The notes under the pieces are model-generated. The model had not been told where the DNA came from and ran no database searches. It worked only from the letters and a program-made list of their open reading frames with translations. A stretch of DNA of 64,000 bases from Spirosoma montaniterrae. GTDB lineage: Bacteria > Bacteroidota > Bacteroidia > Cytophagales > Spirosomataceae. Shown here one piece after another: positions 1 through 64,000 of this stretch. Made by a program: the position numbers and the translations under genes. Each line of letters opens with the position of its first letter. Positions within the stretch are counted from its first letter, which is position 1. The stretch is from contig NZ_CP014263.1 of assembly GCF_001988955.1 (NCBI RefSeq), forward strand, positions 5,684,501-5,748,500. The letters are read 5' to 3'.

Positions 1-1694
1 GAGAACGTAGCATCGGGCGGAACGGCGTTGCCATATACGGCGTAGAGCATCCGGCCCAATTGCCCGCGCAGCACCTCCTGCCGCTGACTGATTTGGCGGG
101 CCTGCCGGGCCGCTGCCAGATAGCGCGGAAAGCCAATCCGGGCCAGAGCCAGCATCGGATCGTCTGATGCACTGGCCGCGTTGGGGCGCGTAGCTAATTC
201 TTTGACGAACTCCGGATCGGTTAGTTTTGTGTTTTTGACTAAATAGGCGGCTGCTTCTTTGGGAGACTTGCCATTGAGAGCGGCTTGCACGTATGGGTCG
301 TTGTTGCCCAAACCGGCCTGAGCCTCAGCAAGGTGCGCGGCCAAATACGCTTCTTCCAGTGCCATGTTCTTCACGCTCGGAGCCACCATCAGCGACCGCG
401 CCCGTTCGGCGTCTTCGGGGCGGCTGGCAAGCAACTGGCTAAATTGCGTGACCACGTTGGCAAAGGTCAGCAGGTCGCCCATCGTGCGTTCGCTGGGGCC
501 AAGGTAGGTGGCATCGTTGAACAGTCCACGCAGTTGTTGCGTGTTGGCAGCCAGTTCGTCCCAGGTTTTGAGTTGGTCGGCGGGGACGTTTTTGGTTTGT
601 GCGGCTGCTTTGAACTGCCGCTCGAACCGGGCTTTACGGGCCATCAGAGTCGGGTCGCGCATACCGGCGAGTTGCCCGCCAATGGCCTTGATGCTGTTTT
701 CGTAGCTGAAAATCTCGTTCAGAATACTGTCGTTTTTGGCAGTAGCGTTGTAGGCTTGCAGCGCGCTGGAGCGATTACGCAGCAACTGCACGGTATGTGG
801 CGTCTGCAAATCGCGGTCAAACTCCAACTCGGCTACGGTCTTCAGTCGCTCGGTACGGCCCGGATTGCCGATTACGAAAATCGGTTCACCGTCGCGCACA
901 CCGTTGGTGTTGAACTTGAAGAAGTGCTTGGTTTGCAGTGGTTTATTGTTGTCGTAGACTCGAAAAAACGAGCAGTCGAGCGCATAGCGGGGGTAGGTGA
1001 AATTATCAGGATCGCCCCCAAAGAAGCCGAGTTGCAGTTCGGGCATGAACACCAACCGAACATCGGTGTAGCGTTTGAAGCCGTAGAGTGCGTATCGCCC
1101 ACCGTTATAGAACGTGATGGCCTGCAACTCTAATCCTTTCCACTCGGCTTTGGCACCATACTCGGTTTTGATCGTTTCAAACACCTGCTCGCGGGCTTGT
1201 AGCTGTGCCTGTTCGTTTGTTCCGGCGGCTGTCATGGCGTCTTGCACCCGCCGGGTGATGTCTTCGATTTTTACCAACTGATCAACGAACAGACCGTCGA
1301 CTTTACGCTCTTCGGCCAGCGTTTTTGCGTAGAAGCCCGTCGCGTTCAAGTCTTCGCCCTTGCGCTGAACGCCCGTTCCCGACTCGCGGGCGCAGTGGTG
1401 ATTGGTCATTACCAACCCGTTGGCCGACACGAACGAGGCTGAGCAGTAATCAGCAAACCGAAGCGCGGCCATGCGCGCTTCATCGAACCACTTTTCGTCG
1501 GCGTTGATGTTGTAGGTTTTCTTGAAATAATCCGTCGGCGGGCTGTCGAAAGTCCACATTTTGCCGAGGTCGAGCGGCCCGCCGAGGGTAGTGTCGATTG
1601 GCGTGGTTGTCGTAGTCTGGGCCGGAGCCGATCCAAGCAACGCCAGTAGCAGCGCACCCGTCAGCATTGCCGGGTGCAACGTTTTTCGTAGCAT
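1..1694 (-). CDS. S46 family dipeptidyl-peptidase, C-terminus cut by window edge
   Basis: Exported serine peptidase of the S46 family (DPP7/DPP11 type), which removes dipeptides from peptides in the periplasm. The frame is open from the ATG at 1692-1694 to the window edge, about 564 codons. A signal peptide is visible at residues 1-26 (hydrophobic core, then APAQ). The family His motif TNHHC lies near residues 96-100, and a GNPGRT motif follows in the middle. Family members are about 700-720 residues, and the nucleophile Ser near the C-terminus lies outside the window. The gene follows ndh on the same strand after about 52 bp. Family assignment is firm; dipeptide specificity cannot be read because the C-terminal half of the pocket is missing. 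Confidence 0.9.
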   Translation of the reverse strand, partial: MLRKTLHPAMLTGALLLALLGSAPAQTTTTTPIDTTLGGPLDLGKMWTFDSPPTDYFKKTYNINADEKWFDEARMAALRFADYCSASFVSANGLVMTNHHCARESGTGVQRKGEDLNATGFYAKTLAEERKVDGLFVDQLVKIEDITRRVQDAMTAAGTNEQAQLQAREQVFETIKTEYGAKAEWKGLELQAITFYNGGRYALYGFKRYTDVRLVFMPELQLGFFGGDPDNFTYPRYALDCSFFRVYDNNKPLQTKHFFKFNTNGVRDGEPIFVIGNPGRTERLKTVAELEFDRDLQTPHTVQLLRNRSSALQAYNATAKNDSILNEIFSYENSIKAIGGQLAGMRDPTLMARKARFERQFKAAAQTKNVPADQLKTWDELAANTQQLRGLFNDATYLGPSERTMGDLLTFANVVTQFSQLLASRPEDAERARSLMVAPSVKNMALEEAYLAAHLAEAQAGLGNNDPYVQAALNGKSPKEAAAYLVKNTKLTDPEFVKELATRPNAASASDDPMLALARIGFPRYLAAARQARQISQRQEVLRGQLGRMLYAVYGNAVPPDATF

Positions 1695-1746
1695 ATCGTT
1701 CTGAATTAGTGCAATCGCAGTGCGAAAGTAACAGAACATCGGGGTA

Positions 1747-3087
1747 TTACGCTACCTCGTTCTTCAGCATAATTTCATTTCCCACCGGGTTGTCTTTACG
1801 AATGAAGGGCCGAATGATGAGCCGGGTGCCGCGTTGGTAGGTAAAGAGCCGGTACATCCAGTTACTGAAAACAATCAGTTTACTGCGGAACCCGACGAGA
1901 TACCAGATATGCACGAACAGCCACGCCATCCAGGCAATGAATCCGCCGAGATGAATATTGCCCGGCAAATCGGCCACGGCGCGGCTACGACCCACAATTG
2001 CCAGCGAACCTTTATCGAAATACTCGAACGGTTCTGTCGGCTCGTTCTTGAGCATCCGGCGGATGTTTTTAGCCAGATGCTGCCCCTGCTGAATGGCCGG
2101 TTGCGCCACGCCGGGGTGCCCTTTCGGCCATTTCTCGGTTTTCATGAACGCAATGTCGCCAATAGCAAACACGTCGGTCAGGCCCTGAACCCGGTTGATG
2201 GAATCGACCAGAATACGCCCCCGCTCGGTCGATTCGGCAGGAATACCGTCGAGCAGTGCGCCCGTTACGCCTGCGCCCCATACCAGCGTCTGTGTTCTGA
2301 TCTGCTCCCCACCTTTGAACGTAACCGTCTGACCGTCATACGATTCTACAAAGGTGTTGAGCTTGACAATAACCCCTAATTCTTCGAGGTAACGTTGCGC
2401 TTTCTGCCCGGCCTCGTCCGACATGGGCGGCAATACTTTGCCCATGCCTTCTACGATATAGATGTTCATCTGGCTGAAATCTAATCCCGGATAATCGGCG
2501 GGCAGCACGTGTCGGCGCATTTCGGCCAGCGATCCGGCCATTTCAACGCCCGTTGGTCCGGCACCGGCAATCACGAAGTTGAGCAGACTTTGGCGTTCGT
2601 CGGGGTCGCGGGTGATGCTGGCCTGCTCGAAGCACTGCAAAAACTGGCTCCTGACGTTCAGGGCTTCCGGAATGGTTTTGAGCGGAAAGGCATATTTCTC
2701 GATGTCTTTGTTACCGAAGAAATTCGATTTCGAGCCGCTGGCAATCACTAAGAAATCGTAGGTCAGGTCACCAATGAGCGTAGTTACGGTTTTTGCGTCG
2801 GGGTTTATTTTGTTGACGCGCACCATGCGGTAATGGAAATCGTTCTGACCGTCGAACATTTTCCGAAACGGCTCGGCAATGGCATCCGGCTCCAGCCCGG
2901 CAGTAGCCACCTGATACAGCAGCGGCCAGAAACCGTTGTAATTCTGTTTATCGAACAACACTACCTGCACGTCGGTATTACGCAGGCTTTTGGCGAGATT
3001 CATACCGCCGAATCCACCACCGATGATAACCACGCGGGGTTTAGTGGTATCGGGTATATTGAGCGAAAGTTTGTCGTATTGAAGCAT
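1747..3087 (-). CDS. ndh: Type II NADH dehydrogenase (NDH-2)
   Basis: Single-subunit, non-proton-pumping NADH:quinone oxidoreductase of the inner membrane face, 446 residues. The N-terminal FAD Rossmann motif is GGGFGGMNLAK (about residues 23-33). A second dinucleotide-binding motif, GAGPTGVEMAG, lies near residue 175. The FAD-contacting VFAIGDIAF motif is followed by QPAIQQGQHLAKNI, the quinone-side AQxAxQqg signature. The C-terminal 90 residues have Trp-rich hydrophobic helices (WMAWLFVHIWYLVGF) typical of the membrane-anchoring region. It is divergent from tyrA; the 144-bp gap should hold both promoters. Length and motifs are normal for the family. Confidence 0.95.
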   Translation of the reverse strand: MLQYDKLSLNIPDTTKPRVVIIGGGFGGMNLAKSLRNTDVQVVLFDKQNYNGFWPLLYQVATAGLEPDAIAEPFRKMFDGQNDFHYRMVRVNKINPDAKTVTTLIGDLTYDFLVIASGSKSNFFGNKDIEKYAFPLKTIPEALNVRSQFLQCFEQASITRDPDERQSLLNFVIAGAGPTGVEMAGSLAEMRRHVLPADYPGLDFSQMNIYIVEGMGKVLPPMSDEAGQKAQRYLEELGVIVKLNTFVESYDGQTVTFKGGEQIRTQTLVWGAGVTGALLDGIPAESTERGRILVDSINRVQGLTDVFAIGDIAFMKTEKWPKGHPGVAQPAIQQGQHLAKNIRRMLKNEPTEPFEYFDKGSLAIVGRSRAVADLPGNIHLGGFIAWMAWLFVHIWYLVGFRSKLIVFSNWMYRLFTYQRGTRLIIRPFIRKDNPVGNEIMLKNEVA

Positions 3088-3231
3088 AATCGTTGAGTAA
3101 TCAGCCTGTGCATTTCCTCATCTATAGTACCTTACAATCAGCCGTTTTGTTCGCCAAACCAGTGATTTGTTACCGAGGAGCGTGATTATGCCGGGCTGGT
3201 TGGCTTATTTTGCGGACTGAATAATTTTTGT

Positions 3232-4089
3232 ATGACAGTTTCTATTATCGGCGTTGGTTTGCTGGGTGGCTCGTTTGCTCTGGCTCTGCGTGAGAAATAC
3301 CCGAAAATGCGATTCGTTGGGGTCGATGCGTCGGTAGTTAATGGACAGTTGGCCTTAGCGAAAGGCATTGTCGATGAGGTTTTGCCACTGACCGAAGCCG
3401 TAGCTCAAAGCACACTTGTGGTGCTGGCAACGCCCGTGAACGTGATTTTGCAGCAACTGCCCACCGTGCTGGATTTGCTGCAGCCCGGTGCTACCGCGCT
3501 GGATTTAGGCTCCACCAAAGAACAGATTTGCGTTCTGGCCGACCAACACCCGAAGCGGGCGCAGTTTGTGGCGGCTCACCCGATGGCGGGTACCGAAAAC
3601 TCCGGCCCCGGCGCGGCCTTTCGGGAGTTGCTGCCCGGCAAAAACCTGATTATCTGCGACCGCGAGAAAAGCGATGCCGAATGCCTGAAATTGGCGGAGA
3701 GCCTGTTTCGCGATATTGGCATGAAGCTGTTTTTCATGACCCCGCAGGAACACGACCTGCATTTGGCCTATGTTTCGCACCTGAGCCACATCAGCGCGTT
3801 TGCCCTCGGCCTGACGGTGCTGGAAAAAGAAAAAGACGAGCAGGCCATTTTCGACATGGCAAGCACGGGCTTCAGCAGCACCGTGCGCCTTGCCAAAAGC
3901 TCCCCGCAGATGTGGGCACCCATCTTCGACCAGAACCGCGCCAATGTCTCCGACGCGCTGGCAGCTTACATCGAGTTTCTGCAACAGTTTAAGCAGGTCA
4001 TCGACGATCAGGATATTACCACCTCACTCGACTTTATGCAACGCGCCAACGTAATCCGGCGTGTACTGGATGGTATCGAGAAACGATGA
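3232..4089 (+). CDS. tyrA: Prephenate dehydrogenase
   Basis: NAD(P)-dependent oxidative decarboxylation of prephenate to 4-hydroxyphenylpyruvate, a step of tyrosine synthesis in the cytoplasm; 285 residues. The Rossmann fingerprint GVGLLGGSFALAL is at residues 7-19. The AHPMAGTENSGPGAA stretch carries the prephenate-binding His. The helical dimerisation domain follows, with HDLHLAYVSHLSHISAFAL. It is a stand-alone enzyme with no chorismate mutase or ACT domain, so feedback by tyrosine through ACT is not expected. It starts 144 bp from the divergent ndh. Confidence 0.93.
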   Translation: MTVSIIGVGLLGGSFALALREKYPKMRFVGVDASVVNGQLALAKGIVDEVLPLTEAVAQSTLVVLATPVNVILQQLPTVLDLLQPGATALDLGSTKEQICVLADQHPKRAQFVAAHPMAGTENSGPGAAFRELLPGKNLIICDREKSDAECLKLAESLFRDIGMKLFFMTPQEHDLHLAYVSHLSHISAFALGLTVLEKEKDEQAIFDMASTGFSSTVRLAKSSPQMWAPIFDQNRANVSDALAAYIEFLQQFKQVIDDQDITTSLDFMQRANVIRRVLDGIEKR

Positions 4090-4136
4090 ACGCGCTGTAG
4101 TCTGGATATGTTATTTTTGTCAAAAAACGATTCGTC

Positions 4137-4364
4137 ATGGAGTATATCGCAGATCGGATTACCATTGACCCGGACTTATGTAATGGAAAACCAACCATCC
4201 GGGGATTGCGGGTAACGGTTCAAACTATTCTGGAATACTACTTCGCCGGTGACAGTCGGGAGGAAATTTTACATCAGTATCCGATGCTGGAACCAGAAGA
4301 TATTGACGTCTGCCTACAATTTGCCGTGCGATTAATGGATAACCATTATGTGTTAAGAAAATGA
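4137..4364 (+). CDS. DUF433 antitoxin-like protein, orphaned
   Basis: A 75-residue DUF433 protein. The core ITIDPDLCNGKPTIRGLRVT and the later EEILHQYPMLEPEDIDVCL are the family signature: a short winged helix-turn-helix seen as the antitoxin half of DUF433/DUF5615 toxin-antitoxin pairs. In such pairs a PIN-like DUF5615 toxin normally follows with a short overlap. Here an ATG overlaps the stop, but after a few codons the left end of a TnpB element begins, and no DUF5615 remnant is visible on its far side. The antitoxin therefore appears orphaned. Family call is firm; the loss of the toxin is inference from context. Confidence 0.88.
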   Translation: MEYIADRITIDPDLCNGKPTIRGLRVTVQTILEYYFAGDSREEILHQYPMLEPEDIDVCLQFAVRLMDNHYVLRK

Positions 4365-4424
4365 TTTGCCTAATTCTCCCGGCTTTAATCGGAGTATACA
4401 GGCCAAAATATTAGCGTTAATTAC

Positions 4425-4455
4425 TTGCACTGCTAAGGATGCGTTTGTATCTTTG
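4425..4455 (+). promoter_or_regulatory. Bacteroidota-type promoter for tnpB
   Basis: TTG at 4425-4427, a 20-bp spacer, then TATCTTTG at 4448-4455, matching the Bacteroidota TTG-N19-21-TAnnTTTG pattern. The -7 box ends three bases before the ATG at 4459, so a transcript from it would be leaderless or nearly so, or the promoter serves some other start. Confidence 0.5.
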
Positions 4456-4458
4456 TCT

Positions 4459-5607
4459 ATGCCCAAAGCGTACCGATACCGTTTGTACCCCAACGCTGCA
4501 CAGGCCGATTTACTCAACAGGCATTTTGGCAGTGTTCGGTATCTCTACAATTGGGCTTTAGCCAAAAAGACGCAGGCATACCAGACCGAAAACAAAGCAC
4601 TATCCCGGTACGATATACAGCGGGAATTGCCCAACCTGAAAGGAGAACAGCAGTGGCTGAAAGAAATAAACTCCCAGGCACTCCAATCTGCGTTACTGAA
4701 TTTGGATTCAGCCTACACCCGCTTCTTTCGGGAAAAGAAAGGGTTCCCCCGCTTTAAGTCGAAGAAAGATAGTCGGCATAGTTTCCAGTGTCCCCAAAAC
4801 GTCAAGGTTGACTTCAGTACTTCGACTATCCAACTACCTAAGATTGGCAAGGTGAAAGCCGTCCTGAGCCGCGAGTTTGTCGGCACCATCAAGACCGTAA
4901 CGGTCTCGAAGTCGGCCACGGGCAAGGTCTTTGCATCGGTGTTGGTCGAAACGACCGATGTACTACCCGCAAAATCAGCACCCAACCAAGCGTTAGCGGT
5001 CGGTATCGACGTGGGCCTGAAAGACTTTGCTACCCTCTCAACGGGCGAAGCGATTGCCAACCCGCGCTTTCTAAAGAAGTCACTCAAAAAATTGCGTCGG
5101 CTTTCTCGCCAGCACAGCAAGAAGCAGAAGGGTAGTAGTAACCGAAATAAGTCCAGAGTTCGACTGGCAAGACAGCATGAGCGGGTAAGCAACCAGCGTA
5201 CCGACTTTCTACACAAGGTGTCTACCCGGATAGTCCGTGAAAACCAAACGGTCTGCGTAGAGAGCCTGAACATTTCGGGCCTGCTGAAGAACACCAAACT
5301 CAGCCGTGCTATTGCAGACGTGAGTTGGGGTAGCTTCGTGTCGATGCTCGAATACAAATGTGAGTGGCAGGGCAAGAACCTGGTGAAAATTGGACGCTTT
5401 GAACCATCCTCAAAACTATGCACGTGTGGCACATTGAACCACGCCCTCACGCTGAAAGATCGGGTTTGGACGTGTTCAGCATGTGGAACCACACACAATA
5501 GGGACCTATTGGCGGCTAACAACATTGTCAGGTTTGCGTTTCAGAAACAGAACCTAATAGGGGTGGACAGCCCCGAATCTGCGCTTGTGGAGACCGCCGT
5601 TAGGTAG
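4459..5607 (+). CDS. tnpB: TnpB RNA-guided endonuclease of IS200/IS605
   Basis: RNA-guided DNA nuclease, the ancestral relative of Cas12; 382 residues from the ATG at 4459. The frame runs open upstream to 4366, but family similarity begins at MPKAYRYRLYP. The N-terminal helix-turn-helix region (YLYNWALAKK) is followed by a RuvC core with Asp184 (GIDVGLKDF), Glu268 (VCVESLNISG) and Asp349 (HNRDLLAANNI). A zinc ribbon is formed by Cys321, Cys323, Cys339 and Cys342. All three catalytic acids are present, so it is predicted active. No Y1 transposase TnpA lies nearby, so mobility would need help in trans. Basic linker residues 206-240 are Lys/Arg rich. Confidence 0.93.
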   Translation: MPKAYRYRLYPNAAQADLLNRHFGSVRYLYNWALAKKTQAYQTENKALSRYDIQRELPNLKGEQQWLKEINSQALQSALLNLDSAYTRFFREKKGFPRFKSKKDSRHSFQCPQNVKVDFSTSTIQLPKIGKVKAVLSREFVGTIKTVTVSKSATGKVFASVLVETTDVLPAKSAPNQALAVGIDVGLKDFATLSTGEAIANPRFLKKSLKKLRRLSRQHSKKQKGSSNRNKSRVRLARQHERVSNQRTDFLHKVSTRIVRENQTVCVESLNISGLLKNTKLSRAIADVSWGSFVSMLEYKCEWQGKNLVKIGRFEPSSKLCTCGTLNHALTLKDRVWTCSACGTTHNRDLLAANNIVRFAFQKQNLIGVDSPESALVETAVR

Positions 5608-5652
5608 TCGTTGAAGCAAGAATCTCATGGCTTTAGCCGGGAGAGTGTCAAC
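5480..5652 (+). ncRNA. Predicted TnpB guide RNA (omega RNA/reRNA) region
   Basis: In this family the guide RNA scaffold overlaps the 3' end of tnpB and ends at the element's right end, with the guide taken from flanking DNA. The right-end hairpin at 5624-5643 fits the scaffold's last stem. The boundaries are inferred, not seen; the guide would be copied from about 5653 onward. Confidence 0.4.
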
Positions 5653-5679
5653 ATTCTTTAACAGCAACCCAACAAACTC

Positions 5680-6546
5680 ATGCAAACCGAAACAAATAAA
5701 CCCGCCCTGGCTTCTGGCACCGTAACACTCGGCAACGACCTGGCCGTGAACCGAATGGGCTACGGAGCCATGCGCATTACGGGCGACGGCATCTGGGGGC
5801 CACCCCGCGACCACGACGAAGCCATTCGTGTACTGAAACGCTGCCTCGACCTGGGCATCAATTTTATCGATACGGCAGATTCTTACGGCCCGTATGTATC
5901 GGAAGAGCTAATCGCCGAAGCACTACACCCCTACGCCGACGGTCTGGTGATTGGCACAAAAGGCGGTTTGCTCCGCACCGGCCCGAACCAATGGCCCGTT
6001 GACGGAAGCCGGAAACATTTGGAAGAAGCTCTGAATGGAAGCCTGAAGCGGCTGAAAGTCGAGCAGATTGATCTGTATCAGCTACACCGCTTCGATGATA
6101 AAGTGCCGTCGGAAGAGTATCTCGGCTTTTTGCAGGAAGCGCAACAACAGGGCAAAATTAAACACATCGGTCTGTCGGAGGTGAGCGTTGAGCAGATTCG
6201 GGAAGCGCAGCAGTATTTTGAGGTGGTATCGGTACAGAACATGTACAGCTTTTCTCAACAGAAATGGAATTCGGTGCTGGCGTACTGTGAAGAAAACAAC
6301 ATTGCGTTTATTCCGTGGTATCCGCTGGGCGGAGGTAGCCTCGGAGACGAAGAATCGATGCGCCGGGTGGCCGAACGTCACGGCACGACTACCTATCAAA
6401 TTGCGCTGGCGTGGCTGTTAGCCGCATCGCCTGTGATGCTGTTGATTCCTGGCACTTCATCCGTGAAACATCTGGAAGAGAACACAGCGGCTGCGGAGAT
6501 CGCCCTGACGGAGGAAGATTTTCAGGATATGCCGTTGCCACAATGA
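5680..6546 (+). CDS. Aldo/keto reductase
   Basis: NADPH-dependent TIM-barrel oxidoreductase of 288 residues. The catalytic tetrad is visible: Asp and Tyr in FIDTADSYGPYVSEELIAEA, Lys in VIGTKGG, and His in YQLHRFD. The C-terminal cofactor-binding loop (LLIPGTSSVKHLEEN) matches family usage for the 2'-phosphate of NADPH. The physiological carbonyl substrate cannot be told from sequence. It starts 27 bp after the right end of the TnpB element, so the element may have altered its upstream region. Confidence 0.92.
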   Translation: MQTETNKPALASGTVTLGNDLAVNRMGYGAMRITGDGIWGPPRDHDEAIRVLKRCLDLGINFIDTADSYGPYVSEELIAEALHPYADGLVIGTKGGLLRTGPNQWPVDGSRKHLEEALNGSLKRLKVEQIDLYQLHRFDDKVPSEEYLGFLQEAQQQGKIKHIGLSEVSVEQIREAQQYFEVVSVQNMYSFSQQKWNSVLAYCEENNIAFIPWYPLGGGSLGDEESMRRVAERHGTTTYQIALAWLLAASPVMLLIPGTSSVKHLEENTAAAEIALTEEDFQDMPLPQ

Positions 6547-6551
6547 AGGTG

Positions 6552-6647
6552 TAAGGGGTAAGGAGTAAAACGGGTAAGGTTGGAAAAGACAATTGGTTTG
6601 AATAAAACCTTCTTTCCAACCTTACCCATTTTACTCCTTACCCCTTA
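6552..6647. repeat. Long inverted repeat between convergent genes
   Basis: Arms of 35 bp at 6552-6586 and 6613-6647 with one mismatch (C/T). The word is TAAGGGGTAAGGAGTAAAA followed by a GGGTAAGGTTGGAAA core. It fills the gap between the convergent aldo/keto reductase and PA2169-family genes and could end transcription from both sides, though the stem is far longer than an ordinary terminator. It is one of a series in this window. Confidence 0.9.
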
Positions 6648-6651
6648 TATT

Positions 6652-7101
6652 TTACTTCTTTAGTGCGGTTACTCTCTCGTAAGCGTCCTCAAGCTGACCG
6701 AGCTGTTTTACCAAATCCTCTTTAATGTAGGCTGGAATGTGGTCTTTCTCAATGGCATCTTTGTAGGCTTCGATAGCGGCATTTTCTCCAAACTCAACTG
6801 AGCTTAGCACCGTGTCGCGGTCTTTGCCGGTTAAGGCTGCCTTAATGTCGATCCAGGCCCGGTGTACTTTACTTGGCAGATCGGTAGACGTTGCATCGGT
6901 AACGGCGGTGCCGTCGATACGCACAATATGGTCGGCCAGTTGGCTACGGAAGTTCTGACTCTGGATGATGTAGTGCCGGAACAGGTCGTCTAACTGGGCG
7001 TCTTCAGTATCTTCAACAGCTTTTTGGTAGCCTTGAATGCGGTCGTTGTTAATTTTGACGAGGTCGTTCAAATCCTCGACAATGTCTTCGTTCTTAATCA
7101 T
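6652..7101 (-). CDS. PA2169/DUF2383 family four-helix-bundle protein
   Basis: A 149-residue ferritin-like helical protein. The N-terminal IVEDLNDLVKINNDRIQGYQ, the central FRSQLADHI and the Glu-rich FGENAAIEAYKDAIEK match DUF2383 (PA2169 family). Members are often found in stress-responsive gene sets; the biochemical function is not established. It is a single gene, and its 3' end abuts the long inverted repeat. Confidence 0.87.
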   Translation of the reverse strand: MIKNEDIVEDLNDLVKINNDRIQGYQKAVEDTEDAQLDDLFRHYIIQSQNFRSQLADHIVRIDGTAVTDATSTDLPSKVHRAWIDIKAALTGKDRDTVLSSVEFGENAAIEAYKDAIEKDHIPAYIKEDLVKQLGQLEDAYERVTALKK

Positions 7102-7191
7102 AACGGTTGCTCCAATAGTTTATAAATTCGTAGGTAAGAACTACGCACCCGTCTGTTTGTTTCGGATTATTCACTAATTCATCCATGTTGC

Positions 7192-8631
7192 TTACCCATT
7201 CGGAGGAGTCATGGTGATGCTCTTAATCCGAACGGTCGAGCCTTTCTCGAATTGAATCTGCCCATCGGGAGCCGTCAGCGACATTTGGTTGATAATACCG
7301 TCCCAGCCTTCGCGTCCGCTCATGGTTACTTCATAAATCCGATACTGCCCATCGCCAATAATTGGGAAGGTAACGGTTCGGTTGGGCTGGTCTAAAAAGT
7401 CAGGATCGCTGGGTTTACGAAAAACGATACTGGCCTGGGTAGCTTTGGTCTGGAAAGCCGCATGAATATAAATTTTTGGCACGTCGGTGGCCCGCCAGAA
7501 AGCCATCGGAGCCATGAGCCGGAAACGTGCCTGCTCGGTATTGTTGCGTTGCCAGCGGATGTTTAGCTCATTCCTGATGGGCCAGCCTGTGTCGCGGGTG
7601 TTATAATAATACCAGCCCTGTCGGTCATTTGTGAACACGTAATTTGGGCCGGCTGCCGGACGTGGACGGCTGTAGGCAAACTGCCGAACGTCGGCCAGTG
7701 TGCCCACAACTACGTAGTAATCATACTCATACGTGCCATTGTGGTCGACCAGCAGAAACATGTTGTTGTTAATGTAGCCGCTGTTATTATCGTATTCAGT
7801 ACCTACTTTAGGGAGACCAAATCCTGCCGACACAAACATATATTGGTTATCGCGATACAGGCCAAGGCCCCGGCCCTGTTCGTTGAGTAGGGCGATCCAG
7901 TTTTCAGTGCCGTACCGGTTAATCATATCCCGGTCAGTAAATTCAACCGTGGCGTCGTTGGTAAATGGGCGGTTGCCGTTGTAGGTCACAAACCGATAGT
8001 AAGGGCCGTTCAGGTAAATACAGGGGGTTTCCTGCGTCCGGGCTTCGTATTGGGTTGTATCCCGTCGCTCAATTACGACCCGGCACCGGACGTGAACAAC
8101 GTTGTCCTGCAATTCGACCCAGTGCTCAAACGTGCAGTCGGCGGGTTCATTGAGCAGGGGCCATATCAGCGGTCTGTTCTTTACGTACACTAAATTCTGA
8201 CTCTGCTGGTAGCTGATGATGGGAGCGGGGTTGTTATGTACGTCGCCCGTTTGTACCGGGTTCCAACCCAGCCCCACCCACTGCGGCACGGGGTTTTTGC
8301 CGTTTACGCTGTAGGGGACGGGGCCAGCATAAATGGCTGTTTGCCACTGCCGACCCAGGTCGTTGTTATTGACCATGTTCACGGTGCTACCCGCTTCGGA
8401 AAGGTAGGTAAATGCTCCGCCCGCGTTCAGGTCGATACCTACGCGAATTTTGTCGTTTTGCAGAAACAGGCGTTTAGGCGCGTTTGGCTGTTGCTGCGGA
8501 GGTAATCCGCCCGATGGCGGGTTCGTGTCAACCGGACGAGTGTAGGGTGCCGTAGCCGGATAATCGCGGACGCAGGTAAACGCCAGTGCGCTGAGCATCA
8601 GGCAGAGGGCGAGCGAAAAAATTTTTGGCAT
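7192..8631 (-). CDS. Exported protein of unknown function
   Basis: A 479-residue protein from the ATG at 8629-8631; an upstream in-frame ATG at 8661 would only add ten polar residues before the signal peptide. A hydrophobic leader ends in SALAFTC at Cys20, a possible but non-canonical lipobox, followed by a Pro-rich linker (about residues 30-52). The mature part is rich in aromatic and Asn residues and looks all-beta, reminiscent of carbohydrate-active or carbohydrate-binding secreted proteins, but I recognise no family. The C-terminal part (TFPIIGDGQYRIYEVTM) resembles a jelly-roll. A lone minus-strand gene between kdsA and the PA2169-family gene. Confidence 0.75.
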   Translation of the reverse strand: MPKIFSLALCLMLSALAFTCVRDYPATAPYTRPVDTNPPSGGLPPQQQPNAPKRLFLQNDKIRVGIDLNAGGAFTYLSEAGSTVNMVNNNDLGRQWQTAIYAGPVPYSVNGKNPVPQWVGLGWNPVQTGDVHNNPAPIISYQQSQNLVYVKNRPLIWPLLNEPADCTFEHWVELQDNVVHVRCRVVIERRDTTQYEARTQETPCIYLNGPYYRFVTYNGNRPFTNDATVEFTDRDMINRYGTENWIALLNEQGRGLGLYRDNQYMFVSAGFGLPKVGTEYDNNSGYINNNMFLLVDHNGTYEYDYYVVVGTLADVRQFAYSRPRPAAGPNYVFTNDRQGWYYYNTRDTGWPIRNELNIRWQRNNTEQARFRLMAPMAFWRATDVPKIYIHAAFQTKATQASIVFRKPSDPDFLDQPNRTVTFPIIGDGQYRIYEVTMSGREGWDGIINQMSLTAPDGQIQFEKGSTVRIKSITMTPPNG

Positions 8632-8756
8632 AGACGTTAGCGTTGAAAGCTGGATGACCAAAGGTAGCGGGTACGAATTGGCTATGCAAACATAAACGCC
8701 GTAATGCCATATCCTGACGACATGGCATTACTTTATGGCGCACTATAGGCTGGATT

Positions 8757-9608
8757 TTATACGGTCATCTCGCCCGCCGACGTGTATTTTCGCGTCACGG
8801 CGTGGAGTTCAAGTAGCGGTTTCAGGAACTCTTCGAGCAGCGTAATATCCAACTGACTGGCGGCATCGCACAGAGCCTCCGACGGGCAGGTGTGCGTTTC
8901 GACAAACAGCCCATCGACACCAGCCGCCACACCCGCACGGGCCAGTACGGGCAAGTATTGCCGCGCCCCACCGCTCGCGCTCGCCGACGGTATGCCGTAC
9001 TTGCGGATGGCATGCGTAACGTCGAACACCACAGGGTAGCCCGTGTTCTGGAGGTGGTAGAAACTGCGCGGGTCAACCACCAGATCGTTGTAGCCGAAGG
9101 TGTAGCCGCGCTCAGTCAGGATAATCTGCTCGTTGCCCGAATCTACAATTTTCTTGACGGGGTGCTTCATGTTTTCGGGAGCCAGAAACTGCCCGTGCTT
9201 AATGTTCACAACGCGCCCGGTTTGAGCAGCGGCCACCACAAGCGTCGTTTGCATACACAGGTAAGCCGGAATTTGCAGCACGTCGACTACCTCGGCTACC
9301 GGAGCCGCCTGATCGGGGTAGTGAATATCGGTCAGTAGCGGAAAGCCGAACTGCTCTTTCACCTGCGCCAGAATTTTGATGCCTTTTTCCAGACCCGGCC
9401 CCATGTAATAGCTCAGGTCGGAGCGGTTATCTTTCTGGAACGATGATTTGTAAATGACCTTGATACCGAGCCGCTCCGAAATCTCTTTCAGTTGCTCGGC
9501 AACGGTCATCATAATTTTTTCGTCTTCAATTACGCAGGGGCCACTGATGAGGAATAACTCATCGGCTCCGCAGTCGATATCGCCAACGCGAACCAGTTTC
9601 TGTGACAT
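8757..9608 (-). CDS. kdsA: 3-deoxy-8-phosphooctulonate synthase (Kdo8P synthase)
   Basis: Condenses phosphoenolpyruvate with arabinose 5-phosphate to Kdo-8-phosphate for lipid A-core assembly; cytoplasmic TIM barrel of 283 residues. Motifs include YKSSFQKDNRSD, LTDIHYPDQ, the FVETHTCP metal/substrate loop and GVDGLFVETH. Cys25 in ISGPCVIE is the residue of the metal-dependent class, where the metal-independent class has Asn, so a divalent metal is expected. It lies downstream of kdnB on the same strand, separated by a long inverted repeat. Confidence 0.96.
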   Translation of the reverse strand: MSQKLVRVGDIDCGADELFLISGPCVIEDEKIMMTVAEQLKEISERLGIKVIYKSSFQKDNRSDLSYYMGPGLEKGIKILAQVKEQFGFPLLTDIHYPDQAAPVAEVVDVLQIPAYLCMQTTLVVAAAQTGRVVNIKHGQFLAPENMKHPVKKIVDSGNEQIILTERGYTFGYNDLVVDPRSFYHLQNTGYPVVFDVTHAIRKYGIPSASASGGARQYLPVLARAGVAAGVDGLFVETHTCPSEALCDAASQLDITLLEEFLKPLLELHAVTRKYTSAGEMTV

Positions 9609-9625
9609 ATAGTTTTGAGGTTTTT

Positions 9626-9710
9626 TAAACGCAGAGTTAGGAGAGGTAGCCGCAGAGGGCGCAAAGTACCTCTGTTCTCTCTGCGGCTACCTCTCCCAAC
9701 TCTGCGTTTA
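9626..9710. repeat. Long inverted repeat between kdnB and kdsA
   Basis: Arms of 34 bp at 9626-9659 and 9677-9710 with two transition mismatches. The word is TAAACGCAGAGTTAGGAGAG, continuing into GGTAGCCGCAGAG. It lies between two codirectional genes, so a stem in the kdnB-kdsA transcript is expected, with possible partial termination or RNase III cleavage. The same CGCAGAG word appears in the repeat at 38261. Confidence 0.9.
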
Positions 9711-9714
9711 GATT

Positions 9715-10785
9715 CTATAATCTTCTGAACAAATCTTTCAGTACGTCCATCGTGATGGTGTTTTTCCAGTCATAGCCGATGGCGTGATTCCACATGTGTG
9801 GGAGATTATACGACACTTCGGCCATTTTTGTAATCGTGTCGTCGTCCCACTCTGCCGACAGGTTTTGCGGCAGGGTGATGTTGTGTTGGGCCACAAACTG
9901 CTTAAACTCGGCAACGCCTTCGGGGTAGTAGTCATCGAGGTGGTTCATGATGAGGCAGTTGGCATAGCAATGCCGCGTACCCAGAATTTTCGACAGGCCA
10001 TACGACAGCGCGTGGCAAACGCCCACTTCCGAATAGGTCAGGCTTAACCCGCCCATCAGCGACGCTACCATTAGTTTCTCGTCGGTTTCGGGGGTTTGAC
10101 CTTTGCTGAATATCTCGCGGCACAGAGCCAGCGACTGCTCGGCGAAGGCATGTGAATACGCATTGTTGAATTGCCCGTTCTCCGACTCGACGCAGTGAAT
10201 ATAGGTGTCCATGCCCGTGTAAAACCACCAGTCGCGCGGAACGGTAGCAATCAGGTCGGGGTCAAGTACAATCTGATCGAACACCGTCCATTCACATTTC
10301 AGACCCAGTTTTTTCTCTGGTCCGGTCAGTACGGCGGTCATCGATACCTCGGCACCCGTTCCCGAAATCGTTGGTACGCCAACGTGGTAAACGCCGGGCT
10401 TTTTGATGAGGTTCAGCCCCTGATACAGCGTTGACGAGCCTTCGTTGGTCAGCATCAGCGAGAGAGCTTTGGCGATGTCCATGATGCTGCCGCCCCCAAT
10501 GCCGACAACCCCGGCGGGCAGGCCCTGCTTTGCCAGAATTTCATCGCGCAGGGTGTCGATCTGCTCGGTGGTGGGTTCGTGTTCTTCGACGCTGATATAG
10601 TAAACGAGGTCGTTGTTCTGCGCCGGAACGCGACTTTCGAGCGGTTTCCCGTTGAAATAGGCATCGACCAGAAACACCATGTAGGGGTTTTCGCCTGTGC
10701 GGTGCGGAGCCAGAATGTCGCCTAATTGGTCGAAGCTGCCCCGGCCAAAAACGGTTTTTTCGACGCCTTTAAAGTTTTTGTGCAT
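9715..10785 (-). CDS. kdnB: Kdo 8-oxidase, iron-dependent alcohol dehydrogenase family
   Basis: An iron-containing (type III) alcohol dehydrogenase of 356 residues. It carries the nucleotide loop GVVGIGGGSIMDIAKAL, the PTISGTGAEVSMTAVL segment, and metal-binding His residues in DTYIHCVES and CHALSYGLSKILGTRHCYANCL. With the neighbouring aminotransferase it fits KdnB, which oxidises C8 of Kdo so that KdnA can aminate it to 8-amino-Kdo (Kdo8N), the pathway known from Shewanella. The specific call depends on pairing with kdnA and closeness to kdsA; the family call is certain. The upstream DUF2442 gene ends 10 bp before the start. Confidence 0.87.
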   Translation of the reverse strand: MHKNFKGVEKTVFGRGSFDQLGDILAPHRTGENPYMVFLVDAYFNGKPLESRVPAQNNDLVYYISVEEHEPTTEQIDTLRDEILAKQGLPAGVVGIGGGSIMDIAKALSLMLTNEGSSTLYQGLNLIKKPGVYHVGVPTISGTGAEVSMTAVLTGPEKKLGLKCEWTVFDQIVLDPDLIATVPRDWWFYTGMDTYIHCVESENGQFNNAYSHAFAEQSLALCREIFSKGQTPETDEKLMVASLMGGLSLTYSEVGVCHALSYGLSKILGTRHCYANCLIMNHLDDYYPEGVAEFKQFVAQHNITLPQNLSAEWDDDTITKMAEVSYNLPHMWNHAIGYDWKNTITMDVLKDLFRRL

Positions 10786-10795
10786 TATGAGTGAA

Positions 10796-11125
10796 TTAGG
10801 TGGCCAACCGCTCTTGTTTGCTGGTCAGTCGCGTAGGTGGATACAAGACGTTTTTGATGCCAATGATTTCATCAAGTTCGTCCCAGAAAACATGATAAGC
10901 CGAGAACGAAAACCGTTGCCGTTGCTCAGGCGTTGCGTTCGTAAGAATAACCGACCAGCTAAGGGGCCAGGCAACAGAGCGGCCATCTTCCAAGTCAAAA
11001 TGAACCCGGCTGTCGTCAATCCACACATTCGCCAAAACTGGTAGTTCGCTTATACTGACCGGCTCAGGCGACACGGCGGATTTTGTAGTTGACCGCGATG
11101 TTGTTTTTCGTGCAGTAGGCTCCAT
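10796..11125 (-). CDS. DUF2442 domain protein
   Basis: A protein of up to 109 residues. The segment from ANVWIDDSRVHFDLEDGRSV through PLSWSVIL, then FSFSAYHVFWDELDEIIGI, matches DUF2442, a small alpha/beta domain usually ending in (H/F)WxxLDExI. The first 25 residues are Thr/Ser/Arg rich and overlap DUF4160 by 62 bp, so the true start may be internal with a non-ATG codon. DUF4160-DUF2442 pairs recur as tiny two-gene units whose role is unproven; a toxin-antitoxin role has been suggested by context only. It sits inside the Kdo8N operon. Confidence 0.8.
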   Translation of the reverse strand: MEPTARKTTSRSTTKSAVSPEPVSISELPVLANVWIDDSRVHFDLEDGRSVAWPLSWSVILTNATPEQRQRFSFSAYHVFWDELDEIIGIKNVLYPPTRLTSKQERLAT

Positions 11126-11354
11126 ACGTCTCTTGTATATAAGGCATTTGTTCGGCTAACGTCTTCTCGATATTGTTCAGTTCGCGCTGTTTGAAGCCCT
11201 GATTGTCTGCCAATTGTACAACACCATCTGCAAAAATCCAGTATTTACACAATTTACGGCCTCCATCGCCTACATGAATATGAAATGGTTCATTTAGCAG
11301 GTCGAACATAACGAAGAAAAAACGCAGACCTGCCTGCGTAAACACTGTTGGCAT
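11064..11354 (-). CDS. DUF4160 domain protein
   Basis: A 96-residue protein. MPTVFTQAGLRFFFVMFD, then EPFHIHVGDGGRKLCKYWI and LNNIEKTLAE match DUF4160, whose conserved (P)HIHV motif is intact. The ATG overlaps the stop codon of kdnA by one base (TGATG), suggesting translational coupling. It is paired with DUF2442 downstream. Function unknown. Confidence 0.85.
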   Translation of the reverse strand: MPTVFTQAGLRFFFVMFDLLNEPFHIHVGDGGRKLCKYWIFADGVVQLADNQGFKQRELNNIEKTLAEQMPYIQETYGAYCTKNNIAVNYKIRRVA

Positions 11355-12559
11355 CAGGCGTCAATAAGCGTGGCCTTCGTTACAGCCGCTTCAATTTGCG
11401 AGGCCAGCGTATCGGCTTCTTCGGACGTCCAGGAAGCCCGAATGCCGAACGAAATCAGCCGACCAATTACGTTCTGCGCAGTAGGCAGGTCGAGGTTTTG
11501 GTAATCTTGTGGAGGGCCGAATTTCTCGATGGGCAGGGCCGATGCCGTTTGCATCGTTTTGATATGATCCCACTGATTGATGAAGTGGTACATGTTCGTG
11601 AACCAATAGTTGAACCCGCCCACGCCAGCGGCCTGCAACTCCGAAACGGTTTGCCGGGCTGCGGCTTCGGTTGGCAGCAGCAGATTCAGGAATGTGGCCG
11701 AATCACCGTCGGGGTCGGGAATACGGGCGAACGATAGGCCCGCCACCTTGCCCAGTCGCTCCATCAATTGCTTTTTGCGGGCGTTGTTTTGCTCGATAAT
11801 CATCGGCACCCGGCGCGTTTGGGCCAGCCCCACAGCCGCGTGGAGTTCGCTGATGCGGTAGTTGAAGCCCACAATCGGGTGTTGCTCCATGCCCCGGTTG
11901 GTGCCAATATGGTCGTGGCCGTGGTCGGAGTAGTTGTCGGCGAGTTTATAAACCTGCTCGTCGTTTGTTACCATCACGCCCCCTTCGCCCGCCGTAGCAA
12001 TCTTGAAAAAATCGAACGAATAGGCACCGGCCCGGCCCCAAAGCCCCGTATAAACGCCTTTATAGCTGGCACCCATTGCCTGCCCGGCGTCCTCCACCAG
12101 CACAAGATTATACTCGTTCACAACGGCCATGATGGCGTTCATATCAGCCATTTGTCCGCACATATGCACTAAGCAAATGCCTTTGGTACGGGGCGTAATG
12201 GCCTTGCGAATACCGTCGGCACTCAGGCAGAGTGTATCGTCAATATCGGCGAAAACAGGCAGCGCACCCGCCAGCAATACGGCTTCGATAGTGGCTACGT
12301 AAGTAAACGGCGGCACAATAACTTCGTCGCCCGCGCCGATACCAGCCGCAACCATCGCACAAAGCGCAGCCGCCGACCCGCTCGATACGGCATGAGCGTA
12401 GCTGGCACCCACTAACTTGGCCACTTCGGCTTCGAGTTCGCGGGCTTTATAGATATTGTTGCGTTGCGCTTCGTGGTTGTAGCGAAACAGGATGCCCGTT
12501 TCCAGCACGTCGTTGATTTCGGCGCGTTCGTCGGCACCGAAGAATTCCATACCCGGCAT
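11354..12559 (-). CDS. kdnA: 8-amino-3,8-dideoxy-manno-octulosonate aminotransferase
   Basis: A PLP enzyme of the DegT/DnrJ/EryC1 family, 401 residues from the ATG at 12557-12559 (MPGMEFFGADERAEI); the frame runs on to 12622 but the extra residues look non-homologous. The PLP Lys is Lys186 in SFDFFKIATAGEGG, Asp157 in VEDAGQAMGA contacts the pyridine nitrogen, and SSGSAAALCAM binds the phosphate. Next to kdnB and kdsA it is best read as KdnA, which aminates 8-oxo-Kdo to Kdo8N using glutamate. It heads the operon kdnA-DUF4160-DUF2442-kdnB-kdsA and is divergent from the sigma factor gene. Confidence 0.87.
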   Translation of the reverse strand: MPGMEFFGADERAEINDVLETGILFRYNHEAQRNNIYKARELEAEVAKLVGASYAHAVSSGSAAALCAMVAAGIGAGDEVIVPPFTYVATIEAVLLAGALPVFADIDDTLCLSADGIRKAITPRTKGICLVHMCGQMADMNAIMAVVNEYNLVLVEDAGQAMGASYKGVYTGLWGRAGAYSFDFFKIATAGEGGVMVTNDEQVYKLADNYSDHGHDHIGTNRGMEQHPIVGFNYRISELHAAVGLAQTRRVPMIIEQNNARKKQLMERLGKVAGLSFARIPDPDGDSATFLNLLLPTEAAARQTVSELQAAGVGGFNYWFTNMYHFINQWDHIKTMQTASALPIEKFGPPQDYQNLDLPTAQNVIGRLISFGIRASWTSEEADTLASQIEAAVTKATLIDA

Positions 12560-12705
12560 ATAATCAATGATTTTGTTGGCGCAAATATCGGGACATTTCC
12601 GGGATAACGGGTAACATACCAAAATTGGAATCTATCGCCCGCTTACCTTTCACGCTTTCGCCCGATTAAGCTGCGGTAACTTGATAGACAAACGAGACCA
12701 CGTTC

Positions 12706-12713
12706 TATCTTCG
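12706..12713 (+). promoter_or_regulatory. Probable -7 element of the sigma-factor operon
   Basis: TATCTTCG at 12706-12713, one base off TAnnTTTG, with a TTG at 12680-12682 about 23 bp upstream. It lies 20 bp before the sigma-factor ATG in the divergent gap with kdnA. Confidence 0.4.
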
Positions 12714-12732
12714 TGAATTCTATGACCCATGT

Positions 12733-13320
12733 ATGTCGACGCGCCCCCTGCCCATTTATGCAACCGAACCCGATTTTTACGAGGCCCTGCGCCGACGCGA
12801 CGAGCGGGCGTACCAGTTTCTGTACGCCGATTGTTTCCCGATGTTCCGGCATTGGGTGCTGCAGAACAGCGGTTCTGAGATGGACGCTGAAGATGCGTTT
12901 CAGAAAGGCATGATGAATTTTTTGCTGAACATCGAAACCGGCAGCTATCAATATCAGTCCGGCACTCGCATCAGTACTGTGCTGTTTGGCTACAGCAAAT
13001 GCGTATGGCTGACCGAGTTGCAGTCGGCCCGGCTGCGAACCCGCGCCAGCCTGCCCGACGCCTTCGACCCGGCAGACGTGGCTTCGGTGGCGCAGGATCT
13101 GGAACGCATGGAAATTGTGGCAACGGTTCGGCAATCGTTACAGCAACTGAAAGATGAGTGCCGAAAATTGATGGAGTGGTTTTACGTCGATGAGTTATCG
13201 CTACGCGAGATTGCCGGGCGGTTGGGTATGAAAGAAACGTCGGTGAAATCGAAGCGGTATGAATGTGCCCGGAAGTTAAAAGAATTGTATCAGAAACTTG
13301 CTGATCGTCAGGGATTATGA
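12733..13320 (+). CDS. Sigma-70 family (ECF-like) RNA polymerase sigma factor
   Basis: A 195-residue alternative sigma factor. Region 2 contains the YQFLYADCFPMFRHWVLQNS and DAEDAFQKGMMNFL segments; region 4 is the helix-turn-helix LSLREIAGRLGMKETSVKSKRYECARKL. It is typical of Cytophagales sigma factors paired with TPR anti-sigma-like proteins rather than classical ECF with FecR. Its stop overlaps the next ATG (ATGA), so the pair is translationally coupled. The pair converges on the kinase/caspase island, making that island a possible target. Confidence 0.9.
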   Translation: MSTRPLPIYATEPDFYEALRRRDERAYQFLYADCFPMFRHWVLQNSGSEMDAEDAFQKGMMNFLLNIETGSYQYQSGTRISTVLFGYSKCVWLTELQSARLRTRASLPDAFDPADVASVAQDLERMEIVATVRQSLQQLKDECRKLMEWFYVDELSLREIAGRLGMKETSVKSKRYECARKLKELYQKLADRQGL

Positions 13321-14093
13321 ATTTTTCCGAAGAAGATTACGAACTTATTGAAGCGTATTTAGCCAATGAACTGTCGGCAACAGACCGGGCCGCGTTCGAG
13401 GCCGATATGCAGCGCAACCCCGATCTGCAAGCTGAGGTAAGCCTGCAACGCAATCTGCGGTTAGGCTTGCGGGCCATTGGCATCGAAAAGGCCGTGATGC
13501 AGGCACGTAGTCAGTACGAGGCTATAAAGCCAGCGGCTGCGTCGGTTCGCCCGCTGGTTTCGTCGCGGTCATGGTTCTATTGGGCCGTGGCTGCGTCGAT
13601 AGTTGCCGTGCTTACAATTGGCTACGTTGCTTATCAACAAACTACGCGCCCGCCCGATCTGGCATTTATCGACACCATAGCCCCAAATCAGAGCGACGAC
13701 CTGGCGAAAGAACTACCTGTTGGAGCCGTTTCGTCCAACGTCCGGACGCAGTTTTTAGATGCGTTTACTCAGTACAAAGCCGGACGCTACGACCGGGCTA
13801 TCGAGCAGTTGAGAACAGTACCCGCCGACAAACAGTCGGAACCTTATAAACTGTATTTTCTGGGTTTGAGCCGATTAGCCAATAAGCAGCCTGCCAGGGC
13901 TATTCCGCTGTTCAAACGGGCCATGAATTCGCCTGAATCGTCCATCCGCCAGAAATCGGAGTGGTTTCTGGCGTTGGCCTACGTGAAAAATGGGCAAAAC
14001 GAAAGAGCGTTGCCATTGCTTAAAAAGGTCAGCAACAACAACGCTCATCCGTTCCGGCAACTTGCGCAGGAAGTACTCCGAAAAATCGACTGA
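13317..14093 (+). CDS. Membrane TPR protein, probable anti-sigma partner
   Basis: 258 residues. The N-terminal cytoplasmic part (EEDYELIEAYLANELSATD, RNPDLQAEVSLQRNLRLGL) resembles the zinc-free anti-sigma-like region of Bacteroidota regulators. One transmembrane helix lies at about residues 87-105 (FYWAVAASIVAVLTIGYVAY). The C-terminal, predicted periplasmic part has two or three TPR-like hairpins (QYKAGRYDRAIEQL, NKQPARAIPLFKRAM, NGQNERALPLLKKV). A plausible role is to hold the upstream sigma factor at the membrane until a periplasmic signal arrives; this is inference from gene pairing. It ends one base short of the convergent LamG lipoprotein gene. Confidence 0.8.
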   Translation: MNFSEEDYELIEAYLANELSATDRAAFEADMQRNPDLQAEVSLQRNLRLGLRAIGIEKAVMQARSQYEAIKPAAASVRPLVSSRSWFYWAVAASIVAVLTIGYVAYQQTTRPPDLAFIDTIAPNQSDDLAKELPVGAVSSNVRTQFLDAFTQYKAGRYDRAIEQLRTVPADKQSEPYKLYFLGLSRLANKQPARAIPLFKRAMNSPESSIRQKSEWFLALAYVKNGQNERALPLLKKVSNNNAHPFRQLAQEVLRKID

Positions 14094-14094
14094 G

Positions 14095-15744
14095 CTATTG
14101 CTCAGATAATGTTTTCACTTCGCTTTCTGTCAACGCCCGGCGGTAGATGCGGATGTCGTCCATGGCACCGTTGAAATACCACGGAATAATCCGATTCTGT
14201 GCGCCAAATTTCAGTTCACCACCGGGGCAGTTGTCAATTGAGCTGGCGGGCAGGTTTGTGTTCGATGAGAACTCGGTGCCGTTGATATACATGCGGGCGG
14301 TGCGCCCGGTATAGGTTAGTACAATGTGATACCAGGTATTGAGCGGGATGTTGCTGGCAAGCGACAGGCTCTGCCAACCCACGCCCCCCGCGCAGTTGCT
14401 GTTTTGTTTGATGTCAGTGTTTATGGCAATACCCGGTCCGTTGTCGTTGGGCCGTATCTGCGAACTGTACATTTCGGCTCCGCCATCGCTAAACCTTGAC
14501 TTGTTGAAAATCTGCATTCGGTCAGCCGAAGCACCCGGTCTGACCCAAATGCTGATCGAAAGCGCGTCGGGGCGTAGCGTTATGTTGTCGTTCATAAAAA
14601 AATAATTGCTCCCATTCAGCAGAATAGCCGAATTGGCCCGGCCCTTGTGGTCGGTTGTGAAGGTCGGGTTTCCAACCAGTATAATATGGTTGTCGAAACC
14701 GCTCACGTCGAGCCGCGAACCATCGGTAAACGGTATTGACGCGATTAAATCCTGAGCTACAGCGTCGAGCTGGGTGGTAAACTGGTTGATGTTTCCATAA
14801 ACTATTCCGCCATTGGGCACGCGCGCAAAGGGTCGGTAATAATAGCGCGTATTGGGCTGAAGACCCGTCAGGTTAACGGGGACGCTTACGTTGATAGCCG
14901 GATTGTCGATGTTAACGGTTGGCGAGTTGCTAACATCGGGGGTGCTGTTGGTGGGCGAGTAGCAGATGCCGTAGCTGGTGGCTGCGGGGTTGCCGGGGCT
15001 GTTGATGATAAAATTGACCGTAGCCGTCGTTACAGCAGCATTGGGCACGCCCACGGCGGCAACAGACGGGTTGATGTATGTTAGAAAGTCGACCGTTGAG
15101 CTATAACCTGCACGTCCGGTTGCGTTCACGGCAAAACTCCGCACATAGTACCGGGTGTTGGGCAAAAGGTTCGTCAGCGAAAACGAAACGGGCGTATTGA
15201 TGGCTACTGTGCCGTTTATATTCTGCGTAGCGTCCTTGTCATATTCCGGGTTTTGGTTGCTGCTGGAGTAGCAGATGCCGTACCGCGTCAGGTTGGCGTT
15301 ACCCGTCGACGTAACGGCCATCCGCACGGTGGCCGACGTAGGCGACAACTCAGTTACGGGCTGAACCGTTACGGCAGGCGTGGTTGCATTGCTGACCGTG
15401 ACCGTGCGCGACAACTCGGTTTCAAGGCCACATGAATTGGTCAGAACTACTTTTACGACATACTCGCCCGGAGCCGGATACGTGTACCGGGTTGTCAGAC
15501 CGGTGGTAGTTGTGGGATTGCCATTACCGAAATTCCAGATGACCTGATCGATGGTTCCGGCGTTGCTGCCAATTGAAAAATCGACCTGAAGTTGTTGAAT
15601 CTGCGCGTTGATAAGACCGCCGGGCTTCACGCACTCACGCTGCGTTTTTTTGCCGGGTAGTTCCCAGTTTTCGCACCCGGTCAGGCTATAGCCGCACAGA
15701 CAGGCAAATGCGATGAGAAACAAAGAAGTTGCTAATGACCTCAT
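14095..15744 (-). CDS. PKD-Fn3-LamG lipoprotein
   Basis: 549 residues. The signal peptide ends in lipobox YSLTGC (Cys24), so it is probably lipid-anchored. Domains in order: PKD (about 50-115, with VIWNFGNGNP and YTYPAPGEYVVKVVLTNSC), two fibronectin-III-like repeats (about 118-215 and 220-325, both with LxPNTRYYxRxFA), then a LamG/concanavalin-fold domain (about 335-549, ending with the GAMDDIRIYRRALTESEV signature). An adhesive or glycan-binding surface protein, last gene of the kinase/caspase operon. Such proteins are common in Cytophagales, so its membership in the signalling system is only contextual. Confidence 0.85.
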   Translation of the reverse strand: MRSLATSLFLIAFACLCGYSLTGCENWELPGKKTQRECVKPGGLINAQIQQLQVDFSIGSNAGTIDQVIWNFGNGNPTTTTGLTTRYTYPAPGEYVVKVVLTNSCGLETELSRTVTVSNATTPAVTVQPVTELSPTSATVRMAVTSTGNANLTRYGICYSSSNQNPEYDKDATQNINGTVAINTPVSFSLTNLLPNTRYYVRSFAVNATGRAGYSSTVDFLTYINPSVAAVGVPNAAVTTATVNFIINSPGNPAATSYGICYSPTNSTPDVSNSPTVNIDNPAINVSVPVNLTGLQPNTRYYYRPFARVPNGGIVYGNINQFTTQLDAVAQDLIASIPFTDGSRLDVSGFDNHIILVGNPTFTTDHKGRANSAILLNGSNYFFMNDNITLRPDALSISIWVRPGASADRMQIFNKSRFSDGGAEMYSSQIRPNDNGPGIAINTDIKQNSNCAGGVGWQSLSLASNIPLNTWYHIVLTYTGRTARMYINGTEFSSNTNLPASSIDNCPGGELKFGAQNRIIPWYFNGAMDDIRIYRRALTESEVKTLSEQ

Positions 15745-15781
15745 GGTTAAGAAGAATTAGGTTGAGCGGTGAATAGACGAA

Positions 15782-16714
15782 TTAAAAAGAGTAGCGCACG
15801 GCCACACCCCAGCTATGCGACGAGGGGTTGACTTGCAGGGCCGTTTCGCGCACTTTCGGCTTACGGATCAGCAAATAGGTTTCGAGCAAAACTGCCGTTG
15901 CGGCTATACCCAGACAGGCTTTGTACAGACCGTTTTTCCGTTGAGCTACTTCGGCGTCTGCGTAGGCACTGGCGTACTGTCTGTACGCGTCGGGCGTATT
16001 AATGATGCCGTCATTGTCGGGGTCAACGGTTCTGCCAACCTCATTGAGTTTATTCAGCTTAGCCTGATAATCAGTTCGTAACACCATTGCATACGCCCCG
16101 GCACCTATAGCCACAGCCCCCGTCAGCAATTTCAAGCCGATGCGTTTGGAGGGTCGGGCCACCTCGGTATCTGTGATGACTTTCGAGATTGTATTTTCCT
16201 CGCTATTCCGAATCTGGAGTTCCAGCGTACTGCGCTTGGTGGGGTTAGTAGCGTATCGTAGCGCGTTTTCGTATTGACCTTTCGCTTCAGGGAACCATTT
16301 GTCTCCATAGAGCCGGTTCGCTTTTTGCTCGTAATAATCGACCAGCGTGGCTTTTGTGATACCATCGTCGGCGTTCAGGCTCAGAAGCTGATTGAAGAGC
16401 GGCATAGCGGATTTTTCATCGCCCTTTTGTAAGGTGCTATCGGCCTTTTGCCGTAGGTTCAGCGCGTTCGTACACCGCTCGATCTGGCCTTTGGCGTAGG
16501 CGTCGTTCTCAAACGTGGGTACTTCCAGGCAGTTTCGGTACTGCTTCACGGCTTCGGCGTAGTTGCCGACCCGGAATAGGTCGTCGCCTTTCTTTTTGTA
16601 CCGATCATATTCATCATCGATATGGGCAGCAACGAGCGGCAGCGCATTGGCGGGCCGGGCCTGAACCGAGAGTGAAGCAAAAAAGAAGAAAAGAAAAAGT
16701 AAGGGTTTCATCAT
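15782..16714 (-). CDS. Exported TPR protein with C-terminal membrane segments
   Basis: 310 residues. A signal peptide lies at about 1-19 (LLFLFFFFASLSVQA). TPR-like hairpins follow (DDLFRVGNYAEAVKQYRNCL, KGDEKSAMPLFNQLLSL, DKWFPEAKGQYENAL). Hydrophobic stretches lie at about 194-212 and 265-283. Between them is DPDNDGIINTPDAY, a calcium-binding thrombospondin-3-like turn. The chain ends in WGVAVRYSF, an outer-membrane-like terminal strand. It follows the kinase gene by 26 bp; the TPRs resemble those of the kinase's periplasmic part, suggesting a shared ligand or mutual binding. Confidence 0.75.
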   Translation of the reverse strand: MMKPLLFLFFFFASLSVQARPANALPLVAAHIDDEYDRYKKKGDDLFRVGNYAEAVKQYRNCLEVPTFENDAYAKGQIERCTNALNLRQKADSTLQKGDEKSAMPLFNQLLSLNADDGITKATLVDYYEQKANRLYGDKWFPEAKGQYENALRYATNPTKRSTLELQIRNSEENTISKVITDTEVARPSKRIGLKLLTGAVAIGAGAYAMVLRTDYQAKLNKLNEVGRTVDPDNDGIINTPDAYRQYASAYADAEVAQRKNGLYKACLGIAATAVLLETYLLIRKPKVRETALQVNPSSHSWGVAVRYSF

Positions 16715-16740
16715 GGGGAAATGGTAGAAAATGTAACGCG

Positions 16741-18705
16741 TTACTGGTTATTACACTGTTTGATGCGCATCCGAACTTCCGGCGTATCGCGCAGAGCCTG
16801 CGCCACTTTATACCAGTCTTTCGCACCGTCGAACTCGTCGTTGGCAAAAATCTTGTTTGCTTTGCTCAGGTAGCGGCCATACGCGCCCTCGGCTTTGCTG
16901 GTGTTCAATTTATGTTCGCTGGCTAAGGCAGCCGCCCGACTGAAATCGGTAATGGCTTTGGCTTTGTTGTTGCCATTATCGATGGCTTTCACGCCCGCTT
17001 CGATCAATTGGTCGTATTCGGCCTGTTGTCTTTGCGATTTTTCGGCTACGGCGGCATCTTCCGTTGTTTTCACTGGCGCAGGCTCCGACGGTATAGGCGT
17101 GGGCACAACCGCAGCCGTTTGGGGCGATCCGATGGGTGAACCGGCGGGTTTTTGATTGAGAGCCAGATTGTGCAGTTGCCGAACGTCGCGCCGGGTCGGG
17201 TCGAGTTGGAGTGCGCTGGCCGTAAGTTCAACTGCTCTGACAAAATCGCCCTGACGAAACGCGTTTCGGGCTTTCGCCAACGCTACGTCGATGCGTTTTG
17301 TCAGCGCGGCTTTGTTGTCGGTAGTGCCGTTTCCTTCAACCGGCGGAACAGGGTCTTTTGTACCACTAATAGTTGGAGAAACTGATCCCGTACTAATCGC
17401 CGTTGAGTCGGTTTTTGTACCGGTTGAACTCGTTGTCTGCTGACCGTTCAGTACCGCGTAGACCAATATACCACCCGCAGCCAAAGCGGCTAAAATGAAT
17501 GTGCTTTGTTGCGTTCGTTTTTTGGGCGTCGGTATGCGTACCGGTACCGGTTTGGCAATCGGCGTTTCGACTGGGGTCGGTTCCGGGGAGGCAGCATACA
17601 CGTCTGTGGCTTCTTCGCAGACGGGCGGTTTTTCATATACGTCGGTTGCCTCGGCAGGTGGGGCCATTACCGGAGCCGGGCGTGGTCGCAACGTTGCCAA
17701 ACACGTTGCCAGCCCCTGTATAGCCTCGGGCTGTGTAGGCGAACCGCGCAGAATCTCCTCATACAGCAAAACAGCCTCATCGTATTGCCCGTTTGCCATG
17801 TGCTGTCGGGCTTCGGTCAGTCGTTGCGGAATGGCATCCAGCAGATCGAGCAGTTCGTCTTCCTTGCGAACCCGCTCGTGAATATCGCGCACCAAACACC
17901 GCCGGATCATGGTTCGGTACGGCTCCTGAATGGTATCAACGCGGGCGGGCAATTCAACAGTCACAATCTTCTTTTCAATCTCGCGCCGAATCGACTGCTC
18001 GCTGCTGTTCCGCAAATCGGCCCGAAATGGCTTTTCGCCCGCCAGCATTTCGTACAGAATCACGCCAAAAGCCCACAAGTCGAGGTTGAAGCTGACCCGG
18101 CTGCCTTCGATTTGTTCGGGAGCTTTATACGAAGGCGTTCCCCGACCATCGCTCAGGTCAAAATCCGAACTGTCGAGTTCGTCGTCGTTCACCAATTTGC
18201 TGAGACCGAAATCGGCGATTTTAGGGATAAAGCGTCCGGCGTTATCGCGTGAAATCAGGATGTTGGCCGGTTTGAAATCACGGTGAACGATGCGATGGCG
18301 GTGCAGGTGTTGCAGACCGAGCAGAATGCCCCGCGTGATGTCGTGAATCTGCGGGGGAGTTAGCGGCTGCTTTTTGAGCAGATCGGCCAGATTGCCATCG
18401 GGGTAATACTTCATGATGGCAAAATCGCAAAGGCTGGTATCGGTTTCGAGCCGGTAGCAGGCGTCGTAGCGGGCAATGTTGCCTTGCCGGGGTACACGCT
18501 GCGCCAGTTCGACTTCGGCCTTTAGCGACTTGGTATCATTTCCTTTAAACTCACTGATTTTAATGGCGACCCACTCCGTTTCTAACTGATCTTCAACCCT
18601 GATAACCCGACCATATGAGCCACTACCAAGCAACATCTCCGCATCGTTGGGCCGGATGGGGTAGCGTTGTTTGAATTGGTGAAAAGAAGTAAACGGCTGA
18701 CTCAT
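16741..18705 (-). CDS. Transmembrane Ser/Thr protein kinase with TPR ectodomain
   Basis: 654 residues. The cytoplasmic kinase domain is complete: Gly loop GSGSYG (27-32), Lys49 in VAIKI, HRDFKPAN (Asp143), DFG (165-167) and GTPSYKAPE (189-197). A TPR-like hairpin lies at 302-320. The juxtamembrane linker carries the motif EATDVY twice (352-357 and 365-370, with Thr354 and Thr367). A single transmembrane helix follows at about 402-420. The outer part is Thr/Ser rich and then TPR-like (about 465-520 and 575-654). With PP2C and two FHA proteins alongside, a phosphothreonine relay is expected. Autophosphorylation at the two linker threonines is inference. Confidence 0.92.
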   Translation of the reverse strand: MSQPFTSFHQFKQRYPIRPNDAEMLLGSGSYGRVIRVEDQLETEWVAIKISEFKGNDTKSLKAEVELAQRVPRQGNIARYDACYRLETDTSLCDFAIMKYYPDGNLADLLKKQPLTPPQIHDITRGILLGLQHLHRHRIVHRDFKPANILISRDNAGRFIPKIADFGLSKLVNDDELDSSDFDLSDGRGTPSYKAPEQIEGSRVSFNLDLWAFGVILYEMLAGEKPFRADLRNSSEQSIRREIEKKIVTVELPARVDTIQEPYRTMIRRCLVRDIHERVRKEDELLDLLDAIPQRLTEARQHMANGQYDEAVLLYEEILRGSPTQPEAIQGLATCLATLRPRPAPVMAPPAEATDVYEKPPVCEEATDVYAASPEPTPVETPIAKPVPVRIPTPKKRTQQSTFILAALAAGGILVYAVLNGQQTTSSTGTKTDSTAISTGSVSPTISGTKDPVPPVEGNGTTDNKAALTKRIDVALAKARNAFRQGDFVRAVELTASALQLDPTRRDVRQLHNLALNQKPAGSPIGSPQTAAVVPTPIPSEPAPVKTTEDAAVAEKSQRQQAEYDQLIEAGVKAIDNGNNKAKAITDFSRAAALASEHKLNTSKAEGAYGRYLSKANKIFANDEFDGAKDWYKVAQALRDTPEVRMRIKQCNNQ

Positions 18706-18737
18706 AGCGTGGCTTTAGAGCGTAACACAATGTAACT

Positions 18738-19544
18738 TCAAATATACGTTAAAGGTAGATTATCTGGAAAGCGACCATAAAAAATTGGCGTTTGTTTACC
18801 ATTTGTTGCCTGTTTAACCCGCTGACTCACGTACTGGTGAAGTTCGCGGATGGTAACAATTCGGTCGGCGTTCCGGTCGGCCCGGCCCGACAAGCCCCGC
18901 AGGAGGTAATGCGTAAAGGTGCCGCCCGCCAACTGCCGGCTTTCGATGGCAACCTGCGTGGAGCGGCTGGCGAGCAGCAGGGCAATAGCACCGGATTCGT
19001 CGGCGTGCGGAGCTGCCGACTGCCCGAATGTCGAAGCTACGGCGGTTGGGTTGGTCATACCACCCGACAGGCAGGCGTCGGCAATGCACAGTTTTGTACT
19101 GGCCTTCGATGCGCGAAAAGCGGCTTTGATGGTTTGATGCGAAAGCCGTTTCAAATCATTTACCGAACGGGCATCGGCGGGCGCAAAACTATCGGCGGTG
19201 CCGTGGCCGGAGAAGTACAGCATGATGCGGTCGGTTGGTTTCGCTTTCCGAAACAGCAACATAGCCTGGCCGATGGCCGAAGCCGTAGCCTGCCGGTTGG
19301 TGAGCACCCGCATGTTTGACGCAGGCACCCGCCCACCCAACGGGCTTTGCAGAAAGGCCGCTACCTGCCGGGCATCGCGGTCGGCAAAGCGCAGATCGCC
19401 TGTTCGGTAGGAGAACGCTTCGTAGTCTGAAATACCAATGACCACAGCGTAAGTAGCTGGCTGCGCCGACGTGCCCGAAGTACTGAGCAGCAGACTGATA
19501 ACGCAGTTGAACAGGATAGAAAAAACAGCACTGTCAGGTTGCAT
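18738..19544 (-). CDS. Exported caspase-like peptidase (C14 family)
   Basis: 268 residues from the ATG at 19542-19544; the frame runs further upstream, but that part is antisense-like Cys/Arg-rich sequence inside the phosphatase gene. A signal peptide lies at about 1-27 (FSILFNCVISLLLSTSGTSA). The caspase p20 fold follows: YAVVIGISDY, then catalytic His114 in YFSGHG and Cys158 in LCIADACLSGG. The p10-like tail has GGTFTHYLLRGL. Both catalytic residues are intact. A leader is uncommon for a caspase relative and puts the peptidase in the periplasm. It overlaps the PP2C gene by 11 bp. Confidence 0.88.
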   Translation of the reverse strand: MQPDSAVFSILFNCVISLLLSTSGTSAQPATYAVVIGISDYEAFSYRTGDLRFADRDARQVAAFLQSPLGGRVPASNMRVLTNRQATASAIGQAMLLFRKAKPTDRIMLYFSGHGTADSFAPADARSVNDLKRLSHQTIKAAFRASKASTKLCIADACLSGGMTNPTAVASTFGQSAAPHADESGAIALLLASRSTQVAIESRQLAGGTFTHYLLRGLSGRADRNADRIVTIRELHQYVSQRVKQATNGKQTPIFYGRFPDNLPLTYI

Positions 19545-20352
19545 GGCAGGTGTAGGGTAGGGGTGTCGGATATGTCTCTGGGTACGCAACGTACTCGATA
19601 CCAAACAGATAGCCTGAATAATTGTCCTGCACCTGCCCCTCGCACAGGGCCAACAGCGATTGTAGCTTGGCCTGATTGGGAATGGTATGCACAAACAGGG
19701 CTTCGATCAGTTCATCGTGCAGTTGCTCCAGCACGCCATCGGTGCAGAGGAAAAAATAATCACCCGCCCGCACGTCGGTCAGCAGCGTTATATCGGGAGT
19801 GGCCCGCGCTGACACGTCGACCTCGCCCGCTGTGGCAACCACGGCCCGGCTGAGCCGATTGCGCCACGGGTGTGTCAGGGCCTGCGTGGCTGTAATGATG
19901 CCGGCTTCGACCATGTCGTTAACCTGCTTATGGTCGCGGGTTTGAAAAATAATCCGCCCGTCGCGAATCTGATACACCCGGCTGTCGCCAATGTGCGCCA
20001 CGGTTATGCCCCGTTCGTGAACCTGTACCAGAGCCAGTGTCGAACCCATTCGGTTTACGAGCGGGTGCTGTAGTAAGTACTGCCGATAAGCCTCATACGC
20101 CTGACTCAGGGCTGTTTGCAGGTGTACGCTGTCGAGCGTGGGAAAGTCGAACAGTTGCGCATAGGCTACTATGTGCTGGCACAGAAGCTGGCTGGCAACC
20201 TCGCCTTTGTCGGCTCCGCCCATACCATCGCAGACCAGAAAAAGCTGGTTCTCCGGCTGCGCTTCCCCCACGGGCGGATACAGGGCGTCCTGATTGTTGT
20301 TTCGCTGACCTACCTGGGAGAAGGCAAGAGGTAAGGTTAGGTGAATGCGCAT
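19534..20352 (-). CDS. PP2C-family protein phosphatase
   Basis: 272 residues; metal-dependent Ser/Thr phosphatase, cytoplasmic. Motifs in order: NNNQDALYP (1), LVCDGMGGADKGE (2, metal Asp42), GSTLALVQV, HIGDSRVYQIRDG, FFLCTDGVLEQL and DNYSGYLFG (last motif, with the metal Asp). It is the expected counterpart of the kinase. Three bases separate it from the upstream FHA gene stop, and it overlaps the downstream caspase start, so these three genes are tightly coupled. Confidence 0.94.
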   Translation of the reverse strand: MRIHLTLPLAFSQVGQRNNNQDALYPPVGEAQPENQLFLVCDGMGGADKGEVASQLLCQHIVAYAQLFDFPTLDSVHLQTALSQAYEAYRQYLLQHPLVNRMGSTLALVQVHERGITVAHIGDSRVYQIRDGRIIFQTRDHKQVNDMVEAGIITATQALTHPWRNRLSRAVVATAGEVDVSARATPDITLLTDVRAGDYFFLCTDGVLEQLHDELIEALFVHTIPNQAKLQSLLALCEGQVQDNYSGYLFGIEYVAYPETYPTPLPYTCHAT

Positions 20353-20355
20353 AAT

Positions 20356-20967
20356 TTACTGAGTGCGGTCGGGGTTAAAAGCCAGATCAACTTTGTAAGT
20401 TTCGAGCATAACCGGGTTGATTGGCTGGTGACTCAGGCGAAAACGGTCGGCCCCGCCCAGCGTGATAAGACCCTGATGGTCAACGTCGATGATGTCGGTT
20501 TTCTGGAGAGGTACGTTGTTGAGCGATGTACCGTTCAGGCTATGTCGAATGGCTTGCGTATCGGGGTCGGCGGCTCCGTCCTGAAGCTGATAGCGCAGTT
20601 GTCCGGTCCATTTATCGAAACTCACGGTCAGCGTACAGTGCTGCCGACTGATAAAGCACCGTCCGTTGTGCAGGTAGCGGTCTACCCGAATGTTGGCCGT
20701 ATCGCCCGTACCGATGACGTTTGGGCCATATCGCAGCGGATACAACGTTCTGGGCTGGCCGAGGTAGGTCAGGCAACCGAAGCCGGGCAGGCCATGTACA
20801 ATACTTTCGTCGTAATGAAACGCTGATTGCAGCATGTTGGTAGCTCCGCAGCCAACGTGCGAACAGACGATATAGCCGCGTTCGGCGTCGGTGCCCCGAA
20901 CCATGATGCGCCGGCCACATTGCTGGCAGGAAATGAGCGATGTTTTGAAACCTGGCATACTACTCAC
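20356..20967 (-). CDS. FHA-domain protein with N-terminal zinc ribbon
   Basis: 203 residues. Four cysteines (Cys14, Cys17, Cys35, Cys40) form a probable zinc ribbon. The FHA domain spans about 75-185: GPNVIGTGDTANIRVD, then FISRQHCTL and SLNGTSLNNVPL, the Ser-x-x-His and Asn-Gly features that read phosphothreonine. No membrane segment. Its ATG overlaps the stop of the upstream 310-residue gene (ATGA). Likely an adaptor that docks on phosphorylated kinase or substrate. Confidence 0.87.
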   Translation of the reverse strand: MSSMPGFKTSLISCQQCGRRIMVRGTDAERGYIVCSHVGCGATNMLQSAFHYDESIVHGLPGFGCLTYLGQPRTLYPLRYGPNVIGTGDTANIRVDRYLHNGRCFISRQHCTLTVSFDKWTGQLRYQLQDGAADPDTQAIRHSLNGTSLNNVPLQKTDIIDVDHQGLITLGGADRFRLSHQPINPVMLETYKVDLAFNPDRTQ

Positions 20968-21896
20968 GATTCCATGTCCTGCACGTTGCCGTTGTTAACA
21001 TAGGTGTCGTCTGACATCGAATCGACTTCAGGCGCGTAGGTTTCGGCGTCCATCTCGTCGGCGGTTGTCTGCATCAGCGTCGCGTCTGTGGGCGGTACGG
21101 GTTGGTCGTCAACGGCGTCGGTATCAACAATCGAATCAACCACCTCGCGCGACATAGCGTGTTCGAGGTGCTGACCGAAATCGTCGTTGGACAATACGGT
21201 GGGCGTGATTCGTTGAATCATGACCAACTCACCGTCAATTGCATCGTACTTATAAACTGTGTCTAAACCCTGATCGCCCGTTTCGTCAACTACCCGATAC
21301 GTGTGACCGTCTTCGCCATCGAGTACGAGCGTATCAATTACACCGTCGTTATCGTCGTCAATACCTATTACCCGCCGACCGTTCACGTAGCCTTCAATGA
21401 CGGTAGGTTTGGTCTGTTCCGCCAATTCGATTCGCGAACCTGTCTGGCTTTTGGCAGAGTGGTAGGGCTTAAACGGAAGTTCTTCCTGCGTAACCATTTC
21501 CGTAAACTCAACCCGCTGTTCGAGCGACAGATCGGTCCATTCGTCTTTCAGGAATGTGTTGTACCAGCGGCCATGCCAGTTAAATACGCCCCCTACGCCT
21601 ACTTCATTCCGGGCCGCTTCGAAAGCCTCATCGAACGACATGGCGTCGGTAGTTTTGCCAGCCACGTCGATATCGGCGGGTAATGCACCAACAGGTGTTG
21701 TGGGCGTGGCTAAGTCCATGCCGGGCTGACCTTCAGGTGATGAGCCTGACTTAGGAATTTTTGAGGCAACGGCCCAGGCGGCTCCACCGAGCAGGAGGGT
21801 AGCCGCCGAGATGCCCAGCATTTTTTTCTGATCGGCAGAGAGGCCATTTGTCGTAGACATGGTTGAGCGGTTTGGCGTAAACGTATCGGTTTGCAT
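20964..21896 (-). CDS. Membrane-anchored acidic protein of the kinase island
   Basis: 310 residues; an internal ATG at 21860 is an equally possible start. One transmembrane helix lies at about 28-46 (LGISAATLLLGGAAWAVAS). The central segment SFDEAFEAARNEVGVGGVFN, running into WHGRWYNTFLKDEW, is a motif I recall in other Bacteroidota proteins without a named function. The C-terminal half is very acidic, with DDDNDGVIDTLVLDGEDG resembling a calcium-binding turn and a Thr/Asp-rich tail (about 240-310). No catalytic family recognised. Given the FHA neighbours, its Thr-rich tail is a candidate kinase substrate; that is inference. Confidence 0.7.
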   Translation of the reverse strand: MQTDTFTPNRSTMSTTNGLSADQKKMLGISAATLLLGGAAWAVASKIPKSGSSPEGQPGMDLATPTTPVGALPADIDVAGKTTDAMSFDEAFEAARNEVGVGGVFNWHGRWYNTFLKDEWTDLSLEQRVEFTEMVTQEELPFKPYHSAKSQTGSRIELAEQTKPTVIEGYVNGRRVIGIDDDNDGVIDTLVLDGEDGHTYRVVDETGDQGLDTVYKYDAIDGELVMIQRITPTVLSNDDFGQHLEHAMSREVVDSIVDTDAVDDQPVPPTDATLMQTTADEMDAETYAPEVDSMSDDTYVNNGNVQDMES

Positions 21897-22007
21897 AAAT
21901 TGAAAAATGAGAAGGTTGAAACAGGGTGTGGATAGTTTTCTTTTTCGTGTGGATCATTCCTTTATCGGGCGAGTTTGAAAAAGGTAAGTGATCGACGCGA
22001 AAAAAAT

Positions 22008-22790
22008 TTAGCTTACCCAAATGGCCTGGCATCGGCGGCAGCTTTTTTGCTGAGCCAGGAGGTCCCATTCGCGGGTGCCGAACGGATCGCGGCAGGTAGG
22101 GTTGGGGCAGCGGTAGCGTTCGCGATATTGTTTGTCGATTAATTCTAACTTCTCTTCGGTCGACAGCAGCGTCGAGCACAACGTAGGTACGAGCATACTT
22201 AGCCCGGCTCCCGACATAATCTGTAGAATCGGTATCGACCCGCCCCCTGTGGCTATGGCCGCGCTCACGCCCACGATAGACGACACAATCACGCTGCCCG
22301 TGCGGATCATCTTTTCACGGTTGCGGCAGTCGCGCCGAAGTTTCGGATATTGCTCGTAAACTGTCTGTAAATCAGAAAACTGGCGCGAAAAGTCGAGCGA
22401 ATCAGCGGCTTCTGGTGCTGGTTTGGATGCAGTAGGCTGCGGCAGAACGGGCTGCTCTGGCGTATTGGCGGGTGGCACAACCCGGAGGGCGAGCAACTGA
22501 TTAGTAGTATAATCGACGTCGGCCAGGCGGATAGTGTCGCCGTCTGTAATCAGTTTACGCTTGATGCGCTGCTGATTCACAAACGTGCCATTTTTGCTGT
22601 CGAGGTCTTCGAGTACGAAATCGGTGGGTGTACACTGAATCAGCGACGCGTGTTTGCTGCTGATTTTCGGGTTGGCTACCACGATGTCGTTATCGGCACC
22701 GCGCCCGATGGTAAACACCGGCAGTTGGCTCAACTGCTCAAGCTGCTGTTCAAACCAAATAGCCGGTTTTGTTAACGTTGAGAAGGTCAT
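22008..22790 (-). CDS. FHA-domain protein with membrane hairpin and C-terminal zinc ribbon
   Basis: 260 residues. The FHA domain lies at about 25-105: TIGRGADNDIVVANPKISSK, HASLIQ, then DLDSKNGTFVNQQRI. A Pro-rich linker follows (about 108-128). Two hydrophobic helices lie at about 165-205 (VIVSSIVGVSAAIATGGG and ILQIMSGAGLSMLVPTLCS). A C-terminal zinc ribbon is formed by the Cys pairs in RCPNPTCRDP and SCRRCQAIW. It is the first gene of the minus-strand island; about 110 bp separates it from the next gene. It probably tethers phosphothreonine recognition to the membrane near the kinase. Confidence 0.88.
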   Translation of the reverse strand: MTFSTLTKPAIWFEQQLEQLSQLPVFTIGRGADNDIVVANPKISSKHASLIQCTPTDFVLEDLDSKNGTFVNQQRIKRKLITDGDTIRLADVDYTTNQLLALRVVPPANTPEQPVLPQPTASKPAPEAADSLDFSRQFSDLQTVYEQYPKLRRDCRNREKMIRTGSVIVSSIVGVSAAIATGGGSIPILQIMSGAGLSMLVPTLCSTLLSTEEKLELIDKQYRERYRCPNPTCRDPFGTREWDLLAQQKSCRRCQAIWVS

Positions 22791-22899
22791 ACAAAGGCAA
22801 TCTAACGCAGCAAGTTACATCTGGTAAGTACATTAGGAAATAGGTTGGTTCACTTATTTTGTAAACGGTAGGTATCGCTTATTATACGGTATGAACCCT

Positions 22900-22907
22900 T
22901 ATCTTCG
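22900..22907 (+). promoter_or_regulatory. Probable -7 element of kdsB
   Basis: TATCTTCG at 22900-22907, 21 bp before the kdsB ATG, one base off TAnnTTTG. It lies in the divergent gap between the FHA gene and kdsB; no clear TTG box at the expected distance. Confidence 0.35.
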
Positions 22908-22927
22908 CCTATCGAATTTATACCCCT

Positions 22928-23689
22928 ATGTTTATCGGCATCATTCCGGCACGCTACGGTTCGTCGCGGTTTCCGGGTAAACCCCTCGCTCAACTCAACG
23001 GCAAACCCATGATTCAGCACGTTTGGGAGCGCACCTCACAAGCCAGATCGCTCGACCGCGTGGCGATTGCTACCGACGACGAGCGCATTGCCAGCGTAGC
23101 CCGCGCTTTTGGGGCCGACGTACTCATGACCCGCCCCGACCACGTGAGCGGCACCGACCGCTGCTACGAAGCCTACAACCTGCTCCGCCCGCAACTGCCG
23201 CCCCAAAGCGATGCCCAGCATTATGTAGTGAATATTCAGGGCGACGAACCCTTTATTCATCCCAATCAGATCGACGGGCTGACTGTTATTCTCGATGGTG
23301 CGGTAGAAATTGCCACTCAGTGTGCCAAAATCGATTCGGCTACCATTCTGCACGACACGGGAGAAGTAAAAATCGCGCTCACCAAACAGGGCGACGCGCT
23401 GTATTTCAGCCGCCAGCCGATTCCGTTTCTGCGGGGCGTCGACCCGGCGGAGTGGCACACGCGCTACCCTTATTACCAGCACGTGGGTTTGTATGCCTAC
23501 CGCGCCGATATTCTGGAGCAGATCAGCCAACTGCCGCCCTCACCGCTGGAACAGGCCGAATCGCTGGAGCAACTGCGCTGGTTAGAAGCGGGTTATAAAG
23601 TAAAGCTTGTCGAAACCCCCTACGTCAGCATCTGCGTCGATACGCCCGCCGACTTAGAAAAAATCAGCCGGATTCAGGGGGGCGTTTGA
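22928..23689 (+). CDS. kdsB: 3-deoxy-manno-octulosonate cytidylyltransferase (CMP-Kdo/Kdo8N synthetase)
   Basis: Activates Kdo, or Kdo8N in organisms with KdnAB, with CTP for transfer to lipid A; 253 residues, cytoplasmic. It has the N-terminal nucleotide motif IIPARYGSSRFPGKPL, DDERIASVA, the VNIQGDEPFI metal-binding Asp, and FSRQPIPF plus HVGLYAYR in the sugar half. kdnA and kdnB lie about 10 kb away, so the natural substrate may be Kdo8N, as in Shewanella; sequence alone cannot decide. The 3' end converges on xisI with 7 bp between. Confidence 0.95.
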   Translation: MFIGIIPARYGSSRFPGKPLAQLNGKPMIQHVWERTSQARSLDRVAIATDDERIASVARAFGADVLMTRPDHVSGTDRCYEAYNLLRPQLPPQSDAQHYVVNIQGDEPFIHPNQIDGLTVILDGAVEIATQCAKIDSATILHDTGEVKIALTKQGDALYFSRQPIPFLRGVDPAEWHTRYPYYQHVGLYAYRADILEQISQLPPSPLEQAESLEQLRWLEAGYKVKLVETPYVSICVDTPADLEKISRIQGGV

Positions 23690-23696
23690 CGGCGAA

Positions 23697-24044
23697 TCAG
23701 GCGACTGCGTATCCTGTGTAGGGACGTTTGTATGGAGCGTGAAATGCCAGCACAATATCATCTTTACTGACTCCCCTACGTTCGAGTTCACCAACAATAT
23801 CAAAATCGGTAGCATCCTCCTGCACCCAGATTTTGCCGTTTTTAATATCGAGGTGGAAGACCGGGTAATACACACGTTTACCGTTTTCCCAGCCAATGGT
23901 CAGAATCTGGTAATGGTCGCGCTCGGCGTCTATAATGAGTTGTTCTTCAACTTGATCGTCACCTATGAAAATAGCAGGTGCATTGGCATACTGCGTCAGC
24001 AATTCGGTAATTAACGTTCGATATGTATTTACCTTGCTATCCAT
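23697..24044 (-). CDS. xisI: XisI family protein
   Basis: 115 residues. YRTLITELLTQYANAP, then DHYQILTIGWENGKRVYYPV, FHLDIKNGKIWVQ, and FAPYKR-like LAFHAPYKRPYTGYAVA match XisI, a protein first described with the cyanobacterial fdxN excision element. It overlaps xisH by 16 bp. The pair is abundant in cyanobacteria and patchy elsewhere, which suggests transfer. Its real role is unsettled; a toxin-antitoxin-like or defence role has been considered. Confidence 0.9.
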   Translation of the reverse strand: MDSKVNTYRTLITELLTQYANAPAIFIGDDQVEEQLIIDAERDHYQILTIGWENGKRVYYPVFHLDIKNGKIWVQEDATDFDIVGELERRGVSKDDIVLAFHAPYKRPYTGYAVA

Positions 24045-24445
24045 TGTACAATTCGCTTAGAGTTAGCATCAAAAACTAACAGTGAAATGCTATAATCAGC
24101 AACGATCTTTTGAATCAAAGGTTTCTGGAAGAATGAGGTATATATATCTGTATCGACGGCCAGAAAAAGTTTTCGAGATGGTCTATCCTCTTGAAGGCCA
24201 ATTAAATAAACATCATATTGACCTTTGGCTTGATAAAAATCGCTGAGTTTCGACTTACTCAAAAAGCTTTTTACTTCAACCGCAATATGTTCAGAACCTC
24301 GTTCAGCCGCCAGAACCTGTTCGGCTGCCAAATCTATTTCGAGTCGCAAACCACCGAGTTTTAAAATCAGCGGGTCATGAGTAATTAGCCATCCATCGGC
24401 TTCAAGGGCTTCACGAACTACTTGATGAAATATGTCACGCGCCAT
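24029..24445 (-). CDS. xisH: XisH family protein, restriction-endonuclease-like fold
   Basis: 138 residues. MARDIFHQVVREALEADGW and ITHDPL are the family opening. The LEIDLAAEQVLAAER segment followed by HIAVEVKSF gives the Asp...Glu-x-Lys pattern of a PD-(D/E)XK nuclease fold. It is paired with xisI, which begins within its last codons. All apparent active-site acids are present. Whether it cuts DNA is not established. Confidence 0.9.
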   Translation of the reverse strand: MARDIFHQVVREALEADGWLITHDPLILKLGGLRLEIDLAAEQVLAAERGSEHIAVEVKSFLSKSKLSDFYQAKGQYDVYLIGLQEDRPSRKLFLAVDTDIYTSFFQKPLIQKIVADYSISLLVFDANSKRIVQWIAR

Positions 24446-24543
24446 AAAGTAAAAGTACAGGCTTCACTCGGTTTGGCAAAACATTAATAAAGTAGATGGC
24501 CATCACTCCAATTATTGGTAATCGGAATTTAACCGGATTTCCG

Positions 24544-24574
24544 TTGCATTCCCCCCCCGTACCCCCTACCTTTG
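24544..24574 (+). promoter_or_regulatory. carB promoter with a C8 tract in the spacer
   Basis: TTG at 24544-24546, a 20-bp spacer, then TACCTTTG at 24567-24574, a good Bacteroidota promoter. The spacer holds a run of eight C (24551-24558) and a further run of five (24562-24566). The carB start is at 24657, leaving a leader of roughly 75 bases. Confidence 0.6.
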
Positions 24575-24656
24575 CGGGATTTTTGGCCTTACGATATCCC
24601 CATCCGACGGCCAGTATTGTACATTGTTTATTGCCCCTTGTACATTCCCTCCAAAG

Positions 24657-27533
24657 ATGCCCAAAAATTCTGCCATCCGCTCGGTTCTGATTATTGGCTC
24701 CGGCCCCATTGTTATCGGTCAGGCGTGTGAGTTCGACTACGCCGGTTCGCAGGCTGCCCGCTCCATCCGCGACGAAGGTATCGAGGTCAGTCTGATCAAC
24801 TCCAATCCGGCTACGATCATGACCGACCCGATCAATGCCGACCACGTGTATCTGCTGCCGCTCGAAAAGAAGTCTATCGTCGAAATCCTGAAAAAACATC
24901 AGGACATGGGCAGGCCCATCGACGCGGTGCTGCCCACAATGGGCGGGCAAACGGCCCTCAACCTCGCCATCGACTGCGAGAAGGCGGGTATCTGGCAGAA
25001 ATACGGCGTCAAAATTATCGGCGTCGACATCAAAGCCATCGAAACTACCGAAGACCGCGAAAAATTCCGGCTGCTGATGCTTCAGTTAGGTGCCGGGGTT
25101 TGTAAAGGACGCACGGCCCGGTCGTTTCTGGAAGGGAAAGAAATTGCCCAGGAAATCGGGTTTCCGCTGGTTATCAGACCGTCGTTTACGCTCGGCGGTA
25201 CGGGGGGCGGCTTCGTGAATACGCCCGAAGAGTTCGATAAAGCCCTGACACACGGCCTGCACGCATCGCCCGTACACGAGGTGCTGGTAGAACAGAGCGT
25301 GATGGGCTGGAAAGAATACGAGCTTGAACTCCTGCGCGATAATAACGGGAACTTCATTATCATCTGCTCCATCGAGAACTTCGACCCGATGGGCATACAC
25401 ACCGGCGACAGCATTACGGTGGCCCCGGCCATGACCCTGCCCGACACGCTGTACCAGCAAATGCGCGACCTCGCCATTCGGGTTATGGGCGGCATTGGGC
25501 AGTTTGCGGGTGGGTGCAACATCCAGTTCTCGGTGAACCCGCAAACCGACGACATCATTGTTATTGAGGTGAATCCGCGCGTAAGCCGGTCGTCGGCACT
25601 GGCATCGAAAGCAACGGGCTATCCCATCGCCAAGATTGCCGCCAAAATGGCTGTTGGCTACAATTTGGACGAACTTATCAACCCGATTACGGGCACGACT
25701 TCGGCCTTTTTTGAACCCGCCATCGACTACGTAATTGTAAAGGTTCCGCGCTGGAACTTCGACAAATTTCCGGGAGCCGACCGTTCGCTGGGCCTGCAAA
25801 TGAAGTCGGTGGGCGAGGCAATGGGCATTGGCCGCAACTTCCAGGAAGCTTTGCAAAAAGCCTGTCAGAGTCTGGAAATCCGGCGCAATGGCCTCGGTGC
25901 CGACGGGCGTGAATTGAACGACCGCGAAGCACTGACCAAAAGCCTGGCACACCCAAGCTGGAACCGGCTGTTCCACATCTACGATGCTTTTAAAGCCGGA
26001 ATGTCGTTCCGCACGATTCAGCAACTGACCAAAATAGACCCCTGGTTTTTGCATCAGATCGAAGAACTGATTCTGCTCGAACGCGAAATTCAGCAGTACG
26101 ATCTGGACGATCTGCCGCCCGAACTGCTCCGCACGGCCAAGCAAAAAGGCTATGCCGACCGGCAACTGGCGCACCTGTTGCAGGTGAAAGAAAGTAAGAT
26201 TTATCAGTACCGGCAGCAGCACAACATCCGGCGGGTGTTTAAATGCGTGGATACCTGTGCGGCTGAGTTCGAGGCCAAAACGCCGTATTACTACTCGACG
26301 TTCAACAATCAGTTGCCCATCACCCAGGACCGGCCCGAACCCGTATCCGACCTGCCCGGCAACGAATCGATCCGCTCGAACCGCAAGAAAGTGGTGGTGC
26401 TGGGTTCTGGCCCGAACCGCATCGGGCAGGGTATCGAGTTCGATTATTCGTGCGTTCACGGGGTGTTGGCCGCCAAAGAAGCTGGTTATGAGACCATCAT
26501 GATCAACTGCAACCCCGAAACCGTTTCGACCGACCCAGATATTGCCGACAAGCTGTATTTCGAGCCGGTGTTCTGGGAACACGTTCACGCCATTATCATG
26601 CACGAGCAACCGGAGGGCGTAATTGTGCAGTTGGGCGGGCAAACGGCACTGAAAATGGCCGAGAAACTGACCCGTTACGGTATCAAAATCATTGGCACAA
26701 GCTGGGAAGCACTCGACTTGGCTGAAGACCGGGGCCACTTCTCCGACATGCTTCGCAAGCTCGACATTCCGTATCCGAAGTTCGGGACGGTGCGCGAAGC
26801 CGAAGCCGCCATCGAACTCTCACGCGAGCTGGGTTTCCCGCTGCTGGTACGGCCCAGCTATGTATTGGGCGGGCAGTCGATGAAGATTGTGATTAATGAA
26901 GAGGAATTGGAAAGCCACGTGATGAAGATTTTGCAGGATATTCCCGACAACAACATCCTGCTCGATCACTTCCTCGAAAACGCCATCGAAGCCGAAGCCG
27001 ACGCCATCTGCGACGGAGAAGACGTGTATATCATCGGTATCATGGAACACATCGAACCGGCGGGCATCCACTCCGGCGATTCCTACGCCGTGTTGCCGCC
27101 CTTTGACCTGAGCGAGAACGTGATTCGGCAAATTGAGGAATATACAACGAAAATTGCCGTGGCGTTGGAGACTAAAGGGCTGATTAACATCCAGTTCGCC
27201 ATCAAAAACGAACAGGTGTACGTGATTGAAGCCAACCCCCGCGCCAGCCGCACAGTGCCGTTCATCTGCAAAGCTTACCAGGAACCTTACGTGAACTACG
27301 CCACAAAGGTGATGCTGGGCGACAAGAAGGTAAAAGATTTCGATTTCAAGCCCGTAAAGAAGGGTTACGCCATCAAGATTCCGGTATTCTCGTTCAACAA
27401 ATTCCCGAACGTAAACAAGGAACTCGGCCCCGAAATGAAATCAACTGGCGAAGGCATCTATTTCATCGACGATTTGCAGGACGATTTCTTCCAAAAGGTG
27501 TACTCGGAGCGGAATTTGTATCTGAGCCGGTAA
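24657..27533 (+). CDS. carB: Carbamoyl-phosphate synthase large subunit, without allosteric domain
   Basis: Makes carbamoyl phosphate for arginine and pyrimidine synthesis; 958 residues from the ATG at 24657 (MPKNSAIRSVLIIGSGP). Both ATP-grasp halves are present: first with RPSFTLGGTGGGFV and IEVNPRVSRSSALASKATG, second beginning VVVLGSGPNRIGQGIEFDYS with RPSYVLGGQSM and IEANPRASRTVPF. The protein stops just after the second ATP-grasp domain (GPEMKSTGEGIYF), so the roughly 130-residue MGS-like allosteric domain of the Escherichia coli enzyme is absent. I believe such short forms occur in other Bacteroidota. carA is not in the window. Confidence 0.96.
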   Translation: MPKNSAIRSVLIIGSGPIVIGQACEFDYAGSQAARSIRDEGIEVSLINSNPATIMTDPINADHVYLLPLEKKSIVEILKKHQDMGRPIDAVLPTMGGQTALNLAIDCEKAGIWQKYGVKIIGVDIKAIETTEDREKFRLLMLQLGAGVCKGRTARSFLEGKEIAQEIGFPLVIRPSFTLGGTGGGFVNTPEEFDKALTHGLHASPVHEVLVEQSVMGWKEYELELLRDNNGNFIIICSIENFDPMGIHTGDSITVAPAMTLPDTLYQQMRDLAIRVMGGIGQFAGGCNIQFSVNPQTDDIIVIEVNPRVSRSSALASKATGYPIAKIAAKMAVGYNLDELINPITGTTSAFFEPAIDYVIVKVPRWNFDKFPGADRSLGLQMKSVGEAMGIGRNFQEALQKACQSLEIRRNGLGADGRELNDREALTKSLAHPSWNRLFHIYDAFKAGMSFRTIQQLTKIDPWFLHQIEELILLEREIQQYDLDDLPPELLRTAKQKGYADRQLAHLLQVKESKIYQYRQQHNIRRVFKCVDTCAAEFEAKTPYYYSTFNNQLPITQDRPEPVSDLPGNESIRSNRKKVVVLGSGPNRIGQGIEFDYSCVHGVLAAKEAGYETIMINCNPETVSTDPDIADKLYFEPVFWEHVHAIIMHEQPEGVIVQLGGQTALKMAEKLTRYGIKIIGTSWEALDLAEDRGHFSDMLRKLDIPYPKFGTVREAEAAIELSRELGFPLLVRPSYVLGGQSMKIVINEEELESHVMKILQDIPDNNILLDHFLENAIEAEADAICDGEDVYIIGIMEHIEPAGIHSGDSYAVLPPFDLSENVIRQIEEYTTKIAVALETKGLINIQFAIKNEQVYVIEANPRASRTVPFICKAYQEPYVNYATKVMLGDKKVKDFDFKPVKKGYAIKIPVFSFNKFPNVNKELGPEMKSTGEGIYFIDDLQDDFFQKVYSERNLYLSR

Positions 27534-27538
27534 AAACT

Positions 27539-27641
27539 AAAGGGGAACACGGATTGAACGGATGGGGCGGATTGACACAGATTTTTAACATAAAGAAATC
27601 TGTGTCAATCCGCCCCATCCGTTCAATCCGTGTTCCCCTTT
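27539..27641. repeat. Perfect 46-bp inverted repeat between carB and a DUF4394 gene
   Basis: Arms 27539-27584 and 27596-27641 match at all 46 positions around an 11-base loop. Key words are GGGGAACACGGATTGAACGG and CGGATTGACACAGATTT. It is the cleanest member of the long inverted repeat set, and the same words recur in the degenerate repeat at 52081. It lies between convergent genes and reaches within 6 bp of each stop codon. Confidence 0.97.
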
Positions 27642-27646
27642 ACTCC

Positions 27647-29200
27647 TTAAAAACCTAACCCCAGCGCGAAGCCGCGAACCGTTGGGTTGCCGGGTAGCGC
27701 AATGCCGTTAGAAGCCTGACCCGTGGTTAAGTTGATGCTGTAGATACGGGTTGTGCCGCCCGAACGGAGCAGGGCATACGCCGAATTGCTCGTACCGCCA
27801 ATATCGAAGCCGTTACCACCTTCAATGGGTATGCCCAATGACCCAACGGCTACTAATCCACCAGCGTTCGGCGGGTCCTGACGCATCAGCATTGCATTCT
27901 CGGTGCGGGTGTCAATGTCGAAGAGCACCGTGCTGGTAGTACCGGCAAAGTTGTTGGTGTAGGCTGCCGCCGTTACATTGGGCGAACCCGGATTCAGATT
28001 ACCATCAACCGCTGTAACAGTGCCGTCATTGGGGTTAAGCCGCAGATTCTGACCCGAATTAGTCACTAACCGAATACGGTCGACCATCGGATTGAAGTCA
28101 AAGCCACGGTCATTGCCCGATAGTGACGCTGCAAATGGTCCTGACCCAACAGGAGCAGCCGCGCCATTCGACGTATTAATCGTGTACAGGCGGTTGGTGC
28201 TACCCAATGCATACAATTGACCGTTGGCCGGGCGGAAATCGATGCCGAAAATCGTTTCGCCGTTTTGCAGACCCGTAATGGTTTTGCTGATTGGGTTCGG
28301 GTTGAGCGGATTAAAAATGAGCAGATTATTCAATCCATCGACGGTATAAGCCACCGGCTCGGTTGGAATGGCGATACCAATAAGGCTCAGGTTCGGCAGA
28401 TCGCTCAGCCGCTCGGCGCGGCCACTCATCAGGTCAATTTGGTAAAAACCCTGCGTAGTGCCGCTAATCAGGATTGCCACTGCACTGCCATCGGGGGCGA
28501 TGTCGAAGCTGCCCCGCCCGGCGATGTCAATGCCGAGCGAACCAACTTCGGCCAGCCCACCCGCGTTCGGCGGATCCTGACGATACAATTTGTCGGTAAG
28601 CGGGTCAATGTCGTACAGTATGGTGCTGGTGACGCCCGCCCGGTTGTTGGTGTACGCTACTCCGTTGATGGCAACCGGAGCCGGGCCGTTGATGGAACCG
28701 TCAACAACCATCACAGTGCCGGTTTCGGGGTTCAGTCGCAGGTTCTGCCCCCGGTTGGTTACTAACCGAAGGCGGTCGACGGTAGGATTGAAATCAATCG
28801 AAACCACGTCGCCGGCAACGGGCGGCATAAACGGCCCCATGCCTACCATCCGGGCCGCGCCTGTGTTGGGGTTGATGGTGTATAGCCGACTGCCATCGCT
28901 AACGCCGTACAGTTGCCCCGTTGCCGGGCGGAAGTCTATCGATTGCAACCGCTCACCACTCGCCAGTCCGGTAATTGTGGTGGTAGCCAGTGCGGAAGTT
29001 GGATTCTGCGAGTTTAACAGCAACAACTGATTGTTGTCGGTTAGGGCGTAGAAGGTGAAATTGGCCGACAGCCGCGCCTGGGCCGCACCTAATTCGGCCC
29101 GCGAGTCAATAAGCTGCTCTTCCTTACAGGCATTGAGCATGAGCAGTGAGCCGATAGCGAGCAAGGCAGCTACAGGGCGTAGGTTTTTCAGAACACGCAT
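27647..29200 (-). CDS. Lipoprotein with two DUF4394 domains
   Basis: 517 residues. Lipobox MLNAC at Cys25 after a clean signal peptide. Two tandem copies of DUF4394 (about 48-275 and 280-515) each carry IDFRPATGQLYG or IDFRPANGQLYAL, a VDRLRLVTN or VDRIRLVTN strand, GQNLRLNP, a DPPNAGGL segment and a closing GSLGI. The fold is presumably beta-propeller-like. Surface or periplasmic location; function not known. The repeat halves are about half identical by eye, suggesting an old internal duplication. Confidence 0.88.
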   Translation of the reverse strand: MRVLKNLRPVAALLAIGSLLMLNACKEEQLIDSRAELGAAQARLSANFTFYALTDNNQLLLLNSQNPTSALATTTITGLASGERLQSIDFRPATGQLYGVSDGSRLYTINPNTGAARMVGMGPFMPPVAGDVVSIDFNPTVDRLRLVTNRGQNLRLNPETGTVMVVDGSINGPAPVAINGVAYTNNRAGVTSTILYDIDPLTDKLYRQDPPNAGGLAEVGSLGIDIAGRGSFDIAPDGSAVAILISGTTQGFYQIDLMSGRAERLSDLPNLSLIGIAIPTEPVAYTVDGLNNLLIFNPLNPNPISKTITGLQNGETIFGIDFRPANGQLYALGSTNRLYTINTSNGAAAPVGSGPFAASLSGNDRGFDFNPMVDRIRLVTNSGQNLRLNPNDGTVTAVDGNLNPGSPNVTAAAYTNNFAGTTSTVLFDIDTRTENAMLMRQDPPNAGGLVAVGSLGIPIEGGNGFDIGGTSNSAYALLRSGGTTRIYSINLTTGQASNGIALPGNPTVRGFALGLGF

Positions 29201-29333
29201 AGTCGTAGTTTTCTGGTTGAAACGTTTTGCATCGGTAAATCAGAAATTTAGAAACACCTGACTATACGTATGTTTGTAGCATCTGGATGTTGGCCTGCAC
29301 AAAAAGCCAGATAAATTGTTAGTATCTTATCGT

Positions 29334-30002
29334 ATGGAGAAACTCGAAGACGCCCCTAAATTCAAGTTCTGGAAAAGTCAGATTGAAGCTAACGGATTGA
29401 CAATAAATGGTATAAAAGATCATTTTATCAGGCGTCGGCACAACGGCGAGGTACTGTTTGCCATGCTTGAGTTAGATGCCGACACGCCCGAAGGCGATAA
29501 AATTCCGCCCGTCTGTTTTCTTAAAGGCCATGCTGCTTCGGTATTAGTGTGCCTGATTGATGACCAAACGGGCGAAAAATTTGTCGTATTGGTCAAGCAA
29601 CGGCGCATATCCGACGGTTCGCAAACCTACGAACACCCCGCCGGTATGGTCGATGCCGCCGATGACCCCGCCGATGTTGCCGCCCGCGAATTAGGCGAAG
29701 AAATCGGTCTGGAAGCTACCGCCACTGAACTGACCAAGTTGAACCCCCGGCTGTGGTTCCCCAGCACCGGCACGAGCGACGAAGCGATGCACTTCTTCTT
29801 CATCGAACGCACGATGCCCCGCGCCGAAATCATGGCATTTCACCACAAAAATATGGGTAACCATTCTGAATTTGAGCGAATTACAACGGCAGTAGCAACG
29901 CTTCCCGAAGCCCATAAATTAGTTAACAACGTAAACGGACTGCTTATTCACTTTCTTTATCTGAAGCACGTTGGTGATTACGAAACCATGAAGCGGCTTT
30001 AA
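29334..30002 (+). CDS. NUDIX hydrolase
   Basis: 222 residues from the ATG at 29334 (MEKLEDAPKF); a possible start at 29316 is less likely. Hydrolyses nucleoside diphosphate-linked substrates; resembles ADP-sugar pyrophosphatases. The NUDIX box is GMVDAADDPADVAARELGEE followed by IGL: the first Glu of GX5EX7REUXEEXGU is replaced by Asp, while the REUXEE core is intact. It is followed 4 bp later by a deaminase gene, forming a small nucleotide-metabolism pair. Confidence 0.87.
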   Translation: MEKLEDAPKFKFWKSQIEANGLTINGIKDHFIRRRHNGEVLFAMLELDADTPEGDKIPPVCFLKGHAASVLVCLIDDQTGEKFVVLVKQRRISDGSQTYEHPAGMVDAADDPADVAARELGEEIGLEATATELTKLNPRLWFPSTGTSDEAMHFFFIERTMPRAEIMAFHHKNMGNHSEFERITTAVATLPEAHKLVNNVNGLLIHFLYLKHVGDYETMKRL

Positions 30003-30006
30003 AACT

Positions 30007-30441
30007 ATGGACGAATTTATGCAGGAGGCCATTCGGCAGGCGCGGAAAAGCTTAGACGAAGGCGGTATTCCCATCGGCTCGGCACTGGTAAAAAATGGCG
30101 CATTGATGGCGTCGGGCCATAACAAACGGGTGCAGGAAGATAACCCGATTCTGCACGGCGAAATGGACTGCCTCAACAACGCCGGGCGTGTTGGGTCGTT
30201 TCGCGACACGGTTATTTACTCTACCCTGATGCCGTGCTACATGTGTGCCGGAACCATCGTACAGTTCAAAATTCCGAAAGTTATCGTCGGTGAATCGCGG
30301 ACATTTGCCGGTGCCCGCGAGTTTATGGAACAGCATGGCGTCGAAGTGGTTGACCTCGATTTGCCCGAATGCGTTGCCATGATGGAGCAGTTCATCGCCG
30401 AAAAACCAACCCTCTGGAATGAAGACATTGGCGAATTGTAA
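30007..30441 (+). CDS. Cytosine/guanine-type nucleoside deaminase
   Basis: 144-residue zinc-dependent deaminase of the CDA superfamily. Zinc ligands are His50 (in HGE, with catalytic Glu52), Cys77 and Cys80 (PCYMC). The overall sequence (GGIPIGSALV, TLMPCYMCAGTIVQF, GESRTFAGAREFM, EKPTLWNEDIGE) resembles fungal-type cytosine deaminases. It likely acts in pyrimidine salvage. Guanine deaminase activity cannot be excluded. It begins 4 bp after the NUDIX gene. Confidence 0.88.
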   Translation: MDEFMQEAIRQARKSLDEGGIPIGSALVKNGALMASGHNKRVQEDNPILHGEMDCLNNAGRVGSFRDTVIYSTLMPCYMCAGTIVQFKIPKVIVGESRTFAGAREFMEQHGVEVVDLDLPECVAMMEQFIAEKPTLWNEDIGEL

Positions 30442-30509
30442 TTGGCGTAATTCATAGCATGGTTACTAAATGGTAGGTGGTTCGTCTTATAGGCGAACGT
30501 CCTGTCATC

Positions 30510-31334
30510 ATGAAAACCCGCCACCGTTTTTGTCTGCTAATTGTCCTGCTTATAAACCACATAAGCACATTTGCCCAACGGTCGGCCTACTGGCACGAGA
30601 AGCCCGGAACGTGGCTGCTGAATGTTGGCACAGGAGCTACCCGATATGCTGGCGATCTGGCCGAAGCCGGTAATCTGGCGCATCTGCAACTGGGCGCGGC
30701 TCTGGGTGTGGCCGGAACGTACCGCGCCACGCAACGGCTCTCGTGGCGGGCCGAAGCGCAACTGTACTACGTTTACGGCTGGCAGAAATACACCCGAAAT
30801 TATTATAACAACCTCTCGTTCAATAGCCTGAATCCCGATGTTTGGGCGGGGATTCAGTTCGATTTCTGGCCTGTAAACGACCCCCACCGGGCTACTATCC
30901 CGTATGCTATGGCAGGTGTGGGACTTACCCATATAACGCCTAAAGCCCGTTATGAAGGCCAGAACTATAGTTTACCTCAATTTGAAACAGAAGGCGTTGC
31001 CTACAACCGGCTGCCACTTATTATTCGCTACGGGGTTGGTTTGCCAATGCTGTCGACCGAACGGCTAAGGTTTCATCTTGAAGGCACCTATACGCACGTT
31101 TTGAGCGACTATTTCGACGACGTTAGCTCGATATACATCGACCGAAGTAACATGACCCCGCTCGGTGCAGCCTTGACCGACCGACGCGCCGAACTTGGTA
31201 CAACGCTCAACCGACCCGGCGAACAGCGGGGCAATACGGGTAAAAATGACGGTTACTTTGTGTTGAGTGGTCGGTTGGTTGTTGTCATCATTACGCCACA
31301 GCAACGCAATTACCGGCGCATGTTCGGGCGTTAG
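30510..31334 (+). CDS. Outer-membrane beta-barrel-like protein
   Basis: 274 residues from the ATG at 30510 (MKTRHRFCLL). Signal peptide ends near STFAQ. The rest alternates polar and aromatic strands (TWLLNVGTGATRYAGDLAE, LSWRAEAQLYYVYGWQKYTR, YAMAGVGLTHITPKARY, FHLEGTYTHVLSDYFDDV), as in Bacteroidota DUF6089-like porin-fold proteins. The chain ends with RNYRRMFGR rather than the usual aromatic last residue. Function unknown. Confidence 0.72.
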   Translation: MKTRHRFCLLIVLLINHISTFAQRSAYWHEKPGTWLLNVGTGATRYAGDLAEAGNLAHLQLGAALGVAGTYRATQRLSWRAEAQLYYVYGWQKYTRNYYNNLSFNSLNPDVWAGIQFDFWPVNDPHRATIPYAMAGVGLTHITPKARYEGQNYSLPQFETEGVAYNRLPLIIRYGVGLPMLSTERLRFHLEGTYTHVLSDYFDDVSSIYIDRSNMTPLGAALTDRRAELGTTLNRPGEQRGNTGKNDGYFVLSGRLVVVIITPQQRNYRRMFGR

Positions 31335-31354
31335 GGTTTTGGGGGCTTTTGCCG

Positions 31355-31362
31355 TATTTTTG
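31355..31362 (+). promoter_or_regulatory. -7 element for the polyprenyl synthase gene
   Basis: TATTTTTG at 31355-31362 fits TAnnTTTG and lies 23 bp before the ATG. It sits inside a possible hairpin (GGGTTTTGGGGGC at 31334-31346 with GGCCCCAAACCC at 31362-31373) that may also end the preceding transcript. No TTG box at the right spacing was seen. Confidence 0.4.
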
Positions 31363-31385
31363 GCCCCAAACCCACTCGACTACTA

Positions 31386-32357
31386 ATGAATCCAGCCGTT
31401 TTTATTGAGGCCATTCAAGCAGAACTTCAACGCACTAAATACGGGCAGTACCCTCCCGAACTGTATGACCCCATTCGGTATATCATGAGCCTCGGCGGCA
31501 AACGAATGCGTCCGCTGCTGACCCTCATGGCAACCTATCTTTTCACCGACGACTGGAAACAGGCCATTCGGCCCGCGCTGGGTGTGGAGGTCTTTCACAA
31601 TTTCACGCTCATGCACGACGACATCATGGACCAGGCTCCACTGCGTCGGGGGCAACCAACCGTGCATGAACGCTGGAACGCCAATATTGCCATTCTATCG
31701 GGCGATGTGATGCTGGTGAACGCTTACGAACTGCTGCTCGACGTGGCTCCCGACAAGCTCAAAGCCGTGATGAGTCGCTTTAACCGTACAGCCGCCGAGG
31801 TCTGCGAAGGACAACAGATGGATATGAATTTCGAGACGCGGTGGGACGTGACCGAAGCCGAATACATCGACATGATCCGGCTGAAAACGTCGGTGTTGCT
31901 TGGCTACGCGCTCGAACTCGGTGGCCTGATTGCCGGTGCCGACGCCGAAACTAACCGGCATCTGTACGAAGGGGGCGTAAACATTGGCATTGGCTTTCAG
32001 TTGAAAGATGACCTGCTCGACGTGTACGGCGACCCGGCCAAATTCGGCAAACAAGTGGGGGGCGATATTCTGGCGAATAAAAAAACCTTTCTGCTCATCG
32101 AAGCCCTCGAAAAAGCTACCGGCCCGCTCAACGATGAACTGAACGGCTGGCTTACCAAAACTGAGTTCGACAAAGCCGAAAAAGTACAGGCCGTAACGGC
32201 CATTTATGACCAGTTAGGTATTCGGCAGATTACCGAACAGCGTATCAATGCATATTTTGCACGCGGCTTTGCCAACTTCGACCAACTTAAGGCCGACCCC
32301 ACCCGCCGACTCCTGCTTACCCAATTCGCTCGTCAGTTAGTCGAGCGTGAAAGCTAA
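31386..32357 (+). CDS. Polyprenyl (farnesyl/geranylgeranyl-type) diphosphate synthase
   Basis: 323 residues; head-to-tail condensation of isopentenyl diphosphate for quinone and carotenoid precursors, cytoplasmic. The first Asp-rich motif is LMHDDIMDQAPLRRG and the second is FQLKDDLLDVYGD; GGKRMRP at the N-terminus and the QMDMNF segment match the family. Chain length cannot be fixed. It overlaps or abuts the rhomboid gene (7 bp between stop and the preferred ATG at 32365). Confidence 0.94.
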   Translation: MNPAVFIEAIQAELQRTKYGQYPPELYDPIRYIMSLGGKRMRPLLTLMATYLFTDDWKQAIRPALGVEVFHNFTLMHDDIMDQAPLRRGQPTVHERWNANIAILSGDVMLVNAYELLLDVAPDKLKAVMSRFNRTAAEVCEGQQMDMNFETRWDVTEAEYIDMIRLKTSVLLGYALELGGLIAGADAETNRHLYEGGVNIGIGFQLKDDLLDVYGDPAKFGKQVGGDILANKKTFLLIEALEKATGPLNDELNGWLTKTEFDKAEKVQAVTAIYDQLGIRQITEQRINAYFARGFANFDQLKADPTRRLLLTQFARQLVERES

Positions 32358-32364
32358 ACATCAC

Positions 32365-32988
32365 ATGAACATTACCCTTGTTATTATACTCGTTACCGTT
32401 GGCGTGAGCCTGGCAGCCTGGAACAATCCGGCTCTGATGAGTCGCTGGATTATGAATCCCTATCAGGTCATGAACCGGGGGCAATATTACCGGCTGCTGA
32501 CATCCGGGTTTCTGCACGCCGACTGGGGCCACCTGCTGTTCAACATGCTGAGTCTGTATTTTTTCGGCGGTTTTATCGAGCAGGTTTTTGCCTACCTGTT
32601 TGGTGGCAACGGCGGGCTGTATCTGATTGGCTTTTATTTAGTCGGAATTGTTGTGTCTGATATTCCAACGTTGCTGAAGCACCGGAACAACCCCAGCTAT
32701 AACTCACTGGGCGCGTCGGGGGGCGTATCGGCCATTTTGTTTGCGGCTATCCTGTTCCGGCCCCTAACGCCGATCTACTTGTTCTTCATTCCGATTGGCA
32801 TTCCCGGCTTTATTTTCGGAGCGTTATATCTGGCATATTCCTACTACGAAGCCCGGCGTGGCTACGGCAACGTGAATCACGACGCGCACTTTTACGGAGC
32901 TGTGTTCGGTGTGTTGTTTATGATTGTGGTATACCCCGAAGTAGTGCCGCAGTTCTTCGATCAGGTGTCGGGCTGGCGGCTTTTCTAA
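32365..32988 (+). CDS. Rhomboid family intramembrane serine protease
   Basis: 207 residues from the ATG at 32365; a start at 32347 would overlap the synthase stop. Six transmembrane helices by eye. The catalytic dyad is Ser118 in GASGG and His175 in HFYGAVFG; the HADWGHLLFNM loop (L1 His-Asn region) is also present. Inner-membrane protease; substrates unknown. It lies 3 bp upstream of a LytTR regulator gene, so the two may be cotranscribed. Confidence 0.93.
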   Translation: MNITLVIILVTVGVSLAAWNNPALMSRWIMNPYQVMNRGQYYRLLTSGFLHADWGHLLFNMLSLYFFGGFIEQVFAYLFGGNGGLYLIGFYLVGIVVSDIPTLLKHRNNPSYNSLGASGGVSAILFAAILFRPLTPIYLFFIPIGIPGFIFGALYLAYSYYEARRGYGNVNHDAHFYGAVFGVLFMIVVYPEVVPQFFDQVSGWRLF

Positions 32989-32991
32989 ACC

Positions 32992-33879
32992 ATGTTTAAG
33001 TTACTCGCACAGCCGTACCCAACCGAAGAATCGCTACGACGCCGATTGCTGAAATCATTTACTATTGGGGCGTTTGTGGGCCTGTTCTTGTTGCTTTTTC
33101 AGCCGTTTGGTATCGATGACTGGCAAACCGATGCCAAAGTCTGGAAAGTGCTGGGTTTTGGAGCCGTAACGTTGGCGGTGTTGCTGCTGAACTGGTTTGC
33201 GCTGCCTGCGTTGTTTCCCCGGTTCTTCTCAGATGCTCAATGGACCGTTGGCCGCGAAATTGTGCGGGTATTGTCGTTCATTCTGGCGATTGCGATTGGT
33301 AACGGGCTATACATGAACTGGCTGTTCAACCGGCATCCTACAATTGGGAGCTGGCTTTGGATAATTGGCGTTACATTTCTGATTGGCATCTTCCCCACGG
33401 TTGGGTCTATCATGCTCAACTACATTATTCAATTGCGTCGCTACAGCCGCTCAGCCGCCACGCTTAACCCAGTTGCACACAACACCGCCGAATCAACACT
33501 CCAAACCGAAACGGCATCGCCCCCGCCCCTGAGCGATACGCTGACATTATTGGCTGACAATGAAAAAGATACGCTGACGCTCGAACCGGCTAAGTTGCTC
33601 TTTATCGAATCAAGCGATAATTACTGCACGGTCGTTTATCTGAAAAACGACAAGCCCGCCAAGGTTCTGCTACGAAGCAGCCTGAGCCGCATGGCCGACC
33701 AAATTCAGCGACCCCACATTGTTCGCTGCCACCGGTCTTATATCGTTAACCTCGACCGGGTAGAGCGCGTGACGGGCAACGCGCAGGGCTACAAACTACA
33801 CCTCCTCGACGGGCAGTTTGCCTTGCCTGTTTCGCGTCAGTACAACGATACGCTCGTAGCCGAACTGAAGGCGTTGTAA
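32992..33879 (+). CDS. Membrane-bound LytTR DNA-binding regulator
   Basis: 295 residues. Four transmembrane helices fill residues 24-150 (AFVGLFLLLFQPFG, GAVTLAVLLLNWFALP, VLSFILAIAIGNGL, WIIGVTFLIGIFPTV). After a Pro-rich linker a LytTR domain spans about 185-295: LLFIESSDNYCTVVY, LLRSSLSRM, IVRCHRSYIVNL and PVSRQY are the family's DNA-contact motifs. It binds DNA from the membrane without a receiver domain. An intrinsic terminator follows at 33928. Confidence 0.93.
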   Translation: MFKLLAQPYPTEESLRRRLLKSFTIGAFVGLFLLLFQPFGIDDWQTDAKVWKVLGFGAVTLAVLLLNWFALPALFPRFFSDAQWTVGREIVRVLSFILAIAIGNGLYMNWLFNRHPTIGSWLWIIGVTFLIGIFPTVGSIMLNYIIQLRRYSRSAATLNPVAHNTAESTLQTETASPPPLSDTLTLLADNEKDTLTLEPAKLLFIESSDNYCTVVYLKNDKPAKVLLRSSLSRMADQIQRPHIVRCHRSYIVNLDRVERVTGNAQGYKLHLLDGQFALPVSRQYNDTLVAELKAL

Positions 33880-33927
33880 TTCACCTTTGTCATTCGTCCC
33901 AACCCACGTTCTTCTTTGCCAAATGCC

Positions 33928-33956
33928 CCAAACGGTGCCGTTTGGCCCTATTTTTT
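33928..33956 (+). terminator. Intrinsic terminator after the LytTR gene
   Basis: Palindrome CCAAACGG/CCGTTTGG at 33928-33945 followed by CCCTA and TTTTTT. Lies 49 bp after the stop codon. An ordinary rho-independent terminator. Confidence 0.75.
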
Positions 33957-34015
33957 GTTCGGAGTTTCTGAGCCGCTGTACGTTTGCATCATCAACCGCA
34001 ACCAACAAAACGGCT

Positions 34016-34714
34016 ATGAACACGCTGCTCACTATTCTCCTCATCACCCATATTGCTACTGGCTTTACGGCCCTGCTGGTGGGACTGATTCCAATGTTTG
34101 CTACGAAAGGCAGCCAACTGCACAACCGAGCCGGGCTGGTCTTTGTCTATTGTATGATTGCCGTGACTCTCACGGCCTTGCTGTTGTGTGTGTTGCAGCC
34201 GTTTAAGATGATGCGGCTATTTCTGACAGGCATTGCTGTATTCAGTTTCTACCTGAGCATGACCGGCTGGCGGGCCACCAAACAAAAAAACGGGCAGGTG
34301 GCTGCTTTCGACCACTGGCTGACATACATAACGCTCGCTGTCAGCGCGGGTATGATTGGTTTTGGCGTGTATCTACTGGTATTGAATGGGCCTGTTTTTC
34401 TGCCGATTGTCTTTACATTCTTCGGTTTTCTTACCCTCCGATTCGCCGTTGAAGATTATCGTAAACAACGCAGACCCGCTCAGAAAATGCATCGGAGGGT
34501 CGCACCCTGGTATTTTCAGCATTTCACTCGAATGGGAGGGGCATATATTGCTTCGTTTACGGCGGCATTGGTCACCAACATTGGCCGCGTGTTGCCCGAT
34601 GATGCCCCCGATTGGGTAGGTACGGTGGCCTGGATTGCGCCGAGTATACTTGGCGGACTAATTATTGGCCGAACGGTGCGCTATTACCTGACGAAGTTCA
34701 AGCTGACCCGGTAA
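34016..34714 (+). CDS. DUF2306 family membrane protein
   Basis: 232 residues from the ATG at 34016 (MNTLLTILLITHIATGF); the longer frame from 33887 spans the terminator and is not credible. Six or so transmembrane helices. The GFTALLVGLIPMFATKGSQL segment, then HNRAGLVFVYCMIAV and later GQVAAFDHWLTY resemble DUF2306 proteins. Function unknown. It is convergent with an SGNH hydrolase gene, 4 bp apart. Confidence 0.75.
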   Translation: MNTLLTILLITHIATGFTALLVGLIPMFATKGSQLHNRAGLVFVYCMIAVTLTALLLCVLQPFKMMRLFLTGIAVFSFYLSMTGWRATKQKNGQVAAFDHWLTYITLAVSAGMIGFGVYLLVLNGPVFLPIVFTFFGFLTLRFAVEDYRKQRRPAQKMHRRVAPWYFQHFTRMGGAYIASFTAALVTNIGRVLPDDAPDWVGTVAWIAPSILGGLIIGRTVRYYLTKFKLTR

Positions 34715-34718
34715 TCGA

Positions 34719-35453
34719 CTACGAAACCAGTAGCCGACTGACTACTGGCAACGCCAGTTCGGCCCACTGTCGCATCTGTTTACCAGAGTAATGCAGACCA
34801 TCGCTGGTAAACTGCGAGTCTACGCCCGGCGTGGGCTCACTTGCTGCCCGGCGCGTGGTGGGCGTAATGTCCACGAAGGCTACAGCGGCCCGGCGGCATT
34901 CTTCCTGCGCGATGGCATTGAACTGGTCAATCTCCTGCGCGATTTTGGCCCGGTCGCGGTCGCTGGCAAAAGGTGAAACGCCCCAGTCGGGAATCGATAG
35001 CACGAACACACGACTGGCCCGCCCCCCCGCAAACTGAATAGCCGTTTGCAGCAACGCCCGAAACTCGGCACGGTAACGCGCCCGCGACTGGCCCCGGTAC
35101 TGATTGTTAACGCCAATCAGCAGCGATACTAATTCATAGGTTTTCTGATTACCGCTTTTCTCGATGGCTTCCTGCAATTCAGCCGTAGTCCAGCCAGTAT
35201 GGGCAATGATGTCGGGGTTGGAGATGGCCGTGCCACTGTCGCGCAACAGCCCGGCCAACTGAACCGGCCACCGCTCAACCTCTAACGCACCCTCGCCAAT
35301 GGTGTACGAATCGCCGAGCGCGAGGTAGTCAGAACCATCTGAACCAGGATTAGCCAAGATTTTCGGGATTAAACAAGATTCTAAACTAAAACCGCTAACA
35401 TTCAAAAGTGTCAGGAATAAAACAAGATTCAACAGTTTACAAGCGAAGCGCAT
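34719..35453 (-). CDS. SGNH/GDSL-type hydrolase with repeat-derived N-terminus
   Basis: 244 residues. The hydrolase core starts at YLALGDSYTIGEG (block I Ser), then the block II-like DIIAHTGWTTAEL, LLIGVNNQYRG (block III Asn) and DGLHYSGKQM (block V Asp/His). All four SGNH residues are present, so esterase activity is likely. The N-terminus looks like a signal peptide (residues 1-25), but residues 25-37 ([13 protein letters not shown]) are encoded by one arm of the inverted repeat at 35339, and the ATG at 35453 lies in the repeat's loop. It is downstream of prfB on the same strand. Confidence 0.85.
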   Translation of the reverse strand: MRFACKLLNLVLFLTLLNVSGFSLESCLIPKILANPGSDGSDYLALGDSYTIGEGALEVERWPVQLAGLLRDSGTAISNPDIIAHTGWTTAELQEAIEKSGNQKTYELVSLLIGVNNQYRGQSRARYRAEFRALLQTAIQFAGGRASRVFVLSIPDWGVSPFASDRDRAKIAQEIDQFNAIAQEECRRAAVAFVDITPTTRRAASEPTPGVDSQFTSDGLHYSGKQMRQWAELALPVVSRLLVS

Positions 35454-35496
35454 AAATCTTGTTTAATCCCGAAAATCCTGGCTAATCCTGGTTCAG
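35339..35496. repeat. Long inverted repeat spanning the prfB end and hydrolase start
   Basis: Arms of 42 bp at 35339-35380 and 35455-35496 with one mismatch; word AACCAGGATTAGCC followed by TTTTCGGGATTAAACAAGATT. The right arm supplies the last codons (NQD) and the TAG stop of prfB. The left arm codes for residues 25-37 of the SGNH hydrolase. The 74-base loop contains the hydrolase start codon and signal peptide. Confidence 0.93.
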
Positions 35497-36559
35497 AAGA
35501 AACGCCTTAATAAACGGGTCTAAATCGCCATCGAGTACGGCATCGGTGTTGGAAGTTTGGTGGCCGGTGCGGTGGTCTTTCACGCGCCGGTCGTCGAGCA
35601 CATAGCTGCGAATCTGCGAACCCCACTCAATTTTCTGCTTCCCGGCTTCTACTTCGGCACGGGCTGCGTTGCGTTTCTGCACTTCGATTTCGTAGAGTTT
35701 CGATTTCAACAGCCGCATCGCCACCTCTTTATTCTGCAATTGCGAACGTTCCTGCTGGCACTCGATTATCAGCCCCGAAGGCCGGTGCCGCAACCGAACT
35801 GCCGTTTCCACCTTATTGACGTTCTGCCCACCGGCCCCGCCCGACCGGAACGTATCCCAGTCAATATCAGCCAGATTAACCTCAATGTTAATGGTATCAT
35901 CAACGAGCGGGTAGGCAAACACCGACGCAAAGGACGTGTGCCGCCGGGCGTTGGAATCGAACGGCGATACGCGCACAAGCCGGTGAACGCCATTTTCCGA
36001 TTTCAGAAACCCATATGCCAGCGGCCCATCGACCTCAATTGTGGCTGATTTGATGCCTGCCGTGTCGCCTTCCTGATAATCGACCTGTTTGAGGCTATAA
36101 CCGTGTTTTTCGGCCCAGCGCATGTACATCCGGTAGAGCATGTCGGCCCAGTCCTGGCTTTCGGTGCCGCCCGCTCCGGCGTTGATTTCGAGTACTGCGC
36201 TCAACTGGTCTTCTTCGTTGCCGAGCATTTTTTTGAGTTCAAGATCGTCGAGCGTTTCGGCTACCTTGCGGCCTTCGGCGTCTACTTCTTCTTCGGTTAC
36301 TTCCCCGGCTTCGTAAAACTCAAACAGCGTTTCGAGGTCACCAAACTGACTGTTCAGTTTATCGTATCCCGTTGTCCAGCCTTTTAGCACACGAACCTGT
36401 TTCATCACGCCCTCGGCGCGGGCGGCATCGGTCCAGAATTCGGGCTGGAACGTCTGCTGTTCGAGTTCAGCTAATTGCTCTTTTTTAGTATCGTAGTCAA
36501 AGATACCTCCCCAGAGCCTCTATTCTGGCCCTCAAGTCGGTCAACTGGTCAGTTGTCAT
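35482..36559 (-). CDS. prfB: Peptide chain release factor 2, with programmed +1 frameshift
   Basis: Releases peptides at UGA and UAA stops; 358 residues after a programmed +1 frameshift. Translation starts at the ATG 36557-36559, reads 20 codons to CTT, then meets an in-frame TGA at 36497-36499. Slipping forward one base reads GAC and continues open to 35482. The site GGGGAGGTATCTTTGAC has the classical Shine-Dalgarno-like AGG block, then CTTTGA. RF2's specificity tripeptide SPF ([14 protein letters not shown]) and the GGQ motif ([16 protein letters not shown]) are present. A short reading from an internal ATG at 36408 would miss domain 1. Confidence 0.95.
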
Positions 36560-36584
36560 GAACTTGTCTTGTGTTAGTTAGAAA

Positions 36585-36685
36585 GTTGTGATACAGAGAT
36601 GCACGAAGGAAGCACAGAGATACGCAGAGAAATTTAAAAACTTTGTGTATCTCCGTGTCTTCTCCGTGTATCTCTGTGTCACAAC
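36585..36685. repeat. Long inverted repeat upstream of lpdA and prfB
   Basis: Arms of about 45 bp at 36585-36629 and 36641-36685, imperfect (roughly 80 percent by eye). Words are GTTGTGATACAGAGATGCAC and CACAGAGATACGCAGAG, shared with the repeat at 53658. Lies between the divergent prfB and lpdA genes rather than between convergent ones. Confidence 0.85.
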
Positions 36686-36752
36686 CACAAAGATAGAACA
36701 AAAGCAGCGGGGGGCGTTGTTTCGGGGAAGCCCGCAAACCAACTTTTCGCTA

Positions 36753-36760
36753 TACCTTTG
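36753..36760 (+). promoter_or_regulatory. Probable -7 element of lpdA
   Basis: TACCTTTG at 36753-36760, about 90 bp before the lpdA ATG. Fits TAnnTTTG exactly; no well-placed TTG partner. Confidence 0.4.
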
Positions 36761-36849
36761 CGTTCTCAAAATAGCATACGTGACCGCTGCGAACAGGTTT
36801 ACGCAGCACACACTTTTCAGTATACATTCTTCATTTTTCACTTATAAAA

Positions 36850-38250
36850 ATGGCTTCACAGTACGATGTTATCGTGGTAGGTAGCGGACCGGGCGGATAC
36901 GTTGCCGCCATTCGGGCTTCGCAGTTGGGTATGAAAACCGCCGTGATCGAGCGCGAAAGTCTCGGCGGCATTTGCCTCAACTGGGGCTGTATTCCAACCA
37001 AAGCCCTGTTGAAATCAGCGCAGGTTTTTGAATATATCAAACACGCCGGCGACTACGGCATCACGGTACAGGGCGAATCGCAGGCCGATTTTGGGGCCGT
37101 TATCAAACGGAGTCGGGGTGTAGCCGATAGCATGAGCAAGGGTGTACAGTTCCTGATGAAGAAAAATAAAATCGACGTTCTCAACGGCGTCGGTAAAGTG
37201 AAAACCGGCAAAAAAGTTGAAGTAACCGGTCCCGACGGTAAAGCCACCGACTACGAAGCCAAGCACATTATCATTGCCACCGGAGGCCGCGCCCGCCAAC
37301 TGCCTGCCGTACCCATCGACGGCGAAAAAGTGATTGAGTACCGTAAGGCCATGACGCTCGAAAAAAGACCCGATTCGATGGTTATTATCGGTTCGGGAGC
37401 CATTGGCGTCGAGTTTGCTTACGTGTATGCCAGCATGGGTACGAAGGTGACAATCATTGAATTCCTGCCCAACATTGTGCCGGTTGAAGACGAAGACATC
37501 TCGAAAGAACTGGCGAAGCAGTACAAGAAAATGGGCGTTCAGCTTTTCACCAATTCGGAAGTCACAAAAGTAGATACGAGCGGCAAAGGCTGCGTTGTAA
37601 CGGCCAAAACCCCCGATGGTGAGAAGACGTTTGAAGCCGATGTCGTGTTGTCGGCAGCGGGCGTGGTTGCCAACATCGAAAATATTGGCCTGGAAGATGT
37701 CGGCATTAATACCGACCGGGGCAAAATCGTAACCGACGATTACTACCGCACAAACGTAGAAGGTTACTACGCTATCGGCGACTGCACCAAAGGGCAGGCA
37801 CTGGCGCACGTAGCGTCGGCAGAAGCCATTATCTGTGTCGAAAAAATTGCCGGATTGCCGCACGTTGAGCCGTTGAACTACAACAATATTCCGGGTTGCA
37901 CGTACTGTACACCCGAAATTGCGTCGGTAGGTTATACCGAAAAAGCGGCCCGCGAAGCCGGTTACGATCTGAAAGTAGGGAAGTTTCCGTTCACCGCGTC
38001 AGGTAAGGCCAAAGCTGCTGGCGCACCCGAAGGGTTTGTAAAGGTAATTTTCGACGCCAAATACGGTGAGTTCTTAGGTGCTCACTTCATCGGCGCGAAC
38101 GTGACGGAGATGATTGCCGAGGTGGTAGCTGCCCGTCGGTTAGAAACCACGGGAGAGGAAATTTTGAAAGCCGTTCATCCGCACCCCACCATGTCGGAAG
38201 CCATTAAAGACGCTACCGAAGCAGCATACGGCGAGGCTATTCACCTGTAA
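36850..38250 (+). CDS. lpdA: Dihydrolipoyl dehydrogenase
   Basis: E3 of 2-oxoacid dehydrogenase complexes: reoxidises dihydrolipoyl groups with NAD+ through FAD and a redox disulphide; 466 residues, cytoplasmic. FAD motif VVGSGPGGYVAAIRASQLG, redox site GGICLNWGCIPTKALL (Cys pair spaced by four), NAD motif IIGSGAIGVEFAYVYASMG, second FAD contact YAIGDCT, and the dimer-interface catalytic pair HPHPTMSEAIKDA. Full length and unremarkable. No E1 or E2 genes in the window. Confidence 0.96.
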   Translation: MASQYDVIVVGSGPGGYVAAIRASQLGMKTAVIERESLGGICLNWGCIPTKALLKSAQVFEYIKHAGDYGITVQGESQADFGAVIKRSRGVADSMSKGVQFLMKKNKIDVLNGVGKVKTGKKVEVTGPDGKATDYEAKHIIIATGGRARQLPAVPIDGEKVIEYRKAMTLEKRPDSMVIIGSGAIGVEFAYVYASMGTKVTIIEFLPNIVPVEDEDISKELAKQYKKMGVQLFTNSEVTKVDTSGKGCVVTAKTPDGEKTFEADVVLSAAGVVANIENIGLEDVGINTDRGKIVTDDYYRTNVEGYYAIGDCTKGQALAHVASAEAIICVEKIAGLPHVEPLNYNNIPGCTYCTPEIASVGYTEKAAREAGYDLKVGKFPFTASGKAKAAGAPEGFVKVIFDAKYGEFLGAHFIGANVTEMIAEVVAARRLETTGEEILKAVHPHPTMSEAIKDATEAAYGEAIHL

Positions 38251-38260
38251 GGTTTAGTCT

Positions 38261-38349
38261 AAACGCAGAGTGGCGGAGGTTGCACAGAGTACACAGAGCT
38301 TAAATCAAACACGCTGTGTACTCTGCGCAACCTCCGCCACTCTGCGTTT
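38261..38349. repeat. Long inverted repeat between lpdA and rluB
   Basis: Arms of 36 bp at 38261-38296 and 38314-38349 with one A/G difference. Words AAACGCAGAGTGGCGGAGG and CAGAGTACACAG; the CGCAGAG word is shared with the repeat at 9626. Sits between convergent genes and fills nearly the whole gap. Confidence 0.92.
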
Positions 38350-38355
38350 GAACTC

Positions 38356-40098
38356 TTAACTCAGGTACTTCAGTTTCACTACTTCTTTCGGGTCTAAGAA
38401 CCGCCATTTGCCGCGCGGCAGCTCTTTCTTCGTCAGTCCGGCAAACATAGTGCGGTCGAGCCGGGTAACTTCATATCCGAAATGCTCGAATATCCGGCGC
38501 ACAATGCGGTTGCGACCCGAATGAATTTCAATGCCAATTACGTGTGCGTCGGGTGTTACAATGCTAAGCGCGTCGGGCTTGATGGGGCCATCTTCGAGTT
38601 CGATGCCCTTGCGGATGGCTTCAAAATGCTCTTCCGTCAGTGACTTATCGATTTCTATCTGATAAATCTTCTTCACCTCATTTGATGGGTGCGTCAGTTT
38701 GTCGGCCAGTTCACCATCATTGGTAAGCAGCAGCAGACCCGTGGTGTTGCGGTCTAAGCGGCCTACGGGGTAAATGCGATAACTCCCTACGTCAGCAACC
38801 AACTCCATCACCGTTCGGCGATCTTCGGGGTCGTCGGTAGTAGTGATGTAATCTTTCGGCTTATTGAGCAGTACATACACAAACCGTTGCTGGCTTAGCA
38901 GTTTCGTGCCATATTTCACCGTGTCGCCATCTTTTACCTTGAAGCCCAACTCGGTTATAACTTTGCCATTGACGGTAATGTCGCCCCGGAGAATAAGCTC
39001 TTCGGCTTCCCGACGCGAACAAACGCCTGAATTAGCAATATATCGGTTCAGGCGAATCAGACCGTCCTGCGCGGCTGTCCGAACTGGCTGATCGGTGGGC
39101 TGTGCCGCTTTGGCGTCGCGTTTGTCGCGGTATTTGTCGCTGGTTTTTTTACCACGGCGGTCGTCCTGACCATATTGCTCATGACGACGTTGTGCCAGTT
39201 CGTAGTTGGGCACTTTATCGTAATCGCCCACGCGCCGGTCGCCCGATGCCCTGCGTTGAGCCGGTGTAAAGCGCGACGATTCGTCATCGTTCCGATTGGT
39301 AGTTGTGCGGTCATCGTTCCGGCGGGGCTCGCTCCGACGTTCATTCTGGCTTTCAAAGCGGTTGCGCTCGTCGGCTTCCCGATTAAAACCACCTACCCGT
39401 TTGAAACGGGGATTTTCGTCCCGCCCGCCCCGGTCGAAACGAGGTTTATCGTCGCGGTTGAAACGTGGTTTATCAGTACGGTCATTGTCTCGGCTGAACC
39501 GGGGTCGCTCTGTACGCTCTGAATCCCGGTTGAAGCGCGGTTTCTCATCGCGATTGTTATCGGCCTGACGTGGGCGGTCATCGCGGTTAAAACGGGGCCG
39601 ATTATCGCTCCGTTCAAAACGCGGTTTGTCATCGCGTGAGGGCCGCTCGTCCCGACTGAAACGCGGTTTGTCATCCCGATTGAAACGCGGCTTATCGTCG
39701 CGGCTGCTCCGGTCAGGCCGGGGTTGTTCGCTGCGTTCGTCGCGCCGGAAACGCGGTTTATTCGTATCGTTATCGCGGTTGAATCGATTCGGGGCATTGG
39801 TTTGCCGGTCGTTGTCGCGGCCAAAACGTGGTTTGTCGTCCCGATTGAAACGCGGTTTATCGTCGCGTCGGTCGTTGCTTCGCTCAAACCGTGGCCGTTC
39901 GTCCGGGCGGTTGGTATCACGGCTAAACCGGGGTTTGTCGTCGTTGTTCCGGCGCGGGCGGTCATTGCGGTCACTATCGCGCGCTAAGCGGGGGCGGCTG
40001 TTGCCGGTACGGTCGTCATCCCGACGGCCAGAAGAACGTTCATTTCGCCGGGGCGCATCGTCCCGTTGGCGGTCGTTCTTATCAAAATCCTGATTCAT
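38356..40098 (-). CDS. rluB: 23S rRNA pseudouridine synthase RluB-type with long disordered N-terminus
   Basis: 580 residues from the ATG at 40096-40098 (MNQDFDKNDRQRDDAPRR). The C-terminal 240 residues are a standard enzyme: S4 RNA-binding domain (LNRYIANSGVCSRREAEELI), then the RsuA/RluB core with catalytic Asp in VGRLDRNTTGLLLLTNDG and IHSGRNRIVRRIFEHFG. Residues 1 to about 330 are a low-complexity tail made of repeats of (R/N)DDKPRFxRD, very rich in Arg, Asp, Asn and Pro. The tail is surely disordered and could bind RNA or ribosome assembly partners. Specific target (RluB versus RluE/RsuA) is inferred. Confidence 0.88.
   Translation of the reverse strand: MNQDFDKNDRQRDDAPRRNERSSGRRDDDRTGNSRPRLARDSDRNDRPRRNNDDKPRFSRDTNRPDERPRFERSNDRRDDKPRFNRDDKPRFGRDNDRQTNAPNRFNRDNDTNKPRFRRDERSEQPRPDRSSRDDKPRFNRDDKPRFSRDERPSRDDKPRFERSDNRPRFNRDDRPRQADNNRDEKPRFNRDSERTERPRFSRDNDRTDKPRFNRDDKPRFDRGGRDENPRFKRVGGFNREADERNRFESQNERRSEPRRNDDRTTTNRNDDESSRFTPAQRRASGDRRVGDYDKVPNYELAQRRHEQYGQDDRRGKKTSDKYRDKRDAKAAQPTDQPVRTAAQDGLIRLNRYIANSGVCSRREAEELILRGDITVNGKVITELGFKVKDGDTVKYGTKLLSQQRFVYVLLNKPKDYITTTDDPEDRRTVMELVADVGSYRIYPVGRLDRNTTGLLLLTNDGELADKLTHPSNEVKKIYQIEIDKSLTEEHFEAIRKGIELEDGPIKPDALSIVTPDAHVIGIEIHSGRNRIVRRIFEHFGYEVTRLDRTMFAGLTKKELPRGKWRFLDPKEVVKLKYLS
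39390..39960. repeat. Degenerate tandem repeats coding the RluB disordered tail
   Basis: Many copies of a 24-30 bp unit around the word CGGTTTATCGTCGCGGTTGA on the + strand, coding (-) for Asp-Asp-Lys-Pro-Arg-Phe-Asn-Arg. The period is a multiple of three and the variants are mostly synonymous or conservative, so selection acts on the peptide. Copy number could change by recombination. Confidence 0.85.
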
Positions 40099-40184
40099 GG
40101 AATAATACAGTAAATAGTACTGTGAAGGAAAGCGAACATGCTGATTATCAGTCTCACGACTGTTATGCAAGTCAAAAAGGGATG

Positions 40185-40192
40185 CAAAGATA
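40185..40192 (-). promoter_or_regulatory. -7 element of rluB
   Basis: Reading the minus strand, TATCTTTG at 40192-40185, an exact TAnnTTTG, about 87 bp before the rluB start. No clear TTG box. Confidence 0.4.
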
Positions 40193-40280
40193 CTGCTTTT
40201 TACAGGAACCACACGGTAGTGGTTGTGCGCAGAACGTAATTTTTACAGAAAACAATCCAGGACCGCTGATGGTCGTTAGC

Positions 40281-40360
40281 GATATAGTGCCGAAGACAGT
40301 GCTTCGGCTGTAAAATAGTTTTCCTACCTACAGCCGAAGTACTGTCTTCGGTGCTATATC
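40281..40360. repeat. 32-bp inverted repeat ending just before the acetoacetyl-CoA synthetase start
   Basis: Arms 40281-40312 and 40329-40360, word GATATAG..CCGAAGACAGT.CTTCGGCTGTA. The three arm differences would each form a G-U pair in plus-strand RNA. The right arm ends five bases before the ATG at 40366, so the stem would cover the ribosome-binding region of the downstream mRNA. The rest of the 40099-40365 gap holds only the rluB promoter. Confidence 0.92.
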
Positions 40361-40365
40361 CTACT

Positions 40366-42360
40366 ATGCCCCACCCGACACGTACACCCATTTACACCCC
40401 CGACCGCCGAACCAGCGACCAGTCGCTCCTGAAAAAATACATGGACTGGCTGTTTATCAAAAAGGGCCTGTATTTCCGAGATTATGACGACCTCTGGGAT
40501 TGGTCGGTTACTGACCTCGAAGATTTTTGGGAGAGTATCTGGCAGTTCTTCGACGTACAGAGCCATACGCCCTACAACCAGGTAATTTACCGACCTACCA
40601 ATGCCGATATGATTGGTACTGAATGGTTTGTAGGGGCAACTGTCAACTACGCCGAACATATTTTCCGGCACAAAACGTCACAGCGGCCTGCTATCGTTTT
40701 CGCATCTGAGCGGTCGGTGGAGCGGGGGCAGCGGCTCTCGGCTCTGTCGTGGGACGAACTCGAACGGCAGGTAGTAGCCGTGTCGACCTGGCTCCGGCAG
40801 CAGGGCGTGGGCGTGGGCGACCGTGTGGTGGCCGTGTTGCCCAACATTCCTGAAGCCGTTGTGGCTTTTCTGGCAACCAACGCCATAGGAGCGGTGTGGT
40901 CGAGTTGTTCGCCCGATTTTGGCACGGCCAGTGTGGTTGATCGGTTTCAGCAGATTGAACCCAAGGTGTTGATTGCTGCCGATGGCTATACCTACAACGG
41001 CAAACCAATTGATAAAACCGACGCGATGCGCGAACTGCGCCTTAGCTTACCTTCGCTGCAACGGGTTGTGTGGGTGCCATTTCTGGATGTAGAGAACCGG
41101 CTCGAACGCAGCGTACTGTGGCACGATGTGCTGGAAACAGCTGCGCCCGACGAGCTTGATTTTGAACCAGTGCCCTTCAATCACCCCATTTGGGTGCTAT
41201 ACTCATCGGGTACAACGGGCAAACCGAAAGCAATTACGCATAGTGTGGGCGGCTGTTTGCTCGAACACCTTAAAGTGCTGACCCTGCATCAGGACGTGCG
41301 CGTGGGCGAACGCTATTTCTGGTACTCGACCACCGGCTGGATGATGTGGAATTTCGCGGTAGGTTCTATGCTCGTTGGAGCCACGCTCGTGCTGTATGAG
41401 GGCGCGGCTGGTTATCCTGATCTAAACATACTCTGGAATCTGGCCGAGGCTGGGCGGGTCAATCACTTTGGCGGTGGTGCGGCCTACTATTTAGCCTGTT
41501 TGCGGGCGGGCATTTCACCGCGCAACACGTTATCACTCAGTCAGCTACGCAGCATAGGCTCAACCGGATCACCCCTGCCGTCCGAAGGATTTCAATGGAT
41601 TTATGAGTCGGTGAAGCCGAACGTCTGGCTGATTTCATTTAGTGGTGGCACCGATGTTTGCAGTGGTTTTGTGGGTGGAAATCCGATGTTGCCCGTTTAT
41701 GAAGGCGAAATCCAGTGCCGGTTGCTGGGTTGTAAAGTCGATGCCTTCGACGCCAACGCTCAGCCTGTGCGCAACGAACTGGGCGAAATGGTGATTCTGG
41801 AACCCATGCCTTCCATGCCGATCTTTTTCTGGAATGATCCCGGCAATGAACGCTACCGCTCCAGCTACTTTGCCGAGTACCCCGGCATCTGGCGGCACGG
41901 CGATTTTATCCGCATCACAGAGCGCAACGGCGTAATTATCTATGGTCGCTCCGATGCTACGCTGAATCGTGATGGCGTCCGTATTGGCACCGCTGAAATT
42001 TACAGCGCGGTCGAAAGCCTGCCCGATGTTGCTGATAGTCTGGTGATTGGCCTGGAGCAACCGGGCGGGAAGTATTTTATGCCGCTGTTTGTGGTGCTGC
42101 GCGACGGAACCACCCTGACCGACGACTTGGTGAAACAAATCAAACAAACCCTTCGGAATCAGTTCAGCCCGCGCCATGTGCCCGACGCCGTCTACCAGAT
42201 CAGTGAAGTGCCGTATACAATCAGCGGTAAAAAACTGGAAACACCGGTCAAGAAAATTTTGTCGGGCATGGATGCGTCGTTGGCAACCAGCCGCGACACG
42301 CTGCGTAACCCGGCATCACTCGATCAGTTCACGGAATTTGTGCTGGAGCGAAAAAGTTGA
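40366..42360 (+). CDS. Acetoacetyl-CoA synthetase
   Basis: 664 residues; ATP-dependent activation of acetoacetate to acetoacetyl-CoA (ANL superfamily). P-loop-like IWVLYSSGTTGKPKAITHS, then the AMP-site STTGWMMWNFAVG, IYGRSDATLNRDGVRIGTAEIY and the C-terminal acylation Lys in YTISGKKLETPVKKIL. The N-terminal WDWSVTDLEDFWESIWQFFD segment and length are characteristic of acetoacetyl- rather than acetyl-CoA synthetases. Probably used in ketone body or polyhydroxyalkanoate/leucine catabolism. Start chosen at MPHPTRTP; an in-frame ATG at 40351 lies inside the inverted repeat. Confidence 0.93.
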   Translation: MPHPTRTPIYTPDRRTSDQSLLKKYMDWLFIKKGLYFRDYDDLWDWSVTDLEDFWESIWQFFDVQSHTPYNQVIYRPTNADMIGTEWFVGATVNYAEHIFRHKTSQRPAIVFASERSVERGQRLSALSWDELERQVVAVSTWLRQQGVGVGDRVVAVLPNIPEAVVAFLATNAIGAVWSSCSPDFGTASVVDRFQQIEPKVLIAADGYTYNGKPIDKTDAMRELRLSLPSLQRVVWVPFLDVENRLERSVLWHDVLETAAPDELDFEPVPFNHPIWVLYSSGTTGKPKAITHSVGGCLLEHLKVLTLHQDVRVGERYFWYSTTGWMMWNFAVGSMLVGATLVLYEGAAGYPDLNILWNLAEAGRVNHFGGGAAYYLACLRAGISPRNTLSLSQLRSIGSTGSPLPSEGFQWIYESVKPNVWLISFSGGTDVCSGFVGGNPMLPVYEGEIQCRLLGCKVDAFDANAQPVRNELGEMVILEPMPSMPIFFWNDPGNERYRSSYFAEYPGIWRHGDFIRITERNGVIIYGRSDATLNRDGVRIGTAEIYSAVESLPDVADSLVIGLEQPGGKYFMPLFVVLRDGTTLTDDLVKQIKQTLRNQFSPRHVPDAVYQISEVPYTISGKKLETPVKKILSGMDASLATSRDTLRNPASLDQFTEFVLERKS

Positions 42361-42401
42361 TAAGCCAATTTAAGTCCGGTACACGGCTATAGAAAAGCGT
42401 T

Positions 42402-42992
42402 TTAGCGGCTCAAAAACTGCTCATGCAACGCCACAACCTGCGGGAGCAACAGCGTATGCTCATCATTCACCAATACGTAATCCGCAATTTTCAGCCGGTC
42501 GTCGTCGCTGACCTGCCGGTCGATGATGTTGCGGATTTCGGTTTCTGACCGGTGCGGGTCGCGCTGTCGGATGCGCTCGATCCGTAAGTCGACGGGGGCC
42601 GTTACCACGATGACGGCGTCTATACCGTGACCCGGATTAGCGGCTCCCATCAGCGCGGCTTCTTTTACAACATACGGCTTGTCAGCGTGTTGGTTAACCC
42701 ACGCGGCTGTATCGGCCCATACGCGCGGATGAATCACGGCGTTCAGTTGCGTCAGCAAATTGGGGTCGGCAAATACCTGCGACGCCACCCATGCCCGGTT
42801 ATAACGTCCGAGCGGATCATACGCCTGATTGCCCAGTACGCGCCGGACATCGGCTTTCAGAATTGGGTCGTGTTCAGTAAGCCACTTAGCCCGCTCGTCA
42901 GCGTAATACACGGGCACACCGAGCGTCTCAAACACCCGGCACACCACGCTTTTCCCGGACCCAATGCCGCCCGTTACGCCGATCTGGAGCAT
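42402..42992 (-). CDS. coaE: Dephospho-CoA kinase
   Basis: Last step of coenzyme A synthesis, phosphorylating the 3'-OH of dephospho-CoA; 196 residues from the ATG at 42990-42992. P-loop GVTGGIGSGKSVV, DERAKWL, HPRVW, and VIVVTAPVDLRIERIRQRD are diagnostic. The open frame continues upstream through the tetranucleotide repeat, giving an implausible Asn/Ser/His-rich extension, so the start directly before MLQIGVTGG is used. Last gene of the nusB operon. Confidence 0.95.
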   Translation of the reverse strand: MLQIGVTGGIGSGKSVVCRVFETLGVPVYYADERAKWLTEHDPILKADVRRVLGNQAYDPLGRYNRAWVASQVFADPNLLTQLNAVIHPRVWADTAAWVNQHADKPYVVKEAALMGAANPGHGIDAVIVVTAPVDLRIERIRQRDPHRSETEIRNIIDRQVSDDDRLKIADYVLVNDEHTLLLPQVVALHEQFLSR

Positions 42993-42999
42993 TTTTGAG

Positions 43000-43106
43000 T
43001 GATTGACTGACTGACTGACTGACTGATTGATTGAATGAATGAATGAATGATTGAATGAATGAGCCTTCGCACCCCATTCAATCATTCAATCAATCAGTCA
43101 GTCAAC
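43000..43106. repeat. Inverted repeat of GACT/GATT/GAAT tetranucleotides upstream of coaE
   Basis: Left side TGACTGACTGATTGATTGAA plus several GAAT units, right side the reverse complement of the same order with fewer GAAT copies, around a loop near 43060-43075. It fills the gap between ybbR and coaE. The unequal GAAT counts suggest slippage in one arm. Confidence 0.9.
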
Positions 43107-43110
43107 CACT

Positions 43111-43800
43111 CTATTTTGGTGAAAGCAACTCGCCTACTTCAAAGCTCACCGACACTTTGTCGGCAGATGCGCGGAGAAGTGGGTGCTTAAATTGATTGAC
43201 GGGTAATTCGTTGTCGTAGTTATCAGAAATTCGTTTGCCCGGAATCCGAATCAGCAGCGTATCAGACAAACCGCGCACGAGTCGTTCGGGACCTTCTATC
43301 TCAATGGTGCGGGGCGTCAGATTAATTTGGCTCGACACCACAAAACGGGGCGACAAATTGATATGTATACTGTCGGGGATGAGCCGGATTGTTCTGGTCA
43401 TGCGTCGCTCGAAATGCATTTCGAGCGTGTCGGCCACTACGTAATTGACGCGTAGTTTCTTGGCTTGTTCGGCTAAGGTTGCTGCCAGCGAAGCCGTATT
43501 GATAACCGACGCCTGAATTGGGTCTTTGACAACATAATCGACCGGCTCTGTGCGAAACGGTAGCCACGAATGCCGAAGCAATCCCCAGCCATCGCTCGAT
43601 ACGTTGACCATCACGGTGCGGGGCAGGGGCGTAGTTGGAATGAACTTCGATTCGTTGTAAACGAAGTGAATCGGATAGTCAACGTTCAGGGTATAGCCGC
43701 TTTTATTGAGCGCATTCAGTAACCAGAATAGGGCAGCCGCTCCCAAACAAAGCAGGAAGCGGGTTGGCTGAAACGGACGAGCGTTCGACGGAGTATTCAC
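43111..43800 (-). CDS. YbbR-like domain protein
   Basis: 229 residues using the GTG at 43798-43800 (VNTPSNARPFQPTRFLL); a TTG at 43830 would place the start inside the G-rich palindrome. One N-terminal membrane helix (FLLCLGAAALFWLLNAL), then YbbR/CdaR-like extracytoplasmic domains with IHINLSPRFVVSSQINLTP and TIEIEGPERLVRGLSDTL strands. In Firmicutes such domains regulate a c-di-AMP cyclase; here it lies in the yajC-coaE operon and the role is unknown. Confidence 0.8.
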   Translation of the reverse strand: MNTPSNARPFQPTRFLLCLGAAALFWLLNALNKSGYTLNVDYPIHFVYNESKFIPTTPLPRTVMVNVSSDGWGLLRHSWLPFRTEPVDYVVKDPIQASVINTASLAATLAEQAKKLRVNYVVADTLEMHFERRMTRTIRLIPDSIHINLSPRFVVSSQINLTPRTIEIEGPERLVRGLSDTLLIRIPGKRISDNYDNELPVNQFKHPLLRASADKVSVSFEVGELLSPK

Positions 43801-43818
43801 AGAAAAAGGCTTGTTTAT

Positions 43819-43910
43819 ACCCCACCCCAACCCCTCCCCGTTAGGGAGGGGCTTCCGCTGGAAGCATCTATGCTTAGCCCCACCCTAACGGGGAGGGGTT
43901 GGGGTGGGGT
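43819..43910. repeat. Perfect 28-bp palindrome with a G-quadruplex motif on each strand
   Basis: Arms 43819-43846 and 43883-43910 match exactly. Right arm reads GGGGAGGGGTTGGGGTGGGG on the plus strand, four G4 runs with 1-2 base loops; the left arm gives the same on the minus strand. The 36-base loop holds two small hairpins (CTTCC/GGAAG, AGCAT/ATGCT). Lies between yajC and ybbR. Confidence 0.95.
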
Positions 43911-43914
43911 GTTT

Positions 43915-44232
43915 TTATTCTGTTGCTTCCGTTTTAGCAGTCGCTTCGCGCGAGATGGACGATTTCTCGAAGGTCATCTTCACGCCTTTGTCGACTTCGA
44001 GTGTTACGGTTGTACCATCGACCGAGGCTACGCGGCCATGCAAACCACCAATTGTCACCACGTTATCGCCTTTCTTCAGATTATCGACAAACGTTTTCTG
44101 GTCTTTCTGTTTCTTCTGTTGCGGGCGAATCATAAAGAAATAAAAGACACCAATGATGGCTACCCAAAGCAGCACATTGTAGATCATTGGCGTGTTCGAC
44201 CCTGCCGGGGCCTGTAGCAAAACTGCGTACAT
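43915..44232 (-). CDS. yajC: Preprotein translocase subunit YajC
   Basis: 105-residue inner-membrane partner of SecDF. One transmembrane helix (MIYNVLLWVAIIGVFYFFMI) followed by the invariant RPQQKKQKDQKTFVDNLKKG and GDNVVTIGGLHGRVASVDG. Slightly longer N-terminus than the Escherichia coli protein, as usual in Bacteroidota. Twelve bases downstream of the DUF1573 gene, in the nusB operon. Confidence 0.95.
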   Translation of the reverse strand: MYAVLLQAPAGSNTPMIYNVLLWVAIIGVFYFFMIRPQQKKQKDQKTFVDNLKKGDNVVTIGGLHGRVASVDGTTVTLEVDKGVKMTFEKSSISREATAKTEATE

Positions 44233-44244
44233 AAGTCAGGTAGA

Positions 44245-44685
44245 TTAAGATGTTTTGACGGAGTCAGGTCTGGGGTTGACCATCGCTTTGAATTGCAGGT
44301 CGGTCATGGCCGGGTCTGTATTGGCAAAGATGGTAATCGTTTTATTTTGCTGACCCATTTTACCCCGGCTGTTGAACCGCACTTTCACCGATGAACTTTC
44401 GCCGGGGGCCACCGGTTCGCGGGGCCATTCGGGCGTAGTGCAGCCGCATGAAGCGGTGATGTTGTTGATAATCAGTGGAAACTTGCCAGTGTTCGTGAAC
44501 TTGAACACGTGTTCAGCAGTATCACCTTCTATCATGTTGCCGAAGTCGTAAATGCCTTTTTCTGCGAACGTGATTTTAGGCAATTTGTCTGAGATCGTAG
44601 CTTGAGCCGATTCGCCCTGTTGCCGGTTATCGCAGCCGACCAGGGTTAATCCGCCGAGAAGAAGCAGGAAGAGGTACTGTTTCAT
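44245..44685 (-). CDS. DUF1573 lipoprotein
   Basis: 146 residues, lipobox LTLVGC at Cys18. The DUF1573 immunoglobulin-like fold is shown by FAEKGIYDFGNMIEGDTAEH, VFKFTNTGKFPLIINN, then SCGCTTPEWP and SVKVRFNSRGKMGQQNKTI. A periplasmic or surface protein common in this position in Bacteroidota operons; role unknown. Confidence 0.9.
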   Translation of the reverse strand: MKQYLFLLLLGGLTLVGCDNRQQGESAQATISDKLPKITFAEKGIYDFGNMIEGDTAEHVFKFTNTGKFPLIINNITASCGCTTPEWPREPVAPGESSSVKVRFNSRGKMGQQNKTITIFANTDPAMTDLQFKAMVNPRPDSVKTS

Positions 44686-44696
44686 AGCAGTGTTCT

Positions 44697-44780
44697 CAGT
44701 GAACAGTCATCAACCAACAGCCAACAGTTGGTCGAAACGTACAGTTTCGCTGTTGGTTGTTGGTTGATGACTGTTCACTG
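44697..44780. repeat. 31-bp inverted repeat between ytxH and DUF1573 genes
   Basis: Arms 44697-44727 and 44750-44780, one G/A difference; word CAGTGAACAGTCATCAACCA, continuing ACAGCCAACAG. It lies inside the nusB operon between codirectional genes and its right arm ends 1 bp before the ytxH stop. Confidence 0.92.
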
Positions 44781-44781
44781 C

Positions 44782-45084
44782 TTAGGCGTTTTGCTGTTTA
44801 ATCTGGGCCATGAGCCGGTCAACGTCTTCGAGCAGGCGTTCGGCTTTTTCACGGGCGTCGTTTACAACGCGCTGCCCTTCATTTTTCGACAAATTTTCGG
44901 GCAGGTCTGCTGAAGTCATCAGTTCGTTGAGCAGTTGCTCCAACTGTTCGCGGTACTTCGAGAGCCGGAACGACAGCCGGTCGCGCGTGACCATGCCCTT
45001 TTCGGGCGCGAACAACATACCAATCGCCGTGCCGACCCCAATGCCGACCAGCATAAACGTTACATCACGAGCAATGCGGTTCAT
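44782..45084 (-). CDS. YtxH domain protein
   Basis: 100 residues. A glycine-rich membrane helix (FMLVGIGVGTAIGMLFAPEKG) is the YtxH/gas-vesicle-like signature, followed by a coiled-coil region (REQLEQLLNELM, REKAERLLEDVDRLM). A small membrane protein of unknown function in the nusB operon. Confidence 0.88.
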   Translation of the reverse strand: MNRIARDVTFMLVGIGVGTAIGMLFAPEKGMVTRDRLSFRLSKYREQLEQLLNELMTSADLPENLSKNEGQRVVNDAREKAERLLEDVDRLMAQIKQQNA

Positions 45085-45103
45085 CGTTATAAGAGTTGTA
45101 GTG

Positions 45104-45182
45104 TTGTAAGGTTGGATAGTTATAAGGTTGTTGTGCTGAGTCTGGCATAACTTTACAACTTTATAACAATATAACCTTACAA
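45104..45182. repeat. Degenerate inverted repeat between nusB and ytxH genes
   Basis: Arms at about 45104-45137 and 45150-45182 with several mismatches, word TTGTAAGGTT..TTATAAGGTTGT, AT-rich. The weakest member of the series, and immediately adjacent to the nusB stop codon. Confidence 0.7.
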
Positions 45183-45183
45183 C

Positions 45184-46353
45184 TCACTTGTTATCTAAAA
45201 GGCCCCGTCCGCTTTTCCGCAGGCGACCCGACGCTTGCAGCTTCTCGGAGAGGTTATCTAAAATTCCATTGACAAACTTACCGCTTTTGGGCGTACTGTA
45301 CGACTTTGCCAGTTCGATATATTCGTTAATGGTCACTTTCACGGGAATGTTTGGGAAGCTAAGTAGCTCACAAACTGCCAGTTTCAGAATAATCATATCC
45401 AGCATTGCCACGCGTTCAACGTCCCAGTTTTGCAGTTGGTCGGCCAGCATGGTTTCATAGTCGTCGTTGTTATCGATAAAATTATCGAACAATGTGGTCA
45501 GGAAACGCTCATCCTCTTCCCAGTCGTCGGTCAGCGGTTCGAGTTTCAGCCCACCCGCGCTCGTTGCCGATTTGAGCGTTCGGATTGCCAGCCCGCGTAC
45601 AACTTCGCTGTTTTCGGCCCAGCTCAAATCAATTTCGGCCAGAAAATCGCGAATAATTTCGTGCTTGAACACCAACGTGCGAAGTACGTACTGAATTAAC
45701 GTCTGATCTTCGTCTGGCGTATGCGTTTTCTGTTCGCAATAGGCGCGGTAGGTCTCGTCGGTTTTCAGCACTTCGCGCAGGGCTTTGCGAATAAACCCCA
45801 ACTCGTCGGCCCACGAAACGCCGTGGCGAACGGCTTCGTTTTGCAGCGGCTGATGCGCGGCCAACGCCTGCACCACCGTGTTGTCGTTCAGCGTCGATGC
45901 AAATGGGAAGGGGGTTTCGTCAACATCGCGGTACTGCCGTTCACTATCGATACGGGCGGCATGGCCCAACTCAACCAGCAGCAATAAAATACGCAGGTAA
46001 TCTTCGTAGATGCCATTCACCTGCCGAATCATCATCTGGGCGAGGTGTTGACGGTCTTTTTTAGCGCGGATGCGGTAGAATAGCAGCCCGTCGTTAGCGG
46101 CTTTCAGGACGCTGGCGGGCGCGTCGTCGTCCTGAGCGGGCTGATTGGTTTTAACGGCTTCTTCAAACAGCAGACCCGCCAGTTTACGATACCCTTCCAG
46201 TTGCGGCTTATTCTGCGGCTTCATGGAGTTGAGATCGGGTTGAAACAGATCGGCGATGCCATCGAGGGCTAATTGCTGGTTTGAAGCCCGCGCCTGTTCG
46301 AGCGCGTACACGGCCTGCATTACTTTAATACGAAGGAGTCGCCGGTTCAACAT
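45184..46353 (-). CDS. nusB: Transcription antitermination protein NusB, long form
   Basis: 389 residues. NusB binds the boxA RNA of rRNA leaders and supports antitermination. The NusB fold is C-terminal (about 240-375): DNFIDNNDDYETMLADQLQN, WDVERVAMLDMIILKLAVCE, LLSFPNIPVKVTINEYIELA, then STPKSGKFVNGILDNL. The 230-residue N-terminal part, starting RLLRIKVMQAVYALEQARA, is the extra region typical of Bacteroidota. First gene of the minus operon nusB-ytxH-DUF1573-yajC-ybbR-coaE. Confidence 0.94.
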   Translation of the reverse strand: MLNRRLLRIKVMQAVYALEQARASNQQLALDGIADLFQPDLNSMKPQNKPQLEGYRKLAGLLFEEAVKTNQPAQDDDAPASVLKAANDGLLFYRIRAKKDRQHLAQMMIRQVNGIYEDYLRILLLLVELGHAARIDSERQYRDVDETPFPFASTLNDNTVVQALAAHQPLQNEAVRHGVSWADELGFIRKALREVLKTDETYRAYCEQKTHTPDEDQTLIQYVLRTLVFKHEIIRDFLAEIDLSWAENSEVVRGLAIRTLKSATSAGGLKLEPLTDDWEEDERFLTTLFDNFIDNNDDYETMLADQLQNWDVERVAMLDMIILKLAVCELLSFPNIPVKVTINEYIELAKSYSTPKSGKFVNGILDNLSEKLQASGRLRKSGRGLLDNK

Positions 46354-46467
46354 GGTGTTTCTGCGGAGTTAGTTTGCCGATAAATAAAAGAACATCTGAA
46401 ATTGCGGGCGCAAAGATACGAATTTTTCCCCGCCCAACCGTGTTCCCCTGAAAAACGCGGCCTGTTT

Positions 46468-48249
46468 GTGAAAGCACTTTCCTACCTCAATAAATATCTC
46501 CTCAAATACAAATGGTATCTGATTTGGGGAACGGTATTTACAATTATATCCAACCTCTTCGGCATTTTTCCGGCGCAACTGGTTCGATACGCGCTCGACC
46601 TCGTTCGCGAAACCCTCGACGTGTATTACCTCTATGATCAGTCGCCGTTGCAGGCGTCGCTCTATGATGTTTTTGCATTCAGTTTGTTGCTGTTTGCGGG
46701 TGGCACGCTCGTGATGGCGTTACTGAAAGGCTTTTTCCTGTTTTTGGTGCGCCAAACGCTTATCGTGATGTCGCGGCACGTAGAATACGACCTGAAAAAC
46801 GAAATCTACGACCACTACCAAACGCTGCCGCTCAGTTTTTACCGCCAGCACAACACGGGCGATTTGATGGCCCGCATTTCGGAAGACGTGGGAAAGGTGC
46901 GGATGTACATCGGGCCAAGTATTATGTACGGCCTGAACCTGATAGTGCTGTTCATTCTGGTTATCACCTACATGGTTAGCATTAACGCCCGGTTGTCGCT
47001 GTACGTGCTGCTGCCGTTGCCAGTGCTATCGGTCGCAATTTATTTAGTCAATAACATCATCATTCGGCGGTCGGAAGAAATTCAGCGCAGCTTATCGAAG
47101 TTATCGACGTATGTGCAGGAAGCGTTTTCGGGTATTCGCGTGCTGAAAGCGTTTGTACAGGAAGAAAATTCGGCGCAGAAGTTTGAACTCGAAAGCGATC
47201 AGTACCGCCAGAAATCGCTCGGCCTGACCCGCGTCGATTCGCTGTTTTTCCCGATTGTTGCCATTCTGGTGGGTCTGAGCAACGTGCTTGTCGTGTATGT
47301 GGGCGGGCAGGAAATTCTGGCCGGTCGGCTCACTCCGGGCAACATCACCGAGTTCATTCTGTACGTCAATATGCTGACATGGCCCGTGATGGCCCTCGGC
47401 TGGACCACGAGCCAAACCCAACGGGCCGCAGCCTCGCAGGAGCGCATCAACGAGTTTCTGAATATCAGAACTGACATCGTTTCTAAGAAAAACATAACCC
47501 ATACCATTCAGGGCGAAATCGAGTTTAAAAACGTGCGGTTCGTGTATCCTGATTCGGGCATTGTGGCCGTCAAAAACTTCTCGATGCACGTGCGGGCGGG
47601 CGAAACCGTCGCCATTCTGGGTACAACGGGTTCGGGCAAAAGTACGCTGGCGAACCTGCTCACGCGGATGTATGACGTGAGTGCAGGCGAGATTTGTATC
47701 GACGGGGTTTCGATTCAGGATTACAACCTGACCAACCTGCGCGAACAGATGGGCTACGTGCCGCAGGATGTGTTCCTGTTCTCTGAAACCATCAGCAACA
47801 ACGTGCGCTTTGGCAAACCCGACCTGCCGCAGGCCCGCGTCGAACAGGCCGTGCGCGACGCCGATTTGTACCAAAACGTGGTCGATTTTCCTGAAGGCTT
47901 TGAAACACGGGTAGGCGAACGGGGCGTTACGTTGTCGGGGGGGCAGAAGCAGCGGCTGAGCATTGCCCGCGCCATTGCCCGCAACCCAAAGATTCTGATC
48001 CTGGACGATTGTCTGTCGGCGGTGGATACCAACACCGAAAACATCATTTTGAACAATCTCCGGCGCATCATGGCCGACCGCACGTCGGTGGTGATTTCGC
48101 ACCGCGTTTCGTCGGCCAAACTCGCCGACTACATCATCATGCTCGATGATGGTGCAATTGTTGAAGAAGGCACCCACGACGACCTCCTGGCCCGCAACGG
48201 TGCGTACCGCGAACTCTACGACAAGCAGTTGCAGACGGAGGAGGTGTAG
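46468..48249 (+). CDS. ABC exporter, fused permease-ATPase
   Basis: 593 residues from a GTG at 46468 (VKALSYLNKYLLKYKWYLIW); an upstream TTG frame adds no homologous sequence. Six transmembrane helices (to about 310), then the ATPase: Walker A GTTGSGKST, Q-loop YVPQDVFLFS, signature LSGGQKQRLSIARAI, Walker B ILILDDCLSAVD (Cys-Leu in place of the common Ala-Thr; the usual catalytic Glu position is Asp/Cys-like), and H-loop ISHR. The apparent lack of the Glu after Walker B (DDC instead of DEA/DE) would mark a degenerate ATP site. MsbA/MDR-like family, substrate unknown. Confidence 0.88.
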   Translation: MKALSYLNKYLLKYKWYLIWGTVFTIISNLFGIFPAQLVRYALDLVRETLDVYYLYDQSPLQASLYDVFAFSLLLFAGGTLVMALLKGFFLFLVRQTLIVMSRHVEYDLKNEIYDHYQTLPLSFYRQHNTGDLMARISEDVGKVRMYIGPSIMYGLNLIVLFILVITYMVSINARLSLYVLLPLPVLSVAIYLVNNIIIRRSEEIQRSLSKLSTYVQEAFSGIRVLKAFVQEENSAQKFELESDQYRQKSLGLTRVDSLFFPIVAILVGLSNVLVVYVGGQEILAGRLTPGNITEFILYVNMLTWPVMALGWTTSQTQRAAASQERINEFLNIRTDIVSKKNITHTIQGEIEFKNVRFVYPDSGIVAVKNFSMHVRAGETVAILGTTGSGKSTLANLLTRMYDVSAGEICIDGVSIQDYNLTNLREQMGYVPQDVFLFSETISNNVRFGKPDLPQARVEQAVRDADLYQNVVDFPEGFETRVGERGVTLSGGQKQRLSIARAIARNPKILILDDCLSAVDTNTENIILNNLRRIMADRTSVVISHRVSSAKLADYIIMLDDGAIVEEGTHDDLLARNGAYRELYDKQLQTEEV

Positions 48250-48251
48250 AT

Positions 48252-48674
48252 TTATAGATGAGTACGAAGAAAATCGTCAAACAGCATAATGCGACGAAAC
48301 CCTCTTGAGCGAGCTTCTCTATAGATAGGTTGGTCGCGTGTGAGCAGAACGCCGTTTAGTTGAATAGCTAAAGCCAGATAAGCTACGTCTTTCGGGTCTG
48401 TTTCTCCTATCAATCGTGTGGATTCACGCAAGGCATAATCACTCAAATAGTAAGTAGGCAGAATAGTAAGTGGTTGAAAAATAGCAATCGTGAACCGCTT
48501 TAGTTCATCATCTTTAAGCTTTGATTTGTTGATAATTGTTTCGCTGTACTTCTCTATTTCAGTCAGGGCGAATTGCGGCAGCAATGGGTTAAGTTGCTGG
48601 AAAACAGTTTTATAAAAACTCTTACCGCTAATCAACGCGCCCATTAAAACATTCGCGTCAATTATATAACTCAT
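48252..48674 (-). CDS. PIN-domain nuclease, VapC-like toxin
   Basis: 140 residues. PIN-fold acids: Asp6 in YIIDANVL, Glu in ALTEIEKYSE, Asp in GETDPKDVAYLAL, and Asp in LLTRDQPIY. The chain matches the PIN family with a C-terminal LTRDxPIYxxA motif. It is the toxin half of a type II pair; its ATG overlaps the stop of the upstream antitoxin gene by four bases. Confidence 0.87.
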   Translation of the reverse strand: MSYIIDANVLMGALISGKSFYKTVFQQLNPLLPQFALTEIEKYSETIINKSKLKDDELKRFTIAIFQPLTILPTYYLSDYALRESTRLIGETDPKDVAYLALAIQLNGVLLTRDQPIYREARSRGFRRIMLFDDFLRTHL

Positions 48675-48895
48675 TTGGGTAAAACAAATTTATGTTTCTC
48701 CTGTTCCCATGCTTGCTGCCGGGCCGTTTGCCAGGCCGGGTCATGCATAGGGTCTTCGTCTGACAACTCCTGGAGAATTGCCATAGCAGCAATTTTCATT
48801 TCCAGATGCGCTGCTGAATCGCTCAATAAATTTTTAACAAGATCATAGCCCAGGGTTTCCACTACGCTGTCTTCTACTTCGATTGTGACCTGCAT
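48671..48895 (-). CDS. Antitoxin partner of the PIN toxin
   Basis: 74 residues, no family recognised with certainty. MQVTIEVEDSVVETLGYDLV resembles short ribbon-strand antitoxin openings, and the acidic DPMHDPAWQTARQQAWEQEK tail would wrap the toxin. The call rests on size, the four-base overlap with the PIN gene, and the antitoxin-first order. Confidence 0.75.
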   Translation of the reverse strand: MQVTIEVEDSVVETLGYDLVKNLLSDSAAHLEMKIAAMAILQELSDEDPMHDPAWQTARQQAWEQEKHKFVLPK

Positions 48896-48979
48896 AAACT
48901 CAATTAGTTTTGTACTCGCTTCTTTAACAGTGCCAATGGTAGTTTTTGTGCTAAGTTTACATAAAAAGCATTAAAAAGT

Positions 48980-50209
48980 ATGAATCCCCGCGTCTGGTTC
49001 AAAAGCATTTCGCTCGAAAACGTCCGCTCGTTCGGTACGAAGCAGACCATCTATTTCACCGAAAACGGCAAGCCCGATGGGAAAACCGCCCGCTGGAACG
49101 TGATTCTGGGCGATAACGGCACGGGGAAAACGACGGTGTTGAAGGGGTTGTGCATGGCTACGGGCAATTATTGGAACGATTCAGATGCGTTGTTTTTCCG
49201 GCGGTTCTCTCGCGAAAGCCCGCAAATAGAATGTGTTGCCGATAAAGATGGCGGTGAGGTAAAACTTGATAAATTTTGGATTAGTTATGGTGCGATGAGA
49301 AATGGTGAGTATGTCCATTCTGCTAATTACTCAGCCGGTCATAAGGTGAAAGCTGACCTTTTATTAACCGCATACGGAGCCGCCCGAGCTGCAACATCGC
49401 TCTCTCCATCACTGTCACAACAGCAAAACAATGTTCAGAACCTTTTTATAGATGGGAGTCCTTTATTGAATCCTGAGCAGTGGCTACTAAACGCTGAATT
49501 GGCTGCTAAACAGAGTGATGATAAGCAAAACTATTATGACCGTGTTAAAAAATCGCTGGAAAAATTATTTGAGGGGGAAGTTATAGGTATAGAATCTAAA
49601 ACTAACTATTACAGCACAAATGTATATTTCAAAACTCACTACGGAGAAGTTCGCCTTCACGAACTAAGCCTCGGCTACAAAACGCTTATCGCATGGATGG
49701 TCGATTTTGCTAAAGGCTTGTTCGACCGCTACCCCGACAGCGAAGACCCGCTGGCCGAACCTGCCGTTTGTTTGGTCGATGAAATTGATTTGCATTTGCA
49801 TCCGAAGTTTCAGCGCACCATTATTCAGTTTTTGACCGAGACATTTCCAAACACGCAGTTCATTGTTACGGCGCATAGCCCGCTGATTGTGCAATCAGCA
49901 GAAGACGCCAATATTATTTTGCTGAAACGCGAAGGCGACGAAACCCGCGTGGTGCAGGGAATGGAAGTGCATAGCTGGCGGATCGATCAGATTTTAAGTA
50001 GTGATTTGTTTGGCGGAATCAGTACCCGCCCGCCCGAAACCGAAACAAAAATGCAACGTCGGCGGGCGTTGCTGCTCAAAGACGGGCGTACCGAAGAGGA
50101 AGACAAAGAATTGGCCCAACTGGAAGAAGAATTGGGTATGCTGACGGCTTCGGAATCGGAAGAAGCTTTAAAAGCATTGCAACTGATTAATAAAGCTTTG
50201 CCCCATTAA
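48980..50209 (+). CDS. ptuA: AAA ATPase of a Septu-like defence pair
   Basis: 409 residues, AAA_21/OLD-like ABC-type ATPase. Walker A GDNGTGKT (44-51), N-terminal ISLENVRSFG strand, signature-like HELSLGYKTLIAWM, Walker B CLVDEIDLHLHP with the usual acidic pair, then FIVTAHSPLIV. The C-terminus is a charged coiled coil (EEDKELAQLEEELGML). It is followed five bases later by a TIGR02646-type HNH gene, which is the PtuA-PtuB arrangement (also the effector pair of retron Ec78). A+T content in the middle (49.3-49.6 kb) is higher than the neighbours, suggesting transfer. Confidence 0.85.
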   Translation: MNPRVWFKSISLENVRSFGTKQTIYFTENGKPDGKTARWNVILGDNGTGKTTVLKGLCMATGNYWNDSDALFFRRFSRESPQIECVADKDGGEVKLDKFWISYGAMRNGEYVHSANYSAGHKVKADLLLTAYGAARAATSLSPSLSQQQNNVQNLFIDGSPLLNPEQWLLNAELAAKQSDDKQNYYDRVKKSLEKLFEGEVIGIESKTNYYSTNVYFKTHYGEVRLHELSLGYKTLIAWMVDFAKGLFDRYPDSEDPLAEPAVCLVDEIDLHLHPKFQRTIIQFLTETFPNTQFIVTAHSPLIVQSAEDANIILLKREGDETRVVQGMEVHSWRIDQILSSDLFGGISTRPPETETKMQRRRALLLKDGRTEEEDKELAQLEEELGMLTASESEEALKALQLINKALPH

Positions 50210-50214
50210 CGCCT

Positions 50215-50952
50215 GTGATTAAGCTTGATAAAACTACCGTAATAGTACCAACAATTTTAGCGGCAGGTGGGAGAGGGGAAAAGGCTGTAGACAAACTGAA
50301 AGCTGCGTTCGATTCGGGAAATACCACGTTTGATTTTGAGTCGGCCATCTACGGTCATGCATCGGTCAAAGAGACCTTGAAACTGTTATAGCACGATAAA
50401 TGCTGTTTTTGCGAGACCCGCATCAGTCATGTCGAACATGGCGACGTAGAGCATTTCAGGCCCAAAGCTGGTTATCAGGTAAATGAAGCGCAGTTACTGG
50501 TGAAGCCAGGTTATTACTGGCTGGCCTATGATTTTGAGAATCTGTTTTTTTGCTGTCAGATTTGCAATCAGGTCTATAAGAAAAACTATTTCCCACTGGC
50601 CGACGAAAGCAAACGCGCCAACTCGCATCATGACGATCATACGCTTGAAGAAAGTTTGATCCTGCATCCGGCTTTCGATGCAATTGATGAACACTTGACG
50701 TTCGAGGCAGAAATTGCCAAGCCTAAAAACGGTTCGCGCAAAGGAACCGAAACCATCAAACGCACAGGTCTCAATCGTGAGCTTTTGCTAAAGGAACGGT
50801 TGGAGCATTTGAAAAAACTACGCTTTCTGGCGAAAGGTGTTGAACAGAATATTGCTTACGCCGACGAAATCAGAGCGGCTTTTAAGGAATGGGGAAAGTT
50901 TGACAGCCTCTTCTCCGCGATGGTTCGCGCCAACTTCCCCAGCCTGATTTGA
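50215..50952 (+). pseudogene. ptuB: HNH nuclease of the Septu-like pair, interrupted by TAG
   Basis: A 245-codon frame from the GTG at 50215 to TGA 50950-50952, broken by one TAG at codon 59 (50389-50391). Both sides are homologous to the same family: CCFCETRISHVEHGDVEHFR before and WLAYDFENLFFCCQICNQ after, the zinc and HNH elements of TIGR02646 (PtuB). The codon sits just before HDKCCFCE, where homologs often have Gln, so CAG to TAG is the simplest change. Without suppression only 58 residues are made, before the active site. Reinitiation at 50500 would lose the first Cys pair. It could also be a base-call error. Confidence 0.85.
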
Positions 50953-50984
50953 AACAAAACGACCTCCGTTTCCGATTTATCGGT

Positions 50985-52073
50985 ATGTCAAATCCATTAC
51001 GATTAAACCTGTTTACGCCCGTTCATGACGACCGCCCGGTGTTTGTGGCGGGCAATTTTAACGACTGGCACCCCGCCGACGAGCGGTTCAGACTCCGCCA
51101 AACCGGGCCGGGCGAATACGAATTCGAGTTTCCGACTGACATTCTGCTTCCCGACATCCTCGACTACAAATACACTAAAGGCGGCTGGGACCACGTTGAA
51201 CTCAGCTCGACCGCCGAGACGCCCCCCAACCGCACCATCAGCGCGGAGCCGCACCGAGAACCCGACATTGTGCCGCACTGGCGTTGGTTCGGACAACCGT
51301 TCAATCCCGATTTTCTGCCCAAGTTGGTGGCCGAGGAATTTCATATACCGCAGTTGCACACCGACCGCCACGTGAATGTACTGCTGCCGTATGACTACGA
51401 TGCCAGTCCCGAAAAGCGTTATCCGGTGCTATACATGAACGATGGGCAAAACCTGATTGGCGAAGGTTCGGGCTACGGAAGCTGGCACGTCGAAGAAAAA
51501 ATGGCGATTCTGGCAAGCCGCCGACGGCACGACATTATTATCGTAACTATAAATCACGGAGAGGCCGAACGCATCCGCGAATTTACGGTCGATAAAACCC
51601 GGATGGCCGGGCGCGGGCGGGGGCGCGAATACCTGAAATTCATTTGCGACACGCTCAAGCCAGCCCTCGACGCCAATCTGCGAACGCTGTCCGACGCCGA
51701 AAACACTGGTATCGGCGGCAGTTCGATGGGCGGGCTAATCAGCGTCTATGCCGGGCTGATGCACCCCAACGTATTTGGGCGGCTGATGGTATTTTCGCCA
51801 TCGCTCTGGATTTCGCCCAAGATTTACTTCGACGCCATCAAGTTTAAAGCTCCTGTGCCGATGCGCGTCTTTGCCTACGGCGGAGCAGCCGAATCGAAAT
51901 ACATGGTTCCCAATCTTGAGCGGTTTAAAGAATCGCTGGTGAGGCAGGAATATGGCGGTAATCCTATCGACGTATATTTGTCGGTTTATCCGGAAGGCAC
52001 CCACGAAGAACGCCACTGGAGCCGCGAGTTTCCGCGTGCTGTTGAGTGGCTTTTCTATGGAGAGCATGTTTAA
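50985..52073 (+). CDS. Esterase with N-terminal E-set/CBM48-like domain
   Basis: 362 residues from the ATG at 50985 (MSNPLRLNLF); a TTG at 50949 overlaps the preceding stop. The N-terminal domain (about 1-100) resembles glycogen-binding E-set folds (PVFVAGNFNDWHPADERF, YEFEFPTDILL). The C-terminal alpha/beta hydrolase has nucleophile Ser in GIGGSSMGGLISVYAG and a His near EGTHEERHWSREFPRAVEWL, as in the enterochelin-esterase-like family (esterase D). Cytoplasmic; no signal peptide. Substrate unknown. Confidence 0.85.
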   Translation: MSNPLRLNLFTPVHDDRPVFVAGNFNDWHPADERFRLRQTGPGEYEFEFPTDILLPDILDYKYTKGGWDHVELSSTAETPPNRTISAEPHREPDIVPHWRWFGQPFNPDFLPKLVAEEFHIPQLHTDRHVNVLLPYDYDASPEKRYPVLYMNDGQNLIGEGSGYGSWHVEEKMAILASRRRHDIIIVTINHGEAERIREFTVDKTRMAGRGRGREYLKFICDTLKPALDANLRTLSDAENTGIGGSSMGGLISVYAGLMHPNVFGRLMVFSPSLWISPKIYFDAIKFKAPVPMRVFAYGGAAESKYMVPNLERFKESLVRQEYGGNPIDVYLSVYPEGTHEERHWSREFPRAVEWLFYGEHV

Positions 52074-52080
52074 AATTGAT

Positions 52081-52182
52081 GGAACACGGATGTAACGGGT
52101 TATACGGGTTTACACAGATTTTTATTTGGAAAAAGCAGCAAAATCCGTGTTAATCCGCGTCATTCGTTAAATCCGTGTTCCC
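52081..52182. repeat. Degenerate inverted repeat between esterase and pepA
   Basis: Arms about 52081-52120 and 52139-52182 with about seven differences. Words GGAACACGGAT..AACGGG and ACACAGATTTTT, the same family as the perfect repeat at 27539. Lies between two codirectional genes. Confidence 0.82.
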
Positions 52183-52197
52183 CTTATATTTCGAGTT

Positions 52198-53649
52198 ATG
52201 CGTATCATCTGTGGCAATACCGACATTGGCGACCGGATTATTCCTGTTGTCAAAACTGACTCTCTAATTGACCGACTGGCCGAGCAAGCTACTAAACTTG
52301 GCTTGCCAACGGACGCACTCCAGCGCGACTTTAAAGCCGAAGCCAAAGAAGTGCTGACCATGTACGGCTCTGATGGGCAGAAGACGTATCTGCTTGGCTT
52401 AGGCACTGACCCGCAGGCTATCGACTGGCTGAAAACGTTCCGAAAGTTTGTCTTCGATCACAAAGCAAAGCTATCGGCAACGGTTAGCGTTGACCTGACC
52501 GGCTTTGATGCGTCGGTGGTGGAGCCGGTGGTGCTGGGACTTCGGGCAGGTAGTTACGACCTCGGCCTGTTCAAAACCGATAAGCCCGAAAAACCCACGT
52601 TTTTAACCGATGGGCAGGTTTCGATTGTGCTGTCTGCCGACCAGCAGGCCGAAGCGCAGGAAGCCCTGCAACGGGCCGAACACATCGCCCTGACGACCCG
52701 GCAAATGCTGGACGTGATGAATTCGCCCGCCAACAAAAAAAGCCCCGAATCGCTTGCGAAATGGGCAATGGCGTCGGGGCAGGCGTATGGCTACAAAGTG
52801 ACGGTTTTAGACCGGGCCGAACTTGAAGCGCAGGGCTTGGGCGCATTGCTGAGCGTATCGGCGGGCAGCGAGGTGCCGCCCGTGCTGATTGTGGTCGAAT
52901 ACAAGCCGCAGGGTGTTGAAAAGGCGAAAACGGTGGGATTGGTCGGCAAAGGTGTAACGTTCGATACGGGGGGCGTGTCGATTAAAACGTCGGCCAACAT
53001 GCACTATATGAAGAGCGACATGGGTGGAGCCGCAGCCGTGCTCGGTACGCTCGAAGTAGCCGCCAAACTCAACTTGCCCGTTCACCTTGTCGGCGTAATA
53101 CCCGCCACCGAAAATTCGACCGATGGCCGTTCCACCAAGCCCGGCGACGTGGTGACGAGCTACAGCGGCAAAACCATCGAAATCATCGATACCGACGCCG
53201 AAGGCCGCGTAATTCTCGCCGACGGGCTGGGTTATTTAGTGCGGAATTATCAACCCGACGTAGTGATTGACCTCGCTACGCTCACGGGCAGCGTGATTGC
53301 CGCGTTGGGCTACCATGCCGCCGGGCTATTCACGGCCAACAACGACCTGGCCGCGCAACTGACCGCTGCCGCCGACCGCACGGGCGAACGACTCTGGCGA
53401 ATGCCCGTCTGGGACGTTTATAAAGAAGACATTAAATCGGACGTGGCCGATGTGAAGAATTTTAGTGGTAAACCGCTCGCCGGTTCTATCTCGGCTGCGA
53501 AGTTTCTGGAGGTTTTTGCGGAAGGTCATCCAGCCTGGGCGCACCTCGACATTGCCGGTACAGCCTTTGCTGATACTGAGTTCGGTACACAAAAAAATGC
53601 GACAGGTTTTGGAATACGGCTGCTGATTGATTACTTGCAGAATTTGTGA
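52198..53649 (+). CDS. pepA: Leucyl aminopeptidase (M17)
   Basis: Two-metal cytosolic aminopeptidase that releases N-terminal residues; 483 residues. Motifs: VGLVGKGVTFDTGGVSIKTS (metal Lys, Asp), MKSDMGGAAAV, ENSTDGRSTKPGDVVTSYSG, then the family signature NTDAEGRVILADGL written here as DTDAEGRVILADGL. N-terminal domain about 1-150 is poorly conserved, as usual. Isolated between two long inverted repeats. Confidence 0.95.
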   Translation: MRIICGNTDIGDRIIPVVKTDSLIDRLAEQATKLGLPTDALQRDFKAEAKEVLTMYGSDGQKTYLLGLGTDPQAIDWLKTFRKFVFDHKAKLSATVSVDLTGFDASVVEPVVLGLRAGSYDLGLFKTDKPEKPTFLTDGQVSIVLSADQQAEAQEALQRAEHIALTTRQMLDVMNSPANKKSPESLAKWAMASGQAYGYKVTVLDRAELEAQGLGALLSVSAGSEVPPVLIVVEYKPQGVEKAKTVGLVGKGVTFDTGGVSIKTSANMHYMKSDMGGAAAVLGTLEVAAKLNLPVHLVGVIPATENSTDGRSTKPGDVVTSYSGKTIEIIDTDAEGRVILADGLGYLVRNYQPDVVIDLATLTGSVIAALGYHAAGLFTANNDLAAQLTAAADRTGERLWRMPVWDVYKEDIKSDVADVKNFSGKPLAGSISAAKFLEVFAEGHPAWAHLDIAGTAFADTEFGTQKNATGFGIRLLIDYLQNL

Positions 53650-53657
53650 TAAAATTG

Positions 53658-53760
53658 TTACACCGAGATACGCAGAGAAGAAAAGAAGATTCACGCAGGG
53701 TGAGCTTTATTGAATCTTCTTTGCGTATCTCGGTCTCTCCTCTGTGCATCTCTGTGTAAC
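53658..53760. repeat. Composite inverted repeat between pepA and ATP-grasp gene
   Basis: Left arm 53658-53692, right arm 53711-53760. They agree in GTTACAC.GAGAT.C.CAGAG and in AAGAAGATTCA, with an extra 13-base unit in the right arm. Words match the repeat at 36585 (GAGATACGCAGAG). Confidence 0.85.
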
Positions 53761-53768
53761 ATAACAAC

Positions 53769-54980
53769 ATGGCCCAACTCTCATTTCTCTGCATCGCCAC
53801 GTATTTCAAGGGGCAGGATTTCATGCGTTCCTGCAAGGCACTCGGCAATACGGTGTACCTGCTTACGGTCGAAAAATTGCGCGATGCCGAATGGCCCCAC
53901 GACGCCATCGACGACGTATTTTACCTGCCTAATCCCGAAAACACGAGCGAGAATTTAGACCGGATGCTCACAGGACTTGCCCATACTATGCGCCAACACA
54001 AAATTGACCGGGTGGTGGCCTTAGATGATTTCGACGTGGAGAAGGGCGCGCTTATCCGCGAAACGTTCCGCATTCCGGGCATGGGCCAAACCACGGCGCG
54101 TTTCTTCCGCGACAAACTGGCGATGCGGATGCGGGCCGCTGCCGAAGGTATTCGGGTGCCGCGTTTTAGCAGCCTGTTTCACGATCAGAGCATTACCGAT
54201 TTTATTCAGACCTCCGAAGGCCCGTGGCTTGTGAAACCACGTTCCGAAGCATCGGCAACGGGTATCAAAAAAGTACACAACATCGACGAAGCCTGGCAGG
54301 TGATTCATGCCCTGGGCGAACGGCGGCACGAATACCTGATCGAAGAGTTTAAGCCGGGGCGTGTGTATCACGTTGATTCGCTGTCGTTTGAAGGCAAAAT
54401 TATCTTTAGCCGGGCGAGCCGCTATCTGGCAACACCGATGGAAGTCTCGCACGGGGGCGGGGTGTTTCGCACCGTCACGCTGGCGAAGAACGACGCGGAA
54501 ACGGTGGCTCTGCGCGAAATCAACGAACGCGTCATGAACGCATTTGGCATGAAATCGTCGGCCTCGCATTCTGAATACATCCGGGGCGACCACGACGGCG
54601 AACTGTACTTTCTGGAAACAGCCAGTCGGGTCGGTGGCGCGCACATTGCCGAGATGGTGGAGGCTGCGTCGGGTATCAACCTGTGGACTGAGTGGGCGAA
54701 GTTAGAAACCGCCCTTGCCCGAAACGAACGTTACAAGATTCCCAAAGAATCAGACCACTACGCTGGACTGATTGTGTCGCTGGCCCGGCAACAATGGCCC
54801 GACATGGCCGCCTTTTCGGACGATGAAATCTGGTGGCGCATGAACAAGGAATACCACGTTGGCCTGATTGTCCGCTCCAAAAAGCAGCCGCGCATTCTGG
54901 CGTTGCTGGACAAGTACATGCAACATATTTACAACGACTTTCACGCATCGGCCCCCGTGCCGGATAAGCCCACAAGCTGA
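53769..54980 (+). CDS. ATP-grasp enzyme of unknown substrate
   Basis: 403 residues. Pre-ATP-grasp part (about 1-110), then GPWLVKPRSEASATGIKKV, YLIEEFKPGRVYHVDSLS and ELYFLETASRVGGAHIAEMVE, where the Glu and Asn/Arg positions bind Mg-ATP. The family forms a peptide or amide bond by activating a carboxylate with ATP (D-Ala-D-Ala ligase/biotin carboxylase fold). Substrates cannot be told. Single gene. Confidence 0.85.
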   Translation: MAQLSFLCIATYFKGQDFMRSCKALGNTVYLLTVEKLRDAEWPHDAIDDVFYLPNPENTSENLDRMLTGLAHTMRQHKIDRVVALDDFDVEKGALIRETFRIPGMGQTTARFFRDKLAMRMRAAAEGIRVPRFSSLFHDQSITDFIQTSEGPWLVKPRSEASATGIKKVHNIDEAWQVIHALGERRHEYLIEEFKPGRVYHVDSLSFEGKIIFSRASRYLATPMEVSHGGGVFRTVTLAKNDAETVALREINERVMNAFGMKSSASHSEYIRGDHDGELYFLETASRVGGAHIAEMVEAASGINLWTEWAKLETALARNERYKIPKESDHYAGLIVSLARQQWPDMAAFSDDEIWWRMNKEYHVGLIVRSKKQPRILALLDKYMQHIYNDFHASAPVPDKPTS

Positions 54981-55070
54981 GGTCCTGCACCCGTCTCCCG
55001 CGTTTCATTTAAATCATTACAACCTTTTACGTTATTGAGGGTCTTGGCAAGTGTATTCTAACTAATTGAC

Positions 55071-56414
55071 ATGACGCGAACTGTATTAATTTTATTGAGC
55101 CTGGTATTAGTGTTTATGGTCGGCTGCAATCGAACAGGTATTGACCCAACACTCCTGCAACCTGAACTTGCAATTGAGGAAGGGTTACGGCCAATTACAG
55201 TTAATTCACAAACAGTCAGAGACCAGTTACTAATAGACATATCGCCACAGGGGTCAATCGTGTGCTGTTGTGCGCCTTGTCTGCAACCTACTTATGCCTT
55301 GACTGATCGCTACGAAATACAGATTTCCAGCGCAGAGTCAGGGCCTTATCGCCTGTACACAACTATTAAATCAGGCAACAGCGAGCAGGAACAACAGAAA
55401 GCCCATAGTATAGCACTACCCAAAGATTTAGTTAGTCAGCCCTCAATTGTTCGGGTTGTGGCTGTAAGCAAAAAAGGTAAAGTTGGTCAGGTTAAGGCTA
55501 TTATGAATAGCTTTTCACCCGAAATTAAAGCTATCACGGAAGTGGTTGTTAATGAGAAAGATAAACTGTGGTCGCTTAATTTCAATCCGGCTAAGCCGCA
55601 GGTCGTTTATGCTACTTACGTACAGGACGCGTCTCACAACATTATTGCTACATTACGGGTAGCTGACTATGCACAGGGGAAATTGAGTAATGTGCAGGTT
55701 ATAAACCCCAGCGGCTATGGCGGTCTGTTTTCAAAAGATGGAAAGCTACTGGCTTATTTTCAGCCGCGTACTACGGATGACTTGCCCCGGCTACTCGTTA
55801 TTCGGGAGATGGAGACGGGACTAAACCGCACCCTTCGATTACCTGCCAATTTATGGATTGGCTCGATGGCCTGGTCGCCCGATGGGCAGCACATTGCTTT
55901 TTTGGAGCAAAATAACGAATACACGCGTTTGTGGAAATTAACCATTAGTACTGAAAAACTTGAACCCATTACAGCCGTTATGCCATATAAAGAACCCGGT
56001 GGTCTCTGGCAAGGTAGTATTGATTGGACACCCGATGGTAAGGCAATTATTGCTACGCGCAGCGACCATCAAACCAGTATAAACCGGCGGTTTGGCTTGT
56101 CTATGATATCTGTCGCTAACGGACGTATTTTGTCAGATTTTATGACTTTACCTAATTGGCGCGATGAGAGTCCATCCTTCTCCCCCGATGGAAAACAGAT
56201 TGCTTTTCTTAGTTCCAGAACCGGCCCGTCGAGTAACAATTACTCCCTTTGGTTAAGAGACATAGCCACTAATCAACTTCGGCATCTACGTTTTCCTGAA
56301 GGTTTTCAATTATCAAGTATATTTCAACCACATTGGATTAACGGCAGTCAGTTACTTATTGCAGTGTATTCGGGCTACACGGCCCAGAATCGCTACTATG
56401 TGGTGTCAATTTGA
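55071..56414 (+). CDS. TolB-like beta-propeller lipoprotein
   Basis: 447 residues. Lipobox MVGC (Cys19). The N-terminal 150 residues contain a CCCAPC cluster and an Fn3-like segment (YEIQISSAESGPYRLYTTI). The C-terminal half has WD40/TolB-type repeats (MAWSPDGQHIAFLEQN, IDWTPDGKAIIATRS, PSFSPDGKQIAFLSSRT). Probably periplasmic or surface. Nine bases overlap with the convergent ceramidase gene. Base composition is more A+T than neighbours, a hint of recent acquisition. Confidence 0.82.
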   Translation: MTRTVLILLSLVLVFMVGCNRTGIDPTLLQPELAIEEGLRPITVNSQTVRDQLLIDISPQGSIVCCCAPCLQPTYALTDRYEIQISSAESGPYRLYTTIKSGNSEQEQQKAHSIALPKDLVSQPSIVRVVAVSKKGKVGQVKAIMNSFSPEIKAITEVVVNEKDKLWSLNFNPAKPQVVYATYVQDASHNIIATLRVADYAQGKLSNVQVINPSGYGGLFSKDGKLLAYFQPRTTDDLPRLLVIREMETGLNRTLRLPANLWIGSMAWSPDGQHIAFLEQNNEYTRLWKLTISTEKLEPITAVMPYKEPGGLWQGSIDWTPDGKAIIATRSDHQTSINRRFGLSMISVANGRILSDFMTLPNWRDESPSFSPDGKQIAFLSSRTGPSSNNYSLWLRDIATNQLRHLRFPEGFQLSSIFQPHWINGSQLLIAVYSGYTAQNRYYVVSI

Positions 56415-57800
56415 AACGGCCTGAACAGATTTAGGTTGATACGCTTCAATCTTCGCCAGTAGCCCCGTCATCATTTCCTTGAAATAATCGCCATTGTAGG
56501 GGCCGAACCAGTTCATGTCGCGGGTTTCGTAGGTGATGCGGTTATAATAACGGTCGGGTGTGACATAGCCGATGTAGCCGCCGTTGAAGCTCGTAATCAT
56601 TAGATTCAAGCCGCGCTGCCGGGCTGCGGGTTGCAACTCCACTGCCAGTTCGCCCGAAAAGTCGCAGGGGGTGCCGAGCAGTACGGTTGAGCCGATGCGT
56701 AGCGCTTTCAGGTCGGACGGGTAATCGCCATAGAGGTTGTGAAAAAACCAGGGTCGAATCCGGCAATCGCCCAGTACACGGGGGTGCGGTTCGCGCAGGC
56801 TGAGTGGTAGGGTGAGTATTGCCAGTGTACTATCGGGGCGGGGCTGAATGGTGGGTGCAATGCGTTCGATGCGCAGAGCCAGATCGCCCGCGTAGTTTCT
56901 GATCTCCTGAAAATCAGTTTTGCCGCGTGCCTGTGGCCCGGTACTGCCCATTGGCCCGCCCAGAAACAGCGCGAACGTTGCCGTTTTTCTCTCTAACCTG
57001 TCTACCAGCGAACCCGGATAGTCGCGGCTGAGATAATCTCCGTTATCGCCTTCAAACAAGGTCGCATGGCCCGCAAACGAGCAAATCAACGCCGACGTAC
57101 CATCTTGTTTCTGTAGTTTAATGAGCCGAACGGCTCCATCGAGCGGTCCGGTTGGCCCCGAAAAACCGATGCGGTTGTAAATATGGTCAGACGCATCGGT
57201 TTCGCCGTAACCAACCTGCGCGGGGGCCATGTTGGCTTGTGCATTGCGAATAGCCGTTAGAATCCCTTCGGTGATGCGCGTCACAATGCGCTCGTCATAG
57301 TCACCGGCAATCAGTTGGCCTACTACCCCCGGTGCCCAGCCGCCCACACTGTTATGCGAGTGAATGGTTCCGCTGTAGACGTTTTCCCAGCGAAGTCCCA
57401 GTTCGGGAAGCCGTTTTTTCAGTTGTTCTACCACCGTTGGGGGCGTAATGAGCAGATCGAGTCCGATTAGCACGGCCCGCGTACTGCCGTTGTCGAAGAC
57501 AATGGCCCGCGCCCAGATCGAGTCGCTGACGATTCGCCAATGTCGTCCGCGCCGTTCGCCGTAGCCGCCGGTTGGGGTGGTATAGGGGGGCGTAATGTTG
57601 GCTTTGGCCCATCCTGCCCGTAATGGCGTTTTTGCCGCTGGTGGCGCGGGCAATTGTGTCAGCCGCTGTTTTGTCTGAGCGTAGTACGGCATCTGTTGAT
57701 AAGGGGTCTCATCAACTGGAATCAAGCTAATAGATACAAGAAGAAGAACGAACAAAATCAGGCCAAGCAGTAGACGCAGCAGGAAACGAACAAACCACAT
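56406..57800 (-). CDS. Neutral ceramidase-like hydrolase
   Basis: 464 residues from the ATG at 57798-57800 (MWFVRFLLRLLLGLILFVLL), whose hydrophobic N-terminus is a signal anchor; the longer frame from 57869 overlaps a terminator. The neutral ceramidase N-terminal domain is shown by AGWAKANITPPYTTPTGGYG, GLDLLITPPT, NVYSGTIHSHNSVGGWAPG (metal His), CSFAGHATLFEGDNGDYLSRD and GGPMGSTGPQARG, where the Ser may be the nucleophile. It may cleave ceramide-like lipids; the shortened C-terminus leaves room for another lipid substrate. Confidence 0.8.
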   Translation of the reverse strand: MWFVRFLLRLLLGLILFVLLLVSISLIPVDETPYQQMPYYAQTKQRLTQLPAPPAAKTPLRAGWAKANITPPYTTPTGGYGERRGRHWRIVSDSIWARAIVFDNGSTRAVLIGLDLLITPPTVVEQLKKRLPELGLRWENVYSGTIHSHNSVGGWAPGVVGQLIAGDYDERIVTRITEGILTAIRNAQANMAPAQVGYGETDASDHIYNRIGFSGPTGPLDGAVRLIKLQKQDGTSALICSFAGHATLFEGDNGDYLSRDYPGSLVDRLERKTATFALFLGGPMGSTGPQARGKTDFQEIRNYAGDLALRIERIAPTIQPRPDSTLAILTLPLSLREPHPRVLGDCRIRPWFFHNLYGDYPSDLKALRIGSTVLLGTPCDFSGELAVELQPAARQRGLNLMITSFNGGYIGYVTPDRYYNRITYETRDMNWFGPYNGDYFKEMMTGLLAKIEAYQPKSVQAVSN

Positions 57801-57854
57801 AAGTGCATTAAAGAAAGATACAGGTCTGCAAGCAACGAAATAATGCCCGAAACA

Positions 57855-57891
57855 GAAAATAAAAAGCACCCGCGAAAATCACGGATGCTTT
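57855..57891 (-). terminator. Intrinsic terminator on the minus strand, upstream of ceramidase gene
   Basis: Reading the minus strand: AAAGCATCCG, a loop, then CGGGTGCTTTTTATTTT. The ten-base stem has one U-G pair. It faces the ceramidase gene 55 bp downstream, so it ends a transcript coming from the ORF-poor stretch 57892-58130, or works as a leader attenuator. Confidence 0.6.
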
Positions 57892-58133
57892 CTGTATTAA
57901 GCCGGTTTCCCGGTTCCTCAAACTAAACTCCCTGCTCACTATGTCGATGATCCTCAATGGGCTACCGCCCGTGTAGCAATTTTACCGTTCGATAAAACAT
58001 ACGTACCTATGGATAATATGGATTCCCGGTTCTCCAAAACAGTCGTATAACTTGCGTGACAATTATAGCGAATGCCCGTCACAAGGCCACTTGTGGATTT
58101 CATTCAGCTATTTACAGCCTTTCTACATTGATT
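57892..58133 (-). ncRNA. Candidate small structured RNA or leader, minus strand
   Basis: No convincing ORF. On the minus strand it has nested hairpins (GCTAC/GTAGC around ACGGGCG; GGGC/GCCC) and two copies of a GAACCGGGAA word, and it ends in the terminator at 57855-57891. No clear promoter. Speculative; it may be only a leader of the ceramidase gene. Confidence 0.3.
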
Positions 58134-58280
58134 ATGCAATACAAACGAACCCGCACCACCGACATGCAGATGCTATTGCGCAGCCAGTTGAACGTTGTTT
58201 CGCGGTATGCCAATCAGTCATCGCAGCCTCAGAAACCGATGGGACCCATTAGGTTTCTGTTGCAATTATTCTTCCCATAG
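58134..58280 (+). CDS. Small ORF before a strong terminator
   Basis: 48 codons from the ATG at 58134: basic N-terminus (MQYKRTRTTDMQMLLRSQ), then SSQPQKPMGPIRFLLQLFFP. No family recognised. The reason to list it is position: a perfect intrinsic terminator starts 31 bp after its stop, and nothing else on this strand accounts for that terminator. It might be a small protein or just part of an untranslated RNA. Confidence 0.45.
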   Translation: MQYKRTRTTDMQMLLRSQLNVVSRYANQSSQPQKPMGPIRFLLQLFFP

Positions 58281-58310
58281 CCGGAAGATTCTTGGTGAAA
58301 AACGAAGTGG

Positions 58311-58347
58311 AGCCCAGCCTATCGGCGTGATAGGCTGGGCTTTTTTT
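58311..58347 (+). terminator. Strong intrinsic terminator
   Basis: Stem AGCCCAGCCTATC (58311-58323) with GATAGGCTGGGCT (58329-58341), perfect 13 bp, loop GGCGT, then a run of seven T. It works only on the plus strand and ends the short transcript carrying the 48-codon ORF. It lies 43 bp upstream of the thrA -7 box. Confidence 0.92.
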
Positions 58348-58389
58348 GGGCCAAACTAACAGACTCGCGCTCACTGCCCTGTCTTTTGT

Positions 58390-58397
58390 TATCTTTG
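58390..58397 (+). promoter_or_regulatory. -7 element of thrA
   Basis: TATCTTTG at 58390-58397, an exact TAnnTTTG, 57 bp before the thrA ATG at 58454. Located after the strong terminator, so thrA has its own promoter. No attenuator or leader peptide was seen. Confidence 0.5.
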
Positions 58398-58453
58398 CGA
58401 CTCCCCAATTCATGCCACAGTACTCATTCTACACTACTCATTTTAGCTATTTC

Positions 58454-60925
58454 ATGCGGGTTTTAAAGTTTGGCGGCACGTCGGTAGGCTCGGTTGAGAG
58501 TATCAAACAGGTTATTCAAATTATTGAAAAGCATCGTGATAACGACGATCAGATAGCCGTCGTGTTTTCGGCGATGGGTGGTGTTACCAACCAGTTGATC
58601 GAGATTGGACGGATGGCAACAACCGGTCAGGTCGATTATATGGAACTGGTTCGGCGTATCGAAGACCGGCACTTCAACGTTGTCAAAGCCCTGATTCCGG
58701 TTAAAGAACAGAGTAAGGTGTTTGCCCGCGTTCGTGGCATCATCAACGAACTCGAAGACCTGCTGCGGGGGGTCTCGCTTATTCGCGAACTCACCCAGCG
58801 CACCCATGACCTGATTACCAGCTTCGGCGAACGCCTGTCAACGTCGGTCATTGCTGAGTGCATAAAAAGCCGGGGTATTCCGGCGCAGTTCTGCGACGCT
58901 CGCAACCTTATCAAAACCGACGCACAGTTTGGTCATGCCGACGTTAACTACACGCTGACAAATCAGCTTATTCAGGAATACTTCGCCAAAAACACTGACT
59001 TACAGCTCATTACGGGATTCATTGGTTCGACCGAAAAAAACGAAACTACCACACTGGGGCGGGGCGGCTCTGATTATACGGCCAGCATTATCGGTGCGGC
59101 CCTGAACGCTACGGTTATCGACATCTGGACCGACGTTGACGGTATGATGACCGCCGACCCGCGCAAAGTGCCAAATGCGTTCAATATCCCGACCATCACG
59201 TATGCCGAAGCAATGGAACTGAGCCACTTCGGCGCGAAAGTGATATACCCGCCCAGCCTGCAACCGGCCTTTGCCCGCAACATCCCGATTCGGGTGCTGA
59301 ACACGTTCAACCCATCGCATGAGGGTACGGTAGTCAGCCGCACTGCCGAACGGCGACAGTACACCATTACGGGCATTTCGAGCATCGACGACATCGCGCT
59401 GGTGAACGTGCAAGGCTCCGGTATGATTGGCGTGGCGGGCGTATCGGCCAAACTGTTTGGCGTGCTGGCGGCTCATAAAATCAGCGTAATTCTGATTTCA
59501 CAGGCATCGTCGGAACACTCGATCTGTTTTGCTATCGACCCCCGTGGAGCCGATAATGTGAAGGCAATTTTAGACGCCGAATTTGCTACTGAAATTGCTC
59601 ACGGACATATCGATAATATCGGCATCGAGCGCGATCTGTCGGTGATTGCGACAGTGGGCGAAGGCATGAAAAAATCGTCGGGGATTGCCGGGAAGCTGTT
59701 TTCGGTGCTGGGCAAAAACGGCGTTAATATCGTGGCCGTGGCGCAGGGGTCGTCGGAGATCAACATTTCGGTGGTTATCAATAAAAACAACCTCTCTAAG
59801 GCTCTCAACGCGTTACACAACATTTTCTTCCAGTCGGAGGCCCGAATGCTTAACCTGTTTATGGTGGGTACGGGGCTGATTGGTAAGGCGTTGCTGAAAC
59901 AGATTCACGCCCAGACGGATTACCTCCGTCGCGAAAAGTTGCTGAAAATCTGCGTGGTCGGCGTGGCAAATACCCGCAAAATGCTGCTCGACCCAAAAGG
60001 GCTAAACCTCCACGACTGGCACGAACATCAACTAACCGATGGTGTGACAACCTCGCTGCCTGCCTTTATCGAGAAAATAAAAGATTATAACCTGCCCAAT
60101 TCGGTATTTATCGACTGCACGTCGGATAAAGACATTGTGCAGCATTACGAAGCCCTGTTAGACGCTAACATTTCGGTCGTAACGCCGAACAAAGTGGCAA
60201 ATTCCGGGCCGTATTCGGAGTATCGGCGGTTGCAGCGCACAGCCCTGAATCGGGGGGTTAAGTTTCTGTACGAAACCAATGTTGGGGCGGGTTTGCCCAT
60301 CATCAACACCGTGCAGGGGCTAATGACGGCGGGCGATCAGTTTCTGAAAATCGAAGCCATTCTGTCGGGTACGTTGTCGTTCATATTCAATACGTTCGGC
60401 ACTGGCGGTCCGACGCATCGGTTGTCATTTGCCGAGGTAGTGCGCGAAGCAAAAGAAAAAGGCTATACCGAACCCGACCCCCGCGACGACCTGAGCGGGC
60501 AGGACGTGGCCCGGAAAATCCTGATTCTGGCCCGCGAAGCTGGCTTCCCGCTCGAACCCGAAGACGTTACGATCAACAACCTGCTGCCGCAGTCGTGCTT
60601 AGACGCGCCCACGATTCCGGCCTTTTTTGCCGAACTCGAACGCAATAACGCTTACTTTGAAAACCTGCTTTCAGAAGCCGAAGCCAACGGCGAAAAACTA
60701 CGGTTTGTAGCCTCGTTTGAGAACGACAAAGCCGTGATCGAACTGCGGTCGGTAGGGCCGGAGCATCCGTTCTACCAACTGACCGGGGCCGACAATATCG
60801 TGTCGTTTACGACCGAGCGGTACAAAGAGCGTCCGTTAGTAGTAAAAGGCCCCGGCGCGGGTGCCGAAGTAACGGCATCGGGCGTCTTCGCCGACGTGGT
60901 GAGCATCGGGAGTTATTTGGCGTAG
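58454..60925 (+). CDS. thrA: Bifunctional aspartate kinase/homoserine dehydrogenase
   Basis: 823 residues from the ATG at 58454 (MRVLKFGGTSVGSVESI). Aspartate kinase (1 to about 290) has KFGGTSVGS and the TLGRGGSDYTASI site. Two ACT domains follow (about 310-460: VNVQGSGMIGVAGVSAKLF and VAQGSSEINISVVI). Homoserine dehydrogenase (about 465-823) starts MLNLFMVGTGLIGKALLKQI, with YETNVGAGLPII, EAILSGTLSFIFNTF and GYTEPDPRDDLSGQDVARK. It supplies homoserine for Thr and Met; the ACT domains suggest feedback by Thr. The thrB and thrC genes are not in the window. Confidence 0.96.
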   Translation: MRVLKFGGTSVGSVESIKQVIQIIEKHRDNDDQIAVVFSAMGGVTNQLIEIGRMATTGQVDYMELVRRIEDRHFNVVKALIPVKEQSKVFARVRGIINELEDLLRGVSLIRELTQRTHDLITSFGERLSTSVIAECIKSRGIPAQFCDARNLIKTDAQFGHADVNYTLTNQLIQEYFAKNTDLQLITGFIGSTEKNETTTLGRGGSDYTASIIGAALNATVIDIWTDVDGMMTADPRKVPNAFNIPTITYAEAMELSHFGAKVIYPPSLQPAFARNIPIRVLNTFNPSHEGTVVSRTAERRQYTITGISSIDDIALVNVQGSGMIGVAGVSAKLFGVLAAHKISVILISQASSEHSICFAIDPRGADNVKAILDAEFATEIAHGHIDNIGIERDLSVIATVGEGMKKSSGIAGKLFSVLGKNGVNIVAVAQGSSEINISVVINKNNLSKALNALHNIFFQSEARMLNLFMVGTGLIGKALLKQIHAQTDYLRREKLLKICVVGVANTRKMLLDPKGLNLHDWHEHQLTDGVTTSLPAFIEKIKDYNLPNSVFIDCTSDKDIVQHYEALLDANISVVTPNKVANSGPYSEYRRLQRTALNRGVKFLYETNVGAGLPIINTVQGLMTAGDQFLKIEAILSGTLSFIFNTFGTGGPTHRLSFAEVVREAKEKGYTEPDPRDDLSGQDVARKILILAREAGFPLEPEDVTINNLLPQSCLDAPTIPAFFAELERNNAYFENLLSEAEANGEKLRFVASFENDKAVIELRSVGPEHPFYQLTGADNIVSFTTERYKERPLVVKGPGAGAEVTASGVFADVVSIGSYLA

Positions 60926-60982
60926 CGCAGAACTCGCTAAAGAGTATGACTGTTAACGAAGAAACTACTAACAACACAGACG

Positions 60983-61637
60983 ATGGACGAGAACGCTATC
61001 TACCTCAACGAGTACCACCAGCAGCGGAGCAGGCGAATGGTCAGGAAAATCTCCGAGCAGCCCTTAATGTCATTGCAGGAGTGCATCGAACAAGCAAAGC
61101 GGCTCAAGGACCAACCCCGAAAAAGTAGCTCTGGAGGAAGCTCTTAAAAAAGGAGAGGAGAAACTGCTTAGGCGTTGGGTTCTATCAATGGATATTATGT
61201 TGCCATCTGAACCTTTCACCGACGCCTGGCACGCACAGGGCGGGGAAGGTGGAGCAGAGCATCAGGTGTATGTTCAGCTTGGTATTTACTACAAACGCAA
61301 CAACTTAAACTATTACGGCACCTGGCTAAGCTACTTTCATAATTTATTGCTGCATAACTGGCTTTTTCCTGAGACTGCATACAAATTTCTGGGCCTTATG
61401 GATGTAGACGACACGTTACAGGCTGTTGTTTCACAGAAAGCTCTCCGGGGCGTGCGCGGAGCTTCGCCCGACGAGGTAGCCGCCTATATGGCTCTATTTG
61501 ATTTTACGCCACTCAAGAACAACGAATACATTAACCTGAACTTTGGTATTATCGTTAGCGACCTGCATCAGCGAAATGTACTGGTGCGGGACGATGGAGA
61601 ACTGCTTGTGTTTGACCCGGTTATTTATTTGAATTAG
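60983..61637 (+). pseudogene. Frameshifted polyvalent protein kinase domain gene
   Basis: Two frames of one gene. The first (ATG at 60983) reads MDENAIYLNEYHQQRSRR and onward to KDQP. After the C4 run at 61115-61118 the matching frame is one base ahead: EKVALEEALKKGEEKLL, then GGAEHQVYVQ, YYKRNNLNYYGTWLSYFHNL and IIVSDLHQRNVLVRDDGELL with FDPV. This C-terminal part matches the polyvalent-protein kinase domain found on Bacteroidota mobile elements: the ATP Lys (YYKRN), the catalytic Asp (SDLHQRN) and the FD metal site are all present. A single extra C would explain the break; a sequencing error is possible. From the ATG at 61188 the C-terminal 149 residues could still be made. Confidence 0.75.
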
Positions 61638-61706
61638 CGTATTTTCTTAGTGCTGTCCAACTTACCAACGTGGTGAATATCAGGAGTTATTTGGCTTGGA
61701 AATACG

Positions 61707-62117
61707 CTACTCACCGGCCTGATGATTCGCCAAAACGGTTGCTAACTTTTCTTCAAGACCTGGAAAATCGCGTGTCATTCGGCCTTTCGGACCCCACTCG
61801 ATATGAATATGGTCGGTATGCGGCATGGTCTGCTGTTGCTCATACGGAACCGGTCCGCCCCGATTGTCCCAGGTTTGGCGATTCCAGATAATGGCTCCCC
61901 ACTTAATTCGTGGCTTTTCGCTCACTAATACCCTGACGATAGCATCCGCTAATTTTCGCTCGTCAGGGTCGTTGGCATTCAAAAAAATGTCAATCGCACT
62001 ACCGTCGTCGTGCGGGCCGTGGCCGGGATTGAAAATCTCCATGCGCTGGCAATAGGTGGTGTCCTCGAAGACTTTCGTGAATATCCGTTTTAGCTCTTTG
62101 GGTGCTGGCTGTTCCAT
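61707..62117 (-). CDS. M15-like (VldE/ARB-07466 type) domain protein
   Basis: 136 residues from the ATG at 62115-62117 (MEQPAPKELKRIF). HDDGSAIDIFLNANDPDERK, then WGAIIWNRQTW and HTDHIHIEWG follow the His...Asp...His-x-His pattern of M15-like zinc enzymes and of the ARB-07466 C-terminal fold. No signal peptide, so if it cuts peptidoglycan it needs another route. Convergent with the kinase remnant. Function uncertain. Confidence 0.65.
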   Translation of the reverse strand: MEQPAPKELKRIFTKVFEDTTYCQRMEIFNPGHGPHDDGSAIDIFLNANDPDERKLADAIVRVLVSEKPRIKWGAIIWNRQTWDNRGGPVPYEQQQTMPHTDHIHIEWGPKGRMTRDFPGLEEKLATVLANHQAGE

Positions 62118-62239
62118 GATCGTAAAGAATAAGGCTATTCGATTAGTCGTTAGGCCGGTTTCGTACACAAACACCGTCGTAAAGAGGATGACCGGTTACT
62201 GGGCAAAATTTTGTAATTTAGCCTGACTAACTCGTTACT

Positions 62240-63826
62240 ATGCTTACCGACACCCATCAGCAAGCCCTCGTTGACCGCATCCGCGACATTGGTCATGCCG
62301 AAGCCATTCGGCGATTTTTCGGGCTGTTGAAGGAACTCATCGACATCGTAAACCTGCCCAACGGCGATGCGCGGCTGGCATTTACACTTCGCAAAGATGC
62401 CAGGTCAATATCGGCCAATGTTAATTTTTTTCTGGCACTTCGCATCGTAAAACCCAGCCGTGGCGAAGTTGAATATTGGCTGACTATCAAACGAAGTTGT
62501 CAGGAACAACTGAGCGGTATCCAGGAACTTGGTTTTATTCCCCTTACAGACCGCTCTGATTACGTATCTGTCGTTATTGGGCATTCTGACGCTCATTTAC
62601 TGCAAAATTTAACCATCCGTAAGTGCTGGGAAGACTGTTTGCCCGAACTGACCGAAACTGCCAAGCGCGGCCCGCACGTGGCCCGGCACAACCCCGATAT
62701 TTACGAAGCTGCTGAAAATGAAGCTTTTCTGACTGACCTGCTCCGGCTGGCCGACGACCCTACGCTGGGCGAACGCTCGCTCAACGGCCACGCTGTTGAA
62801 GAACCCGACGCCAACTACGAAACGCAGCCGAAACGACCCGATCAGCCGCATAATCTGATTCTGTTCGGGCCACCGGGTACGGGCAAAACCTACGCCCTGC
62901 AACCCTACCTGCGCGAGCCAAATAGCAGCCTGATTACGTTCCATCCGTCGTACAGTTATGAAGAGTTTGTGGAGGGCATCAGGCCCGAAGTAGTTGGTGG
63001 TCAGATGAATTACAAGATTCGCAAAGGTATTTTCTACAAAGCCTGCCTGTCGGCAATTCAGCAGGCGGGCTACGGTACGCTGGCCGATTGCCTGAACGAT
63101 AACCCCGACAGCCGCGCCCGAAAATTGCAGAAAGCCCCGGCCCACTACCTGCTCATCGACGAAGTAAACCGGGCTAATGTCTCGAACGTGTTCGGCGAAC
63201 TGATTACGCTGCTCGAACCCGATAAGCGGCTGGGCGCAGCCAATGAACTGTGGGTAACGTTGCCGTATTCGCAGGAACGGTTTAGCATTCCGGTCAATCT
63301 TTACGTCGTTGCCACTATGAACACCACCGACCGGTCGATTGCGCTGTTAGACATTGCGTTGCGTCGGCGGTTTGCGTTCCGTGAGATGCTGCCCGACCCG
63401 TCGGTGCTGCCGGTTATTGAGGGCGTTGATCTGGCGCAGTTGCTGCGGACTATCAACGAACGCATCGAATACCTGCTCGACCGCGACCATCAGATTGGTC
63501 ATGCTTACCTGACATTAGTAACGAACCATGCTGAACTGTGCTATGCGTTTCGCGACCGGATTATTCCACTCTTGCAGGAGTATTTTCTGAACGACTGGCC
63601 GAAAATTCAGTTAGTCCTGGGCGATAATCCGCTTTGGGGTAAAGACCCTGAACTGCGGCTAATCTGGGTCAGGAAAAAATACACGAACGCAGCCGCCACC
63701 AAGCTATTCGGTGAACTACCCGATTCGCTCGATGAGGTTGTTACCTACGAAGTGAATCCGCACCTGACAGCGGGTGATTTTGATCGGGTGCCAACCGATG
63801 CGTTTGTGAAAATCTACTCGAAATGA
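62240..63826 (+). CDS. McrB-like AAA+ restriction ATPase
   Basis: 528 residues. Residues 1-205 form an N-terminal specificity region without a clear family. The AAA+ motor has Walker A LFGPPGTGKTYAL, HPSYSYEEFVEGI, Walker B YLLIDEVNRANVSNVFGELI, sensor MNTTDRSIALLDIALRRRF with the arginine finger region. This is the McrB GTPase family, which normally drives an McrC nuclease. No McrC follows: the next gene is an alcohol dehydrogenase whose ATG overlaps the McrB stop (ATGA). Confidence 0.88.
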   Translation: MLTDTHQQALVDRIRDIGHAEAIRRFFGLLKELIDIVNLPNGDARLAFTLRKDARSISANVNFFLALRIVKPSRGEVEYWLTIKRSCQEQLSGIQELGFIPLTDRSDYVSVVIGHSDAHLLQNLTIRKCWEDCLPELTETAKRGPHVARHNPDIYEAAENEAFLTDLLRLADDPTLGERSLNGHAVEEPDANYETQPKRPDQPHNLILFGPPGTGKTYALQPYLREPNSSLITFHPSYSYEEFVEGIRPEVVGGQMNYKIRKGIFYKACLSAIQQAGYGTLADCLNDNPDSRARKLQKAPAHYLLIDEVNRANVSNVFGELITLLEPDKRLGAANELWVTLPYSQERFSIPVNLYVVATMNTTDRSIALLDIALRRRFAFREMLPDPSVLPVIEGVDLAQLLRTINERIEYLLDRDHQIGHAYLTLVTNHAELCYAFRDRIIPLLQEYFLNDWPKIQLVLGDNPLWGKDPELRLIWVRKKYTNAAATKLFGELPDSLDEVVTYEVNPHLTAGDFDRVPTDAFVKIYSK

Positions 63827-64000
63827 AAGCTCTCGTTCTTACGGAATACAATCATTTTGAACTACAGAACGTAGCCAAACCAACGCCCGGCCCCAACGAT
63901 GTGCTGGTACGCGTGCAGGCTGTGGGTATCTGTGGCTCCGACGTTCACGGCATGGACGGCAGCAGCGGTCGCCGTATTCCGCCCGTTGTGATGGGCCACG
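63823..64000 (+). CDS. Zinc-dependent alcohol dehydrogenase (MDR family), cut by window end
   Basis: First 59 codons of a medium-chain dehydrogenase: MKALVLTEYNHFELQNVAKP, then VGICGSDVHGMDGSSGRRI and VVMGH. Cys in CGSDVHG and the His near GH are the catalytic zinc ligands. Four bases overlap with the McrB-like gene. Substrate unknown; sorbitol/threonine-dehydrogenase-like by the opening. Confidence 0.9.
   Translation, partial: MKALVLTEYNHFELQNVAKPTPGPNDVLVRVQAVGICGSDVHGMDGSSGRRIPPVVMGH

What the first reader, a model, noticed from the sequence alone, without database searches (positions are those of the whole stretch)
14095..22790. Eight-gene kinase/phosphatase/FHA/exported-caspase island
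Seen: consecutive minus-strand genes FHA+membrane hairpin+zinc ribbon, membrane acidic protein, zinc ribbon+FHA, PP2C, caspase-like peptidase with signal peptide, transmembrane Ser/Thr kinase with TPR ectodomain, exported TPR protein and LamG lipoprotein, with overlaps of 4 and 11 bp. Known: FHA reads phosphothreonine, PP2C reverses kinases, caspase relatives appear in bacterial programmed-death and defence systems. Inference: a trans-envelope phospho-signalling device that controls a periplasmic protease, possibly for cell death, envelope stress or anti-phage response. I do not know this exact combination from a described system.
Basis: partly seen in the sequence, partly recalled or inferred. 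Interest (0 to 1): 0.82.

Follow-up and report, generated by a model that had tools for sequence, protein, structure and literature searches.

The report
Caspase-kinase sigma-factor island, possible CRISPR switch
A conserved block of ten bacterial genes (kinase, phosphatase, phosphate-reading proteins, an exported caspase-like protease and a gene-switching sigma factor) shares a rare promoter signature with CRISPR immunity operons elsewhere in these genomes, so it may be an envelope alarm that arms bacterial immunity.

Summary
Observation confirmed: eight consecutive minus-strand genes, overlaps of 4 and 11 bp. [quoted passage not shown] Order is kept in 19 of 22 Spirosoma relatives; a diverged type-2 island carries the same core; in Runella PP2C and caspase are one protein. 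Key result: CTTACCTTT-N11-CCKATWMA lies upstream of sigma and of the membrane-acidic gene (start of the main operon), with only these two exact matches in the 5.8 Mb genome, and recurs at both places (<=3 mismatches) in five other genera. With a matrix from island sites, 16 of 33 Cas1 loci of 36 Spirosoma genomes score high (shuffled matrices: mean 0.10, maximum 2), 12 directly before cas6 or a cas8-position gene, this genome's type I operon included. Best reading: a trans-envelope phospho-signalling/caspase module wired to an autoregulated ECF sigma whose regulon includes CRISPR-Cas and surface lipoproteins. Caspase cleavage of the anti-sigma is inference. Against: G006, G018 and G020 keep sites but lack this sigma. 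'Anti-phage' gains indirect support; 'cell death' none.

The parts
12642..12669 (+). ECF-type promoter signature upstream of the sigma gene (exact match; 91 nt from motif start to ATG)
12733..13320 (+). ECF sigma factor (TIGR02937; DAED motif present)
13317..14093 (+). anti-sigma-like protein: N-terminal domain, one membrane segment, periplasmic TPR domain (topology inferred)
14090..14105 (.). terminator-like hairpin between the two convergent operons (the scan as a whole found no more than shuffles do)
14095..15744 (-). lipoprotein with PKD, fn3 and LamG domains
15782..16714 (-). exported protein with weak TPR repeats
16741..18705 (-). transmembrane Ser/Thr kinase with catalytic residues intact
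18738..19544 (-). caspase-fold peptidase (C14) with hydrophobic leader; His114 and Cys158 invariant
19534..20352 (-). PP2C phosphatase, metal-binding Asp residues intact; fused to the caspase in Runella aurantiaca
20356..20967 (-). zinc ribbon + FHA protein; invariant C-terminal Thr202
20964..21896 (-). membrane-anchored acidic protein with DxDxDG repeats; no Pfam family
21961..21988 (-). same promoter signature upstream of the acidic gene (exact match; 92 nt from motif start to ATG)
22008..22790 (-). FHA + membrane hairpin + zinc ribbon protein; no signature upstream (0 of 21 loci at <=3 mismatches)

Best explanation
The ten genes are one trans-envelope signalling island. A membrane Ser/Thr kinase, a PP2C phosphatase, two FHA proteins and a membrane acidic protein form a phospho-switch at the inner membrane. 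An exported or membrane-anchored caspase and the periplasmic TPR ectodomain of the anti-sigma sit on the other side. On a signal, the anti-sigma is inactivated (most likely by proteolysis in which the caspase takes part) and frees the ECF sigma. The sigma transcribes itself and its anti-sigma, the operon from the acidic protein to LamG (caspase and kinase included, so positive feedback), and a genome-specific regulon that repeatedly includes type I CRISPR-Cas operons and RHS-repeat surface lipoproteins. Shown: gene content, conserved order, catalytic residues, shared promoter signature. Inferred: that this sigma reads the signature, that the caspase cuts the anti-sigma, that kinase/FHA/PP2C gate the caspase, and what the signal is.
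For: Conserved order with changed flanks: all eight genes in order in 19 of 22 type-1 congeners (two others cut by contig ends, one without a LamG hit); sigma/anti-sigma adjacent in 18 of 22. All-or-none: 10 of 10 Spirosoma genomes without a type-1 or type-2 caspase also lack a full-length FHA-hairpin gene (one of them is 71% complete). PP2C and caspase are one 523-aa protein in Runella aurantiaca, the caspase leader lying between the domains. Signature upstream of the acidic gene in 20 of 21 loci (<=3 mismatches) and of sigma in 16 of 18, of none of the other eight genes at that cut; present at both places in five other genera. Exact pattern in 36 genomes: 22 matches against 2 for the reversed pattern, all in island-bearing genomes. 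CRISPR: 16 of 33 Cas1 loci score >=19 against a mean of 0.10 for 300 column-shuffled matrices (maximum 2); 12 are directly before cas6 (10, all Pfam Cas6) or a cas8-position gene (2). Footprint in seven cas6 loci: blocks 87% and 74% identical, rest 33-46%. The two island sites of a genome resemble each other more than sites of different genomes (23 genomes: 14.48 v 13.54 +/- 0.22 of 17, 0 of 20000 permutations). The earlier pattern search at <=1 mismatch had already met three CRISPR operons.
Against: G006 and G018 keep the island and sites but have no close sigma orthologue; G020 has no type-1 island yet a good cas6 site. By loci the link with sigma is modest: 11 of 21 v 1 of 11, Fisher p=0.023, and related loci are not independent. 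Ten of those 21 CRISPR loci lack a usable site. This genome's cas8-position site is absent directly before the orthologues in G024, G026 and G035. Type-2 islands lack the signature. The co-variation of the two sites rests largely on four diverged genomes: without them and two near-duplicates 408 of 20000 permutations reach it. Several CRISPR loci have a regulator-like gene just upstream that could control them. No caspase substrate is known.
Confidence: 0.6

Rival explanations
1. The signature is read by another regulator or another ECF sigma factor, which controls both the island and CRISPR-Cas; the adjacent sigma is only one of its targets.
For: Sites persist in three genomes without a close sigma orthologue; more distant sigma homologues are common in the genus; a regulator-like ORF of 294-315 aa (HTH/WYL type by eye, no family search) is the nearest upstream same-strand ORF in L343, L344, L346, L348, L349 and L356.
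Against: One of the two most constant sites is the sigma gene's own promoter, as expected of an autoregulated ECF sigma; the two sites of a genome co-vary; exact sites occur only in island-bearing genomes of the 36 Spirosoma.
Confidence: 0.2
2. The caspase is an effector, not an activator: sigma induces it, and the phospho-switch unleashes it in the periplasm as an executioner or anti-phage protease.
For: The caspase lies in the operon behind the signature (gaps <=37 bp from the acidic gene to LamG), has an intact dyad and leader, and is fused to PP2C in Runella.
Against: No partner pore, toxin or substrate gene was recognised among the ten genes; sigma/anti-sigma linkage in most type-1 and several type-2 islands fits a signalling role as well.
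Confidence: 0.3
3. A general envelope-homeostasis ECF module; CRISPR operons picked up the promoter a few times and immunity is not its main task.
For: Much of the non-island regulon is exported or surface protein: RHS-repeat lipoproteins in G034 (3), G011 (2) and G652 (Pfam), a similar one without a Pfam hit in G035, and large secreted proteins.
Against: CRISPR sites stand before at least three operon kinds (two cas6 kinds, cas8-position first) and in other genera (G628, G257).
Confidence: 0.35
4. Independent genes kept together by chance or shared transcription only, with no joint function.
For: Outside the family caspase or sigma may be missing from the core.
Against: Order kept across divergent genomes with changed flanks, all-or-none presence, and a PP2C-caspase fusion.
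Confidence: 0.03

Closest known systems
Type III-E CRISPR-associated caspase system (Cas7-11/Csx29, Csx30, CASP-sigma; PMC10028731, passages seen)
   Same: Caspase-clan protease, sigma inhibitor and ECF sigma; predicted sigma sites at cas1.
   Different: There the protease is RNA-guided, CHAT-type and encoded in the CRISPR locus; here it has an export leader, is C14-type, comes with kinase/PP2C/FHA, and lies away from the CRISPR locus.
Caspase/EACC conflict systems (eLife 2020 PMC7159879 and 2021 PMC8195603, passages seen)
   Same: Caspases; some neighbourhoods hold an ECF sigma and a TPR protein; kinase/PP2C/vWA linkage occurs in a GTPase-centred subset.
   Different: No EACC, vWA, MoxR, STAND or GTPase domain was reported for the ten genes here; the caspase is a stand-alone protein with a leader.
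Ser/Thr-kinase-linked ECF sigma factors such as ECF43 (PMC8999054, passages seen)
   Same: Kinase gene near the ECF gene.
   Different: ECF43 lacks the DAED motif and an anti-sigma; this sigma has DAED and an anti-sigma-like neighbour.
RseA/DegS-type anti-sigma proteolysis (as described in PMC10028731)
   Same: Membrane anti-sigma with an outside domain that a periplasmic protease could cut.
   Different: No DegS-like protease among the ten genes; the candidate protease is a caspase.
PvdS control of Pseudomonas type I-F CRISPR (seen only as cited in PMC10028731)
   Same: ECF sigma raising cas expression.
   Different: No phospho/caspase module is mentioned there.

Membership tests
ECF sigma/anti-sigma system | ECF sigma domain pair | tested here: met
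   TIGR02937 57.5 bits against cut-off 42.9; Sigma70_r4_2 34.2 against 25.7
ECF sigma/anti-sigma system | adjacent membrane anti-sigma | tested here: inconclusive
   Gene overlaps sigma by 4 bp and has a membrane segment, but the NCBIfam antisigma hit is 34.6 bits, under its cut-off of 100
ECF sigma/anti-sigma system | autoregulated promoter | tested here: met
   Conserved signature 91-107 nt (motif start) before the sigma ATG in 16 of 18 loci; comparative evidence only
ECF sigma/anti-sigma system | signal-dependent loss of the anti-sigma | not testable with these tools
   needs experiment
ECF43 (kinase-activated ECF) | no DAED motif, no anti-sigma | tested here: not met
   Sequence reads MDAEDAF and an anti-sigma-like gene follows
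Bacterial C14 caspase (orthocaspase) | caspase fold with His-Cys dyad | tested here: met
   PF00656; model pLDDT 88.9 matches 3bij, MALT1 and legumain; His114/Cys158 in 32 of 32
Bacterial C14 caspase (orthocaspase) | proteolytic activity after basic residues | not testable with these tools
   needs enzyme assay
Type III-E caspase system | Cas7-11, Csx29, Csx30 in one locus | tested here: not met
   No such family among the ten genes
EACC1 caspase systems | EACC1 domain and matching caspase subfamily | tested here: not met
   NF047832 90.2 bits, under cut-off 140; no EACC domain reported
T6SS PpkA/PppA/Fha pathway | neighbouring T6SS genes | tested here: not met
   None among the ten genes; the wider genome was not searched
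Known defence systems (PADLOC) | a complete system model | tested here: not met
   Only kinase, caspase and PP2C models and two weak sigma hits

The most novel reading that the evidence does not exclude
A dedicated surface alarm for adaptive immunity: damage or phage contact at the envelope is read by a trans-envelope kinase/FHA/PP2C switch, an exported bacterial caspase cuts the TPR ectodomain of an anti-sigma, and the freed ECF sigma switches on CRISPR-Cas together with new surface lipoproteins. It would be a caspase-driven link from the cell surface to CRISPR immunity in Spirosoma and relatives.
Probability: 0.3. Interest if true: 0.92.

Novelty: new variant of a known kind. Interest (0 to 1): 0.77.

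Why it matters
What exported bacterial caspases do, and when CRISPR-Cas is switched on in Bacteroidota, are both largely open (my own assessment). A promoter signature shared by a caspase/kinase/sigma island and by several unlinked kinds of type I CRISPR operon makes both testable with a reporter assay and one deletion strain. If confirmed, it separates sensing (envelope) from memory (CRISPR) and gives a bacterial caspase a signalling role other than cell death.

Tried and rejected
Rejected: defence-island membership by PADLOC (only generic hits). The CRISPR link as a conserved property of this genome's cas operon: the site is absent directly before the orthologues of its first gene in G024, G026 and G035, so the link rests on many operons, not on this one; that first gene (593 aa) matches no Pfam or NCBIfam family and is called cas8-position by its place only. 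Dropped before the count of 12: three Cas1 loci scoring >=19 (L350, L351, L354) because the match lies inside an ORF; L359 because the next ORF was not shown to be a cas gene; the second L339 hit at 816 because no ORF follows. Kept: L343, although a longer reading of its cas6 ORF would cover the site. At <=2 mismatches the pattern in this genome is no better than its reversed control (5 v 5), so only exact or 1-mismatch matches and the matrix were used. At <=1 mismatch in 36 genomes: 62 matches v 26 reversed; several non-island matches lie inside ORFs. In the family search (200 genomes, 55 matches v 11 reversed) the pattern had been loosened to YTYACC after the cas sites were seen, so it is not an independent test; of its 17 matches outside Spirosoma, 16 were looked at: 4 lie inside a long same-strand ORF and 2 opposite an ORF. 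The matrix background could not be measured on a whole genome; it was measured on 832 kb of fetched loci and on 352 kb of them outside type-1 islands, partly other genera (0 hits). The site-resemblance test left out L045, L050, L150 and L152; one search repeats it with all 23. A first reading that L130 lacks the caspase was wrong: it is fused to PP2C there. Nothing useful: PDB fold match for the acidic protein (no E<=1e-3); A1 as a collection query. Saprospiraceae caspases mostly lack the core and were left out. Novelty searches: (titles and abstract starts seen); none of their listings names this gene set or an ECF sigma for Spirosoma CRISPR; most subscription papers and bioRxiv preprints are outside that library.
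Full report
1. What is there. Families by Pfam and NCBIfam: FHA + hairpin + zinc ribbon (hairpin and ribbon from the sequence); a membrane acidic protein with no family; zinc ribbon + FHA; PP2C; caspase-fold C14 peptidase; Ser/Thr kinase with TPR; an exported protein with weak TPR; a PKD/fn3/LamG lipoprotein. From the acidic gene to LamG no gap exceeds 37 bp, so this is probably one operon; the FHA-hairpin gene is set off by 111 bp. On the other strand, directly after LamG, lie an ECF sigma (12733-13320) and an anti-sigma-like membrane protein with TPR outside (13317-14093), convergent with the operon, with a terminator-like hairpin between them (14090-14105; that scan as a whole found no more hairpins than its shuffles). 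PADLOC gives only generic matches.

2. One unit. Of 35 other Spirosoma genomes, 22 hold a type-1 caspase orthologue (54-62% identity), 3 only a diverged type-2 form (40-46%) and 10 neither. Mapping 20-kb stretches: 19 of the 22 type-1 loci hold all eight genes in the same order; two are cut by contig ends; in one (L054) LamG gave no tblastn hit. Sigma and anti-sigma adjoin in 18 of 22; absent in G006 and G018, cut in two. Window neighbours KdsA, KdsB, CarB, the DegT-like gene, XisH and XisI gave no hit in those stretches, so the block keeps together while its surroundings change. All 10 genomes with neither caspase also lack a full-length FHA-hairpin gene (G033 is only 71% complete). Among named genomes the block, with sigma/anti-sigma, is in Fibrisoma, Larkinella, Rhabdobacter, Runella and Persicitalea. 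In Runella aurantiaca PP2C and caspase are one 523-aa protein, PP2C at 16-230, caspase at 291-513, with the former leader (moderately hydrophobic, 19-residue maximum 1.18) between them (one genome, so a sequencing fault is not excluded). The type-2 island (L055-L063) carries FHA-hairpin, acidic, zinc-FHA, PP2C and caspase genes with kinases near by, sigma in 5 of 9 loci and the anti-sigma in 3; its PP2Cs carry a hydrophobic segment near residue 330. In 20 loci from other genera and families, one of another order, FHA-hairpin/acidic/zinc-FHA/PP2C/kinase sets recur, with a caspase in 10 of 20 (L137 and L143 are short contigs). Bacteroidales loci L187, L190 and L202 hold rearranged sets and L182 a partial one, by profile matches.

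3. Parts in working order. Kinase Lys49, Asp143, Asp165; PP2C Asp22, 42, 205, 243; caspase His114 and Cys158 are conserved in 32 of 32 aligned proteins, except one gap each for Lys49 and Asp22 in L054. The caspase model is confident (pLDDT 88.9); nearest solved folds are GSU0716 (3bij), MALT1 and legumain. The FHA-hairpin protein keeps Arg/Lys30 and His47 in all 30 rows and its four zinc cysteines in 29; Asn67 is kept in type 1 (21 of 22) but not in type 2 (1 of 8). The zinc-FHA protein has lost the usual GR arginine in type 1 (0 of 23) but has it in type 2 (7 of 7), and carries an invariant C-terminal Thr202 (30 of 30), a candidate phosphosite (the meaning of these FHA residues is recalled knowledge). 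The acidic protein has DxDxDG repeats and, in the window, a membrane segment; its model is confident only in its middle part (mean pLDDT 68.0), and no solved structure matches at E<=1e-3.

4. The promoter. Upstream regions of 21 type-1 loci showed two blocks at fixed spacing, CTTACCTTT-N11-CCKATWMA. Scored systematically: before the acidic gene in 20 of 21 loci at <=3 mismatches (14 at <=2), before sigma in 16 of 18 at <=2, before none of the other eight genes at <=3. In the whole window genome only two exact matches exist, these two. In 36 Spirosoma genomes there are 22 exact matches against 2 for the reversed pattern; all 11 genomes with matches carry the type-1 island, and 17 of the 22 are the island's own sites. 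The pair is found, at <=3 mismatches, in Fibrisoma and Larkinella and, with a changed second block, in Rhabdobacter, Runella and Persicitalea. Within a genome the two sites resemble each other more than across genomes (23 genomes: 14.48 against 13.54 +/- 0.22 of 17 positions, 0 of 20000 permutations; without four diverged genomes and two near-duplicates 14.18 against 13.71 +/- 0.21, 408 of 20000).

5. The regulon and CRISPR-Cas. Of the five exact non-island matches, four precede lipoproteins (lipobox by eye; RHS repeat by Pfam in three) and one a methyltransferase. With one mismatch allowed (62 matches against 26 reversed) two more RHS lipoproteins appeared (G011) and three CRISPR-Cas operons: in this genome, 95 nt before the ATG of a 593-aa gene in the cas8 position, followed by cas7, cas5, cas3, cas6, cas1, cas2, cas4 and an array of 57 repeat copies (the 593-aa gene itself matches no family), and before cas6 in G023 and G030. 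To test this without picking, all 33 Cas1 loci of the 36 genomes were fetched and scanned with a matrix from 49 island sites. Sixteen loci score >=19; 300 column-shuffled matrices give a mean of 0.10 loci and at most 2; 352 kb of other loci give no hit. In twelve of the 33 the site is directly before the cas gene that leads the run: cas6 at +33 (L331, L338, L339), cas6 of another kind at +53 to +56 (L343-L349, seven loci), Cas8 of TM1802 type at +83 (L356), the 593-aa gene at +95 (L235). All ten cas6 genes pass Pfam's cut-off. In the seven-locus cas6 group the two blocks are 87% and 74% identical while upstream, spacer and leader are 33-46% (ungapped). In other genera the site precedes Pfam-confirmed cas6 in G628 (the same island sites as Fibrisoma limi L150) and G257, and an RHS lipoprotein in G652.

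6. Against. G020 has no type-1 island and no close sigma, yet a good cas6 site; G006 and G018 keep the operon site but lack sigma; G012, an 80% complete draft, shows none either. Ten of 21 CRISPR loci in sigma-bearing genomes have no usable site (a 3.4-kb contig, L335, left out); overall 11 of 21 against 1 of 11 without sigma, Fisher p=0.023, with related loci not independent and some contigs too short to show the operon start. The site of this genome's cas operon is not shared by its orthologues. In six of the twelve loci the nearest upstream same-strand ORF looks like an HTH/WYL regulator (by eye), a possible alternative control. Many CRISPR operons of the genus are evidently under other control.

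7. How it most likely works. Kinase and PP2C set the phosphorylation of partners, read by FHA domains at the membrane; this is coupled to the outside, where caspase and anti-sigma ectodomain meet; proteolysis frees sigma; sigma amplifies the island and turns on surface proteins and CRISPR-Cas. The Runella fusion would tie PP2C inside to caspase outside, if the segment between them spans the membrane. The sigma has a DAED motif, so direct phospho-activation in the ECF43 manner is unlikely (sequence; motif meaning from PMC8999054). The anti-sigma stalk carries a largely conserved K-x-[FL]-P motif in type 1, where a basic-specific protease could cut; this is a guess.

8. Known relatives. The nearest working analogue is type III-E (PMC10028731, passages): a CHAT protease cleaves an inhibitor of an ECF sigma with predicted sites at cas1; the same paper cites PvdS raising cas1. 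Caspase/ECF/TPR neighbourhoods are mentioned in PMC8195603 (passages), CHAT next to ECF54 in PMC8999054 (passages); passages of PMC3501461 and PMC7159879 were also seen. None of the passages or listings seen describes a kinase/PP2C/FHA/caspase island with sigma or its promoter link to CRISPR-Cas.

Noticed in passing
window 23697-24445 (-): XisI/XisH pair (Pfam PF08869, PF08814) just beyond KdsB, next to the island; no hit near the island in relatives.
   Followed up: partly
L130:6807-8378 and L159:9182-10753 (Runella aurantiaca): PP2C and caspase fused in one 523-aa frame, with the caspase leader between the domains.
   Followed up: partly
L235 (this genome, outside the window): Type I CRISPR-Cas operon with 57 repeat copies; the region before its first gene has a sigma-like site absent in relatives; that 593-aa gene matches no family.
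   Followed up: yes
L036, L037, L038, L039, L042, L044, L045, L049, L050, L150: A second, divergent copy of the promoter signature next to the sigma gene, facing variable neighbours (methyltransferase, BNR-like protein, small secreted protein, repeat adhesin).
   Followed up: partly
L343, L344, L346, L348, L349, L356: A regulator-like ORF of 294-315 aa (HTH/WYL by eye) is the nearest upstream same-strand ORF, 7 to 582 nt before the CRISPR promoter site.
   Followed up: no
L389 (G017): The signature stands 97 nt before a TerB-family gene.
   Followed up: no
L054 / L157 (Spirosoma telluris): Type-1 kinase and TPR genes are split over frames, suggesting a decaying or misassembled copy.
   Followed up: no
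L158, L159, L160: In Rhabdobacter, Runella and Persicitalea an extra PKD/LamG-like gene sits between the caspase and the kinase.
   Followed up: no
L061 (G029): A type-2 island has a transposase-like gene (by eye) some 1.2 kb upstream of its sigma gene and two acidic-protein genes in tandem.
   Followed up: no
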